Virus record (IMG/VR): IMGVR_UViG_3300031825_000022
Location: 1 to 44,307 of that record
Length of the DNA stretch: 44,307 bases
Reading direction: 5' to 3' (one strand)
Source: a virus
A program made the position numbers and the translations under genes. Below the pieces are notes generated by a model. That model had not been told where the DNA came from. It was given only the letters and a program-made list of their open reading frames with translations, and made no database searches. Positions 1 through 44,307 of this stretch are shown one piece after another (positions within the stretch are counted from its first letter, which is position 1; each line of letters starts with the position of its first letter).

Positions 1-46
1 CATTCGTCAGCCCCTGCGCCACGCTCGCGGCTTCGTTCTTGGTCAT
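1..46 (-). CDS. Start of the junction-spanning gene (N-terminus of a 198-aa phage protein)
   Basis: The ATG at 46 is preceded by AAGGAG and encodes MTKNEAASVAQGLTN before the window ends. The right edge of the window reads TNGVESIKTKG in the same frame. The two edges share the 8 bases CATTCGTC, and merging them gives one uninterrupted 597-nt gene (198 aa) that continues in 43749..44307. The Shine-Dalgarno overlaps the stop region of the winged-helix gene just upstream in transcription order. The function is not recognised; see the C-terminal part. Confidence 0.8.
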   Translation of the reverse strand, partial: MTKNEAASVAQGLTN

Positions 47-56
47 GGTCGGCTCC

Positions 57-611
57 TTATAGCCAGCTTGCGGCGATGTCGCGCCGGGGTGTGAATTCTG
101 CGGCGGGGCGCGGGTCTTCCGGCTCCTCTACGGTCGTCTTAATATCGTAGATTGCATCGTCCTTGTCGCCCCTCATGTAGACAGCGTAGCGGTTAGGGTT
201 GTTGGTCTCAGACCTTACGGCCCACGCTCCGATGTAGATACGCCGAACACATTGGGTTCGGCCTCCTACTGCGCGCAGCCGGAACAGGCAGGTGCGCACG
301 ATGTCCATGCGCCATCCCAGTGCCTTGGCGATGCGCCGCTTGGAGATGCCGGCATCGCCTGCGTTTTCGATGCAGCGTAGTACCTGCTCCTCCAACTCTT
401 GGTATTCCCGGCGGTAAATTCCGGGGCTTCCGGTGGCGTGCCAGAAAGTGCATGCCTTCCCATCGTTTGGCGTGATAGGCAACGAACGCACGTCCGCCAC
501 TACCATCTCTGGTCTGGTCACAATTGGAATCGCTTTGCAGCGGCTTGCTCCCTGTTCGCGCCACTCCGCATGCACGCAGTTGCCGCAGCAAGGTGCCATC
601 GTATTTGTCAT
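57..611 (-). CDS. Winged-helix DNA-binding protein with N-terminal Cys cluster
   Basis: This is a 184-aa protein. The ATG at 611 was chosen because GGAGA lies at the right distance before it; the longer reading has no such site. The N-terminus carries CCGNC and further Cys/His residues (CKA, CTFWH), suggesting a small zinc site of the kind seen in phage helper proteins. Residues about 80-125 read as a winged helix-turn-helix (EEQVLRCI, then SKRRIAKALGW and a recognition-helix-like stretch). It is probably an early transcriptional regulator, and its target is unknown. It lies between a 59-aa zinc-ribbon gene and the junction-spanning gene, with short spacers that suggest one operon. Confidence 0.65.
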   Translation of the reverse strand: MTNTMAPCCGNCVHAEWREQGASRCKAIPIVTRPEMVVADVRSLPITPNDGKACTFWHATGSPGIYRREYQELEEQVLRCIENAGDAGISKRRIAKALGWRMDIVRTCLFRLRAVGGRTQCVRRIYIGAWAVRSETNNPNRYAVYMRGDKDDAIYDIKTTVEEPEDPRPAAEFTPRRDIAASWL

Positions 612-619
612 GCTGTCTC

Positions 620-799
620 CTAGAGGTGACTGTGCTCGCGCCAACGCAAGCCACAGCGTTTACACACAAACTTGTCCAGCACGATCCTTCCCGGTCGGCT
701 GTCTCGCGGGATCAGCAGTTCGTTGCCGTCCCACTTCCGGCGGCAACCCACCCAGCGGCACATTGCCAGATTGAATTGCCGCTTGAACTTCGCCCACAT
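620..799 (-). CDS. Small basic zinc-ribbon protein (59 aa)
   Basis: The ATG at 799 follows GAGGAG, which overlaps the end of the preceding 30-aa gene. The product is rich in Arg and Lys and has paired cysteines: MCRWVGC near residue 13-19 and CKRC at about 46-49, consistent with a small zinc ribbon. The spacing of 3 nt after the upstream stop and 8 nt before the next start is typical of translational coupling in an operon. Function is unknown; nucleic-acid binding is an inference from charge and metal-site pattern. Confidence 0.6.
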   Translation of the reverse strand: MWAKFKRQFNLAMCRWVGCRRKWDGNELLIPRDSRPGRIVLDKFVCKRCGLRWREHSHL

Positions 800-802
800 T
801 GC

Positions 803-895
803 CTACTCCTCGTCCTCGTAGTCGTCCGCCATGTACAGGAACGTGGCCAGCACGCCCACGCAGAACCCCAGCACAGCACCTATCGCCACATCCAT
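803..895 (-). CDS. 30-aa single-span membrane peptide
   Basis: The ATG at 895 has GGGAG 8-9 nt upstream. The product MDVAIGAVLGFCVGVLATFL plus an acidic tail (DDYEDEE) is one hydrophobic helix ending in a negatively charged C-terminus. The stop lies 3 nt before the next start, so the two are probably co-translated. It is one of several very short membrane peptides in the leftward arm. No family is recognised. Confidence 0.55.
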   Translation of the reverse strand: MDVAIGAVLGFCVGVLATFLYMADDYEDEE

Positions 896-898
896 GAT

Positions 899-1819
899 TC
901 ACTCCCTAGTAAGGGGGTTCCAGAAGCGGACCACATAACCGCTCTCGATCTTGTGCGGCTCCCGCGATTTGCACAGTCTGGCATACGCACAGGGCGCGTT
1001 GTAGAGCGCGCAGGCGTGGTCCAACACCTGCCTGTGATTTTGGTCCAGATACGCGTATTTCCAATCGGTGAAATCCCTGAGCATCTCGTGATACCAGCGG
1101 TCGATCTCCCAGTCCATGCGCATCGTGGGGCAGCGCATATGCCCATAGTCGTACTTCAAGATGGACACCCCGTTGATGATGGCTCCCTTCAGCTTGTCCG
1201 GGTCCAGTCCCTTCTCGCGCAGCAGCGCTTTCGCCCCGAAGCAGTAGCCCGTCATCTGCGAGTCGAGATCCCACTGGAACGCCCACGCATCGCCCAGCTT
1301 CGAGGAGGTCTTTTCATCCACCACCCAGTAGTTGCCGTCGCAGTCTTCAGCCAGCATGTCGAACCGATACGAGTAGATCAGCCCCAGCCCGGTATGTGGG
1401 TGTGCGATAGGCAGCGCAAATGTGCCGTTGACTTCGATGCCCAGTGTGCCGTCAGGAAACTTGACGGGCTGGTACTCGTCCTCGCCCATCCGATGCTCAC
1501 CGAAGTAGAACGTGAGGGCGCCGGCCATGCGCGCTGCGCTCTTGTTGCTCTTCTCCGGGCACTGGAAATCCCCATAGAACTCCAGCACCTTCTCCACACC
1601 TAAACGCACAGCGTCCTCATGGCTCACACCATCCCGATAGAACGCCAGCCGCGCAGCCTCCAGCCCAGCCGCAAACGCACCTCCGGCATGCAGGTCCACA
1701 CTGTGCGGCCCGTTCAGGCCCTTCTCGAACTTCCAGTGCGCGATCTTCTGGCACTTGGCCAGTTCCTTGCGCATGCTGTTGTCCACCACCTCAGGAAACC
1801 GCAGTCCTTCAATCATCAT
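899..1819 (-). CDS. PD-(D/E)XK nuclease, Cas4/RecB-like with putative Fe-S cysteines
   Basis: This 306-aa protein has the core of the PD-(D/E)XK superfamily: YRFDML at about residues 151-156 (D154), VVDEKT at 167-171 (D168, E169, K170), and a motif-QY-like helix DSQMTGY near 186-192. One cysteine near the N-terminus (C23) and three near the C-terminus (C270, C277, C283) match the 1+3 layout of the Cas4/AddB iron-sulfur fold. By family knowledge it should be a metal-dependent ssDNA or dsDNA exonuclease for recombination or host-DNA processing. The start is an ATGATG preceded by AAGGAGA; it overlaps the stop of the 131-aa gene upstream, so the two are coupled. Confidence 0.8.
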   Translation of the reverse strand: MMIEGLRFPEVVDNSMRKELAKCQKIAHWKFEKGLNGPHSVDLHAGGAFAAGLEAARLAFYRDGVSHEDAVRLGVEKVLEFYGDFQCPEKSNKSAARMAGALTFYFGEHRMGEDEYQPVKFPDGTLGIEVNGTFALPIAHPHTGLGLIYSYRFDMLAEDCDGNYWVVDEKTSSKLGDAWAFQWDLDSQMTGYCFGAKALLREKGLDPDKLKGAIINGVSILKYDYGHMRCPTMRMDWEIDRWYHEMLRDFTDWKYAYLDQNHRQVLDHACALYNAPCAYARLCKSREPHKIESGYVVRFWNPLTRE

Positions 1820-2204
1820 TCTTCTCCTTGAATACATATGCCGGGCGCAGTTCGTCTACATGCACCTCTTGCGGGGGTTCTCTATGCGTGGGTTGCGTGC
1901 CTTCCAGCGCGGCGAGCGCAGCGCCCAGATCCCGAGCGTGCTCGCCCTGATCGCGGCGGCAGATGATGGCCCGTGGGGGGTTGTCCTTGACCTTGAGCAT
2001 GACGGTCGCCACGTTGGGGTACAGCTTGTGCCAGTTCTCCCCCACCGCCGCTGCCTTAAACGAGTTGAAGTCAGTGCGAAAGTCGTGCACCTTCGCCATC
2101 GTTTCTTTGTGGATTACCACCTCTGCTGTGGGATGCTCCTCCAGATACCCTAGCGCCCGCGTGTACTCGACGGGGTAGTGCTTCGTTGCCTTGGGTCTGC
2201 TCAT
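1809..2204 (-). CDS. Conserved-looking phage protein of unknown function (131 aa)
   Basis: The ATG at 2204 follows GGAG and is preferred over an in-frame start at 2294 that has no ribosome site. The soluble, charged product has no membrane segment and no recognisable motif; the central part (TMAKVHDFRTDFNSF) looks well folded. Its stop overlaps the start of the PD-(D/E)XK nuclease by 11 nt. A sigma-70-like promoter lies about 40 nt upstream of its ribosome site, so this gene is probably the first of the nuclease/zinc-ribbon/winged-helix sub-operon. Confidence 0.6.
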   Translation of the reverse strand: MSRPKATKHYPVEYTRALGYLEEHPTAEVVIHKETMAKVHDFRTDFNSFKAAAVGENWHKLYPNVATVMLKVKDNPPRAIICRRDQGEHARDLGAALAALEGTQPTHREPPQEVHVDELRPAYVFKEKNDD

Positions 2205-2239
2205 TGCCGTCTCCAGTTCGTTTCCAAAAGTTGGTTGAT

Positions 2240-2272
2240 GCACTATAGCAAATTCCCAGTGCATAGCAAACC
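2240..2272 (-). promoter_or_regulatory. Leftward sigma-70-like promoter with extended -10
   Basis: On the minus strand TTGCTA and TATAGT are separated by 16 nt, and the -10 is preceded by TGC (TTTGCTATAGT), an extended -10. It points at the 1809..2204 gene. A GGATCAAAAGGG site lies directly upstream of the -35, a position where an activator or repressor could act. Confidence 0.5.
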
Positions 2273-2522
2273 CTTTTGATCCATTGTGAACCATAATCCC
2301 CTAAAATGTAGAACCCCCATCCATCTTTTCCCAAGCACTTGACTTTTGGCAGGGGGAGGCTATGATGCATCCATCACCTTAAGAGAAGATGAGGGAAGAA
2401 CTCATTCTTTTTCTCAAAAAATGTTTTTTCCTGCACCCCCACGCGCGTATGTGATTGCAGCAAGAGGGGTGGGGGTATTTCTTTTTAGGCCATTAAAGAT
2501 CAAAATGGATCAAAAGGGTTTT
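2268..2522. repeat. Inverted and direct repeats flanking the divergent control region
   Basis: AAACCCTTTTGATCCATT at 2268-2285 is the inverse complement of AATGGATCAAAAGGGTTT at about 2504-2521. GATCAAAA also occurs at 2498-2505, so the 8-mer is present three times. In addition CTATAGCAAATT(T/C)CC is directly repeated at 2243-2257 and 2536-2550. These sites bracket the intergenic region between the leftward 131-aa gene and the rightward methyltransferase gene and look like operator copies. Confidence 0.55.
2339..2366 (+). promoter_or_regulatory. Rightward sigma-70-like promoter for the methyltransferase transcript
   Basis: TTGACT (2339-2344) and TATGAT (2361-2366) are separated by 16 nt, the best -35/-10 match on the plus strand in this region. 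The methyltransferase ATG lies about 190 nt downstream, leaving a long A/T-rich leader that contains two GATCAAAA copies. Confidence 0.55.
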
Positions 2523-2557
2523 CTTGGTCGATCCTCTATAGCAAATTTCCAACCTAT

Positions 2558-3247
2558 ATGCCCTCCCCCCTCTACCTCGACGATGCGCTCGTCACCGAAC
2601 ACACCCTCCACGCACAATCCCTAGGCGTCACAATCCTACAAATATGGCTCCTAGGCCACACGCCCCAATCCCACGTATCCGCCCTCCTATCCCTCTCTGC
2701 GTTTAAACCCGACTCCCACATCCTCGATATCGCATGCGGCACAGGCGCCGTCGCTGCCCTCATGGCCCAGCAACGCCCCGATCTCCGCTTCTCCCTCCAG
2801 AACATCAGCCCCGGCCAGTTCTCCCTCACCCCCCACCACCTCCCAGCCTTCCGGGGCCGCTACCTAGGCGACTTCACCACCCTCTCCAACGTGCCCTCCT
2901 CCCACTTCGACGGCGCCCAACTCCACTACGCCCTAGGCCACACCACCGACCTTCCCACTTTCTTCCTCAACGCCGCCCGCATCCTCAAGCCCGGCTCTCC
3001 CCTCTTCCTCTACGATCTGCAACCCCTCCCCTCCAACGAACAGTGGGCATGGTCCACCCTCGGTTACCACACTCACACCCGCCACGACATCCAAGCCGCC
3101 TCCTCCCCCTTCTTCACCCTCCAAACGCTCTCCCTCTCCACTTTCCCCCGCTCCCTCTCCACCTTCTCCCGCGTCTGCCCCTCCGAAGCTGCCGAATGCT
3201 CCACCCGCACCGTGCCAGTCTGCTACCGCCTCACCAAGACCCTCTAA
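2558..3247 (+). CDS. Class I SAM-dependent methyltransferase on the opposite strand of the early arm
   Basis: This 229-aa protein has a clear Rossmann SAM-binding motif I, HILDIACGTGAVAAL (about residues 54-68), followed by a motif-II-like strand and LHYALGH/NAARILKPGS (motif IV-VI region), as in small-molecule class I methyltransferases. No DNA-methyltransferase catalytic signature (DPPY or PC) is visible, so the substrate is unknown. It is the only rightward gene between 46 and 8,344. Its codons are extremely C-rich because the plus strand here is C-rich. No Shine-Dalgarno precedes the ATG, so the exact start is uncertain. A sigma-70-like promoter lies about 190 nt upstream. Confidence 0.75.
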   Translation: MPSPLYLDDALVTEHTLHAQSLGVTILQIWLLGHTPQSHVSALLSLSAFKPDSHILDIACGTGAVAALMAQQRPDLRFSLQNISPGQFSLTPHHLPAFRGRYLGDFTTLSNVPSSHFDGAQLHYALGHTTDLPTFFLNAARILKPGSPLFLYDLQPLPSNEQWAWSTLGYHTHTRHDIQAASSPFFTLQTLSLSTFPRSLSTFSRVCPSEAAECSTRTVPVCYRLTKTL

Positions 3248-3439
3248 AACGCCCCACACGCTCCTCCAAAGGGAGAAGCTACCCTAGCACCACCCCTCCC
3301 CATTCAACGCAGCAGCGCCCCGCCTCGCAAGCCCTGCGCCCTCTCCCACACCCCTTTCTTCCCGCCTTCCAAAAGCAAAGGGGCCAGACCCCCCGCAGAG
3401 ATCCAGCCCCTCCCAACACCCGCTCACCACCCCCTCCCT

Positions 3440-3544
3440 TCACACATACGCCACTACCAGCGCCCCCAACGTACAACCTCCCATCAGCATCACCGCCCAC
3501 AAACTAATCAGGCAAAACAGCCCCACCCCTCTTAACGTCACCAT
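3440..3544 (-). CDS. 34-aa membrane peptide, possible lipoprotein
   Basis: The ATG at 3544 follows an excellent GGGAGG. The product has a short basic start, then a hydrophobic stretch ending in LMGGC (a loose lipobox) and a second short hydrophobic segment GALVVAYV. It may be a tiny membrane protein or lipoprotein. The adjacent 190 nt towards the methyltransferase gene (3248-3439) holds no gene I can support. Confidence 0.45.
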   Translation of the reverse strand: MVTLRGVGLFCLISLWAVMLMGGCTLGALVVAYV

Positions 3545-3557
3545 AACCCTCCCTCCC

Positions 3558-3785
3558 TCAGAAATCCCTCAACGCCGCCCGCACACTCGTCTTGGTATAA
3601 GGCGCCCCGTCCGGAGTCTCACGCATCCCCAACTCTTCCAGCAACTCCACCAGTTGCACCGCCCCTTCCTCCTTCCCATGGCGCCTCACCAACTCCCTAG
3701 CCTGCCTGTACAGGCCCTCATCATTATTTATCCACAGGCTCACATTCCAGTGATTCCAGTTCCTGTGCCCGTTATATCCAGTCAT
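3558..3785 (-). CDS. Small conserved phage protein with NWNHWNVSLWINND motif (75 aa)
   Basis: The ATG at 3785 follows GGAGAGGGAG. The N-terminal pattern YNGHRNWNHWNVSLWINND resembles a widespread family of small phage proteins that begin with NGY-N-x-TWNVALW-like sequences (DUF7249-type as I recall it); their function is unknown. The rest is a charged alpha-helical region with RQARELVRRHG and LLEELGM. It is followed at 13 nt by the 34-aa membrane peptide gene. Confidence 0.65.
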   Translation of the reverse strand: MTGYNGHRNWNHWNVSLWINNDEGLYRQARELVRRHGKEEGAVQLVELLEELGMRETPDGAPYTKTSVRAALRDF

Positions 3786-3797
3786 CTCCCTCTCCTT

Positions 3798-3929
3798 TCA
3801 ACAAACAGCTATCTCAGCCCACCCAACGAAGCGCGAATACGCCCACGCATGAAAGCCCGCATCCCATACCCACTCCGTATAACCATACTTCTCAACGGTT
3901 ATCACCCTCTTCCCCTTCCTCTTCATCAT
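3798..3929 (-). CDS. 43-aa basic aromatic-rich protein
   Basis: The ATG at 3929 (ATGATG) follows GGAGGGAGAGG. The start lies inside the 3' end of the acidic 72-aa gene, overlapping by 38 nt in another frame. The product starts with KRKGKR and then has VEKYGYTEWVWDAGFHAW with many aromatic residues, which reads like real protein. Unknown function. Confidence 0.5.
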   Translation of the reverse strand: MMKRKGKRVITVEKYGYTEWVWDAGFHAWAYSRFVGWAEIAVC

Positions 3930-4110
3930 CCTCTCCCTCCTCTTCTTCCCTCTCATTAGGATCTTCGTCCTCCAGCGCATCCCCGCACACCGGGCACGCC
4001 CAAAAATAGAAGTACCCGCATCCCCAACTCTGCGCCACCTGCCACCCGTGCGTAGGGCACCAGCCATCCGGCGCTCCCCTGTCCGCATGCCGCCTCGCCA
4101 ATCCCGCCAT
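3892..4110 (-). CDS. Zinc-ribbon-like protein with extreme acidic tail (72 aa)
   Basis: The ATG at 4110 follows AAGGAG. The first 45 residues contain WCPTHGW and FWACPVCG, a likely Cys/His metal site, and the last 25 are almost all Glu/Asp (EEEEGEDDEEEGEEGD). Acidic phage proteins of this kind can act as DNA mimics, but that is only a suggestion. The start overlaps the stop of the 53-aa gene by one base. Confidence 0.6.
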   Translation of the reverse strand: MAGLARRHADRGAPDGWCPTHGWQVAQSWGCGYFYFWACPVCGDALEDEDPNEREEEEGEDDEEEGEEGDNR

Positions 4111-4271
4111 CAGAACCACTCCTTCGAGTCGATGGGCTTGCGGTAGTGTCCGTGAAGTCGGACGGCCACAGACCCATTAGGCCATGTCTGCACTGTGGTA
4201 TTGCCGAGTGACTTCAGCTTGTTGCCGCCCGCCTTGATGGCGGCAATCATGTCACGCTCGATCTTGCGCAT
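4110..4271 (-). CDS. Small phage protein (53 aa), MRKIERDMIAAIKAG family
   Basis: The ATG at 4271 is preceded by GGAGGAGG. The sequence begins MRKIERDMIAAIKAGGNK and continues with a beta-rich part (TTVQTWPNGSVAVRLHGH). Many small podo- and siphophage genes start in the same way; I know no function for them. The 3' end overlaps the next start (TGATG arrangement), so translation is coupled. Confidence 0.65.
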   Translation of the reverse strand: MRKIERDMIAAIKAGGNKLKSLGNTTVQTWPNGSVAVRLHGHYRKPIDSKEWF

Positions 4272-4273
4272 GC

Positions 4274-4462
4274 TTACACCTCCTCCTTCTGTTCGAATCC
4301 CGTGCAACTCTCGATCCAAATCGGATCAAAATTCAGCGGCCACCAGCACCACCCATTGATCACCCCATGCGGGTTACTCTCCACCTTCGCCCCCGCATTC
4401 CCACACTGACTGTGGCAATCCCCCGGCACATCCCTGCGCCACTTGCATGCATAGCAGTTCAT
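4274..4462 (-). CDS. Cys/Trp-rich small phage protein (62 aa)
   Basis: The ATG at 4462 overlaps the stop of the JAB peptidase gene and follows GGGAGG. The pattern CYACKWR-x3-PGDCHSQC, then NPHGVINGWCWWPLNFDP and ESCTGF, is a recognisable small zinc-binding phage family of unknown role. Five or more cysteines suggest one or two metal sites. Confidence 0.65.
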   Translation of the reverse strand: MNCYACKWRRDVPGDCHSQCGNAGAKVESNPHGVINGWCWWPLNFDPIWIESCTGFEQKEEV

Positions 4463-5103
4463 CACACCACCTCCCTCACCACGCGCACACTCAGCGGTAC
4501 ATCCGTCCCCGCTAACTCGTTCCACTGGCACACAGCCCCCACGCTCTGTGCCGCCAGCTTCCACTGATACCGAAAGTCGCACACTCCCACCTTCTTTATC
4601 ACCCTCGTCAATTCCCAAATGGCCTCATGCATGCTCCCGATCTCCACCACACTTTTATGCCGGCCCCCCAGCCTCCCAAACACCCTTCGCGCCCGATCCC
4701 CCGCTATCGGCATTAGCCGCTCCTCCGCAAAATAATGAAACTTCTCCGCCACCTCCATATTGTGATAAATCAGGTTGCTCCCCACATCGATGTCGGTCCA
4801 GTAAGTGCTACCATCCAGCGCTCCCACCGCCACGATATCCACCCCGTTTACCGCCGCCATCACCAAATCCTGTGGCGACAGACTATTGCCACTCGGGTGG
4901 CTATGCACCACCACACCACCCTCATTCCACAGCAAATCCCGCGCATCGAAATTGACGCTCATCCGATCCCCCTCAGCCCTCGCCACCACACCACCCTCAG
5001 GCCCTATCAACACCCCGAACTCCCTTCCAGTCCTGCGCGAAAACTCCCAGCATTCCCGCACCGCCAGATCCACCACCCCTTGATGCTTCCGCATATCAAA
5101 CAT
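4462..5103 (-). CDS. JAB/JAMM-domain metallopeptidase-like protein
   Basis: This 213-aa protein begins at an ATG with GGAGAGG. Residues 63-79 hold GVVVHSHPSGNSLSPQD: two metal-ligand histidines (H67, H69), then S76 and D79, the JAMM signature HxHP-SxxD with one residue fewer between P and S than in most RadC/Mov34 members. JAMM enzymes cleave isopeptide or peptide bonds; phage copies usually belong to tail assembly (lambda K type), but this one is in the early arm among small host-interaction genes. The C-terminal half shows no known domain. It is followed directly by the Cys/Trp-rich gene with an overlapping start. Confidence 0.75.
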   Translation of the reverse strand: MFDMRKHQGVVDLAVRECWEFSRRTGREFGVLIGPEGGVVARAEGDRMSVNFDARDLLWNEGGVVVHSHPSGNSLSPQDLVMAAVNGVDIVAVGALDGSTYWTDIDVGSNLIYHNMEVAEKFHYFAEERLMPIAGDRARRVFGRLGGRHKSVVEIGSMHEAIWELTRVIKKVGVCDFRYQWKLAAQSVGAVCQWNELAGTDVPLSVRVVREVV

Positions 5104-5130
5104 GATCCTCTCCAGTTCTCTCTTTAGCTG

Positions 5131-5160
5131 GTAGGGGAAAGCCTCTTAACCTTCCCCTAC
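5131..5160. promoter_or_regulatory. Perfect 9-bp stem-loop in the leader of the JAB gene
   Basis: GTAGGGGAA (5131-5139) and TTCCCCTAC (5152-5160) are exact inverse complements with a 12-nt loop. It lies between the 56-aa membrane protein gene and the JAB gene. No T-tract follows on either strand, so it is not a standard intrinsic terminator; an mRNA-processing or attenuation hairpin is possible. Confidence 0.5.
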
Positions 5161-5176
5161 AATCCATCGTTTAAAC

Positions 5177-5206
5177 AGTCTGAGCCAGTCCGAGCCTGTC
5201 AGAGCC
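5177..5206. repeat. Three tandem 10-bp repeats (AGTCNGAGCC)
   Basis: AGTCTGAGCC, AGTCCGAGCC and TGTCAGAGCC follow each other without gap, immediately after a GTTTAAAC palindrome at 5169-5176. They overlap the stop codon of the 56-aa membrane protein gene. Short tandem sites of this type could be protein-binding iterons; no function is known. Confidence 0.5.
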
Positions 5207-5369
5207 CGTCCACTAGCAGACTCCCCACCACATGCAGCACGGCCCACAGACCGAATCCCGCCAATCCCCACGTGCCCAGCCGATCCCCGCTCCTCCGGTC
5301 ACCTTCCGCTTCCTTCCCGATCTCTGCCCGCCGATCAAACTCAGCCGGCACCGCATCTACATTGGACAT
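5199..5369 (-). CDS. 56-aa membrane protein with charged N-terminal half
   Basis: The ATG at 5369 is preceded by a weak GAGGGG. Residues 1-30 are highly charged (FDRRAEIGKEAEGDRRSGDR), and residues 32-55 form one hydrophobic segment (WGLAGFGLWAVLHVVGSLL). It is shorter than most phage membrane proteins and belongs to the series of tiny membrane proteins in this arm. Unknown function. Confidence 0.5.
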   Translation of the reverse strand: MSNVDAVPAEFDRRAEIGKEAEGDRRSGDRLGTWGLAGFGLWAVLHVVGSLLVDGL

Positions 5370-5426
5370 TTCACCACCCCTCTAACTTTCAAACATCGGT
5401 TGAAATACAGATATCCCCAGCCACCC

Positions 5427-5654
5427 CTAAGCCTTCACACTTCCCGCTGTGCGGGGCGGTCTCCAGTCCCCCAATTCCGGGCACACCTCATCTACCAATC
5501 CCTTCGCTACCCGGGCCATCACCTCCCGCAATTCCTGCCCCTCCAGCGTCCGGTCCTCATCCAATTCGCAGGTGCAGCGGCCCACCGTCTCCAGCAAATC
5601 CGACATCGGTTGCGGAATCGGCCCCAGATTCCTGTACGCGCTAATCCGTTCCAT
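5427..5654 (-). CDS. Hypothetical soluble protein (75 aa)
   Basis: The ATG at 5654 follows AGGAGG. The product has MSDLLETVGRCTCELDEDRTLEG then a helical stretch ELREVMARVAKGLVDEVCPELGDW. No membrane segment or known motif. It sits in a run of small genes with good ribosome sites, so it is very likely expressed. Confidence 0.6.
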   Translation of the reverse strand: MERISAYRNLGPIPQPMSDLLETVGRCTCELDEDRTLEGQELREVMARVAKGLVDEVCPELGDWRPPRTAGSVKA

Positions 5655-5685
5655 CACACACCTCCTCGAAGGTTCGCAGCGAGTT

Positions 5686-5865
5686 TCAAAGTTTCCAGAG
5701 CCACAGCATGTTGGCACCAGCGCTCGCTACCGTCGCAGCCGTGGCCCACTCAGCCGGCAACAAATGCGTACTCAGCAAGCCCACCGCCACACACACTTTC
5801 AACGCCAGCACGTGCTTAGCAGCCCAACGTACCGTGCTTTCCCCGTCCTCCCTCATCGTTGCCAT
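5686..5865 (-). CDS. 59-aa membrane protein
   Basis: The ATG at 5865 follows AGGAG. After a charged start (MREDGESTVRW) there are two hydrophobic stretches, HVLALKVCVAVGLLSTHLL and WATAATVASAGANMLWLW, consistent with a two-span membrane protein. Its start lies 5 nt after the stop of the 65-aa gene. Function unknown. Confidence 0.55.
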   Translation of the reverse strand: MATMREDGESTVRWAAKHVLALKVCVAVGLLSTHLLPAEWATAATVASAGANMLWLWKL

Positions 5866-5870
5866 AACCC

Positions 5871-6068
5871 TTACTCCTCCACTTCGATGCCGGCCCATGC
5901 CATCACCAGCACAAACACCAGCATCACCAGCGCTGCCTTCCCATACAACCCGTGGCTCTCATAACTTACGAGCCCCAGATACGAGACATGCGCCCCCCAA
6001 TGACCACGCTCAAGCGTATGCGCCCTCTTATGCAGGCTGGCCCGCACCGCATCCATGAGTGCCCGCAT
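5871..6068 (-). CDS. 65-aa protein with C-terminal membrane span
   Basis: The ATG at 6068 overlaps the stop of the preceding gene (TGATG) and has GGAGAAGG upstream. The N-terminal 45 residues are basic and His-rich; residues 46-62 (AALVMLVFVLVMAWAGI) form a membrane helix with an acidic end (EVEE). A tail-anchored topology is likely. Confidence 0.55.
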   Translation of the reverse strand: MRALMDAVRASLHKRAHTLERGHWGAHVSYLGLVSYESHGLYGKAALVMLVFVLVMAWAGIEVEE

Positions 6069-6652
6069 CACCCTTCTCCCCGCAGCGCCTTGCCCGCTTC
6101 CTGCGCGTCTTGCAGCCCATCCAGCGGCGGCAAACCCCCAGCATCCTCTTCCCCTGCGTGCACATCTAGGGAGAGCGCCCCCACATCGGACAGGTCAGGC
6201 TCATCCCCATCCGCGCATTGCACCTCGAACACATCCTGCTCCACGGTCTTGGTGCCCACCTTTACCCGCTTGCACGTGGCATTGGCCCCACTCACATAGC
6301 AGACAAGCTCGAACTCGTCATTCTGGAGCTGGACGCACATACTCTCCTTTTCAAAGCTCCGCCCCTTAAAGCCCTTGCCCGTACCCTTGGCGACGATGCG
6401 CGCCAGCCCGGCCACCTCCCCGAAACTGTTCAGCCCCGTCACCTGCGCATAGACCCGCTGTCCCTGCACAGTCACGTACAGGTAGGCCCCCTCGATCTCG
6501 CCCACCGCACGCTCCAGCGCATCCGCCACCGCCTGCGACTGCGCAGCGCGTGCCTTGTGGGCCTCCAATTGCGCCACCTTATCTTGCACGTAAGACCACA
6601 GATACTTATATTCGGATTCAATCTGCGCTTCGATTCGACGATACTCACTCAT
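6068..6652 (-). CDS. Hypothetical 194-aa protein with coiled-coil N-terminus and acidic C-terminus
   Basis: The ATG at 6652 follows CAGGAGAG. Residues 1-60 are heptad-like (AQIESEYKYLWSYVQDKVAQ and on), the middle is beta-rich (LYVTVQGQRVYAQVTG), and the last 45 residues are acidic (ADGDEPDLSDVGALSLDVHA). I do not recognise a family. It is the largest unknown gene of this arm. Confidence 0.6.
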   Translation of the reverse strand: MSEYRRIEAQIESEYKYLWSYVQDKVAQLEAHKARAAQSQAVADALERAVGEIEGAYLYVTVQGQRVYAQVTGLNSFGEVAGLARIVAKGTGKGFKGRSFEKESMCVQLQNDEFELVCYVSGANATCKRVKVGTKTVEQDVFEVQCADGDEPDLSDVGALSLDVHAGEEDAGGLPPLDGLQDAQEAGKALRGEG

Positions 6653-6720
6653 GATTCTCTCCTGACGGTTTAAAGAGATAACACCTAGTTAATAAACAGT
6701 TACTGTATTCATACTACATG

Positions 6721-6804
6721 CTACTCACTGTGCAGGGTAATGAGGAGCATCAAACCACCCATTACCAGCACGTACAGCAAACCCTCCAGCGTATTAAGAT
6801 CCAT
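6721..6804 (-). CDS. 27-aa membrane peptide
   Basis: MDLNTLEGLLYVLVMGGLML plus a short polar end is a single hydrophobic helix. The ATG at 6804 has only a GGGGG-like site upstream, so confidence is moderate. It sits in the gap between two other small genes, in the same direction. Confidence 0.4.
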   Translation of the reverse strand: MDLNTLEGLLYVLVMGGLMLLITLHSE

Positions 6805-6851
6805 CACCAGACCCCCATTTTCCAGTTGATTTTATGCTGGCATGCCAGACG

Positions 6852-6926
6852 TTACCAGATGGCCACCACCAGCATGGCTACCGTACCCATAATGCCCAGA
6901 ATCAGGCCACTCACAAAGTTTTGCAT
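6852..6926 (-). CDS. 24-aa membrane peptide
   Basis: The ATG at 6926 follows AAGGAGA in a leader that begins with GTTTAAACGC and shares the AAACGCAAGGAG element with other genes of this arm. The product MQNFVSGLILGIMGTVAMLV plus VAIW is a single membrane helix. The strong leader makes expression likely despite its size. Confidence 0.5.
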   Translation of the reverse strand: MQNFVSGLILGIMGTVAMLVVAIW

Positions 6927-6975
6927 GATAATCTCCTTGCGTTTAAACGTCCCGCCGTAGCGGGCGGTCTGTGGT
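6927..6975 (-). promoter_or_regulatory. Leader with GTTTAAAC and a CCCGC-TACG-GCGGG hairpin
   Basis: The short spacer upstream of the 24-aa gene holds a perfect 5-bp GC hairpin (about 6950-6963) and the palindrome GTTTAAAC at 6941-6948. The sequence GCCGTAGCGGGCGGTTTGTGG around the hairpin recurs nearly unchanged at about 8129-8149 after the 65-aa gene, and a part of it at about 32263-32272. No T-tract follows. Confidence 0.4.
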
Positions 6976-7161
6976 TTAGGCGCGACGATCAACGGCGCGG
7001 GTGTGGTACTGGCTGGCGCCGATGTACGGGCGGTACTGCTCAATCCAGCGCAGTGCGTCAGCCTCGGTGTCAAAGTCCTCGTCGGCCACGTTGTGCACCC
7101 AACCCGGCGCATCGCCGGGGCGCAGCGCGTCAATTGCCCACTTCGTCACGATGGTTGCCAT
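6976..7161 (-). CDS. Hypothetical protein (61 aa)
   Basis: The ATG at 7161 has the repeated leader CGCAAGGGGAAACGAA directly upstream. The product (WAIDALRPGDAPGWVHNVAD, then EADALRWIEQYRPYIGASQY) is a small soluble alpha/beta-like protein of unknown function. Confidence 0.6.
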   Translation of the reverse strand: MATIVTKWAIDALRPGDAPGWVHNVADEDFDTEADALRWIEQYRPYIGASQYHTRAVDRRA

Positions 7162-7192
7162 TTCGTTTCCCCTTGCGTGTTGCGTTGTGCGG

Positions 7193-7387
7193 TTAGGCGG
7201 TCAGCGCCTTGCACGCCGCGCGCAGTTCGTTGTAATCCATTTTCATGATGGCGATCTTTGCCGGCAGGCCGTCTTCAAACGACAGGGCAGGGTCAATCTT
7301 GGCGATCAGTTCCTTACGTGCCATCTGGCAGAACGCCAGAATGTCCATACCGGCTTGATTCGGGCTGTATTGGTTATTGCGTGCCAT
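7193..7387 (-). CDS. Hypothetical protein (64 aa)
   Basis: The ATG at 7387 follows CGCAAGGAGAACGAA, a copy of the leader shared by neighbouring genes; an earlier in-frame start at 7447 lacks a site and overlaps the SprT-like gene. The product is helical (MDILAFCQMARKELIAKID; MKMDYNELRAACKALTA). Function unknown. Confidence 0.6.
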   Translation of the reverse strand: MARNNQYSPNQAGMDILAFCQMARKELIAKIDPALSFEDGLPAKIAIMKMDYNELRAACKALTA

Positions 7388-7419
7388 TTCGTTCTCCTTG
7401 CGTTTGTCGATGGCTGGGT

Positions 7420-8088
7420 TCAGCCACGATGGAAGGCTGCGTTGCAAATGTCGCAGTGAGCATGGAATTCGTCACGGGCCACCCGCACAATGACGGGGGT
7501 GTCGCACCCGCACACGAACTTGCGCATCCGGGAGCCTGATCCCACCCCGCGCGACTTGCCGCCTCTCGATCCCACGCCATGCGAGCACGGACGGGCGAGG
7601 GTGCCATTCCACGGGGCCAGCACGTCAATGCCCCCTACACCCCGGTGCGCACCATTCGGGCCGGCCATTTCCAGACGCTCCGCCAAATGGGCAATGGGCT
7701 CGCGGATGTCCGGGGCCAGCATCGCTGCCATGTACTGGGTGCCAGCGGCCTTGATGCGGCGCAACCCCAGATGCTCGCACGCTTCCTTCCACGCCTTGCC
7801 ATGCCCGGCGCCGGGACCGGCCAGCACGTGGCCCAATTCGTGAATCGTGGTGCCCGCAAGCTGGATCGGGCTTTCCTCACCGAAGCCGCAGACCTCCACA
7901 AAGGCTTTGGATTCGGCGCCATCGAGCCAGCGGTCAAAGTAGGTCACGCCCCGCAGGCCACGCTGCCCAGCCCCGTAGACAAGGCGGGCGGCAGACGCGG
8001 CAGCGGCCTTGTCAGCATCGAGGCGCGCAATGGCCAGATGCGCCACCGCCTTAATGTAGTCCTCGTGAGTGAGGGTCTGATTGTCCAT
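7420..8088 (-). CDS. SprT-like zinc metallopeptidase (222 aa)
   Basis: The ATG at 8088 follows CAGGAGAT. HELGH at residues 83-87 is the HExxH zinc motif, a further candidate histidine follows in GAGHGKAW (H96), and the C-terminal FVCGC / HCDICNAAF (C193, C195, C212, C215) forms a zinc ribbon. This order, peptidase core then zinc ribbon, is that of SprT/Spartan-type proteins found in many phages. Cellular relatives cut DNA-protein crosslinks; phage copies are mostly uncharacterised, so the target is unknown. Confidence 0.75.
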   Translation of the reverse strand: MDNQTLTHEDYIKAVAHLAIARLDADKAAAASAARLVYGAGQRGLRGVTYFDRWLDGAESKAFVEVCGFGEESPIQLAGTTIHELGHVLAGPGAGHGKAWKEACEHLGLRRIKAAGTQYMAAMLAPDIREPIAHLAERLEMAGPNGAHRGVGGIDVLAPWNGTLARPCSHGVGSRGGKSRGVGSGSRMRKFVCGCDTPVIVRVARDEFHAHCDICNAAFHRG

Positions 8089-8146
8089 GGTAGGTATCTC
8101 CTGTTTAACTTGGGGCAGGAAGAGCGCCGTAGCGGGCGGTTTGTGG

Positions 8147-8344
8147 TTACTTCGCTGCCTTCTTTGCCTTGTCTTGTTCGCGGGCGCGGCGGCAATGCTC
8201 GCACTGTTGTTCGCGTGGCTGTTCATCGAAGAACTTGCCCGAAACTAAGCCGTTAAGAGTGTCGCGTTTCTGGTAGCCACGGGCGTAGCAAAGGGTCATT
8301 TGCGTGCCGTTTGTCATCTTGATCAGTACGTGAAGCTTTGCCAT
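8147..8344 (-). CDS. Small basic protein with CxxC (65 aa), first gene of the leftward unit
   Basis: The ATG at 8344 follows GGGGGGAAACGAA. The product has an N-terminal beta-like part (LHVLIKMTNGTQMTLCYARG) and a C-terminal QCEHCRRAREQDKAKKAAK. It is the first gene after the divergent control region, so it is probably among the earliest transcribed. Function unknown. Confidence 0.65.
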   Translation of the reverse strand: MAKLHVLIKMTNGTQMTLCYARGYQKRDTLNGLVSGKFFDEQPREQQCEHCRRAREQDKAKKAAK

Positions 8345-8742
8345 TTCGTTTCCCCCCTGCTCTTGTGCGTTTAGGCGTTGCGTTGCCCGGAGACTCCATT
8401 CTAGGGGATAAGAGGCATAAGGCAATGAGAGATTGTGCGTTTAGACGTAGGTGTTTTCCCTCATTGACATGTCGGAATGTGACGCATGAGAGTGAGGTGT
8501 GTCAGGGTTAACCCTCAAAGAATAGCGGAATGGTGCCTAGATTCCCTTATTGCCTTATGTCTGGTGCACTGGTGACAGGGCAGGGTCAAAATCGCTTGGC
8601 GGGCCTTCTGGAGGGCTCCAAAGCTGGCATGCACAGTGCATCACGTTTTATGGTGCTGGGGTGAGTGGGGTTGAAGCCCCATTGCGGGTGTCAATCGGAG
8701 AGTGCTTGACGGCGGTAGGTTGTCACCCTCAGAATATGGTGC
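8345..8742. promoter_or_regulatory. Divergent control region between the leftward and rightward units
   Basis: About 400 nt without a supported gene. A leftward promoter is visible (TTGCCT at 8425-8420 and TAGAAT at 8403-8398 on the minus strand, 16 nt apart). The perfect 12-bp palindrome AGGGTTAACCCT lies at 8504-8515. An 11-bp inverted repeat CATAAGGCAAT (8416-8426) / ATTGCCTTATG (8549-8559) brackets it, one arm overlapping the leftward -35. A small GGGG-TTGAAG-CCCC hairpin is at about 8668-8681. No strong rightward promoter stands out by eye. Confidence 0.6.
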
Positions 8743-9030
8743 ATGGTGATTATCACGCACAAATCCTTGGCCAAGTTTCTGGGTATCTCGAAGCGGACCA
8801 TTTACCGCTGGGAAAGCCGCTACGGACTGCCGAGTCATTTGATGCCCGATGGCAGGACAGCATTCTCCACACTGGAGCTATCGTTATGGATTCAAGCAGT
8901 CATGAGAGCGCAGGCGAAACTCCAGAGCCGACAGGTGAGGAGCTTTCCCCAGCCGCGAACACTCGCATTGGTAGCGGCGAATTGCATCCGGGTGCGGCAA
9001 AAGTCCGGGCAGAAATCCTTCACCAGTTGA
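8743..9030 (+). CDS. Nu1-like helix-turn-helix protein, possibly the N-terminal half of the small terminase
   Basis: The 95-aa product starts with a clear HTH: HKSLAKFLGISKRTIYRWES, then a DGRTAFSTLELSLWIQAV region that matches the layout of lambda gpNu1 and phage excisionases (HTH, short wing, W-containing helix). It has no good ribosome site. From about residue 60 the sequence becomes less protein-like, and from 8886 it overlaps the next gene in the -1 frame by 145 nt. Either this is a separate small regulator, or it is joined to the next frame by frameshifting or a sequence error. Confidence 0.5.
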   Translation: MVIITHKSLAKFLGISKRTIYRWESRYGLPSHLMPDGRTAFSTLELSLWIQAVMRAQAKLQSRQVRSFPQPRTLALVAANCIRVRQKSGQKSFTS

Positions 9031-9572
9031 GGGCACCCTTTCAAAGGATGCTGGCTGATTATCTGGGGTGCGCACCGACTGTGGCAGCCATCCAGAAGTT
9101 TGCCGATAAGAGCCCGGATAGGTGGGTGCAGGGTCTGGTGATGCTTGGCCAGATGGCAGGCTACACGAAGGATGTGCATGTCACTGCGGACATTGGGGTG
9201 AGTGTGAGGGGGATGAGCGATGTTGAGGTGAGAGAGAGACTGGCGGCTGCGAGGGAGACTCTGGCAACGCTGGGGCAGGGCTCACAGCTACCGCTGCCTT
9301 CGCAATGCGTCGCAAGTGGAAGTGGAAGCGGAATGGGAAGAGCACTGTCCGCTGGCCCCTTGCCTACCACTCTCCCCCAAGCAAGTGCCAGTGTTCCACG
9401 TGAAACACTGCATGCCGACTCTCACTCCCCACGCACTTTCAGCGCTGAAACCTCAGACATCCTAGACGTAGAGGCTGTGCGTATAAACGAGCATGCCGAT
9501 ACACAGAGCGGGCATGGTGTGCAGTCCGCAAGCCAGCCAGCCAGCCCGAGCAAGCCACCCTCTGAGGGTTAG
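8886..9572 (+). CDS. terS: Putative small terminase subunit (228 aa)
   Basis: The ATG at 8886 has GGAG 9 nt upstream. The conserved part is residues about 35-95: AAKVRAEILHQLRAPFQRML, then CAPTVAAIQKFADKSPDRWV and GLVMLGQMAGYTKD, similar to C-terminal portions of phage small terminases, followed by VEVRERLAAARETLATL. The last 90 residues are low-complexity Ser/Pro. Assignment rests on this pattern and on the position ahead of lysis genes and the large terminase. In this reading it has no DNA-binding HTH, which lies in the overlapping upstream frame. Confidence 0.55.
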   Translation: MDSSSHESAGETPEPTGEELSPAANTRIGSGELHPGAAKVRAEILHQLRAPFQRMLADYLGCAPTVAAIQKFADKSPDRWVQGLVMLGQMAGYTKDVHVTADIGVSVRGMSDVEVRERLAAARETLATLGQGSQLPLPSQCVASGSGSGMGRALSAGPLPTTLPQASASVPRETLHADSHSPRTFSAETSDILDVEAVRINEHADTQSGHGVQSASQPASPSKPPSEG

Positions 9573-9859
9573 CACGGATTGACCTATGTGTATGGGCACA
9601 GCTATGCACATGCTATTGCGAATGAGAATGCATCTCAATAGGGGTACGGGAGGGTAGGTGCATGTAGGGGGTACCCTTTGTTCGTGGGCCATAACCCGCT
9701 GCGTGCACACAAAAAGGGGCAAGTGTTGCACCGCACCATAATGGCCAGTGGCACCCTACCCCTACCCAAGCCAGAAAAAAAAACGAGGCCCCAAGCTGGG
9801 CTCTCCCAACCCAACCCCACCAAGCCACGACACACCCACAGACGCGCACGAGGTCCAGC
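9573..9859. other. Gap between the small terminase and the next rightward gene
   Basis: No gene is supported here. It contains G-rich runs with GTAGGGGGTACCC, a weak rightward TTGACC / TATGCA pair 18 nt apart (about 9580-9609), and a rho-independent terminator pointing leftward at 9775-9804. A minus-strand frame at 9613..9963 looks like non-coding sequence. Confidence 0.4.
9775..9804 (-). terminator. Leftward rho-independent terminator inside the rightward unit
   Basis: Read on the minus strand, GAGCCC-AGCTTG-GGGCCTC forms a stem with one bulge and is followed by a run of nine T (positions 9783-9775). It would stop leftward transcripts before they reach the terminase genes and the divergent control region. 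No leftward gene is known between here and 31,899. Confidence 0.6.
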
Positions 9860-10243
9860 ATGCCAAACGCCAAATGGCCATTCCCCACCAGCGGATCGCA
9901 AGGTTCAGCCATGCCAAGCCCACCCTCCGGCAAAGAGCGCCTCAACCCCTCCCAACGGCGCACCTACGAGATCGCCGCCTGCGTCGCCCACGAAGCCGAC
10001 CTCTGGCCCTCTGCCAAAGACCTCGAAGAGCGGGCCAAACTCCTATTCCCCATCGGCTGGACCGTCGAGATCCGCATCTCCCAACAAGGCCGTGAAGGCG
10101 CCCCCCGAGCCTTCCGCCTCCTAGCCCATTCCACCTTCCTTTTGCAGACGATCCCATTCGAGATGCAGATCCTGTCCCAAGCCACTTCCCGCCCCGACCT
10201 AGCCTGTTGGGTCACCCGCTGCTTCAGGGTGCCCCCACGATAG
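9860..10243 (+). CDS. Hypothetical protein (127 aa)
   Basis: Begins at an ATG with a weak GAGG site; a second in-frame ATG at 9911 has AAGG upstream and may be the true start. The central part, LNPSQRRTYEIAACVAHEAD and SAKDLEERAKLLFPIGWTVE, reads like folded protein. It ends 6 nt before the membrane protein gene, which supports it being a real operon member. No family recognised. Confidence 0.5.
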   Translation: MPNAKWPFPTSGSQGSAMPSPPSGKERLNPSQRRTYEIAACVAHEADLWPSAKDLEERAKLLFPIGWTVEIRISQQGREGAPRAFRLLAHSTFLLQTIPFEMQILSQATSRPDLACWVTRCFRVPPR

Positions 10244-10249
10244 GAGGGT

Positions 10250-10558
10250 ATGACCGCCATGACCCACACTCCACATGACATTTCTGGTATAAACGCAAGA
10301 GAAAATTCACCCTACGCAGTGAAAAACCTTGGGGGTCGCGCCGTGGACAAGGAAACGCTCTTCGCTTGGCTGAAAATCGGCATTCTGTGGCTCCTCTCGG
10401 GCTGGTCATGGCTAGTCAAGGCCCTTCCTGTCGTGGCGCTCCTTCTGACCGTCACCTTCACAGCCCTCCAGATCTACATCCTCTGGCGCGACAAGCTCCG
10501 GAAGCGCACACTATCCACCGCAACCACAGAAAAAGAGCCCGAAAACGGCCAAAAGTAG
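10250..10558 (+). CDS. Membrane protein of the lysis cassette, possible holin/antiholin (102 aa)
   Basis: The ATG at 10250 follows AGGAGGGT. After a 35-residue polar start come one or two hydrophobic segments (LFAWLKIGILWLLSGW and ALPVVALLLTVTFTALQIYI) and a basic, polar tail (RDKLRKR). It is directly upstream of the endolysin, the usual place for a holin. As a 3TM holin-like gene also follows the endolysin, this one may be an antiholin or a second pore protein. It does not look like a spanin: no long periplasmic coiled coil is present. Confidence 0.55.
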   Translation: MTAMTHTPHDISGINARENSPYAVKNLGGRAVDKETLFAWLKIGILWLLSGWSWLVKALPVVALLLTVTFTALQIYILWRDKLRKRTLSTATTEKEPENGQK

Positions 10559-10605
10559 CACTTTTCCTCACTTTTCACCCTATTTTGGCCCTTCTGGAGA
10601 CAGCC

Positions 10606-11049
10606 ATGGACCGCGCCAAGCTCAAAATCCAACTCAAGGTCGATGAAGGTATCCGCTACCGCCGCTATCTCGACACCGTAGGCAAGTGGACCATCGGCGT
10701 TGGCCACAACATCTCCGACGATCCCCACTACCACTTCACCCTCGCGGACGAGCCCCTCTCCGACCGCCAAGTCATGGCACTCCTCGAAGACGACATCAAC
10801 GAGACCGAGCGCCAACTAGATGCCCGCCTCCCGTGGTGGCGCACCCTCAACGACGCCCGTCAGAATGTGCTCGCCAACATGTGCTTCAACATGGGCATCA
10901 CCACCCTCTCCACCTTTCGCAACACCCTGCGCGCCATGAAAGAGGGCCGCTTCACCGATGCTGCGCACGGCATGGAGCAGTCCAAGTGGTACACCCAAGT
11001 GGGCGACCGCGCCAAGCGGCTCGTAGCCATCATGCGCGCCGGCTTCTAA
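10606..11049 (+). CDS. Endolysin, T4-lysozyme-type muramidase (GH24)
   Basis: This 147-aa enzyme would cut the MurNAc-GlcNAc bond of peptidoglycan for host lysis. The catalytic triad of T4 lysozyme (E11, D20, T26) is matched exactly in spacing by E14, D23 and T29 within DEGIRYRRYLDTVGKWTIGV, followed by GHN. The C-terminal NMCFNMGITTLSTFRNTL is also typical of the family. The ATG at 10606 follows GGAGA; the longer upstream frame overlaps the membrane gene and is not used. There is no signal peptide, so a holin must release it. Confidence 0.9.
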   Translation: MDRAKLKIQLKVDEGIRYRRYLDTVGKWTIGVGHNISDDPHYHFTLADEPLSDRQVMALLEDDINETERQLDARLPWWRTLNDARQNVLANMCFNMGITTLSTFRNTLRAMKEGRFTDAAHGMEQSKWYTQVGDRAKRLVAIMRAGF

Positions 11050-11099
11050 CCCAGAGCCCCACTCCAATCCTGAGCGCGTTGAAACGCGGAGACACCACC

Positions 11100-11504
11100 A
11101 TGGCACTAGACCCTCTCACCGAAGGACTCTCGCTGGCTGGCAAGATCGTGGATCGCATCTGGCCGAACAAGACCGAAGAGAATCTGGCGCAGATCGACAT
11201 CGCCAAGACCCAGATCGCTGGCGCCATCTCCGAGCGGCTGGCCCAGATCCAGATCTCTGTGGAGCAGGCCAAGTCACCTTCCGTCTTCGTGGCCGGTGCC
11301 CGCCCCTTCATCACGTGGGTATGCGGCTGTGCGCTCGCCTACCAGTATCTTGTCCGGCCCTTGGCGCCATGGCTGATGGCCGTCACCGGCCACCCGGTGT
11401 TGCCCATGCCCTCCCTCGACGAGTCCCTCTGGGAACTGACCGCCGCGACCATCGGCATGAGCGGGTGGCGCTCCTTCGACAAAAAGAACGGGGTCACACG
11501 ATGA
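11100..11504 (+). CDS. 3TM-type holin-like protein (134 aa)
   Basis: The ATG at 11100 follows GCGGAGA. An N-terminal helical region rich in Gln/Ile (ENLAQIDIAKTQIAGAISE) is followed by hydrophobic segments (ARPFITWVCGCALAYQYLV, PLAPWLMAVTG, and the helix before GWRSFDKK). ARPFITW and the final GWRSFDK are hallmarks of the gene-transfer-agent-type 3TM holin family (PF11351). It follows the endolysin by 50 nt and would form the lysis pore. Confidence 0.75.
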   Translation: MALDPLTEGLSLAGKIVDRIWPNKTEENLAQIDIAKTQIAGAISERLAQIQISVEQAKSPSVFVAGARPFITWVCGCALAYQYLVRPLAPWLMAVTGHPVLPMPSLDESLWELTAATIGMSGWRSFDKKNGVTR

Positions 11505-11509
11505 AGCGA

Positions 11510-11541
11510 GTGATGCTGGCATAATGTGATGCTGGCATAAT
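11510..11541. repeat. Tandem 16-bp repeat GTGATGCTGGCATAAT x2
   Basis: Two exact copies at 11510-11525 and 11526-11541. Each ends in CATAAT, which resembles a sigma-70 -10 element; the second is followed by ATTTGC. The repeat could be a doubled promoter -10 region or a protein-binding site. It directly follows the holin stop codon. Confidence 0.7.
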
Positions 11542-11670
11542 ATTTGCGGGTTCGGGGATTGGCTTCCGGCCTCCCCTGAATGCCAGCCCCGCAGATCCCT
11601 CAGAATGTGCCCCGAAGGTCGCCTTGGGCCTGCCGGCGGGGTTTGGCGCGGGGGGTCGCAGGCACCGGCG

Positions 11671-11711
11671 GTCAAGGTCGAGCCGAAGGCGAGAGCGCAG
11701 CGTGCCTTGAC
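11671..11711. promoter_or_regulatory. Stem-loop closed by GTCAAGG/CCTTGAC (copy 1)
   Basis: GTCAAGG at 11671-11677 pairs with CCTTGAC at 11705-11711. The loop contains GCCGAAGGCGAG and GCGCAGCG. The same architecture recurs at 32204-32238, and in a related form at 32358-32411, all in non-coding DNA. No T-tract follows. Confidence 0.55.
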
Positions 11712-11783
11712 GGACGGGGGCGACCCCACCGACAATCCCGCAACGGCAGAGCCCCAAGACCGTAGGGGCGTAATCGAGACACC

Positions 11784-13328
11784 ATGACCACACCCGACGA
11801 CGACCGCGCAGCCCTTGAAGAGCTTCTCATTCTTGAGCAAGAGGCCCTGAACCGTCAGCAAGACGATCCGTGGTGGAAGTGGAATCCCACGCCTAAGCAG
11901 GTGCCATTCGTTTACGACATCCTGACTGGGCAGATCCAAGAGGCGTGGATGTTCGCGGCCAACCGGACAGGCAAGTCTGCTGGCGCTGCTTTTATGGCTG
12001 CATCCCTTTCACGCTTTGGTGGGGTGTGCCCGCGCTACGATACCCCTCATCCTACTGTGCCGCCCGGCCCTACCCACGGGTGGGTGGTATCTGTTACGCA
12101 CAATGCCTCCATCGAAGTGATTCAGCCAAAGCTCTTCGATAACGGGCTAGGGCATGATCCCGGCCAATTGCCTCTGATCCCGCAGCGGGAGATTGCGTCT
12201 TGGAACGTCACGCATCAGATTCTCTCGCTGAAAAATGGGTCCACTATCGGCTTCAAGTCGGCAGAGGGAGGCGCGCTGAAGATGGCTGGCGCGGCGAAGG
12301 ACTGGGTGCTATTCGATGAGGAACCTCCGAAGCACATCTACGATGAGGCTGTGATTCGGGTGGCAGCAGGTCGGTCCCTTCTTGTGTTCGGGGCTTGCAC
12401 GCTGTTGCCGCCGCCGGGTCAGGTTGGGGGCGTATCGTGGATGTTCGATGAGAAGATCAAGCCATGGCAGCGAGATCCCAGTGCGGTGTCGTGGCGCATC
12501 TACCAAGCCTCGATCTACGACAACCCCCACTTGAATGTGTCAGAAATCCGCCGGCTGGAGTCGATCTACCCGGAAGGCACGCTTGGCCGCAAGATCCGTC
12601 TGGATGGCGAACTCATCGCTGGCCTCTCTGGGGCGCGGGCCTATGCCAGCTTCAATAACCAACTGCACGTGAAGAAGCTCACCGATTTTTCGTGGAGGCG
12701 CCCGCTGTGCTGGTGCTGGGACTTTAACGTCGAGCCGCTCATCACTACGGTGGGGCAGCGACATGGAAACGTGTTCAAGGTCTATAAGGAATTCGTTCTC
12801 GAAGATAACGCCAGCATCGAGGAGATGGTGCAGATGTTCCGGGAGCACTTTCCTTCGCATGGCGGGGAGATTCTGATCTATGGAGATGCTTCGGGGCGTG
12901 CCCGGCAGGTCCGTGCGGCCTCTCTCGATGCTGGAAAGTCGGAGTACCAGCTTATCCTGAACTACATGCGGGGCTATCCGATGCCCGTCAAGCTGCGGGT
13001 TCCGCAAGCGAATCCGCCTGTGAATGACCGTATCAATGCCGTCAACTATGCCTTCCGGGATGAGGAAGGTGTTGCGAATATTGAAGTGGATAGCTCATGC
13101 GAGCGCCTCATTAGTGACTTTGAGGGTGTGCTGATGGATAGCAGCGGGCGGGGTATCAAGAAGGTCCATAACAAGAAAGATTCGTATGCGCAACTCACGC
13201 ACGCCTCCGATGGGTTCGGTTACTGGGTGGCTCTTGAACGACCTGTGCGAAATGTTCGCCCTGAAGGGCAAATCGACCGTATAATCCGCTCACTGAAGCG
13301 CCCCGGATATGGTTTCAACGCGAAATGA
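11784..13328 (+). CDS. terL: Large terminase subunit (packaging ATPase/nuclease)
   Basis: This 514-aa motor protein packages DNA into the prohead. The Walker A is AANRTGKS (residues 58-65), the Walker B is VLFDEE (about 175-180), and the nuclease half shows CWCWDFNVEP (about residue 310) and LIYGDASGRARQ (about 367) with acidic metal ligands. Length and order match T7- and P22-like large terminases. The start ATG has GAGAC upstream. The stop overlaps the start of a small zinc-ribbon gene (AATGATG). The gene precedes the portal gene as usual. Confidence 0.92.
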   Translation: MTTPDDDRAALEELLILEQEALNRQQDDPWWKWNPTPKQVPFVYDILTGQIQEAWMFAANRTGKSAGAAFMAASLSRFGGVCPRYDTPHPTVPPGPTHGWVVSVTHNASIEVIQPKLFDNGLGHDPGQLPLIPQREIASWNVTHQILSLKNGSTIGFKSAEGGALKMAGAAKDWVLFDEEPPKHIYDEAVIRVAAGRSLLVFGACTLLPPPGQVGGVSWMFDEKIKPWQRDPSAVSWRIYQASIYDNPHLNVSEIRRLESIYPEGTLGRKIRLDGELIAGLSGARAYASFNNQLHVKKLTDFSWRRPLCWCWDFNVEPLITTVGQRHGNVFKVYKEFVLEDNASIEEMVQMFREHFPSHGGEILIYGDASGRARQVRAASLDAGKSEYQLILNYMRGYPMPVKLRVPQANPPVNDRINAVNYAFRDEEGVANIEVDSSCERLISDFEGVLMDSSGRGIKKVHNKKDSYAQLTHASDGFGYWVALERPVRNVRPEGQIDRIIRSLKRPGYGFNAK

Positions 13329-13543
13329 TGAATGTCGATAACCCTGCACACGATGATTCCGACGAATTTCTCTGTCGTTTGTGCGGTAATGACCTCAATC
13401 CGGGGGGCGAACGCTACATTGGCGTCTGTACGAAATGTGTAGCCGCATCAACACACCGGCCTTCAGCCGTCTCGATTAAACGCCCCAGTTACGGATTTAC
13501 ACGCCATGGCCCGCGCAAAGAAGTCCCAGACCTCCCAGACTGA
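13325..13543 (+). CDS. Small zinc-ribbon protein between terminase and portal (72 aa)
   Basis: The start overlaps the terminase stop, and the end overlaps the portal start by 38 nt in another frame. CRLCGNDL and CTKC form a clear CxxC-x(n)-CxxC zinc site around residues 17-38. There is no strong ribosome site, so translation is probably coupled to the terminase. Its role is unknown; a packaging accessory is an inference from position only. Confidence 0.55.
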   Translation: MMNVDNPAHDDSDEFLCRLCGNDLNPGGERYIGVCTKCVAASTHRPSAVSIKRPSYGFTRHGPRKEVPDLPD

Positions 13544-15452
13544 TGGATATGGCGGCTCCAGCGCCAAGGCAGAGCAGCCTCAGGTCGAGGACGCAAAGCT
13601 CATCCCGGACGAAGAACTCATCAAGACCGTGCGTGAGTACGTATGCGAGGCACAGGATGCGCGCCGTGACCGCATCGGCATGAACCGCCGCAACTGGGAG
13701 ATGTACTACGGACGGCAGGATTGGTCTCATAAGGAAGAGGGCCAATCCATGGAATTCTTGCCGAAGACCGGGCAGGCTGTGGAGCAGTTCTCGGCTTTCG
13801 TCAAGAAGGCCCTCACCCAGTTCGGTGACTGGTTCAGCGTCGAGACGCCTCAGGGCTCCCCACTCTCTGGCGATCAAGCTCGCAACCTGCTGCAAGCCTA
13901 CCTTGATCAAATCATTATCCAGCCCAACAAGACCGCGAACTTCGCCACGATCATCTCCGACACCTTGAAGGGCGGGATGCTCGAATCGTTCCTCATCATC
14001 AAGATCCACGGCCAACGCATCAACGAGCCTATTTACGTGGCAGAGGGAGAGAACCGCGACAAGCTGGTGCGCAAGATCCGCAAGGTATGGCGCCCGCGTA
14101 TCGACATCATCCCGAGCGAGGACTACTACCCGGACCCGACTGGGCGTAACCTCTACGAGATCCACCGCGTGGAGCGCGACCTTGTGGACGTGCAGGCTAT
14201 GGCCGCGCAGGGCGTCTACGATAAGGCGGTGGTGGACAAGATCCAAGAAGACTTTACCAAAGAGAACGACCGCGACACCAAGCGACCTGCTGACCGCAAC
14301 CAGAACTACGCCTCGTCGCCTTCCATGCGCAAGCGCATCGTCATCGAAGAGGTGTATGGCACGATCCTGAACCAAAAGGGTGAGGTGGTCTACGAGAACG
14401 CTGTCTGCGCTATCGCCAACGAGAAGTACGTGATTCGCAAGCCCGAGCCCAATCCGTTCTGGCATGGCCGCTGCCCAATCCTTGCTGTCCCCCTCATTCG
14501 CGTGCCCTTCACGGTGTGGGGCCGCGCCCTTTTCGATCAAGCCTCGTCGCTGAACCAAGCGATGAACGAACTGTTCAACCTCATGCTTGACGGCGGTATC
14601 GCTGAGGTGTGGGGCGTGCGGCAGGTTCGCACCGACTGGTTGGAAGACCCGCGCCAAGTCAGCGGGGGCATTCCGCAGACCGCTACCCTCGCCATTCGCA
14701 GCGACGTACCCGTTGGCGGCAAGGTCGTGGAGAACGTGACCACAGGGGGCGTGCCTCAAGAGGCCATGCAGATGTTCCAATTGGCTGACCGAGAGTTTCA
14801 GTCGGCTGCGATGACCAATGACGTGCGGCTGGGTTCGTTGCCTCCGCGTCAGGTGAAGGCTACGGAGATCGTGGAGTCCAGCACGTCGAGCGCGACGATG
14901 GTAGACGCTCTCACCTCTGACATCGAGCGCGAACTGATCGACGTGGCGCTGGAGATGATGTTCCTGAACATCATGCAGAACGCCGACGATCTGGGCGCTG
15001 ACGAGATCGTGGATCTCATTGGTACCAACGCCGCTTTCGAATTGGCCAACATGACCGCTGCTGAAAGGTTTGCGGCATTCGGCAAGTTCACCAAGTTCAA
15101 GGCCAGCGGCGTGAGTGGCACTCTGAACAAGGTGCGGGATTTCCAGAAGCTGATGGCCGTGATGCAGGCCGTGGGCGCGAATCCGGTGCTGATGCAGGCT
15201 TTCATGGAGCGCTACTCGCCACAGAAAATGCTCTCGTTCATCATGAAGAGCGTGAACCTCGACCCGACTGACATTCAGAACTCGCCGGAAGAAATGGCCA
15301 TGACGAAGCAGCGCATGGAACAGATGAGCCAGATGTCCCAGATTACCGGGGGCACCGCACAACAAGCCTCACCCCAAGCAGGTATGGCTGGCACCCAGTC
15401 GGAGATTGCCCAGAACGCTAACCCGTCTGGCGGTCCCGGCATCAATATGTGA
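13506..15452 (+). CDS. Portal (head-tail connector) protein
   Basis: The 648-aa protein forms the portal ring through which DNA enters and leaves. Its position directly after the terminase and ahead of the scaffold and capsid genes, and its length, fit podovirus portals. Recognisable elements are NRRNWEMYYGRQDWSHKEEG near the start (exit/stem region), the mid-region FDQASSLNQAMNELFNLMLD typical of such portals, and a Gln/Met-rich C-terminal tail. No good Shine-Dalgarno is seen before the ATG at 13506, so the exact start is less certain. Confidence 0.88.
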   Translation: MARAKKSQTSQTDGYGGSSAKAEQPQVEDAKLIPDEELIKTVREYVCEAQDARRDRIGMNRRNWEMYYGRQDWSHKEEGQSMEFLPKTGQAVEQFSAFVKKALTQFGDWFSVETPQGSPLSGDQARNLLQAYLDQIIIQPNKTANFATIISDTLKGGMLESFLIIKIHGQRINEPIYVAEGENRDKLVRKIRKVWRPRIDIIPSEDYYPDPTGRNLYEIHRVERDLVDVQAMAAQGVYDKAVVDKIQEDFTKENDRDTKRPADRNQNYASSPSMRKRIVIEEVYGTILNQKGEVVYENAVCAIANEKYVIRKPEPNPFWHGRCPILAVPLIRVPFTVWGRALFDQASSLNQAMNELFNLMLDGGIAEVWGVRQVRTDWLEDPRQVSGGIPQTATLAIRSDVPVGGKVVENVTTGGVPQEAMQMFQLADREFQSAAMTNDVRLGSLPPRQVKATEIVESSTSSATMVDALTSDIERELIDVALEMMFLNIMQNADDLGADEIVDLIGTNAAFELANMTAAERFAAFGKFTKFKASGVSGTLNKVRDFQKLMAVMQAVGANPVLMQAFMERYSPQKMLSFIMKSVNLDPTDIQNSPEEMAMTKQRMEQMSQMSQITGGTAQQASPQAGMAGTQSEIAQNANPSGGPGINM

Positions 15453-15474
15453 GCACCCCAACTGGAGATTCATC

Positions 15475-15612
15475 ATGCTCAATTTCACCAAAGAAAAGCT
15501 GCTGGCTTTGCTCAAGCTGCGCACCACGTGGACTGTCATCGGCGCTTTCGTCGGGCAGGCCGTGCCCTTCACCAATCTATTCGATGCCGTAAAGGCACTC
15601 GCGGGTTTTTAA
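15475..15612 (+). CDS. 45-aa hydrophobic protein
   Basis: The ATG at 15475 follows CTGGAGA. After MLNFTKEKLLALLKLRTTW comes a moderately hydrophobic segment, TVIGAFVGQAVPFTNLFDAV. It may be a small membrane or virion protein; no family is recognised. It lies between the portal and a TTG-started gene. Confidence 0.5.
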   Translation: MLNFTKEKLLALLKLRTTWTVIGAFVGQAVPFTNLFDAVKALAGF

Positions 15613-15633
15613 CGCATCCAGCAGGAGACAGCC

Positions 15634-15879
15634 TTGGAAGCCATCTACACAAAGCGGATTCATGAGTGGACGAAGTGGTACATGTACCATCACTCGTCCA
15701 TGAAAAATGCCCCGCTGGAGAAGAGGGTCGAGTTCATGGAGAAGGCGCTTCATGGCCTGATGGAGTTGATGTGCCTGACCTACGAAGAGATCGAGCGCGT
15801 TGACGTGGGCCGCGACAAGCCCATTCAGATTCTTCTGCCCACTGGGGTGGACTTCAACGAGCCCATCCGCGCAAAATGA
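15634..15879 (+). CDS. Hypothetical protein (81 aa) with TTG start
   Basis: CAGGAGA precedes a TTG codon at 15634 at the normal distance, and the first ATG in frame is much further in, so TTG is the best start. The product is helical with many Met/His/Lys residues (RVEFMEKALHGLMELMCLTY) and ends in a beta-like ILLPTGVDF. Its stop overlaps the start of the next gene (ATGA). Unknown function in head assembly. Confidence 0.6.
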   Translation: MEAIYTKRIHEWTKWYMYHHSSMKNAPLEKRVEFMEKALHGLMELMCLTYEEIERVDVGRDKPIQILLPTGVDFNEPIRAK

Positions 15880-16148
15880 ACTCCACTCTAGAAGGTCGTC
15901 TAAACAAGGTGCAAGCTGCGGCGAGAGCCGGGCTGGCGCGCCTTGTTGCCGACCGTGAATCCCGCATCATCAGCCGCCTAGTTGCAGCGTACCGGGGTGG
16001 CACCCTCAAGAACGAGGATCTGTGGGGCGGTATCGCCTCCATCTCTGAACTGAGGCACATGAGCGCTGAATCTGACCACGATTACATGCAGGCAGAGAGC
16101 GCTCTTTCCAACCACACAGCAGGAGCAGACCATGGCAACGAAAGTTGA
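15876..16148 (+). CDS. Hypothetical helical protein (90 aa)
   Basis: The ATG at 15876 overlaps the previous stop in an ATGA arrangement. The N-terminal two thirds are helical and basic (NKVQAAARAGLARLVADRES). The 3' end overlaps the scaffold gene start by 17 nt. It is expressed as part of the head cluster; no family is recognised. Confidence 0.6.
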   Translation: MNSTLEGRLNKVQAAARAGLARLVADRESRIISRLVAAYRGGTLKNEDLWGGIASISELRHMSAESDHDYMQAESALSNHTAGADHGNES

Positions 16149-16911
16149 CAAGCCCGTCGCCAAGCCGACCGACAAGGACGTGCTGGACCCGAACCACCCG
16201 TTCAACGATGCGGACCCAGACAACCCCAATGACGGGATCGACCCGGATACCGGTAAGAAGGTCACGGCCAAGGCCGGTGATGGCCCGAAGCGCGTCAAGA
16301 TCAAGGTGGGCGACAACGAACTGGAGACCGATGAAGCCAGCGGCGCCGCCATCACTGCGCTGATGAAGCAGAATTCGGATCTCTACGCCTACCTGAAGTC
16401 CATTCAGACCACGCCTGCCAAGAAGGAAGAGCCGAAAGAGAAGGCCAAGGACTACGACTGGGACACCGAACTGTTCGTGAACCCCAAGGAAGCCCTCGCC
16501 CGGCTGCGCTCCGAGATCAAGGCCGAAGTAAAGGCCGAAATGACCGAGGCGTATAACGGCGCGGAGACCGAAAAGGAGTTCTGGCGCACTTTCTACAAGC
16601 AGCACGAGAGCCTGAAGGAACATGACACCTTTGTGAAGGCCATCCTGCAACGCGACTACAAGAAAATCGCGGATTTGCCCGCTTCGGAGGCCGCTGAGAA
16701 GCTGGCAGAGGCCGTAAAACGCGAGATCCTGAAGATGACGGGCGGAAAATCGCACTCGGATGCGGATGATAGGCCACTTGAAGGTGGGTCTACTCGTGCA
16801 AACGCAAAACCTTCTGGACAAAAGGGTGAAGATGTGATTCCATCCATCGGAGAACTCATCAGGCAGCGTCAACGCCGCATGCGTGAGGCTACTTTCCACA
16901 AGGAGAAATAA
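16132..16911 (+). CDS. Capsid scaffolding protein
   Basis: This 259-aa protein sits immediately before the major capsid gene and has the composition of a scaffold: Asp/Pro-rich N-terminus (DPNHPFNDADPDNPNDGIDP), highly charged helical middle (KAEVKAEMTEAYNGAETEKE), and a basic C-terminus (RQRQRRMREATFHKEK) that would bind the capsid protein. The length is close to T7 gp9. The start at 16132 has AGGAG upstream. Confidence 0.8.
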   Translation: MATKVDKPVAKPTDKDVLDPNHPFNDADPDNPNDGIDPDTGKKVTAKAGDGPKRVKIKVGDNELETDEASGAAITALMKQNSDLYAYLKSIQTTPAKKEEPKEKAKDYDWDTELFVNPKEALARLRSEIKAEVKAEMTEAYNGAETEKEFWRTFYKQHESLKEHDTFVKAILQRDYKKIADLPASEAAEKLAEAVKREILKMTGGKSHSDADDRPLEGGSTRANAKPSGQKGEDVIPSIGELIRQRQRRMREATFHKEK

Positions 16912-16913
16912 TC

Positions 16914-17858
16914 ATGGCCCAGTTCACTTGGACTTTCGACATGCCCACGGGTGTGTGGAAGAACCATGCCCTCTCCGCCAAAATCTATCAATCCTCGGTG
17001 GAAGAGTCCGTTTTCATGGACTACGTTCGCCCGGTTGACGGTTTCGGGCGGCAGATGGGCGAATCCATCACCCTGAAGCGCGTCTCGGCCATTGCCGAAC
17101 CGACCTCCCCGAACCTGACGGAAGGTATCCGCATCCCCGAAGACAACCTGACGCTCTCGACTCGGGCGATCACGGTGGTCGAAGTGGGCCGCGCAGTGCC
17201 CTTCACCTCGTTCGCGGAAGACCTCTCTGACTTCAACGTCGAGAACACGGTCCAAGGTGAACTGAAGCGCCAGATGAAGCTGGCCCTCGACACGAAGGCC
17301 GCTGCTGCCTTCAAGACGGCCCAGATCAAGTACGCCATCACCGGCCTCGCCTCCTCGAACATCACCACCAACGGGGTGTTCGGCGCGACTTCGACTGCGA
17401 ACATGAACGTGTTCCACGCTGAAGAAATCCGCGACTACCTCTACGACACGCTGCGTGCGCCGGCCTTTATGGGCGACGACTACGTAGGCATCTTCCGCAC
17501 TCGCGGCATCCGTGGCCTGAAGCGCGATCCGGACTGGGAAGAATGGCACAAGTACACCGATCCGGCTGCCAAGTTCAACTCGGAAGTCGGTCGGATGGAG
17601 TCGATCCGCTTCGTGGAAACCAACCACGCGGCTGCCCTCGGCAACGTGGGTACCGGCTCGGTGCTGGGTGAAGGTGTGGTGTTCGGCGCTGACGCCGTGG
17701 CGATGGCGGAAGCCCTGACCCCGGAACTGCGCGCCGCAATGCCGCAGGACTTCGGGCGCCAACGCGCTGTTGCGTGGTACGGCATCCTCGAATTCGCCAC
17801 CATCTGGGACACCGGCAACGCTGGCGAGGCCAAGATCGTTCACGTGGGTTCCCTGTAA
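16914..17858 (+). CDS. Major capsid protein
   Basis: The 314-aa product follows the scaffold gene by 2 nt and is preceded by AAGGAG. It has a HK97-type composition: an N-terminal arm, a loop region with VRPVDGFGRQMGESITLKRV, a helical spine (LKRQMKLALDTKAAAAFKTA), and a C-terminal beta part with GEGVVFGADAVAMAEAL. The identification rests on position and general pattern, as is usual for capsid proteins. Confidence 0.85.
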   Translation: MAQFTWTFDMPTGVWKNHALSAKIYQSSVEESVFMDYVRPVDGFGRQMGESITLKRVSAIAEPTSPNLTEGIRIPEDNLTLSTRAITVVEVGRAVPFTSFAEDLSDFNVENTVQGELKRQMKLALDTKAAAAFKTAQIKYAITGLASSNITTNGVFGATSTANMNVFHAEEIRDYLYDTLRAPAFMGDDYVGIFRTRGIRGLKRDPDWEEWHKYTDPAAKFNSEVGRMESIRFVETNHAAALGNVGTGSVLGEGVVFGADAVAMAEALTPELRAAMPQDFGRQRAVAWYGILEFATIWDTGNAGEAKIVHVGSL

Positions 17859-17887
17859 TCCGCCCACCTGACCCAAAGGAGAAAATC

Positions 17888-18307
17888 ATGGCCTACTCTG
17901 AAAAGCAACTCGTCAACCTCAACGAGACCGCACTGACGCTGGCATCCACCGGCATCAAGGCTCGCTGGCATCCGGGCACCATGCCCGCCACCATTCGCCG
18001 CTGGGGCCTGACGCTCGAAGCTGCCACCTCCGTTACGGCTGCGGTGGTTGTGCTGAAGAAGCGCCCGACTCCGGGCTCCGCTTCGGGGGAAGTCGTCCTC
18101 TCGACGCTGACGCTCGCTACGGCAGAAGCTGCTGGCAACACGGTTTACTCGAACAACCTGAACGCCCAGATCTTGGCGGGCGAACAGGTCATTGTGGAAG
18201 TGACCACGGCAGCCACCGGCGGCGCTACAACCTACGCCTTCCTCGAATTCGATCCCGATTGGGATACGCCTGCGAATGCGAAGGCCAGCGTCATCGACCG
18301 AGAATAA
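17888..18307 (+). CDS. Small head protein, possible decoration protein (139 aa)
   Basis: The ATG at 17888 follows AAAGGAGAA. It is beta-rich with many Ala/Thr residues (VTAAVVVLKKRPTPGSASGE, then GEQVIVEVTTAATGGATT). It comes directly after the capsid gene, the usual place of a decoration or head-fibre protein; this is inference from order and composition. Confidence 0.6.
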   Translation: MAYSEKQLVNLNETALTLASTGIKARWHPGTMPATIRRWGLTLEAATSVTAAVVVLKKRPTPGSASGEVVLSTLTLATAEAAGNTVYSNNLNAQILAGEQVIVEVTTAATGGATTYAFLEFDPDWDTPANAKASVIDRE

Positions 18308-18330
18308 TTTTTACCGAGTCCTTCTACCCA

Positions 18331-18402
18331 ACCTGCTCCGCTGTACTCGGCAGCCCCTTGAATCCCCGGTGCAACACCGGGGGGAGGGCTAAGGCAGCAG
18401 GT
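18331..18402 (+). promoter_or_regulatory. Three-step stem-loop ahead of the next head gene
   Basis: Nested exact arms are visible: ACCTGCT (18331-18337) with AGCAGGT (18396-18402), AGCCC (18352-18356) with GGGCT (18386-18390), and CCCCGGTG (18364-18371) with CACCGGGG (18375-18382), with a CAA loop. No T-tract follows. The Shine-Dalgarno AAGGAG of the next gene starts 3 nt after the outer arm. It may stabilise or attenuate the capsid mRNA. Confidence 0.65.
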
Positions 18403-18416
18403 CAAGGAGTAATATC

Positions 18417-18755
18417 ATGGCTGTTACTTGGCTCGCTACCGTCATCTCGCATCGCATCGAAGGCAAGCGCAAGATCGCTGTCGTCAACCTCACCACTTCC
18501 GGCTCTGGCAACACCTACACCGCTGGTGGCGATGCTCCCCCGTCTTTCGGAAACCTCGGCATGAAGCGCAACGTGGAAGTGATTCGCTTCTTCGACACGT
18601 CGCAAGAGGGCTACCTGTACACGTGGGATAGCGTCAACAACAAGATCAAGATTTTCAAGGACGAGGCGACGGCTGCTGATGCCCCGCTGACCCAAGTGGA
18701 CGCCGCAACTGCCCTGAACAGCAAGAGCATCTACGCAGAAGTCGTAGGCTTCTGA
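18417..18755 (+). CDS. Small virion-region protein (112 aa)
   Basis: The ATG at 18417 follows CAAGGAG. A beta-rich protein: SHRIEGKRKIAVVNLTTSGS, then GNTYTAGGDAPP, and VEVIRFFDTSQEGYLYTWDS. This resembles small head-completion or decoration proteins found after the capsid gene in many phages, with no firm family name. Confidence 0.6.
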   Translation: MAVTWLATVISHRIEGKRKIAVVNLTTSGSGNTYTAGGDAPPSFGNLGMKRNVEVIRFFDTSQEGYLYTWDSVNNKIKIFKDEATAADAPLTQVDAATALNSKSIYAEVVGF

Positions 18756-18782
18756 TCCTCAACGCCAACATGGAGAGACACC

Positions 18783-19133
18783 ATGGCATTCACTCAAGTC
18801 GTTCATCACATGACAAAGAGCGAGGGTTCGAACTCGTATCGAATCACCCGTATCACCCCCGTTACCCGCCTCTCCGAATCCGGAGAGGTGGTGCTTTTGC
18901 AGGGGGGCCGTATCCTCGATGCAGGGGGTGCGCCGCTTGAATCTCCGCCGGCATGGGCCTACGCCGCGATGAGCAAGATGTCCGCCGCAGCGCTCAAGGA
19001 AGTCGGCTTCAACGCCGTGCCCGAGAAGCCCGCGAAGGCCCCAGACTTCCTCGATCCCGATCTCGTTGCGCAGAAGCGCGATGAACTGGCGGAGCGTCGG
19101 GGCCAACGCCGCAACTCGCGCGGCAGGGAGTAA
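18783..19133 (+). CDS. Hypothetical protein (116 aa)
   Basis: The ATG at 18783 has GGAGAG upstream. The N-terminal half is beta-rich (SNSYRITRITPVTRLSESGE); the C-terminal half is charged and helical with a very basic end (ELAERRGQRRNSRGRE). It is four nucleotides from the next gene. A head-tail adaptor is possible from position. Confidence 0.55.
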   Translation: MAFTQVVHHMTKSEGSNSYRITRITPVTRLSESGEVVLLQGGRILDAGGAPLESPPAWAYAAMSKMSAAALKEVGFNAVPEKPAKAPDFLDPDLVAQKRDELAERRGQRRNSRGRE

Positions 19134-19136
19134 ATC

Positions 19137-19496
19137 ATGGCTGTCGTCAACCCCACCCAGCGATGGGCAGGCAAGCGCGTCTCGAAGACCTCGTGGACGC
19201 CGCTCGCCAATGGCGACACCGGCCTCCCGCAGACCGGCGCTCGCTTGGCCGACAAAACTGTACAGATCCTCGGCACTTTCGGGGCCGGTGGCTCCGTGAA
19301 TATCGAGGGATCGAACGATGGCGGCACTACGTGGGCCATCCTCAACGACTCGCGTGGTGAGGGCAATGCCCTGACCTTCACGTCAGCCGACATGCGCGAG
19401 GTGCTCGAAGTCCCTGAGATGATCCGCCCCAACGTGACGGCTGGCGACGGCACGACCGCCCTGACCGTTATCCTGATTGAAACCACTTCTGCGTGA
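19137..19496 (+). CDS. Hypothetical beta-rich virion protein (119 aa)
   Basis: The ATG at 19137 follows GGGAG. Sequences such as DKTVQILGTFGAGGSVNIEG and SNDGGTTWAILNDSRG are typical of beta-sandwich decoration or head-tail joining proteins. The stop is close to the start of the coiled-coil gene. Function unknown. Confidence 0.6.
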   Translation: MAVVNPTQRWAGKRVSKTSWTPLANGDTGLPQTGARLADKTVQILGTFGAGGSVNIEGSNDGGTTWAILNDSRGEGNALTFTSADMREVLEVPEMIRPNVTAGDGTTALTVILIETTSA

Positions 19497-19504
19497 GGCA
19501 CATT

Positions 19505-19969
19505 ATGGAACTCAAAGAAGCCCGTGCCATCTGCAAGCAGGCCGCAAGCATGTTCCGCGCCTTCGCCAAGCTGGAGGAGGCCGCTGAAGCCATCATCACC
19601 GCTGACAATCTGGAGAAGGAGCGCACCGAAGCCCGCGCCAAGGTCGAAGCGAAATTGACGGAAGCTATGGCTGCCTATGAGGCTGAGGTGGCGCGCAATC
19701 GCTCGACGCTGACCGAGATCGCCAATCAGGTGAAGTACGCACAGGGCGAGCACAAGAAGCTGGTGGCCAAGCTCTCCGAGAAGCAGGCAGAGGCTGAAGC
19801 CTCGTGCGTTGCCGCAATTGCGGTAGCGCGTAACAAGCAGGCGCTGGCTGAAGATGAAGCCCAGCGCGCCCTTGAATTCCTGACTGCTCGAAAGGACTCT
19901 CTGGAGAGCCAGATTCACTCTCTCGAAGCCAGCCTCGAAAAGATCAAGGCACGTGCAGCAGCGATCTGA
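19505..19969 (+). CDS. Coiled-coil protein (154 aa)
   Basis: The ATG at 19505 is preferred over an in-frame GTG 12 nt earlier; GAGG precedes it. Nearly the whole protein is a heptad-like helix rich in Ala, Glu and Lys (KLEEAAEAIITADNLEKERT to LESQIHSLEASLEKIKARAA), so it is likely a long coiled coil, as in tail fibres, chaperones or ejection-related proteins. It is the last gene before the intrinsic terminator at 20002. Confidence 0.6.
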   Translation: MELKEARAICKQAASMFRAFAKLEEAAEAIITADNLEKERTEARAKVEAKLTEAMAAYEAEVARNRSTLTEIANQVKYAQGEHKKLVAKLSEKQAEAEASCVAAIAVARNKQALAEDEAQRALEFLTARKDSLESQIHSLEASLEKIKARAAAI

Positions 19970-20001
19970 ACCCGCGTAGCTGTCTCCTGCGCGTGTCCTT
20001 G

Positions 20002-20037
20002 GGCCAGTCACCCATATGGGTTTCTGGCCTTTTTTTT
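20002..20037 (+). terminator. Rho-independent terminator after the head cluster
   Basis: GGCCAG (20002-20007) pairs with CTGGCC (20024-20029), with an inner ACCCAT/ATGGGT pairing, and is followed by eight T. It separates the head genes from the adhesin and tail genes. A GTTTAAAC palindrome follows immediately at 20039-20046. Confidence 0.9.
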
Positions 20038-20092
20038 GGTTTAAACTCGAAACCACTCCTTCCTTTTCAATCAGATCTTCGGGAGATTTATC

Positions 20093-20488
20093 ATGGCACT
20101 CGGAATGGTTACGAGTCTGCGCAACGCGATGCTTGACGCAATCACCACCTTTACCGGGGGCAGTGCGCTACTTCGCATCTATGACGGCTCCCGCCCTGCT
20201 ACCGGCGGCACGGCCACCACCCTGCTCGCGGAACTCACGTGCAACGCCACCTTCGCTCCCGCAGCATCTGGGGGCACGCTTACGCTGAACTCGATCACGC
20301 AGGATTCGTCGGCCAACGCCACCGGCACGGCCACGTGGTTCCGCCTCGTCAAGTCCGATGGCACGACCATTGTGCTCGATGGCAGCGTGGGCACCTCTGG
20401 CGCCGATCTCAACCTGAACTCGACCTCGATCTCTTCGGGCGCCGCAGTCAGTGTGACCTCTGCCGTCATCACCGCTGGCAACCCCTGA
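20093..20488 (+). CDS. Small virion-surface-type protein (131 aa)
   Basis: The ATG at 20093 follows GGGAGA. After a short helix (MVTSLRNAMLDAITTFTGGS) comes a Gly/Thr/Ser-rich beta part (LRIYDGSRPATGGTATTLLA; GTATWFRLVKSDGTTIVLDG). Similar proteins are common next to tail or fibre genes; their role is unknown. It is followed at 15 nt by the glycine-rich adhesin candidate. Confidence 0.6.
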   Translation: MALGMVTSLRNAMLDAITTFTGGSALLRIYDGSRPATGGTATTLLAELTCNATFAPAASGGTLTLNSITQDSSANATGTATWFRLVKSDGTTIVLDGSVGTSGADLNLNSTSISSGAAVSVTSAVITAGNP

Positions 20489-20503
20489 TCGTAGGGGCTT
20501 CTC

Positions 20504-21883
20504 GTGCCCACGATCATCCTCACCTCCGGCACAAGCTGGTCGGTACCCGCCGACTGGAATAGCTCGTCCAACACCATTGAAACGTGGGGTGGCGGAGGCG
20601 GTGGCGACTCGCAGGGCAACAACAATGGTGCTGGCGGGGGTGGCGGTGCCTACTCGCTCATCTCGAACCTCACCCTCACGCCCAGCAGTTCCGTCACGAT
20701 CCAGATCGGCGTGGCCGGCGCACGAGGAGGCCCCTCCGCTACCGCGCTAGTCGGCGGTGACACGTGGTTCAACGGCACGACCCTTGCGGGTGCTTCCTGC
20801 TCCGCCAAGGGGGGTGGCCCCGCATCCTCTAACACAGCAGGCACAGGCGGCGCCACAACGGGCGTAGGCACCACCAAGCGCGCAGGTGGCAATGGGGGTA
20901 CCGGAGCGGGTGGCTTTGGCGGCGGCGGTGGAGCGGCAGGCTATCCTTCCGCCGCCGGTGGCGCTGGCTCCAACGCCTCAGGCGCTGGCGGTGCTGGAGG
21001 TAACGGGGGCGCTACGGGCGGTGCAGGCGGCACGGCCTCTCAGACTGGCCAGACGGGCGGCGCCTCAGATGACGGCGGCGGCGGTGGAGGAGGCGGAGGT
21101 TCCGGCACCTCCTTTGCCAATGGCGGCACTGGTGGGGCTCCCGGCGGCGGCGGTGGAGGCATGGGCGGCGGGGGGGCCTCCAACCTCGCTGGCTCGGGCG
21201 CTGCTGGCCAGATCCGCATCACCTACACTGCGGCAGGTAACTCAGGCACCATCGCCTCCACACTCGGCTCTGCTACCTCAGCAATTTCTGCCCTTGAAAC
21301 TTTCTCAGGTACGGCTGCCTCCACGCTTGGCAATGCGACCTCCGCTGTCTCCGCCCTCGAAACTTTCACTGGCACGCTCGCCACAACCCTTGGCAATGCC
21401 ACTGCCGCCTTCTCTGGCAGCGTAGGCGCGCCTCCGACTGGCACTTGGGCCTCTACTCTCTCCGATGCTACTGGGGCGCTCTCCGGGGCCGTCATCAGCC
21501 CCGTAACGGGCACCCTCGCTATCACACTTGCTGGCGCAACCTCCGCCGCTTCCGGGCTAGAGACCTTCGCGGGCACCCTAGCTTCCACGCTGGGCAGCGC
21601 TACGGCATCCATGGCGGGCGCTCTCGCCTTCACCGGAAGCCTCGCCAGTACCCTCTCTGGCGCCACCTCCACGGCTTCAGGCACCGAAACCTTCGTGGGC
21701 GCCATCTCCAGCACGCTGGGAGACGCCACAGCGGCCTTCTCGGGCTCGAACCTGCTCGCCATCACCGGCACATGGGCCAGCACGCTAGGTAACGCCACCT
21801 CAGGCTTCACCGGCAACAACGGCGGCGCGACACCCGCTGCGGGTGAAGCTTTCGTGCCCTTGACACGACGCCGACGCCGCTAG
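20504..21883 (+). CDS. Glycine-rich, repeat-containing adhesin or fibre protein (459 aa)
   Basis: A GTG start at 20504 follows AGGGG. The N-terminal 45 residues (TSGTSWSVPADWNSSSNTIE) lead into a glycine-rich domain (about residues 28-245) with many GGG and GGxGG runs, as in polyglycine-II phage adhesin tips. Residues about 250-450 contain nine copies of a 21-23-residue repeat of the form G(T)xASTLGxATxAxSGxETF. The end is basic (PLTRRRRR). Composition and repeats suggest a surface-exposed receptor-binding or decoration fibre. Its place, between head and tail-tube genes, is unusual for a receptor-binding protein. Confidence 0.65.
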   Translation: MPTIILTSGTSWSVPADWNSSSNTIETWGGGGGGDSQGNNNGAGGGGGAYSLISNLTLTPSSSVTIQIGVAGARGGPSATALVGGDTWFNGTTLAGASCSAKGGGPASSNTAGTGGATTGVGTTKRAGGNGGTGAGGFGGGGGAAGYPSAAGGAGSNASGAGGAGGNGGATGGAGGTASQTGQTGGASDDGGGGGGGGGSGTSFANGGTGGAPGGGGGGMGGGGASNLAGSGAAGQIRITYTAAGNSGTIASTLGSATSAISALETFSGTAASTLGNATSAVSALETFTGTLATTLGNATAAFSGSVGAPPTGTWASTLSDATGALSGAVISPVTGTLAITLAGATSAASGLETFAGTLASTLGSATASMAGALAFTGSLASTLSGATSTASGTETFVGAISSTLGDATAAFSGSNLLAITGTWASTLGNATSGFTGNNGGATPAAGEAFVPLTRRRRR

Positions 21884-21909
21884 TTTAAACGCGGGCACCC
21901 TGCTATACT
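21860..21909 (+). promoter_or_regulatory. Candidate promoter for the tail genes
   Basis: An extended -10, TGCTATACT, lies at 21901-21909, about 45 nt before the tubular A start. GTTTAAAC is at 21883-21890 and TTGACA at 21860-21865 inside the end of the adhesin gene; TTGACA to TTTAAA is 18 nt. No good -35 stands at 17 nt from TATACT, so which -10 is used is unclear. Confidence 0.45.
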
Positions 21910-21955
21910 CTCTCCCTAGAAGTTGATAACTATCGACATTTGCGGGGAGTGCAGC

Positions 21956-22927
21956 ATGGCTAACTATCAGTTCTCGGCGGATCTGGTCTCGGACATCCTC
22001 TTTCGCGCGGGCGAGATGACGGATGGCTCCTCGGACTTCTCCGGCGTGGCCCTCCAATACCTGAACCGTGCCTACCAAGCCCTCATCCTTGGCGGAGGTG
22101 AGGTTTCGCCCGAAAACAACGAGGACTGGTGGTGGGCCAAGAAGCAGCCTCCGGGCGTCATCAACATGACCTCCGCCATTGACACGGGCACCCTCACGGC
22201 CACGAACAACTCCACCGCCATCACTTTCTCCTCCGCGCCCGCTGTCTCGGTCGCTGGCTACTTCATTCGCATGACGGGCCACCCCGACATCTTCCGTATC
22301 GCGGCCCACACGGCTGCCACGACCTCCGCTACGCTAGATTCCGTTTTCACGGGCACATCTGGAGCGGGGCAAGCCTTCACGTGCTTCAAGACCGAATACG
22401 ATCTCCCCGCTGACTGCATCCGTGTAATGGCCCCCATGCGCATCTATCAGGGCGACGTGGACGAAGTAGAGGGTGTGGAACTTTCTATCCTTGAGCGCGA
22501 CTGGCCCATGGCCCAAATCCAGTCCGGCCCGCCCTCTCAGTTCGCCTACGCAACCGAGACCAAACTGCGCTTCAACACTTACGGCCCCCGCGCACTTTCG
22601 ACGCCGAACATGATCCGGCTCGAATTCGATTACATCTACCGGCCTGCCGACCTCACCAACAGCGGCAGCGAAGAACCTATCGTGCCGCGCATGTACCGCA
22701 AGCTGCTGGCTGACATCGCCGTGACCTTCCTGTTCCTCGACAAGAACGATGACCGCGCCGGCGCAGTCTCCCAAGTCGCCACAGACGGCATCCGCGCCAT
22801 GGTGCGTGAGCAACGGTCACGCATGATTAACTACGGGCGCAAGACGGGCAAGATCATCACGCGCCCTGAGCAGACCGCCCGCTTGCGCCGCCCGCTACGC
22901 ACCGACTCCGGTGTCATCATCGGCTGA
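21956..22927 (+). CDS. Tail tubular protein A (T7 gp11-like)
   Basis: The ATG at 21956 follows GGGGAG; the in-frame start 33 nt upstream lacks a site. This 323-aa protein follows the fold pattern of podovirus gatekeeper proteins: an N-terminal helical region (SADLVSDILFRAGEMTDGSS, YLNRAYQALILGG), a beta-rich insertion, and PRMYRKLLADIAVTFLFLDK near the C-terminus, seen in such proteins. It would sit directly below the portal. It is followed by the tubular B gene, as in T7. Confidence 0.8.
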   Translation: MANYQFSADLVSDILFRAGEMTDGSSDFSGVALQYLNRAYQALILGGGEVSPENNEDWWWAKKQPPGVINMTSAIDTGTLTATNNSTAITFSSAPAVSVAGYFIRMTGHPDIFRIAAHTAATTSATLDSVFTGTSGAGQAFTCFKTEYDLPADCIRVMAPMRIYQGDVDEVEGVELSILERDWPMAQIQSGPPSQFAYATETKLRFNTYGPRALSTPNMIRLEFDYIYRPADLTNSGSEEPIVPRMYRKLLADIAVTFLFLDKNDDRAGAVSQVATDGIRAMVREQRSRMINYGRKTGKIITRPEQTARLRRPLRTDSGVIIG

Positions 22928-22936
22928 GGAGCCCAC

Positions 22937-24523
22937 ATGTCCTTCACTGGCGACATCGTAGAGATCCCCATGTTGGGGGGTCTCACGGGCACGCGAAACC
23001 AAGCCCTGATCCGCCCGGATCAGCTTATCGTCGCGCGTAACGTGACCTTCGACACAGGCACCATCCGCAAGGAAGGCGGTGCCCTCAAGTACAACGCTAC
23101 CGCAATCACAGGCTCCCCTACCGTCTTGGGTGGGTGGGATTGGAACCACGCGCCTTCCGTGCAGCGCATGGTTGTTGTCCTGTCCGATGGCACGATCAAG
23201 AAAGACAGCGGTGGAGGCACCTTTGGCACCACGCTCGCGTCCGGCCTCTCTGTCACTGACACCGTTCCCACCTTCGTGGAGGGGGGCAAGGAAGTCGCCG
23301 CGAACAACCGCAAACTCTACATCTTCACGGGCAAAAACGCTGTCCAATACCTCGATGGCGACGCAGCCACCACTGCCGCCATCCCGACTCCCCCTGCCGA
23401 TTGGAGTGGCGGCAACCAACCCACGTGCGGGGCCAATCATGAATCCCGTCTGTGGGGTGCTGGCAATGCCAACGATCCTCACCGCCTCTACTACTCGACT
23501 ACGACTAATCATGGGGACTTCACAGGTGCTGGATCGGGTTCTCTTTCCATCTACCCCGGCGAGGGGGAGCGCATTACGGGCATGCTTTCTTTCAAGGGCC
23601 TGCTCGTCGTATGGAAGTACCCTATCGGCATCTACTACGCAGACACGACTGACCCCACCATCACCAACTGGAAAGTGCGCCGCGTCACGAAGGGCACCGG
23701 GGGCGTCTCTCCGCAAGGCCAGATCCTGATTGATGACGATGTGCTGTTCCTAGACGCTCAAGGCAACTTCCAGCTTCTGTCTGCCACGCAAGAGTTCGGC
23801 AACATGGGCACGAACAACCTCTCCCAAAAATACCAGATCAACACCTTCCTGCGTGACAACATCAACATGTCCCGCCTCGGCTTCACGCGTGCCATCTACT
23901 ACGGCCACAAGCGGGAGGCCATGTTCTGCATGACCACCACCGGAGCCACCGAGAACAACTGCCGCATGGTGGTGGACTTCAATTCTTCCCAGCAGGAGCA
24001 GCGCTTTATTTTCCGCGACCGTGACGTGAACCCCTGCATCTTCCTGCGCACGGAAACCGACAACATCCAGCACCCGTGCATCGGCACCGCAGACGGTTTT
24101 GTCTACAAACTTGACCAAGCCTCCCGCTCCAAAGACTCCCTCGGCTACATTGGTGAGTTCCAGACTCCTCACGTCGATTTTGCCTTCGCAGATCCCAAAC
24201 TCGGCACGCGTCGCAAGATGGGCCGCTTCCTCGAAGTCGTAGTGGAGCCGTCTGGCAACTGGAACCTCTCTGTGGACATCCTCTGGGATGGCGTCACCGT
24301 TCAGACGGTCCAATTCAACATGGGCTTCACCGGCGCTGCTCTTGGCACTTTCCTGATCGGCACCGATGTCCTTGGTGCCGACATCGTAGCCAACAAGAAA
24401 CGCCGCATCACTGGGGAGGGGCGCCGCTTCTCCCTCAAGGCCCGCAATAGTGGCGCTGGAGAAGACTTCTCTATCGCTCGTTTCTACCTTCACTACAAGC
24501 TCGGAAATGAACGCCTCCGCTGA
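22937..24523 (+). CDS. Tail tubular protein B (T7 gp12-like nozzle)
   Basis: The 528-aa protein starts at an ATG with GAGGAG. It is beta-rich throughout, with a typical opening PMLGGLTGTRNQALIRPDQL and repeated WxxG/TD motifs (GEGERITGMLSFKGLLVVWK) of the propeller-like nozzle. It would close the tail tube below tubular protein A. The 3' end overlaps the start of the next gene by 17 nt. Confidence 0.8.
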   Translation: MSFTGDIVEIPMLGGLTGTRNQALIRPDQLIVARNVTFDTGTIRKEGGALKYNATAITGSPTVLGGWDWNHAPSVQRMVVVLSDGTIKKDSGGGTFGTTLASGLSVTDTVPTFVEGGKEVAANNRKLYIFTGKNAVQYLDGDAATTAAIPTPPADWSGGNQPTCGANHESRLWGAGNANDPHRLYYSTTTNHGDFTGAGSGSLSIYPGEGERITGMLSFKGLLVVWKYPIGIYYADTTDPTITNWKVRRVTKGTGGVSPQGQILIDDDVLFLDAQGNFQLLSATQEFGNMGTNNLSQKYQINTFLRDNINMSRLGFTRAIYYGHKREAMFCMTTTGATENNCRMVVDFNSSQQEQRFIFRDRDVNPCIFLRTETDNIQHPCIGTADGFVYKLDQASRSKDSLGYIGEFQTPHVDFAFADPKLGTRRKMGRFLEVVVEPSGNWNLSVDILWDGVTVQTVQFNMGFTGAALGTFLIGTDVLGADIVANKKRRITGEGRRFSLKARNSGAGEDFSIARFYLHYKLGNERLR

Positions 24524-24965
24524 AATCGCCACCTTGTTGGCCGCGCGCTTCTCGCTTCTGAAGAAGCCCGTCTACCCCTACATCACCCGCTCCGCATCCG
24601 GCATTGACGAGGTGCGTTGCAAGTGCTGCGGCTCTGCCATCCAAGGTCTCGTCGCAGACGACTCTTTCGCTGAAACGCGCAAGGTGAAGGGCCGCGATGT
24701 CATCGTGGAGCGCCTGAAGCTCTGCACCCTCGCTGGCTACACCGAAGTCAAGATCTCCTTTGATGACGGCTCCAACCACGTCACTTCGCTGTGCGAACCC
24801 TGCGCCGCCAAGCTCACCATGGACGAAGCTGAATGGATCTACTGCTGCGATCTCAACGACTGGATGGCAGCAGGCGACGGCTACTCCTATAACTTCTGGA
24901 TTCAGCAGCTATCCCGCAACCCCACCGATTTTCAGGTCTATCCCTCTGGGATGGTAGCCGTATAA
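24507..24965 (+). CDS. Hypothetical zinc-binding tail-region protein (152 aa)
   Basis: The ATG at 24507 lies inside the end of the tubular B gene; a longer frame has no site. CKCC near residue 39 and CEPC near 95, plus CC further on, suggest a zinc site. The C-terminal region (NFWIQQLSRNPTDFQVYPSG) looks folded. It may be a tail or fibre-attachment protein. Function unknown. Confidence 0.6.
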   Translation: MNASAEIATLLAARFSLLKKPVYPYITRSASGIDEVRCKCCGSAIQGLVADDSFAETRKVKGRDVIVERLKLCTLAGYTEVKISFDDGSNHVTSLCEPCAAKLTMDEAEWIYCCDLNDWMAAGDGYSYNFWIQQLSRNPTDFQVYPSGMVAV

Positions 24966-24975
24966 GGAGCCCGCC

Positions 24976-25899
24976 ATGCCCGCCCTCTACAGCCATACGA
25001 CGCGCGCTAATGGTACGGTCCTGACCGCCACCATTTACAACGGCGACCATCAGAACCACATCGACAATGGCGTCCCGCTCCAACTCGATGACTACTCCGT
25101 CAACGTGGTCCAGATGCAAACCGTTACGGACCCCGGAGGCGTTGGCACCGAATCCCTTGCCACCTCCATGGCAGGCGAATTCGAGCGCCTGCGTTTTGTC
25201 CTTAAACAAATAAAGGGTACTTCCCAGTGGTATGAGCCAGGCACTCAAAGCAATGCCCTGCTTGGCATTCGTGTTTTCACCACCACCACCGTGTACACCC
25301 CCACAGCCGGAACTCGTTCAATTCTCGTCTATGGCGTGGGAGGTGGCGGTGCGGGAGGGGGAGTGCCCGCAACCGGAGGGGCTGCGTCAGGTGCCGGTGC
25401 GGGCGGTAATGGGGGCGCTTTCGCCATCAAACGCATTACTTCCGCCTTCTCCGGGGTCACAATTACCATAGGCACAGGTGGTGCGGGCGTCTCTGCTGGC
25501 AACGGAGGTAATGGGACTGCTTCCACCTTTGGGGGCCTGCTTTCAATCCCTGGGGGAGGTGGTGGCCTTGCAGGTATCGCAAATAGTGGTGCGGGCGTCT
25601 CTGCTGGCTCTGGGGGATCCTCCGGGGCGCCCACGGGAGAGGATATTGGCAGCCCCGGCTCTTTTGGGGAATTCGGCTTGACCCTCTCCTCCACTTCGGC
25701 AAAGTCTGGCCGAGGAGGAGACTCTCCTTTCGGGCAGGGAGGGCAAGCCAATGGAGCTAACGCAGCCATAGGCGCCAACGGCATAGCAGCGACGGGTTTT
25801 GGCTCCGGCGGAGGCGGCGCGGTTGCCGTGCAGACCGGCTTGGCAGTTACGGGAGGTGCGGGCGCTCCCGGAGTCTTTCTAGTTTTCGAATATACGTAA
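24976..25899 (+). CDS. Tail fibre with glycine-rich receptor-binding domain (307 aa)
   Basis: The ATG at 24976 follows AAGGAGC. Residues 1-85 (HTTRANGTVLTATIYNGDHQ) form an attachment region found at the start of many podovirus fibres. From about residue 118 the sequence is mostly GGxGG runs interleaved with beta strands (VTITIGTGGAGVSAGNGGNG), the pattern of polyglycine-II adhesin domains. The DNA holds a direct repeat GGTGCGGGCGTCTCTGCTGG (about 25481 and 25589). It follows the tail-tube genes, so it is probably the receptor-binding fibre. Confidence 0.75.
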   Translation: MPALYSHTTRANGTVLTATIYNGDHQNHIDNGVPLQLDDYSVNVVQMQTVTDPGGVGTESLATSMAGEFERLRFVLKQIKGTSQWYEPGTQSNALLGIRVFTTTTVYTPTAGTRSILVYGVGGGGAGGGVPATGGAASGAGAGGNGGAFAIKRITSAFSGVTITIGTGGAGVSAGNGGNGTASTFGGLLSIPGGGGGLAGIANSGAGVSAGSGGSSGAPTGEDIGSPGSFGEFGLTLSSTSAKSGRGGDSPFGQGGQANGANAAIGANGIAATGFGSGGGGAVAVQTGLAVTGGAGAPGVFLVFEYT

Positions 25900-25925
25900 C
25901 CCAAACCAAACGCAGCGAGACGATC

Positions 25926-26357
25926 ATGAAACCTGTGTCCACTCTTTACCGCTTGGCTTCCACTGCCGCAGACTACCGGGCCTGCCACGCCATCATGCGG
26001 GCCAACCAGAACTTCCACGACCTCCAGCTCCACTGGCCCACGGTCGTAGCCGAACGTAACGGCAAGATCCTAGGCTTCATGTCCACCAACAAGTGCGACT
26101 GGTGTCTCCTCGCTGGGCCGCTCGAAACCTCCACGCACAACCCGATCATGGTCATGCGTCTGGCTGAAGCCTACGAGGCCGCTCTGCGCGTCGCAGGTAT
26201 CACGCGCTACTGCTTTGCCATCAAGCGCTCCCAGAAGCGTTGGCTCGAACAGGTCTCCTCCCTCGACATGACCACCGAAGTGGCTGGCGACAAGAACGAG
26301 GCTATCTTTGAAAAGATCCTGCCCGGCGACCCTCTGGTCACGCGGATCGCAGCTTAA
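25926..26357 (+). CDS. GNAT-like protein of the ejection cluster (143 aa, T7 gp13-like)
   Basis: Sequence features of the GNAT fold are visible: an initial strand and helix (YRLASTAADYRACHAIMRAN), the central strand VVAERNGKILGFMS, and a helix LAEAYEAALRVAGITRYCF. T7 gp13 sits at the same place, between tubular protein B and gp14. The usual acetyl-CoA pyrophosphate loop (R/Q-x-x-G-x-G/A) is not clear, so it may not be an active enzyme. Confidence 0.6.
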   Translation: MKPVSTLYRLASTAADYRACHAIMRANQNFHDLQLHWPTVVAERNGKILGFMSTNKCDWCLLAGPLETSTHNPIMVMRLAEAYEAALRVAGITRYCFAIKRSQKRWLEQVSSLDMTTEVAGDKNEAIFEKILPGDPLVTRIAA

Positions 26358-26375
26358 CCAACACGGGAGTCCATC

Positions 26376-27482
26376 ATGGGCGGCGGAAGCACAGAAGTTA
26401 AGGCACAGGCACCCTCCCCAGAGGAAACAGCCCTGCGCAAAGAACAGATCGCGCTCGCGCAGCAGCAGCGCCAGATCATCGACGAGACGATGCGTCAGCA
26501 AAACCTGCTGGCTCCCTATCTCCTCGAACAGCAGGGCTACCGCCCGGTCTACTCGCAAGTCGATCCGGCAGCCGCAGCACGTGCCTCCGAAATCGACGCG
26601 CGTACCGCCACCCTTCAGCAACTGATCGGCCAAGGCTCCCAAGGCTCTCAGGGCGGGCAGCAAGTATGGCAACGCACAAGCAGCAACACGTTTTCCGATG
26701 GCAGTCGAACCCTTTCCGCTGACCAGCTTCAGCAGATGGGCGGGCAATTTAACCAGCAGCTTGACGCCTACGTTGCCTCTGGCCCCAGCACGCCCGGCAC
26801 CGATGTCTCTGGCTACCAGTCCGAACTCACGCGTCTGCAAGAAGAGCGTGGCACCCTCGCTGACCGCCTCACCGGAGGCAAGATCACTGGCTACGAACTA
26901 CTGCCAGAAGTCAAGGCCCACCAAGAGCGCATGAAGCAATTGCAGGCCCAGCAGGACGACATCACGGGCCTTATGCAAGAGCGCACTCTGAAGGCCCTGC
27001 GCGGCGAACTGCCAGTAGACCCCGCTCTCGAACGCCAACTCTCCGAAGGCCGTCAGACTCTCGCCTCCACCCTGCGCTCGAACCTTGGCTCTGGCTACGA
27101 GACTTCCACACCGGGCATCCAAGCGCTCGCGGACTACGACAAGCGCGCCGAAGAGTTGCGCATGGCTTCCCGCAAGGACGAACTCTATAACACCAACCAA
27201 CTCCAGCTTGCTGGCCAGCAGTTCGGCACCCAACTCGATCAGATGCGCTTCGGCAACGTGGTTGGCATCCAGAACCAGCCGTTCCAAGGCGCCCAAGCCC
27301 TCGGCCAATCCTCCTCCATGCTCAACGCCCCGCTCTCCGCGTACATGCAAGATCGCAACGCCCAACTGAACGCAGCCACCACCAATGCCCAATCCGCAGG
27401 CCAAGCTGCTGCTGCTCGGGGGCAAATGGTAGGCTCCGGGATTGCAGCAGCCGGGACCATCGCCGCAGCCGCCATCTTCTAA
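26376..27482 (+). CDS. Internal virion/ejection protein (T7 gp14-like, 368 aa)
   Basis: The ATG at 26376 follows GGGAG. It starts with MGGGSTEVKAQAPSPEETAL, is Gln/Ala-rich and helical throughout (IALAQQQRQIIDETMRQQNL), and ends in a glycine/alanine hydrophobic segment (GQMVGSGIAAAGTIAAAAIF) that could insert into the outer membrane, as T7 gp14 does. It is the first of three likely ejection proteins. The assignment rests on order, size and composition. Confidence 0.65.
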   Translation: MGGGSTEVKAQAPSPEETALRKEQIALAQQQRQIIDETMRQQNLLAPYLLEQQGYRPVYSQVDPAAAARASEIDARTATLQQLIGQGSQGSQGGQQVWQRTSSNTFSDGSRTLSADQLQQMGGQFNQQLDAYVASGPSTPGTDVSGYQSELTRLQEERGTLADRLTGGKITGYELLPEVKAHQERMKQLQAQQDDITGLMQERTLKALRGELPVDPALERQLSEGRQTLASTLRSNLGSGYETSTPGIQALADYDKRAEELRMASRKDELYNTNQLQLAGQQFGTQLDQMRFGNVVGIQNQPFQGAQALGQSSSMLNAPLSAYMQDRNAQLNAATTNAQSAGQAAAARGQMVGSGIAAAGTIAAAAIF

Positions 27483-27484
27483 CC

Positions 27485-28201
27485 ATGTACCCACTCGACA
27501 GCCACACTCGCATCGCGCTGCAATTCTCAGGAGGCAAGGACTCCCTTGCCGCCCTGTACCTCCTGCGGACTCACTGGGAACGCATCACGGTCTACTGGCT
27601 CAACACCGGAAACGCCTTCCCAGAAACGCACGCCCTGATGGCCCAGACCCGTGACGCGGTGCCCAACTTTGTCGAAGTGCAGGGCGACCAAGAAGCCTCC
27701 TTCTCCCAGCATGGCTACCCCTCTGACCTCGTGCCTGCCGAACACACCCCCATCGGCGTGGCATGCGGAGGCTCGCCCGGCCCACTGATCCAAGGCCGCT
27801 ACGATTGCTGCTGGCGTGTCCTGATGAAGCCCCTCCACGACCGCATGGTCGAGGACCGCATCACCCTCATCATCCGTGGCGAGAAATCCGCTGACGCCCA
27901 CCGCGCCCAGCACGGCTCCTTCTTCGACGGCATCTCCTACTACTCGCCCATCGAGAACTGGACCGACACCATGGTCCTGCGCTACCTGCGCTCCCAGCAC
28001 ATTGCGCTCCCCCGCTTCTACGAGGAGGGTCACAACACCTCCTTCGACTGCATGGACTGCACCGCATGGTGGGGAGAGGGCCGCGCGGCCTACCTCAAGC
28101 GTCACCACCCCGCTCACTACGAGCGCCTCATGTCCCGTTTAAACGAGATCGAGCATGCTATCCTCTGGCACGCCCGACCGCTGCAAAAAGAACTGGAGTA
28201 A
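27485..28201 (+). CDS. PAPS/APS-reductase-like PP-loop protein with four Cys (238 aa)
   Basis: FSGGKDSLAALYLL at residues 14-27 is the PP-loop. A CC pair (C108-C109 in YDCCWR) and a CxxC (C189, C192 in DCMDCT) resemble the CC-x(80)-CxxC ligands of the [4Fe-4S] cluster of APS reductases and DndC-type enzymes. The catalytic C-terminal ECGxH of true reductases is missing. Known phage relatives are annotated as phosphoadenosine phosphosulfate reductase family, and their role is not settled. It stands between the gp14-like and gp15-like genes, with 2-3 nt gaps; no good ribosome site precedes its ATG. Confidence 0.75.
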   Translation: MYPLDSHTRIALQFSGGKDSLAALYLLRTHWERITVYWLNTGNAFPETHALMAQTRDAVPNFVEVQGDQEASFSQHGYPSDLVPAEHTPIGVACGGSPGPLIQGRYDCCWRVLMKPLHDRMVEDRITLIIRGEKSADAHRAQHGSFFDGISYYSPIENWTDTMVLRYLRSQHIALPRFYEEGHNTSFDCMDCTAWWGEGRAAYLKRHHPAHYERLMSRLNEIEHAILWHARPLQKELE

Positions 28202-28204
28202 ATC

Positions 28205-29863
28205 ATGGCTGACTTCCTCACAGGATTCGCCCAAGGCATTGCCAACCTGCCCAACTCAATCCAGAGCGGCATCAACATGGGCATGCAATACGAGCAATAC
28301 AACGCACAGAAAGCGCAAGCCGACCTTAAGCGCCAGCAGATGGCAGGCGAGGTGCTTGGCCGCTTCGGCTCCGTGCTCGCTGACGCCCCCGATGAACAGG
28401 TTGGCCCCATCTCGAAGGCCATGATCTCGTGGTACGCCCAGACGCGCGGCATCAAGCCCTCCAAGGAATTCATGTCGCTGCTTTCCTCGGACCCGCGAGG
28501 GATGGCCGCTGCCATGCTCAACACCTCCGGCGAAGGCGGCATGGGCGTCAAGGAACTCGATGGTCTGATGACCGACCCCCAACTCGTCATCGGCATGCTC
28601 GACTCCCTCAACAAGCGGACCAAGCAGAAGAACGCCGAAGCCTCCGTGTCCGAAGCCATGGGGGGCCCCTCCACCGCTGCCCCCTCTGCCGATGGCGCCC
28701 CCGCTGCTCCCTCTCCACAGGCAGGCGCCTCCGTAGGCAACCTGCAAGGTCTCCAGACAGCCTTGAACGCCGTTCAGCGTGCCATGGCCACTCCCGGCCT
28801 AGGCAAAGAACAAATGCAAGCGCTCCAGAGCCGCTCCGATCTGCTGCGTGACCAACTCAAGCTCTCGCTCGACAACGAGGTCATCCGCACGGCTGGCCAA
28901 CTCGGCATCGACTACGCCACGGCCACCCCCCAAGTGCGCTCCCTCGTTCAGCAGCAGGTCTTCAACAACGCTGGCCTCCAATCCCAAGCTACGGCCCAAG
29001 GGCAAGCGATGGGCGGGCTCGTCAACCGCGAAGTCGCCGCAGACCTCGGCATCTCCCCCCTCCAAACCGTAGGGGAAGCGCGCCGTGGCACCGGAGCAGG
29101 CGGTCAACCCGGAGGCCAAGCCACTCTGCCCACTACCGCAGAACTGGGCGACCTCACCCAGATGCGCGAGCAGAACACCCAGCGCATGAAGGAGTACCGC
29201 GTCGCTACGCAGACCGCCGAAAAGCTCGACCCGCAACTCGACCAACTAGCCTCCCTGCTCGACAAGAACGTCACCACTGGCCTGACCGAGCCGATGGCCC
29301 TGCGCATGAAGCGTCTCGCTTCCTCCATCACTGGCGTCGATTTCAAGGACGTGCCGGCCCAACAGCTTCTCTCGAATGTGGCCGACTCCATGTCCTTCTC
29401 GTTCCTCCAGCAGATTGGGGGCAACGACTCGAACCAAGACCGCGAGTACGCCCGTTCAATCATTGCTTCCCTCTCTGGCGACCCCAAGGCCGTGCGGGCC
29501 ATGGTGGACTTCCAGAAGATCGCCAACCAGCGTGTCAAGGACCGCGAAGTCCAACTCGGCAAGTTCAACAAGGTCTGCGGGCTGGATGGGCGCAAGTGCT
29601 CGGTCGATTTCTCCGAATACTGGGACGACTGGAAAAACAACCACTCCCTGCGCGATCAGTACGACGCCGTTCTGAAGGCGCGCGGCATCGGCTCCAATCC
29701 CCTCAAGGCTGCCCAATCCGCTGCGCAACCCGGCTCTCCCCAGCCTGTTGACGCCTTGACGGCGCCGCTGCCCACCACGCTGCCCAATGCCACCCTTCCC
29801 ACCGAAAACACGGGCGGTGGGGCAGCGCTCGTACCGCCGCGCGGCGTGCGCCCCCGCTTCTAA
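28205..29863 (+). CDS. Internal virion/ejection protein (T7 gp15-like, 552 aa)
   Basis: The ATG at 28205 follows GGAG. It is a large helical protein: Gln-rich N-terminus (SGINMGMQYEQYNAQKAQAD), a low-complexity Ala/Pro stretch, and long helical segments (LTQMREQNTQRMKEYRVATQ). It lies between the PP-loop protein and the transglycosylase, exactly where T7-like phages have gp15. A role in the periplasmic DNA-ejection tunnel is likely, by analogy. Confidence 0.65.
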   Translation: MADFLTGFAQGIANLPNSIQSGINMGMQYEQYNAQKAQADLKRQQMAGEVLGRFGSVLADAPDEQVGPISKAMISWYAQTRGIKPSKEFMSLLSSDPRGMAAAMLNTSGEGGMGVKELDGLMTDPQLVIGMLDSLNKRTKQKNAEASVSEAMGGPSTAAPSADGAPAAPSPQAGASVGNLQGLQTALNAVQRAMATPGLGKEQMQALQSRSDLLRDQLKLSLDNEVIRTAGQLGIDYATATPQVRSLVQQQVFNNAGLQSQATAQGQAMGGLVNREVAADLGISPLQTVGEARRGTGAGGQPGGQATLPTTAELGDLTQMREQNTQRMKEYRVATQTAEKLDPQLDQLASLLDKNVTTGLTEPMALRMKRLASSITGVDFKDVPAQQLLSNVADSMSFSFLQQIGGNDSNQDREYARSIIASLSGDPKAVRAMVDFQKIANQRVKDREVQLGKFNKVCGLDGRKCSVDFSEYWDDWKNNHSLRDQYDAVLKARGIGSNPLKAAQSAAQPGSPQPVDALTAPLPTTLPNATLPTENTGGGAALVPPRGVRPRF

Positions 29864-29872
29864 GGAACCATC

Positions 29873-31978
29873 ATGCCCATCTCCGATGCTGACTGGGACC
29901 GCCAGATCCACGCAGAGTCGCGCGGCAACCAAGCCGCCGTCTCTCCCGTAGGTGCCACCGGCGTGGCCCAAGTCATGAAGGACACCGGCCCAGAAGCCGC
30001 AGCCCTTGCTGGCCTGCCGTGGGACGAGAAACTGTGGAAGACCGATGCTGCCTACAACTCGGCCATCGGGCGCGCCTACATGGACAAGCAACTCGAAGAC
30101 TTCGGCAGCTACGACAAGGCCCTAGCCGCCTACAACTGGGGGCCTGCCCGTCTGCGCCGGGCCATCCAAGCCAAGGGCGACGACTGGAAGTCCCTCCTCC
30201 CTACCGAAACCCGCAACTATATCGCCGGCCTCGCAGGTGGCGGCACCTCTTCGCAGGGGCCTGACATGAAAGATCCCGACATCGCTATGCTGATGGGCTA
30301 CCGCACCGACCGTGCTCAGTCCCCCTATCCGCGTGCAAACGAGCAACTTGGTCTCGACCAGCTACGGGAGATGATCGGCGGCGGCAAGTCCAAGCCTGCA
30401 CAAAGTGGCTCAGGTGCCACGCCGGCCCCCACAGAAGCTGCCGCATCTCCCACCCCTACAGAAGAAGCCGCCACAGAACGGCCCCGCAACCTCGCTCAGA
30501 AGGCCGGCAGGCTCGCTTTGGACGTTGGAGGTGGCATGGGTGGGGGTGCCCTCGGATTTTTGCTTGGTGGGCCGTTTGGTGCCGTTGCCGGGGCTGGCTT
30601 GGGCTCTGCTGGCGGCTCCCTGCTCTCCGAAACCTTCGACCCCTCTGAAAACCCAGCCGGCGAGGCGGTCATGAGTGGCGTAATGGGCGCAGCCGGCCAA
30701 GGTCTCGCCTCCGGTCTCGGCCACCTCCTACCCACCTCGATCCGTCCGGGCGGCAAGGAACTGCTCTCCGTACTCGGCAAGCGCCTCCCGGTCCCCGGCC
30801 AATACTTCGACTCCAAGGCCATGGAAGTGCTGCACAACGTGGGCATGTCCTCCTTCGTCGGCGCCGACGCTCTGGAGAAGGCCACGCAAGCGGCCCTGAC
30901 TGGCGCCCGTCAAGGTGCCCTCGACTACCAAGCCCAAGTCGCTGCCAATCTCGCTCGTGGCGCCGATGAACTCGGCCAAGTCGCACAGGCCGCAGCCAAG
31001 CTCAACGCCTCCGCAAACATCGCCCAAGTCAAAGCCGCCGCAGACGCCCTCGCCAAGAACACCCCTGCCGACTCCGGCGTGCGCCGTATCGCGGAGATCT
31101 TGCGCCAAACGGAAGGCAACGCGCTGCCCTTCTCCTATGACGCCACCTCCGCAGTGGCCAATGCAGTGCGCAACGCCACTCCCGGCCTGACCCCTGTCAC
31201 TCCCAAAGCCGCCGTGGGCCTCAAGGAACTGCGCACCCAACTGCTCGACATCGCACGCAACACTACCGACACCGCCGAACGCACCGCAGCCTCCAAACTC
31301 GCCAAGATGATGGACGACGCTGCCGAAACCTCCCTCAAGAACGCCGACCCGCGCCTCGCCGATCAGTGGCGGCAAGCCTCTGCCTTCTACAAAGAGGGTA
31401 TCCAAGGCGAAGAAATCGGCAAGATGCTCTCCCAAGCCACAGTCTCGGGCGAGAAGAACGCCATCTCCGGCAAGATGCTCACCAACGCCCTCAAGGACCA
31501 CCGCCTTGACAAGATGGCCACCCAACTCTCCCCCGCCCAACTGGAGAACCTCGACAAGTTTGCCAAGGCCCTGACAGCCGCAGAAGGCGGCGGCAGCAAA
31601 GCTTTCACCCTCGTCTCCAACGGCCTGCAAGTCAACGCCGTCATCCGTACCGCCATGGCAGCCGGCGGCGCTGCTGGCATCGGGGGAGCCGTCGCCGGAG
31701 GAGGTGCCCCCGCTCTTGCCGGAGCCGCCCTCGTCCTCCTTGGTCCCGCAGCCATCGCCAAGGCCCTCGCTTCCCCTACCGTGATGCGCCTCATGATCGC
31801 CGCCTCTCGCATGCCCGCTGGCTCCAAACAGGCCGGCATCCTTGGCACTCAACTCGTCTCCCAAATGTTCCGCGAGGGCATCCTTACCGCCGACGATGTT
31901 ACTGCCGGCCAGTCTCCAGCAGCAGGAAGCCCCACTGCCGATAGTCCTCAGCCCACGTCCGGTACGCCTCCTCAATAG
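29873..31978 (+). CDS. Ejection protein with N-terminal lytic transglycosylase (T7 gp16-like, 701 aa)
   Basis: Residues about 5-120 form an SLT-type lytic transglycosylase: IHAESRGNQAAVSPVGATGV (catalytic E15), then AAYNWGPARL. This would cut peptidoglycan at the infection site. Further in are two glycine/alanine-rich hydrophobic stretches (GALGFLLGGPFGAVAGAGLG near 225 and GGAAGIGGAVAGGGAPALAG near 610). T7 gp16 (1,318 aa) also has an N-terminal transglycosylase, but this protein is only about half as long. It is the last gene of the rightward unit; its end overlaps a leftward gene by 80 nt. Confidence 0.8.
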   Translation: MPISDADWDRQIHAESRGNQAAVSPVGATGVAQVMKDTGPEAAALAGLPWDEKLWKTDAAYNSAIGRAYMDKQLEDFGSYDKALAAYNWGPARLRRAIQAKGDDWKSLLPTETRNYIAGLAGGGTSSQGPDMKDPDIAMLMGYRTDRAQSPYPRANEQLGLDQLREMIGGGKSKPAQSGSGATPAPTEAAASPTPTEEAATERPRNLAQKAGRLALDVGGGMGGGALGFLLGGPFGAVAGAGLGSAGGSLLSETFDPSENPAGEAVMSGVMGAAGQGLASGLGHLLPTSIRPGGKELLSVLGKRLPVPGQYFDSKAMEVLHNVGMSSFVGADALEKATQAALTGARQGALDYQAQVAANLARGADELGQVAQAAAKLNASANIAQVKAAADALAKNTPADSGVRRIAEILRQTEGNALPFSYDATSAVANAVRNATPGLTPVTPKAAVGLKELRTQLLDIARNTTDTAERTAASKLAKMMDDAAETSLKNADPRLADQWRQASAFYKEGIQGEEIGKMLSQATVSGEKNAISGKMLTNALKDHRLDKMATQLSPAQLENLDKFAKALTAAEGGGSKAFTLVSNGLQVNAVIRTAMAAGGAAGIGGAVAGGGAPALAGAALVLLGPAAIAKALASPTVMRLMIAASRMPAGSKQAGILGTQLVSQMFREGILTADDVTAGQSPAAGSPTADSPQPTSGTPPQ

Positions 31979-32099
31979 TCTCTCCAAAGCCCCAACACCC
32001 AAATCCATAACAGCCCCAGATCGCGGGGCTGTCTTTCTTCAGGTGCAGCAGCTTCAGTCTCGGCGTCCTCTTCCTGTTCGGCCTGTACAAGTCCGTCAT
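31899..32099 (-). CDS. Small conserved-type phage protein (66 aa), convergent with the ejection gene
   Basis: Two ATGs (32102, 32099) follow GGAGAC; the second has better spacing. The sequence, with IWGCYGFGCWGFGETIEEAY and RTWAEDYRQWG, resembles small phage proteins of the type xxGYGxTxxxAYxxW, whose role is unknown. The last 80 nt are antisense to the end of the 701-aa ejection gene, and a rightward terminator at 32011-32040 lies inside it. It is the last gene of the leftward unit. Confidence 0.6.
   Translation of the reverse strand: MTDLYRPNRKRTPRLKLLHLKKDSPAIWGCYGFGCWGFGETIEEAYRTWAEDYRQWGFLLLETGRQ
32011..32040 (+). terminator. Rho-independent terminator of the rightward unit
   Basis: CAGCCCC (32011-32017) pairs with GGGGCTG (32025-32031), followed by the T-rich TCTTTCTTC. 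It stands 33 nt after the stop of the last virion gene, inside a leftward coding region. Confidence 0.75.
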
Positions 32100-32203
32100 C
32101 ATCTGTCTCCATTCAAATCCAGCACCATCCAGCACCATCAGAGCCGAAGCCCTCGCGCGGGCTGACCGTTAAGCGAAGGCGGCGAGGAGGCAGGGGCACC
32201 AAG

Positions 32204-32238
32204 TCAAGGGCGCCGAAGGCGAGCGCAGCGTCCCTTGA
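32204..32238. promoter_or_regulatory. Stem-loop closed by TCAAGGG/CCCTTGA (copy 2)
   Basis: TCAAGGG (32204-32210) pairs exactly with CCCTTGA (32232-32238). The loop carries GCCGAAGGCGAGCGCAGCG, almost the same as the loop of the stem at 11671-11711. No T-tract follows. Confidence 0.6.
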
Positions 32239-32357
32239 TCTTGGGGAAGCCTCCGAAGCAAGCTGTAGCGGGCGGTCTAGCCCAAGAGGGCGGAGGTGAC
32301 GCTACGAGGGCCTAGTGCGCGGACCCGCTACGGCAGCTTGCGTCGGGGCCTGCCCCC

Positions 32358-32411
32358 AATCAAGGCAACCGCTTCGCGGCTCCGGTCGCTGCGCTCCCTA
32401 CGGCCTTGACT
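32358..32411. promoter_or_regulatory. Stem-loop closed by TCAAGG/CCTTGA (copy 3)
   Basis: TCAAGG at 32360-32365 pairs with CCTTGA at 32404-32409. Its minus-strand loop contains GGGAGCGCAGCGACC, sharing GAGCGCAGCG with the other two copies, plus a second GC-rich inner pairing. It is a third, more divergent member of the same stem-loop family. Confidence 0.5.
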
Positions 32412-32506
32412 GTGGTCCCGCCGGCCCCTTGCAACCTCGCCTTGCGGTCACGCCACAACGGCCCTCTCCGCTTGGGCCAGCGAGCCCGGAAAGAGCGAGC
32501 CCAGCA

Positions 32507-33013
32507 TCAGGCAGCTTTCCGGTCTTTCCAGCCAGCCCGCTTGAATTCATCGGCCACACCCTGCACAACCGGAAGCGTGCGCACGGCTTTGCCTTCATCT
32601 TCGGGCATGTAGGCGATGAACTCAGGGAGCGCTTCCCGAAGCTGCTCCAGCGTGGAGCAGCCATAGGCGACTGCGCGCAAACGCGAGCGCAAGTTCGAGT
32701 CACGGTTTGCTTGGGCATCGGCAGCCTTGTCGAGTTCACGCAGCTTAGCCAGCAGCTTGGGATGCTCGTTGACGATGAAGCCGTCAGTGTTATCCATAGG
32801 GCATGACGCACTGCGGCCTTCGAAATACACGGCCCGCGTGTAAACGAAGCCCTTCAGCTTGGTATCGTTCCACAGGGCCGCTACAGCAGGGGGCAGAGCC
32901 TTCACCGCTTCGTCAAAGATGAGTTTGCGGATCTTCTCGCCGTGGTCTGTGGAGGGGAGGCCGCGCATCACATCGTTGATGAAGCAGTCTCGCAAGAAAT
33001 TGGTCAGTCTCAT
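32507..33013 (-). CDS. Possible Nmad5-type nucleotide-modification-associated protein (168 aa)
   Basis: The ATG at 33013 follows GAGGAAG. The opening MRLTNFLRDCFINDVMRGLP and the following basic helices (KIRKLIFDEAVKALPPAVAA) fit what I remember of the Nmad5 family, predicted by comparative genomics to be linked to DNA base modification in phages. The biochemical function is unproven and the assignment is from memory of the N-terminal pattern. The start overlaps the preceding gene (ATGA), so both are coupled to the DUF3987-like gene. Confidence 0.5.
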   Translation of the reverse strand: MRLTNFLRDCFINDVMRGLPSTDHGEKIRKLIFDEAVKALPPAVAALWNDTKLKGFVYTRAVYFEGRSASCPMDNTDGFIVNEHPKLLAKLRELDKAADAQANRDSNLRSRLRAVAYGCSTLEQLREALPEFIAYMPEDEGKAVRTLPVVQGVADEFKRAGWKDRKAA

Positions 33014-33192
33014 TTTACTTCCTCACATTGAAATTTTCTGCGTGCGCAGTAAGCGCGGGCTTCTGGCAAGGTCTTGCCGATCATCCATTTGATGATAGGG
33101 GCAGCATATATAATCCTGCTGCCCTCTTCACTCAGGATAAACCCTGCGCAGTAGTAGGGCGCTCTGACGCGCCACAATGCTCCGCCCCTCAT
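33010..33192 (-). CDS. Hypothetical protein (60 aa)
   Basis: The ATG at 33192 follows AGAGG and overlaps the stop of the DUF3987-like gene; its own stop overlaps the next start. Such double overlap points to a true gene. The product is basic with a hydrophobic middle (GSRIIYAAPIIKWMIGKTLP) and Cys residues (YYCAGF, AYCARRKFQCEE). Function unknown. Confidence 0.6.
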   Translation of the reverse strand: MRGGALWRVRAPYYCAGFILSEEGSRIIYAAPIIKWMIGKTLPEARAYCARRKFQCEEVK

Positions 33193-34397
33193 GTTTGCAC
33201 CTCTAGGTATGGGTCATTCAGGTTGCCGCCTTGGGCTTCGCGGATCTTGCCGCCCGCCAAGGCACTCCGTACCGCTAACTCGAACTCGTCAATGGATAGT
33301 CTCCTCATGAAGTAGTCGCCATAGAGCCGGCTCTTACGGATCGGGCCAGCCTTCAGCGCGTTAATCAGTTCTTGGGTGGCCACAGTGCTCGGGCTCTGGC
33401 CCACCATCCCGAAAATCTCGCGCGTATCGTTTTGCAGATCTCGCAGCCTGCGATCCGCCTCCTCCAAATGAGAGACGTCGATAGACGGGAAGTCTCCACG
33501 CGAAGCTGAAATGACCATGGCGAGCTTGTGAAGGTGAGTCTGTTGGCGGGCCGCAACCCCAGCCTCACGCTTACCGCCCAGCCGCAATTGGTCCTCCATA
33601 TATTTTTCATACCACTGTGTCCCCCATGCATACGCCTCTGGTGTCATCTGGTATTCGCCAGCGTACTCGGCCATGACCTGCAACCCTTCCACCAACTCTT
33701 TCTCTTTGGCTTTGTGGGCAGCCTTGTCGTAGCTGTGCATCTGGCTAGGATACGCAATGAAGGCGCGAGGCCGATCCGCATAAACGTAGATCGGGCGGCT
33801 CCCAAAGCCACTCCCGATCAGCGCATCACTGAAGTTGTCGCTGACCCAACCCGGCGTCGTACAGGCGAGGATATTGATCCACGGGTTCTCCACATCGTCG
33901 CAGCCGCTGGTCTTCGTTTCCTTGCGGAACGTTTCCAGCTTGCCGTCCCACATGTCGGTAAGGTTGTCCACCAAGTCCTGATCCTTGGGCTTGAAGAACG
34001 TTCCAAACTCCGACAGTGCGAACGTGCAGCTTGAATGCCGAAACTCTTCGCCATCGGCCAGAGCACTCTGGGTGCAGTCGGCCATGTGCGTAACCAGTTG
34101 CTGCCACGTCACGCTCTGCGGGCCGAAATCCACACCCTCGACCTTCTTCAGCAGCTTCATACCTACACCGATGCTCGTGCTCTTCTTGACGACGCCGGGC
34201 GGCCCCACGATCAATAGGTAGAAGTTGGGGGTCCACTGAAAATGGACCTGATCTATCCACACCTTGCGTTGGAGCGCCCCGGCAATCGTCGCCACCCCGA
34301 CCCAGTACATGACTTTCTCTGGGGCTTCACCGTTCTTGGAGAACTCCACGAAGTCCGCCAGCCAGTCGGGCTTGGCGCCCTCTTGTTGCTGTCCCAT
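33189..34397 (-). CDS. DUF3987-like P-loop ATPase, replication helicase/primase candidate (402 aa)
   Basis: LLIVGPPGVVKKST at residues 61-74 is a Walker A, and SCTFALSEFGTFF and NPWINILACTTPGWV correspond to the Walker B / sensor region of DUF3987-type ATPases found with phage replication genes. These are thought to be superfamily helicase- or primase-associated ATPases. The start has GAGAGG upstream, 9 nt after the polymerase stop. In an otherwise helicase-free genome this is the best candidate for the replicative helicase; no separate primase domain is visible. Confidence 0.65.
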   Translation of the reverse strand: MGQQQEGAKPDWLADFVEFSKNGEAPEKVMYWVGVATIAGALQRKVWIDQVHFQWTPNFYLLIVGPPGVVKKSTSIGVGMKLLKKVEGVDFGPQSVTWQQLVTHMADCTQSALADGEEFRHSSCTFALSEFGTFFKPKDQDLVDNLTDMWDGKLETFRKETKTSGCDDVENPWINILACTTPGWVSDNFSDALIGSGFGSRPIYVYADRPRAFIAYPSQMHSYDKAAHKAKEKELVEGLQVMAEYAGEYQMTPEAYAWGTQWYEKYMEDQLRLGGKREAGVAARQQTHLHKLAMVISASRGDFPSIDVSHLEEADRRLRDLQNDTREIFGMVGQSPSTVATQELINALKAGPIRKSRLYGDYFMRRLSIDEFELAVRSALAGGKIREAQGGNLNDPYLEVQT

Positions 34398-34406
34398 AAA
34401 TGCCTC

Positions 34407-36800
34407 TCATTGTGGCCATTCGCATTTTTCAACTTCGCCCCATGAGGTATTTGAGAGTGATAGTTCGAGCGGTATGTAGAGGGGGTCCGCGTATGGTACT
34501 GCAATCTGGCTTGCCTTTCGAAGCCTCTTCAACGTCTCATCAAGATCCCCATTCAGAAGGATCTGGCCATTCAGCGAGTCGTGAACCTGCATCTGGATCT
34601 GGCACAGGCGCTCTCCCAACTCATCTTCGATGGCCATATGCTGCAAGGAGATCAGGATGGATACTGTTGACTGAGGCACCCATGCAAGAGCCTCAGGTAG
34701 GAGGCCATCCACCCGGTCGAAATAAATCCTACGGTACCCAAACCTGTTGGTGACGGTACGAGTACCCAGTACCTGCGCCTCCGTTCTCTGGTGCCATTTC
34801 TTAATACCGGGGTGCATCTCGAACCAACGCGCTTGAGACTTCTCGGCTTCGTGGACAGTACACCCAAGCGCAATCGCGCAAGTGCGACCCTTGCCGCCGT
34901 AGTTCGTAAGGTGGCAAAACTTCTTGGCAAACTGTCTCTGTTCATAGCTGGGGTCCTCCCTTAAGCGGAAAATGCCCTTGGCATTCTCGGTGTGGATGTC
35001 GGCGTGCGCCTTCAGCATGTCCTTCAACTCTTCGTCTTCGGCTTCCCACGCCACCACTTGAAGATCCGCTCTTTCCAAGTCCGTGTTGAAGTAGATGTAG
35101 CCGGGGTCTGGCACGATGCAGTTCCGCAGGTTTGGCAGCTTCCTCCCACTGCCTGTGCTGCCAGTGGTGATGTTCTGAAGAGGGCCACCCCGATGAAACG
35201 CATTCTTGCCGCTGGTGAGCCGGAAAGTTTCGGCGCCGGTCGGGCTCCAACTTGCCCGGAACCTTGAGTCGGGGTCAAGTTCTGCCTCCAGAAAGTTGGC
35301 CCTTAGCTTGTCAAGGCTGCGGCACTCCAGAATGGCTTGGGCCAAGTCCGCGATCTTGCCGGGGTGTTTGGCAATGACTTTCTTGAGCGCTTCGTCATCT
35401 GTTGTAGGGGCGAAGCTGCCCCTTTTCTTGATGGCCTTCACGCCCAGTTGCTTGTAGAACAGGTCAGCCACCTGCGTGGGGCTGTTGAACAGGTGCGTCA
35501 GCGTGGGAGCCTTCTTGGTCCCCGCCACCTTGGTAACGGGTTTGCCAATAACCTCCTCCATCATTTTCTCGCGCTCATCAATGGCCGTCTTGACCTCGGA
35601 GACCATGGCGTCCGTGCGCTCAAAGTCTCGGTTCACGCCCCGCCTCATCATCCGATAGACGTACTGGCCGTAGCGCATGCGTTCTTCGAACTGCTTGTTT
35701 AAACGGGCTTGCGCCAGCTTCTCCCGCTGGCGTTGGGCGATCTCGAACGTGTGAACCACGTCGCGGCAGTTGTAACGGAAGAACGATTGGAAGTCAGCGA
35801 TCTTGCCCCAGTCCTTGGCGTCCATTTTCCAATACTGGTGCCATTCCGAATACATGCTTGACAGGAAGCCCAGATCCCGCTCCACGCCCGGAAACAGGAC
35901 GCTTTGGGCGATGTAGGTGTCGAAGTCCGGCATCTTGGTCCAGCCAAAGTCCGCCTCAAAATATTGGGCGTCGTAGTTCCAGTTCTGGCCGATCCACGTC
36001 ACGTCCGCGTTGCTGCAGACCTCACTAAGTTTGTCGATGATGTCTCGTTGGTCCTGCGGCTCCCAATAAACGCCCCCTTCGTTTCGAAAGGGAATGCATA
36101 GCGCATGCCGGGCGGATTTGGCGAGGCCCAGACAGATGATGTGCCCGTCAGCAGTCTCGATATCGCCAGAGAGATCGCCCTTGGCCGATTCCAGAAAGGA
36201 CATAACCTCATCGAAGGAGGGAGCGGTGTTGAACTCGAAAACGGGATCAACGAATCCTTCCCGCAGTCGCTTGGCCACCCTCTGCTTGAGGTCGTGAATG
36301 ACGTAGGGTCGAGTGGCCCAGTTCCTGAGAATGCTTGCCGGGTGAAGCGTGGGGACGAAGCGATGCCCGCTCCCCAATACGATCTCGCTGCCTCGCCAGT
36401 TGGTAATACCCCACTTGCCGTGGAGCGCCCAAAGTGCTGTGTTGCCAAATCCAACAATGATCTCAGGGTTGACACGCTTGATCTCCTCATCCAGTTCCTC
36501 GATGCCTTCGATGACGCGTGGGTCGGCGTAGCGCCCTCCATACTCGATGAAACCCTTCTTCAGGTCGGTCTTCTTGTCGGTGCACCATGCGCCCATCTCG
36601 TTGAAAGGCGGCCTGTACTTGCATACGTTGGTGATGTAGCACTCATCGCGGCGCAGCCCCGCTTCATGCAGCAGGCCAGTCAGGATGACGCCGCTGTCTC
36701 CCACGAATGGCCGGCCCTGAATCTCCTCGTCAGCGCCCGGCGCCTCCCCCACGATCATGATGCGTGCATTGTCCGGGCCGTGTCCATTAACCTTCAGCAT
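34407..36800 (-). CDS. Uracil-DNA glycosylase / 3'-5' exonuclease / family A DNA polymerase fusion (797 aa)
   Basis: Three domains follow each other. Residues 1-185 are a UDG-superfamily domain: IMIVGEAPGADE (14-25), GRPFVGDSG, and TLHPASIL (151-158). Residues about 195-375 form a DnaQ-like proofreading exonuclease: SGDIET (D213, E215), NWNYDAQ (N275, D277) and YNCRD (Y343, D347). The rest is a family A polymerase: motif A YFNTDLERADLQ (D574), motif B RQFAKKFCHLTNYGG (622-636) and motif C QVHDS (738-742; the usual HDE is HDS). The ATG at 36800 has GGAG 7 nt upstream; another in-frame ATG lies 12 nt earlier. This is the replicative polymerase. Confidence 0.9.
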   Translation of the reverse strand: MLKVNGHGPDNARIMIVGEAPGADEEIQGRPFVGDSGVILTGLLHEAGLRRDECYITNVCKYRPPFNEMGAWCTDKKTDLKKGFIEYGGRYADPRVIEGIEELDEEIKRVNPEIIVGFGNTALWALHGKWGITNWRGSEIVLGSGHRFVPTLHPASILRNWATRPYVIHDLKQRVAKRLREGFVDPVFEFNTAPSFDEVMSFLESAKGDLSGDIETADGHIICLGLAKSARHALCIPFRNEGGVYWEPQDQRDIIDKLSEVCSNADVTWIGQNWNYDAQYFEADFGWTKMPDFDTYIAQSVLFPGVERDLGFLSSMYSEWHQYWKMDAKDWGKIADFQSFFRYNCRDVVHTFEIAQRQREKLAQARLNKQFEERMRYGQYVYRMMRRGVNRDFERTDAMVSEVKTAIDEREKMMEEVIGKPVTKVAGTKKAPTLTHLFNSPTQVADLFYKQLGVKAIKKRGSFAPTTDDEALKKVIAKHPGKIADLAQAILECRSLDKLRANFLEAELDPDSRFRASWSPTGAETFRLTSGKNAFHRGGPLQNITTGSTGSGRKLPNLRNCIVPDPGYIYFNTDLERADLQVVAWEAEDEELKDMLKAHADIHTENAKGIFRLREDPSYEQRQFAKKFCHLTNYGGKGRTCAIALGCTVHEAEKSQARWFEMHPGIKKWHQRTEAQVLGTRTVTNRFGYRRIYFDRVDGLLPEALAWVPQSTVSILISLQHMAIEDELGERLCQIQMQVHDSLNGQILLNGDLDETLKRLRKASQIAVPYADPLYIPLELSLSNTSWGEVEKCEWPQ

Positions 36801-36981
36801 GGCTGGCTCCATGATGCTTCATGCAGTTTGTGTCTACGCAGACGCCCGCATGGTTCACTATGGTCTTCCCGCAGCCTTCGCACAGAGCATATATGTGGTG
36901 GCTCGGTTCGCACAGGTTGGCCAGATCGCCAAAGTCCTCGTTGAACAGTTCCTCGCTGCACTGCTTGCAGAAGTCCGCCAT
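36787..36981 (-). CDS. Zinc-binding protein (64 aa) overlapping the polymerase start
   Basis: The ATG at 36981 follows CTGGAGA. Its Cys/His pattern is dense: FCKQC (5-8), LCEPSHH, LCEGCGKT (about 34-37) and CVDTNCMKHH, so two zinc sites are likely. The last 14 nt overlap the polymerase start in another frame, suggesting coupled translation. It follows a leftward terminator, so its mRNA depends on read-through or on an unseen promoter. Confidence 0.65.
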   Translation of the reverse strand: MADFCKQCSEELFNEDFGDLANLCEPSHHIYALCEGCGKTIVNHAGVCVDTNCMKHHGASHAEG

Positions 36982-36995
36982 TTCAATCTCCAGAG

Positions 36996-37025
36996 AAAAA
37001 TAGAGCGGAGGTCATGGCTCCGCTC
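36996..37025 (-). terminator. Leftward rho-independent terminator upstream of the zinc protein/polymerase genes
   Basis: On the minus strand GAGCGGAG (37025-37018) pairs exactly with CTCCGCTC (37010-37003) with a 7-nt loop, followed by TATTTTTC. It stands in the middle of the replication operon, directly before the zinc-protein gene, and so probably reduces expression of the polymerase genes. Confidence 0.8.
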
Positions 37026-37051
37026 GTTTAGACACACACTGCCGGAAGTGG

Positions 37052-37459
37052 TCAGGCTTCGCCGTTCTTGCTCATGCAGTGGGCGTACACCGCTTTGGCT
37101 ACGTCAAGGCCCGGCACGTTGGGGACTTGGAAGGAGAACTCGAATGCCTTCATCACGTAATCGAAGTCCTCGCGGTCCTTGATATAGGAGTCAGGCTGGC
37201 CGACCACCTTCGTGAATTGAGGTTCGAGTTGTGCTTGCAGGTCTGACCATTTGGCTCCGCTGTCGCGGATCTCGGAGATGGTCATCACGTCTTCAGCGAG
37301 CGCCACGCACTTGCCTTGATTGCCGCGAATGGTCATTGCGTTGGCGCTAGTACAGTAGGCGAGCCCGCCGCCAAGGATGATGAGGGCCGCTGCTGCTACG
37401 ATGTACTTGAAGTAGTTATCGTTCCAGTGGGCTTTGAGAAGGGCGAGAAGTTTTTCCAC
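37052..37459 (-). CDS. Membrane-anchored protein with extracytoplasmic domain (135 aa), GTG start
   Basis: GGAG precedes a GTG at 37459. Residues about 17-38 (YFKYIVAAAALIILGGGLAY) form a membrane helix after a positive N-terminus, then comes a 95-residue polar domain. The two Cys (one near residue 50, one at the end) might pair in the periplasm. Its stop is 27 nt before the terminator. Unknown function. Confidence 0.6.
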   Translation of the reverse strand: MEKLLALLKAHWNDNYFKYIVAAAALIILGGGLAYCTSANAMTIRGNQGKCVALAEDVMTISEIRDSGAKWSDLQAQLEPQFTKVVGQPDSYIKDREDFDYVMKAFEFSFQVPNVPGLDVAKAVYAHCMSKNGEA

Positions 37460-37462
37460 GGT

Positions 37463-37645
37463 TCACTCCGATGGGGTTTTGACAGCCGCAGCTTTCTTGG
37501 CCGCAGCGGTTTGCTTGGCCGTTTCGCTACGGCGCTTGTTTGCTGCCTTCTTCTTGAGTTTCGGGGCCAGCTTGTTGGTGAAGTACCAGAGGCCACCCGC
37601 GCCAGAAGCGGCACCAGCAACCACGAGAAGCGTTTCAACGACCAT
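37463..37645 (-). CDS. Small membrane protein with Lys/Ala-rich tail (60 aa)
   Basis: The ATG at 37645 follows GGAGA. VVETLLVVAGAASGAGGLWY is a hydrophobic segment, followed by a strongly basic tail (KLAPKLKKKAANKRRSETAK). It is three nt ahead of the membrane-anchored 135-aa gene, so the two may act together. Unknown function. Confidence 0.6.
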   Translation of the reverse strand: MVVETLLVVAGAASGAGGLWYFTNKLAPKLKKKAANKRRSETAKQTAAAKKAAAVKTPSE

Positions 37646-37669
37646 GATATCTCCAGAGTGAGAAAGGGT

Positions 37670-38425
37670 TTAGTTCAGGTGCAACAGCGCGTAGAAGCCA
37701 CGAATAATCTGGCGGAGGGCTTCGTTCTCCGCACGCAACCGATTTTCCACCGCATAGTGCGGCTCTGCCTGCTTCGCTGGCTCAGGCACATAGCCTCGGT
37801 CTTTCTTCTCGGCACAGGAGATGCCCCCTCCCATGGCTCCGGCTATGGCACCGCCGTTGGGCCAGAGTTGGCCTGTGCGCTCTGCTGCCGCCCTCGCTTT
37901 GAAGTCGGCTTCGATTTTGGTCATGACTTCTTCGGAGGTGGGGCCGCTCTCTATGCTGGCGTTGGTCACTCCAAGGGATAGCGGGGTTCGTTCTGCGCTG
38001 AGTTTATCTTTCCAGTTCACGGCATGGTTTCCGGTCGGGTTCTTTTGTGGGTTGGGGTTGATGTAGCGCTCCCCCATCCATGGCTCCATGCCCAGAGAGT
38101 CGTGCAGCTTGCCACCGTGCTCTACGCGGTAGATCCACGTATAGAGCGTGCCAGTGGGGATGTTCAGAGCCTTCGCTGCTGCGGGGGCATCGCCCATGGC
38201 TTGGTAAAGGGCCACTGCCTTGCGTTTAAACTCGGCAGTGAACTTCTCTTTTTGGCCCCCCGTTTGCCCGTGCTGCGCTCCGGAGACCGTCTTCTTGCGT
38301 TCCCGCTTGGTGGCTGGCTCCGGGGCAGGAGCCGGGCACTGCGCCAGTTCCAATGCCGTGAACTGAGAAGCCCCGGTTTGAGACAGCTTTGCCTTTTCGA
38401 GAGCCGCTTGCATTGGGCCTTGCAT
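37670..38425 (-). CDS. DNA-binding protein with IS3 OrfA-like helix-turn-helix (251 aa)
   Basis: The ATG at 38425 follows GGAGGC. Residues about 60-96 hold KFTAEFKRKAVALYQAMGD and AAKALNIPTGTLYTWI, the HTH of IS3-family OrfA transposase proteins. The C-terminal VENRLRAENEALRQIIRGFY is a leucine-zipper-like helix, also OrfA-like. No OrfB or inverted repeats are present, so it is not an active insertion sequence; the domain was probably taken over as a phage regulator or replication factor. The middle region has no known domain. Confidence 0.65.
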   Translation of the reverse strand: MQGPMQAALEKAKLSQTGASQFTALELAQCPAPAPEPATKRERKKTVSGAQHGQTGGQKEKFTAEFKRKAVALYQAMGDAPAAAKALNIPTGTLYTWIYRVEHGGKLHDSLGMEPWMGERYINPNPQKNPTGNHAVNWKDKLSAERTPLSLGVTNASIESGPTSEEVMTKIEADFKARAAAERTGQLWPNGGAIAGAMGGGISCAEKKDRGYVPEPAKQAEPHYAVENRLRAENEALRQIIRGFYALLHLN

Positions 38426-38426
38426 G

Positions 38427-38825
38427 TTATGCCTCCAGATGCAGGTAGTAGCCGCGCGAGCATAGGTCTACGGCGTGGCGGGCAAACAGACGCTGGAACC
38501 TGTCGAGCACCAGTTCCTTGTCACTGATGTTGGTGGGCTCGCTGGCTTGGCGGATGCCGACGAGGGAGATCAGGTCATGCAGATTCAATCCCAGTCGTTC
38601 TGCGATGACAAGCCACGCCTCGCCATCCTGCTCTCCCTCTGCGCAGCGCAGACAGCCGCTGCTGTCCAAGGAGAGGCCGAACATGTGAGCCATGGCCATG
38701 TGGCCCAGTACACAGCCAGAAATGGTGCCATCGTCAGCCACATGTCGATAGGTGTCCAGACGGACATGGGTGTCAGGTACGGCAGCAATGTAGGCATATG
38801 CTTCTCGGAGGAGGATGGCATTCAT
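38427..38825 (-). CDS. Hypothetical protein (132 aa)
   Basis: Its start overlaps the preceding stop (ATGA) and GGGAAG lies upstream. The product is helical with several Cys and His residues (GCVLGHMAMAHMFGL, GCLRCAEGE) and a helix RLGLNLHDLISLVGIRQASE. No family is recognised. It is part of the leftward replication operon. Confidence 0.6.
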   Translation of the reverse strand: MNAILLREAYAYIAAVPDTHVRLDTYRHVADDGTISGCVLGHMAMAHMFGLSLDSSGCLRCAEGEQDGEAWLVIAERLGLNLHDLISLVGIRQASEPTNISDKELVLDRFQRLFARHAVDLCSRGYYLHLEA

Positions 38826-39067
38826 GATGTCTTCCCATCTTCAGGGTTGAGGGCAACGCTGATGCCTTGCGCAGCCAGTTGATCGACCACCTCTTGCTCG
38901 GTGCGCCCGTACAGGACAATGACCGTGAGGTCGTCGGTCTTGCCCAGATCCACCAGATCCACCACCAGCGGCATGCCCTTGAAGAAGAGTGCATTGGCTT
39001 CGTCAGCGGTCAGGCCCATGAAATAGGTGGGCGTGCCGTCTGCCTTTTGACCCCTAAGCTGAATCAT
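38822..39067 (-). CDS. Hypothetical protein (81 aa)
   Basis: The ATG at 39067 follows GGGGAG. Alpha/beta-like sequence (TYFMGLTADEANALFFKGMP, DDLTVIVLYGRTEQEVVDQL). It overlaps both the upstream gene (by 14 nt) and the downstream gene (by 4 nt), so it is firmly within the operon. Unknown function. Confidence 0.6.
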   Translation of the reverse strand: MIQLRGQKADGTPTYFMGLTADEANALFFKGMPLVVDLVDLGKTDDLTVIVLYGRTEQEVVDQLAAQGISVALNPEDGKTS

Positions 39068-39251
39068 TTTCTCCCCCGATGTAGTTAGGGACGTGGTGGG
39101 GGTGGTCCCCTACCGTGAACGTCTGGTTTTCGTGGTACAGCGGTTCGCCCGAAGACTGGCACCGCATGAAAGGTGTGGCTTTCTGTTTGACGAAGCGCCC
39201 AAGCAGCCGCCACTCGGTCTCGGTGCGCAGAACTCGTTTGATCTGGGTCAT
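39054..39251 (-). CDS. Hypothetical protein (65 aa)
   Basis: The ATG at 39251 overlaps the stop of the MazG-like gene by 4 nt (ATGA), which argues for coupled translation. The product is basic and beta-like (KRVLRTETEWRLLGRFVKQK, ENQTFTVGDHPHHVP). No known motif. Confidence 0.55.
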   Translation of the reverse strand: MTQIKRVLRTETEWRLLGRFVKQKATPFMRCQSSGEPLYHENQTFTVGDHPHHVPNYIGGENDSA

Positions 39252-39637
39252 GCTGCCTTTCCGTGCTTGTAAGGGCGGGATTGGTTGTAGTCCATCTTCG
39301 CCTCGACAGCCTCCTCCAGACGCAGGCCGAAGCGCCCGGCGTAGTCGAAGGCGCGGATGAGCGTGTCGGCCAGTTCGATCTCTTCCTGCGAGAAGGCAGG
39401 GCAGTGCTGATCCGGGCCGGGCTTCCTGACACCCTCTGTCATCTCGCCCAGTTCGCTGTGCATGAGCGCGATCTTCGACAGCTTGACGTCCACCTCGTAC
39501 TTCTTTTCTTTGGCGCTGTTGGGGCCATTTTCGAAAACCAGCGTGGGGAGCATGTCGTCGTAGTCGTCCCAGAAGCCGTGGTTGGCGCTGTTGTTGTAGG
39601 CGGCTGTGCAGAGTTCTGCGATGGTCTTGGATGTCAT
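39248..39637 (-). CDS. MazG-like nucleotide pyrophosphohydrolase (129 aa)
   Basis: HSELGEMTEG and EEIELADTLIRAFDYAGRFG give the ExxE...ExxD metal motif of MazG-type all-alpha NTP pyrophosphohydrolases, with the usual following helix LRLEEAVEAKMDYNQSRPY. Phage MazG-like enzymes may shift the host nucleotide pool or (p)ppGpp level; here it would act with the replication genes. The ATG at 39637 is weakly served by a GAG site; a longer frame upstream overlaps the next gene and is less likely. Confidence 0.75.
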   Translation of the reverse strand: MTSKTIAELCTAAYNNSANHGFWDDYDDMLPTLVFENGPNSAKEKKYEVDVKLSKIALMHSELGEMTEGVRKPGPDQHCPAFSQEEIELADTLIRAFDYAGRFGLRLEEAVEAKMDYNQSRPYKHGKAA

Positions 39638-39645
39638 GGCGGGGC

Positions 39646-39918
39646 TCAGAGGATGTGGTTGCGGTAGGCGTCCAGCAGGACTTGCGGCGTCAGCTTCTTG
39701 GCGGGGTCGGCCAGTAGCGAGCCGTGCGGGGCCTTGTTGAGCCGGCCTGTGCTGACCATACGGCCCACGCGCTTGCAGTAGTGCTCTTTGGGGTTGCACT
39801 TGGCCACGGCGTAGCGCAGGTCGCAGGTTTCGGGGTTGTATTCGTAGGCGATGGTCGTGCCTCCGAAGGGGCTCACGTCCATGATGCCAGCACGAAGGTG
39901 GATAAATTTGACGGTCAT
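39646..39918 (-). CDS. Hypothetical protein (90 aa)
   Basis: The ATG at 39918 follows GGAGC and overlaps the stop of the preceding frame (ATGA). It reads like a compact alpha/beta protein: HLRAGIMDVSPFGGTTIAYE, CDLRYAVAKCNPKEHYCKRV, and AKKLTPQVLLDAYRNHIL. Similar small proteins appear in phage replication regions; no function is known. Confidence 0.6.
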   Translation of the reverse strand: MTVKFIHLRAGIMDVSPFGGTTIAYEYNPETCDLRYAVAKCNPKEHYCKRVGRMVSTGRLNKAPHGSLLADPAKKLTPQVLLDAYRNHIL

Positions 39919-40142
39919 TTGCTTTGCTCCTGAATGGGTGCTGCCTTTCCGCTTACGATGGGCAGCGGCACCGGGGTCTGTGAGCCTCTCGATGCGTTGT
40001 AGCGCAGCTTGAGCGGAATAGTCGTGGGCTTGGGTAGCAGGCTGCCAGCACCTTGGCCTGCGCAAGTTAAAGGAGTCACGGCTGGCTCATGGTTCTGTTC
40101 AGCGGGAAGCGTCGCAGATGACGTAGGCAATGGCTCCTGCAC
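39915..40142 (-). CDS. Proline-rich protein (75 aa), GTG start, overlapping a membrane-peptide gene
   Basis: The frame starts at GTG 40142, inside the 40-aa membrane peptide gene in another frame, and ends in an ATGA overlap with the 90-aa gene. It is rich in Pro, Ser and Thr, and lacks a membrane segment (TTIPLKLRYNASRGSQTPVP). The coupling argues for expression; the composition argues for caution. The nested arrangement recalls overlapping Rz/Rz1 spanin pairs, but no lipobox or coiled coil is seen. Confidence 0.4.
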   Translation of the reverse strand: MQEPLPTSSATLPAEQNHEPAVTPLTCAGQGAGSLLPKPTTIPLKLRYNASRGSQTPVPLPIVSGKAAPIQEQSK

Positions 40143-40221
40143 AAGCTACCACTACTCCTACTGCGATGGCCAACAACGTGGCCACCACAGACGCCTCGCT
40201 TGCGTCGCGCTCGGTACCCAT
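40099..40221 (-). CDS. 40-aa single-span membrane peptide
   Basis: The ATG at 40221 overlaps the end of the SSB-like gene. MGTERDASEASVVATLLAIA starts a polar segment followed by a hydrophobic helix (AVGVVVACAGAIAYVI). The C-terminus overlaps the start of the proline-rich frame. The ribosome site is poor (coupled translation likely). Unknown function. Confidence 0.45.
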   Translation of the reverse strand: MGTERDASEASVVATLLAIAVGVVVACAGAIAYVICDASR

Positions 40222-40223
40222 GA

Positions 40224-40859
40224 TCAGAAGTTACCGGCTTCCGCGCCCAGAGCGGGCTGGTCAGGCTCCGTGCCGGCGGCTTCCTTCTTCTTGCGGCTGT
40301 CCTTGTCGCGGATGGACTTGACCATCTTCTCGAACTTCTCCGGCTTGGCCTTCTTCTCGCGGATCTCGCTGGCGGTCAGCCGGCTGGTCGGATGGAAGAC
40401 GCCCCAGACGTTCATGTCAAAGAAGTCCTTGCCCGCTTGGGAGGTCTTCAGTTCCTTCTGGAGCATCAGGCCGATGGGCTTCTTCAGCAGATCCGGGAAC
40501 ACCTGCCCGTCTTCTTCGAGGCCCCGCCGCTTGTTGTTCTCTTGGTCGTAGGTGTAGACCTTGCCCTTGACGGCCTTGAGACCCTTGAGGCCGAAGATGG
40601 TCATCATGGCCTGCACGAAGTTGAAGCCGAAGAGCGGGGTGCCGTCAGCCTTGCGCGTCCACAGCGTGAGTTCGCACTTGCCGCCGTGGCCGTCATCGAA
40701 GCCCAGTTTCATGCCTTCGGTACCCTTCTGGGAGGAGGTCACGGCCTCGGCGTACTCGAAGGTGCCGATGAAGGGGCCGCTTGCGTCGATCCGGTTTGCG
40801 TTGTCGTCGGCATGGCCAGCGGCTTCCGGGTCGTAGTCGTAGTTGTGTGAATTTGCCAT
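40224..40859 (-). CDS. DUF669-like single-stranded-DNA-binding protein (211 aa)
   Basis: The order (directly after the Sak4-like ATPase) and the pattern of residues 25-160 (FIGTFEYAEAVTSSQKGTEG, MKLGFDDGHGGKCELTLWTR, and the MMTIFGLKGLKAVKGKVYTY core) fit the DUF669/OB-type ssDNA-binding proteins that accompany phage recombination genes. The C-terminal 50 residues are highly charged (EIREKKAKPEKFEKMVKSIR) and end in GNF, an aromatic end like other SSB tails. It should protect ssDNA during replication or recombination. Confidence 0.6.
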   Translation of the reverse strand: MANSHNYDYDPEAAGHADDNANRIDASGPFIGTFEYAEAVTSSQKGTEGMKLGFDDGHGGKCELTLWTRKADGTPLFGFNFVQAMMTIFGLKGLKAVKGKVYTYDQENNKRRGLEEDGQVFPDLLKKPIGLMLQKELKTSQAGKDFFDMNVWGVFHPTSRLTASEIREKKAKPEKFEKMVKSIRDKDSRKKKEAAGTEPDQPALGAEAGNF

Positions 40860-40896
40860 TTTGGAAAGAGTCCTCGTTTAGCGTTGGAAGCTGGGG

Positions 40897-41544
40897 TTAC
40901 CAGCCATACTTGGTGATCGCGTCATCAACAAGTTTCAGGTCGTTAGCGATCAGTTCTTCCTGAAACATCCCCATCGGGGTCTTCACCGTATCCGAGCCGT
41001 TGTTGCGCGTGGAAAAATAGTGCTCCCCATCCCGTACCACCGCTCGCAGCACAATCGAAAACATGCCCTCGACCGTGATCTTTTCGTCCAGCATCCGCCC
41101 GATGGTCTTGATCTTGGTCTTGGTGCCATCGTCGCTTTGCTGCGTATGGGCCAATATGTAGATCCGCTTCTCGGGGGGCAGGACTGCCGCCATGCACAGG
41201 ACATCCCATGCGTGCCGGCCAATCTCCGTGAACTTGTCGTAGCCCTTCTCGTCGCTGCGCCGCATGAATTCGTTCGCCATCACGTACTGGAAATCGTCCA
41301 GCAGGATGATCCTGCGGCTCGTCTTCTGCATCAGATCCATGATCTGTGTCGAGCGATCCGTCACGAAAATATTACCTGCCTTCTTCTCGGCGTCCCATCG
41401 GGACCAACCCTTAGTTGCCGCGTTGGGAAACGGCAGTGGCTTCTCGATGGCCTGAATCAACAGGGTCTCCTTGGGGTCGAGATTCCGGTACGAGGCGGAC
41501 TTGCCGCTCCCGCTCTCTCCCAAAACCAGTACAGGTGTGCTCAT
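40897..41544 (-). CDS. Sak4-like RecA-fold ATPase / annealing partner (215 aa)
   Basis: GESGSGKS at residues 9-16 is a Walker A and RIILLDDFQ at 78-86 a Walker B. The rest (GRHAWDVLCMAAVLPPEKRI, YILAHTQQSDDGTKTKIKTI) matches phage AAA/Sak4-type ATPases, which bind ssDNA and promote annealing together with an SSB. The next gene is indeed SSB-like, supporting this. The start follows GAGGT and overlaps the 22-aa membrane peptide gene. Confidence 0.75.
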   Translation of the reverse strand: MSTPVLVLGESGSGKSASYRNLDPKETLLIQAIEKPLPFPNAATKGWSRWDAEKKAGNIFVTDRSTQIMDLMQKTSRRIILLDDFQYVMANEFMRRSDEKGYDKFTEIGRHAWDVLCMAAVLPPEKRIYILAHTQQSDDGTKTKIKTIGRMLDEKITVEGMFSIVLRAVVRDGEHYFSTRNNGSDTVKTPMGMFQEELIANDLKLVDDAITKYGW

Positions 41545-41609
41545 TTCATGACCTCGAACAATGCGTAGAACAGCGCGAAATAGCAGAGAAATTCCAGAAT
41601 GTAGCTCAT
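41541..41609 (-). CDS. 22-aa membrane peptide
   Basis: MSYILEFLCYFALFYALFEV and MK form a single aromatic hydrophobic helix. The ATG at 41609 has AGGA upstream, and its stop overlaps the start of the Sak4-like gene (ATGA), so translation of the two is coupled. It may serve mainly as a translational link; its function is unknown. Confidence 0.4.
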   Translation of the reverse strand: MSYILEFLCYFALFYALFEVMK

Positions 41610-41611
41610 TT

Positions 41612-42175
41612 TCAGCGTCCTAGGATGCGGCGCAGGTACGCTTTGTCGGTCTCGCCCGGCTGCTGCGGCGTGATCTCATGCTTCTGCGTGTAAACGAAGG
41701 TCTCCTTCTTAGGCACCTTCACAGGTTCTGCGCTGAGAGGCTCATCGTAGCCCAAGTCCCCTCCACATGAATCAGGATCAGTCATGTACTGCTTGGGATC
41801 AAACGGCGCAGGAGGAGGAGCAGGCACAGCCACCTTGACCGTCTTTGCCGCTTTGGCTTGGGGCTGGAGCGCCGGGGCTACGACGCGAAGCCAATCAGGC
41901 TTCCATACGAATTGGGACACTGACAAGCCAGCGAAATGCCTGTATGGGTCAGATAGCGCAAGCCACCACCCCAGTGTGACAGGATTCTGCGCGGCATCCT
42001 CGACGCGGAACAGGCACGGCCCCACAAACTGATCCATCATGCTGCCTACCCACTCAGGATCAAACACGGATGGATGCGGACCTTCTATCACAACCATATC
42101 GCCCACTTGAAAGTTGGGGCGACCGCTCCCCCCGCTACCGACTGGGGAGGTCTGCACTTTGTTGGGAGGCGCCAT
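41612..42175 (-). CDS. Hypothetical protein (187 aa)
   Basis: The ATG at 42175 follows GAGGAG and touches the stop of the HIRAN-like gene. Two parts are visible: a beta-rich SH3-like N-terminal region (FQVGDMVVIEGPHPSVFDPE to LGWWLALSDPYRHFAG) and an Ala/Pro-rich linker with a basic helical end (ETDKAYLRRILGR). Similar proteins of unknown role occur near recombination genes. Confidence 0.55.
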   Translation of the reverse strand: MAPPNKVQTSPVGSGGSGRPNFQVGDMVVIEGPHPSVFDPEWVGSMMDQFVGPCLFRVEDAAQNPVTLGWWLALSDPYRHFAGLSVSQFVWKPDWLRVVAPALQPQAKAAKTVKVAVPAPPPAPFDPKQYMTDPDSCGGDLGYDEPLSAEPVKVPKKETFVYTQKHEITPQQPGETDKAYLRRILGR

Positions 42176-42606
42176 TATGCGAACTCCTCAGCCAACTTGA
42201 TCTCGACGTTAGCCCAGTTGATCTTGTCATCCACGGAGGTGGTCAGCGACATCAGCTTGCCTTCTACGCGGATACCGACTGTGAGCATCTTCCACAGCAA
42301 CAGCTTCTGCGTCTGATCTTCAAGTCCCTTGTTGGAAATCCATCCAAGGCGCGAAACCCTCGTACCGTTGTGGCTATGCACGCCGTCTGTGTCAACGACA
42401 TAGACGCCGATAGCGAATTTATCGTGGGAGTTGTCGTTGTGAGGCACCACATAGAGAAATTGGCCAGCAGCCAAGTCTCGTGTCTTGGCCAGCTTGTGGC
42501 ACTCCCCGTAGTAGCAGCCAGTCAGGGCTACGGTCAGCAGATGGCGATTCTTGCGGGTCGCTACGTTCAGCGGCTTGATGTTGGGGCCTGTGTATTGGTT
42601 GGGCAT
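42175..42606 (-). CDS. HIRAN-domain-like protein (143 aa)
   Basis: The pattern VALTGCYYGECHKLAKTRDL, FLYVVPHNDNSHDKFAIGVY and RLGWISNKGLEDQTQKLL agrees with the HIRAN domain (a strand, a long loop with P-x-N-x-HD-x-AI, then a helix), which recognises damaged or 3'-OH DNA ends in HLTF and related proteins. It may recognise DNA ends during recombination. The ATG at 42606 is the first codon of the replication operon; the inverted-repeat region lies just upstream. Confidence 0.6.
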   Translation of the reverse strand: MPNQYTGPNIKPLNVATRKNRHLLTVALTGCYYGECHKLAKTRDLAAGQFLYVVPHNDNSHDKFAIGVYVVDTDGVHSHNGTRVSRLGWISNKGLEDQTQKLLLWKMLTVGIRVEGKLMSLTTSVDDKINWANVEIKLAEEFA

Positions 42607-43378
42607 GATGGTCTCTTAGCACGTCAAAACGAAAACAGCAGTAGTGTGGGGGGATTAGGCTTCACCCTGACTAGGGGCTGGGTTTCGCGCTTACGAGGCG
42701 CGCCCCACTTTGATCGCCGGCGGGTAGTCATTCCGCTCCTCCCACACTACTGCTGTTTTCCAAAATTAGTGGGGGCTCTTTCTTGCCGGGTTGCCCCCCA
42801 CCCGTCCGTCTCTCCGCTGCGAGAGGAGTCTACGCAGCAAAGGCGCAAGCCTGAAACAGGTGGCCCGTAACGTGGGCCAGCCGGCGCTTGTTTAACACTG
42901 CTCCCGGTAGTGGCGCGTACCTTCGATTACACCCGCAATGCTGGGGTCGGCATAGTCAACGTGCATCCCGCCGAATCCTTCAGAGACCTTTGGACAACCC
43001 TTGCGGGGCCTAGCTATCTCGCACGTAAGGAAAATTCTTGCCGCCTGCTGGGTGCTGTGGGGCGGCGCCACGCTAATACGATCCCAGCGAAAGTCCAAGA
43101 TTTTATGCGCTGTTGCCTGACTGTCCACCGAAGGACTCGCCTCACGCTGGGCTCTTGGCAAGCCCGCTGCTGGTGCCGGTTTTTCTTCCCCCAGATACCG
43201 GCATCTGGGTAAGAGCCTCGCATGCGGCGCGGCATGCAAGTCGGAAGGGGTGGGCTCTGACACTATGCGGGGGAGTGCCCCGGGTTCTTTGCTCCCATTG
43301 CCCGCACCGTGAGGTGTGAGGGGGTGGCTGCATACTACCGGACCACTGTGCGCAGGGAGTGTCAGACGCCCATAAACC
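42607..43378. other. Non-coding, hairpin-rich region upstream of the replication operon
   Basis: About 770 nt without a well-supported gene. It holds the 20-bp inverted repeat (42631-42760), GTGGGGG...CCCCCCAC (about 42769-42801), GGCCC-GTAACGT-GGGCC (about 42861-42877), CCCAGAT/ATCTGGG (43190-43209) and TCTGACACT/AGTGTCAGA (43256-43264 / 43358-43366). One minus-strand frame (42892..43422) is open but mostly has the composition of non-coding DNA; only its last 24 residues after an AAGGA-preceded ATG at 42966 (MHVDYADPSIAGVIEGTRHY...) look protein-like. It may hold the replication origin or structured RNAs. Confidence 0.55.
42631..42760. repeat. Perfect 20-bp inverted repeat with 90-bp centre
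   Basis: GAAAACAGCAGTAGTGTGGG (42631-42650) and CCCACACTACTGCTGTTTTC (42741-42760) are exact inverse complements. The inner 90 bp can fold further (GGGGC...GCCCC with GCGC...GCGC, about 42676-42708). CAAAA occurs immediately outside both arms (42625-42629 and 42761-42765), which resembles a target duplication. It may be a large cruciform, a MITE-like element or a structured RNA. Confidence 0.85.
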
Positions 43379-43555
43379 TTACTTCTTTTTCGACCCCTGC
43401 TTGATGCGGCGCTCCCGCACAATCAATGCTTGCAGACGCCTTGCGCTCGTTGCCGCGTCCATCTTCTTGTAATGCGGGCGCTGCTTCGGTGCCAGATTCT
43501 TGAACCCGCTTGCCGCTTGGCTGCGACGTCGCGCATTCACTCTTGCCTGTCCCAT
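43379..43555 (-). CDS. Small basic protein (58 aa)
   Basis: The ATG at 43555 follows AGGAGA. MGQARVNARRRSQAASGFKN begins a strongly basic protein ending in RERRIKQGSKKK. Its charge suggests nucleic-acid binding. It is the last gene before the hairpin-rich region in the leftward direction. Confidence 0.55.
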   Translation of the reverse strand: MGQARVNARRRSQAASGFKNLAPKQRPHYKKMDAATSARRLQALIVRERRIKQGSKKK

Positions 43556-43569
43556 GGTTGTCTCCTATT

Positions 43570-43683
43570 TCAACCGTACCAGAAATGTCCTGTCAGGAGG
43601 CTGGCAATCACATAGGCCAATGCAAGTGCCGCCACCGTTGCCGATACCGCCAGCGCCACAGTGATGATGTCTTGCTTGTCCAT
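43570..43683 (-). CDS. 37-aa membrane peptide
   Basis: The ATG at 43683 has GGAGG upstream. MDKQDIITVALAVSATVAAL starts a hydrophobic helix that continues through ALAYVIASLL and ends in TGHFWYG. A single-span membrane peptide, 14 nt ahead of the basic 58-aa gene. Function unknown. Confidence 0.5.
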   Translation of the reverse strand: MDKQDIITVALAVSATVAALALAYVIASLLTGHFWYG

Positions 43684-43748
43684 GTCCGCCTCCGTTTCCA
43701 TGACTCCATATTATGCGGTGTCTTCACCCTCCGCTATCAGGACAAACC

Positions 43749-44307
43749 CTAAGAATTGTCATTTCCTGCGGTTGGCGGCTGCTCGCGGGACATGGCGGTG
43801 AATGGTTGAATCAGTTCAGCCCAAAGTTGATATTGGCCGTCGCGCGCATTTTCCGGCAGTGACGTGCGGGTATATCCGGCTGACCCGCCACGCTTCCACG
43901 CAGCACCGATGCGGTACCGCTTATCCTCGCCACCGGCCTGCACCTGCTGGGCGGCGCGGTAAAGCGGCACCCATGCGTGGGGTGCGTTCTCAGGTTCATG
44001 CTTGTCCAGATCGGTGCGCAAAGAATCAAGGCCGCCCCCTCGCGGATCGACAAAGTATGGCTGGCACCACGTCTGCACTTCCCCTCGACCGTTCACGAAT
44101 ACCCACACCAACGCCTCGCGCTCATCCTGCTGCGCCGATGCGGCCTCTGCTGCGGGCGGGGTGGCAGGCATATCTTCGTAGCCCGCCAATACGCGCTCCA
44201 GCCTGTCCAACTTCTCCGCCCCCGATTCCCCGGTAGCTGGTGCGGCGGGCGCAGGGGAAACAGAATCGTTTTTCCCCTTCGTCTTGATCGACTCGACACC
44301 ATTCGTC
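43749..44307 (-). CDS. C-terminal part of the junction-spanning gene
   Basis: The frame is open to the window edge and continues in 1..46 after removing the 8-base overlap; together they give 198 aa. The first 60 residues are a low-complexity linker (TGESGAEKLDRLERVLAGYE), then EALVWVFVNGRGEVQTWCQP, an acidic middle and WVPLYRAAQ, a pattern also seen in small phage proteins of the type wWVPLYRxPP whose function is unknown. Internal TTG and ATG codons near 44210 are not needed once the junction is closed. Confidence 0.75.
   Translation of the reverse strand, partial: TNGVESIKTKGKNDSVSPAPAAPATGESGAEKLDRLERVLAGYEDMPATPPAAEAASAQQDEREALVWVFVNGRGEVQTWCQPYFVDPRGGGLDSLRTDLDKHEPENAPHAWVPLYRAAQQVQAGGEDKRYRIGAAWKRGGSAGYTRTSLPENARDGQYQLWAELIQPFTAMSREQPPTAGNDNS

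Follow-up and report, generated by a model that had tools for sequence, protein, structure and literature searches.

A long-arm hairpin, probably acting as RNA, upstream of the replication operon of a phage, and an apparently uncatalogued phage RNA family

Results

A non-coding region upstream of the replication genes

The window, that is, the whole stretch of DNA analysed here, is an IMG/VR virus record of 44,307 bases. Its first and last 8 bases agree (CATTCGTC) and a 198-codon reading frame spans the join (window 1-46 plus 43749-44307), suggesting that the genome is probably complete and circular, or circularly permuted. Near one end, a gap of 772 nt (42607-43378, minus strand) is flanked by a 58-codon gene (43379-43555) and a HIRAN-like gene (42175-42606; a weak Pfam match, below the cut-off). 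Both flanking genes, and all genes down to the polymerase and primase, lie on the minus strand, so that in the sense of the operon the gap is upstream of the HIRAN-like gene, which is followed by genes for a Sak4-like single-strand annealing protein (40897-41544), a single-strand DNA-binding protein (SSB; 40224-40859) and a family A DNA polymerase (34407-36812), all on the minus strand.

When trained on this phage's long genes, codon-usage scoring gives negative values throughout the gap in all six frames, compared with +0.09 to +0.71 for genes of this phage; the region therefore codes for no ordinary protein. A 176-aa open reading frame (42892-43422, minus strand) was considered as a hidden protein and rejected, with a codon score of -0.40 and no relatives. 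The first-pass annotation, which had seen no convincing gene in about 770 nt and had named a conserved protein as the finding that would count against it, is thus borne out. It had also called the gap exceptional; the region is indeed non-coding over 772 nt, but further non-coding gaps exist in this genome, for example, 2205-2557. No trace of a former gene was detected in the region by BLAST comparison with the fetched relatives, and there is no tRNA gene nearby.

The description of the locus as rich in hairpins holds for one hairpin, but less so for the rest. The z-scores for folding of the whole region (-3.2 and -3.6) are owed mostly to a single long-arm hairpin, whereas the remaining approximately 617 nt (42762-43378) are only mildly structured compared to shuffled sequences (-1.3 on the minus strand and -2.1 on the plus strand); the hairpin-rich appearance is largely what a GC content of 60% yields.

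The long-arm hairpin and the reading frame within it

The long-arm hairpin comprises 130 nt (42631-42760), with arms at 42631-42654 and 42737-42760 that pair at 23 of 24 positions and enclose 82 nt. The 20-bp exact arms reported in the first-pass annotation (42631-42650 and 42741-42760, 90 nt apart) are thus confirmed, and extend to 24 bp with one mismatch, which is A-C on the operon-sense strand and G-U on the opposite strand. Exact arms of at least 18 bp within 400 nt appeared in none of 60 dinucleotide shuffles of the genome, that is, the inverted repeat is far beyond chance. The segment that contains the hairpin (42547-42847) has the lowest folding z-score, -4.98, among 100 sampled 300-nt segments of the genome. 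The arm sequence has no second copy in the genome or in the relatives, and no terminator adjoins the element. The motif CAAAA, noted previously outside each arm, is present on both sides, but the left copy is separated from the arm by one extra C.

Within the arms, in the operon sense, there are two small hairpins on the minus strand, GCGG[AAUGACUAC]CCGC (42720-42736) and CCC[UAGUCA]GGG (42665-42676). Six nucleotides of the latter's loop can pair with UGACUA in the loop of the former, a match reached in 3 of 200 shuffles, which suggests a possible kissing interaction or nested helix; as a pair, the two motifs read identically from either strand.

In the operon sense, 24 nt separate the end of the 24-bp stem, which encloses a small core of several hairpins, from the start codon of the HIRAN-like gene. 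A 35-codon open reading frame (42624-42731, minus strand) starts inside the hairpin behind the Shine-Dalgarno sequence GGGAGGAG, which forms the 3' part of the 5' arm of the stem (P1), then runs through the core and the 3' arm, and stops 17 nt before the HIRAN-like gene. Its start codon, at 42731, is the only one in the region that is preceded by a Shine-Dalgarno sequence of at least 5 nt; the codon score of the frame is slightly negative (-0.15) and not gene-like. The Shine-Dalgarno sequence of the HIRAN-like gene itself, AAGAGA, is weak by inspection. A promoter-like site, TGGACA-16-TAAAAT (43127-43100, minus strand), points toward the hairpin and the HIRAN-like gene; one such site against 0.6 expected is about what chance gives.

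Search for relatives of the region

Searches of phages, plasmids and about 160 fetched related contigs gave no DNA relatives of the region, and the search of the 130-bp element against other genomes that had been proposed for it returned no match in the same collections. A single exact 17-mer match in IMG/VR, to the contig L004 (a 20-nt match, E 0.01 among the fetched loci), is what chance predicts and was taken as such. No Rfam 15 family matched the region at the gathering threshold, and the relaxed mode gave only chance-level matches. In these respects, and in that most of the 770 nt shows no unusual folding and no tRNA gene is nearby, the region differs from GOLLD and ROOL, large, folded, non-coding phage RNAs of unknown function (PMC12286853) which, like this region, are long, phage-borne and non-coding, and similar to it in total length.

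The nearest viruses, identified with the DNA polymerase as the query, are about 50% identical in that protein (contigs L008-L012 and L091); no relatives were found via the HIRAN protein, and the phage records yielded no close relative of this phage lineage. Syntenic-looking gaps in MW202489 and Mel-JY34 were rejected; they contain no inverted repeats and by eye resemble unannotated coding sequence. At the syntenic place in L009, there is a non-coding stretch (approximately 981-1695) with a z-score of -4.5 for 536 nt and a long-arm hairpin at 1474-1576, but no sequence similarity to the window. A loose census of imperfect long-arm hairpins, for which there was no shuffle control, probably includes some chance matches (by a rough estimate, a few are expected); use was therefore restricted to elements that have further support.

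Separately, tRNA-like ends with a T-arm, and with acceptor pairing in L010-L012, were observed in non-coding sequence near SSB, Sak4 or other genes (L010:5956-6030, L011:7559-7635, L012:2767-2876, L009:1100-1165, L033:4719-4777 and L083:3920-3948). ARAGORN calls none of these as a tRNA in the loci on which it was run; the element of L012 has a tmRNA-like end that scores below the Rfam threshold.

A different hairpin is the better candidate for the origin

The location of the region next to the replication genes had suggested an origin of replication. However, no iterons (direct repeats), AT-rich unwinding stretch, DnaA boxes or GC-skew switch were detected at 42607-43378, which weakens this proposal, and a better candidate exists elsewhere. 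A large hairpin at 2255-2535 (minus strand; 43% GC, with 18-bp exact arms at 2268-2285 and 2504-2521) includes some of the lowest-GC segments of the genome, and three of five close relatives share its motifs. These three, L008 (3078-3358), L011 (1560-1860) and L012 (1820-2095), carry a large non-coding hairpin upstream of Sak4 with a shared C-rich arm and the motifs CCCCCACCCC, CGCG (or CGCG-type) and AATACNYCCCC; a pattern for this hairpin matches only these three in IMG/VR. The four-way alignment being loose, homology of the window element to the hairpin of the relatives is suggested by the motifs in common, together with the long inverted repeat and the setting. Judging from these features, 2255-2535, rather than the hairpin at 42.6 kb, would be the better origin candidate, and the best one in this lineage. 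Separately, the window shows strong GC skew at 2500-6500, down to -0.56, compared with about -0.1 across most of the genome.

The conserved hairpin of the lineage was also considered as a counterpart of the hairpin at 42.6 kb and rejected, given that the window carries that element at 2255-2535. The two are alike in being long inverted repeats in non-coding gaps, but the C-rich arm, the ACGCGCGT motif and the low GC content of the lineage hairpin are absent at 42.6 kb.

Long-arm hairpins with drifting arms in two related contigs

A terminator-like hairpin, GAGCCUAGCUACCAAGGGCAU ... GGUGCCUUUUCAGCUACGCUC, is common to the contigs L033 (400-575) and L041 (1928-2104), and is short-looped in L025 (3939-4000) and L040 (2544-2624). 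In L033 and L041, its loop holds a long-arm insert of about 110 nt in which the core is alike and the arms differ yet remain complementary. The alignment consists of two sequences, with the P2 strands off by one column. Neither the core of these inserts, AAGUC..AGAGUACGGCCGG, nor the outer hairpin GAGCCUAGCUACCAAGGGCAU is found in the window. The two inner loops of the L033 insert contain the same letters as those of the window element, but by the same, weak, shuffle test the GACUA/UAGUC complementarity is reached in 36 of 200 shuffles for L033 and 71 of 200 for L041; covariation of a kissing loop is suggestive but not significant.

A widespread phage RNA family with a covarying closing stem

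The core GCGTGGAAAGCAGACACGC of an element in two of the contigs (L048:1156-1289 and L037:9125-9238) is present in at least 120 IMG/VR contigs. In 111 of 123 fetched copies, this core is followed by a hairpin with a TAGCG-type loop and then by sequence that can pair with the sequence preceding the core. The plan is a variable stem strand (P1), CG, GCGUGGAAAGCAGACACGC, 44 to 193 nt, a hairpin with the loop AGUAGCGC, and P1'. The copies (in addition to the above, L170-L289; MT613935, Pseudomonas phage Persinger, at 23360-23382; OQ633420 at 33929-34117; KY417925; and PP179326-PP179329) represent at least 106 distinct viral loci, or P1 pairs. The first eight base pairs of P1 are all formed in 84 of 106 distinct pairs; on average, 8.9 of 10 P1 pairs are formed compared with 5.0 for shuffled partners; and pairs 2 to 7 are formed in 96-100%, with three or four Watson-Crick combinations each (these counts use nearly all instances and carry a slight bias, since the downstream hairpin was taken that gave the best P1; pair counts from a further alignment are inflated because its rows were picked for P1 pairing). 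P1 is strongly covarying. The copies were fetched by an exact 19-mer, so the constancy of the core hairpin is by construction, unlike the covariation of P1.

None of the Rfam 15 families matched 16 copies at the gathering threshold, and all the relaxed matches in phage Persinger are below threshold and mostly fall on an apparent terminator just downstream. Among the phage records examined, Pseudomonas phages Persinger and PotUPM1, Ochrobactrum phage POI1126 and others carry the element, which is not annotated there as an RNA, and several copies lie in early regions, for example, in Persinger, upstream of the gene for a single-strand-binding protein. The core sequence was not found in the open-access papers searched, a set that largely excludes subscription papers and preprints. 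Thus, the family is apparently uncatalogued, that is, found neither in Rfam nor in the phage annotations examined. In addition, second elements of a divergent type occur in L189 (minus strand) and L219 (plus strand); they keep the GUAGCG hairpin and the P1 plan, but their P2 differs (GUGCCCAAGCGGGC).

The window element does not belong to this family. The P2 hairpin that directly follows P1, GCGUG[GAAAGCAGA]CACGC, is absent from 42607-43378 (fuzzy search, and covariance model R1 with filters off), as is, from the window, the P4 hairpin with the loop NNUAGCGN that directly precedes P1'. What is shared is the plan, a long closing stem around a multi-hairpin core, whereas the free drift of sequence with retained pairing is a feature of the family.

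Discussion

In the reading that we tentatively favour, and to which we assign slightly less than an even chance, the 130-nt element would act at the RNA level, as a control hairpin within the 5' leader of the HIRAN/Sak4/SSB/polymerase operon, the leftward operon for replication and recombination. The stem would hide the Shine-Dalgarno sequence of the 35-codon frame, and the leader could be opened either by translation of this short frame or by a double-strand RNase (RNase III, for example) that cuts the duplex. Such opening may set the output of the HIRAN-like gene and, via coupling, those of Sak4, SSB and the polymerase, with the remaining approximately 600 nt presumably being leader sequence of modest structure.

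Leaders of the translational or attenuation type combine a short leader open reading frame with a hairpin that hides a ribosome-binding site. The window element resembles them in its place immediately before an operon's first gene, with a Shine-Dalgarno sequence within the stem and a short frame that ends near the main start codon; a stable hairpin directly upstream of a gene, with a ribosome-binding site enclosed, is what such a leader would contain. It differs from the known leaders in that the stem is unusually long and near-perfect, the short frame is only predicted, and no homologous leader is known.

A leader hairpin that hides a ribosome-binding site would jointly explain the position, the stability and the reading frame. 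Several observations argue for this reading: the position and sense of the element relative to the operon; arms beyond chance within the most stable 300-nt segment sampled; the location, inside the hairpin, of the only Shine-Dalgarno-led start in the region; the promoter-like site that reads into it; and the lack of the iterons, AT-rich tract or repeated copies that a DNA element would have. By analogy, long-arm hairpins can be RNA, given that in L033 and L041 complementarity is kept, at the same place in a shared hairpin, while the arm sequence changes, and that the closing stem of the widespread family strongly covaries. Other observations argue against it: the window element has no homologue and hence no covariation; the 35-codon frame shows no coding-like codon usage; perfect arms free of wobble pairs also fit a role at the DNA level; and the closest relatives have no recognizable counterpart at the same place. 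The mismatch, A-C in the operon sense but G-U in the complementary strand, speaks slightly for a transcript of the opposite sense. Among the three options raised in the first-pass annotation (a structured RNA or regulatory switch, an origin, and a MITE), an RNA with a structural or regulatory role is nevertheless the best supported, by position, stability, the frame and Shine-Dalgarno sequence in the stem, and the analogous phage RNAs, although it is not proven.

Rather than acting on the adjacent gene, the element could be a stand-alone structured RNA, trans-acting or self-assembling, freed from an early transcript through cleavage at the long P1 stem, with an architecture like that of other phage RNAs in which a long closing stem of variable sequence surrounds a core of several hairpins. 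We consider this unlikely but worth keeping in view: long P1 stems with inner hairpins are found in L033/L041 and in the widespread family, the inner loops of the window are complementary beyond most shuffles and share their letters with those of L033, and the syntenic non-coding region of L009, of about 715 nt, has a long-arm hairpin near its end. However, the element matches neither Rfam, nor the model of the widespread family, nor the relatives by BLAST; the loop complementarity is not significant in L033 or L041 alone and, in the window, is the same on either strand; and there is no adjoining terminator. A broader, rather doubtful conjecture is that the window element could be the lone representative of another family in a broad, largely uncatalogued class of phage RNAs, with a drifting but paired long closing stem, a small multi-hairpin core and early-region expression next to recombination and replication genes, of which the widespread GUAGCG RNA would be the best populated family.

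A role at the DNA level, as a cruciform or single-strand hairpin for replication initiation or as paired inverted binding sites for an initiator or repressor, would fit the 20 exact, wobble-free base pairs and the adjoining replication genes, but appears quite unlikely given the missing origin features (the lowest GC content over 60 nt is 47%), the better candidate at 2255-2535 and the occurrence of the arm sequence nowhere else in the genome. Even less credible is that the region is mostly decayed or filler sequence and the hairpin a chance or transient product; the lack of homologues and the modest structure outside the hairpin are compatible with this, but arms of such length are absent from the shuffled genomes and comparison with relatives reveals no former gene. 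The MITE-like insertion suggested by the first-pass annotation, with 24-bp terminal repeats, no coding capacity and short flanking repeats, is highly improbable: terminal inverted repeats do surround a core with CAAAA near both ends, and the long-arm hairpin of L033/L041 sits in the loop of a hairpin that is short-looped in L025/L040, but the window element is single-copy and has no match in phages, plasmids or related contigs beyond the chance 17-mer, the left CAAAA lies one base away from the arm, which makes a target-site duplication doubtful, and differing arms around a like core, as in L033/L041, are the opposite of transposase-recognized ends.

Conclusions

The element is a real and unusual hairpin that probably acts as RNA, within the leader of a replication operon of a phage; it is ordinary in kind and has no provable family. 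It marks a likely RNA control point of the replication operon in this phage lineage, for which the best origin candidate moves to 2255-2535. The wider value of this work lies in the uncatalogued phage RNA family that was met on the way; if expressed, the RNA of this family would be a concrete new target in culturable Pseudomonas phages.
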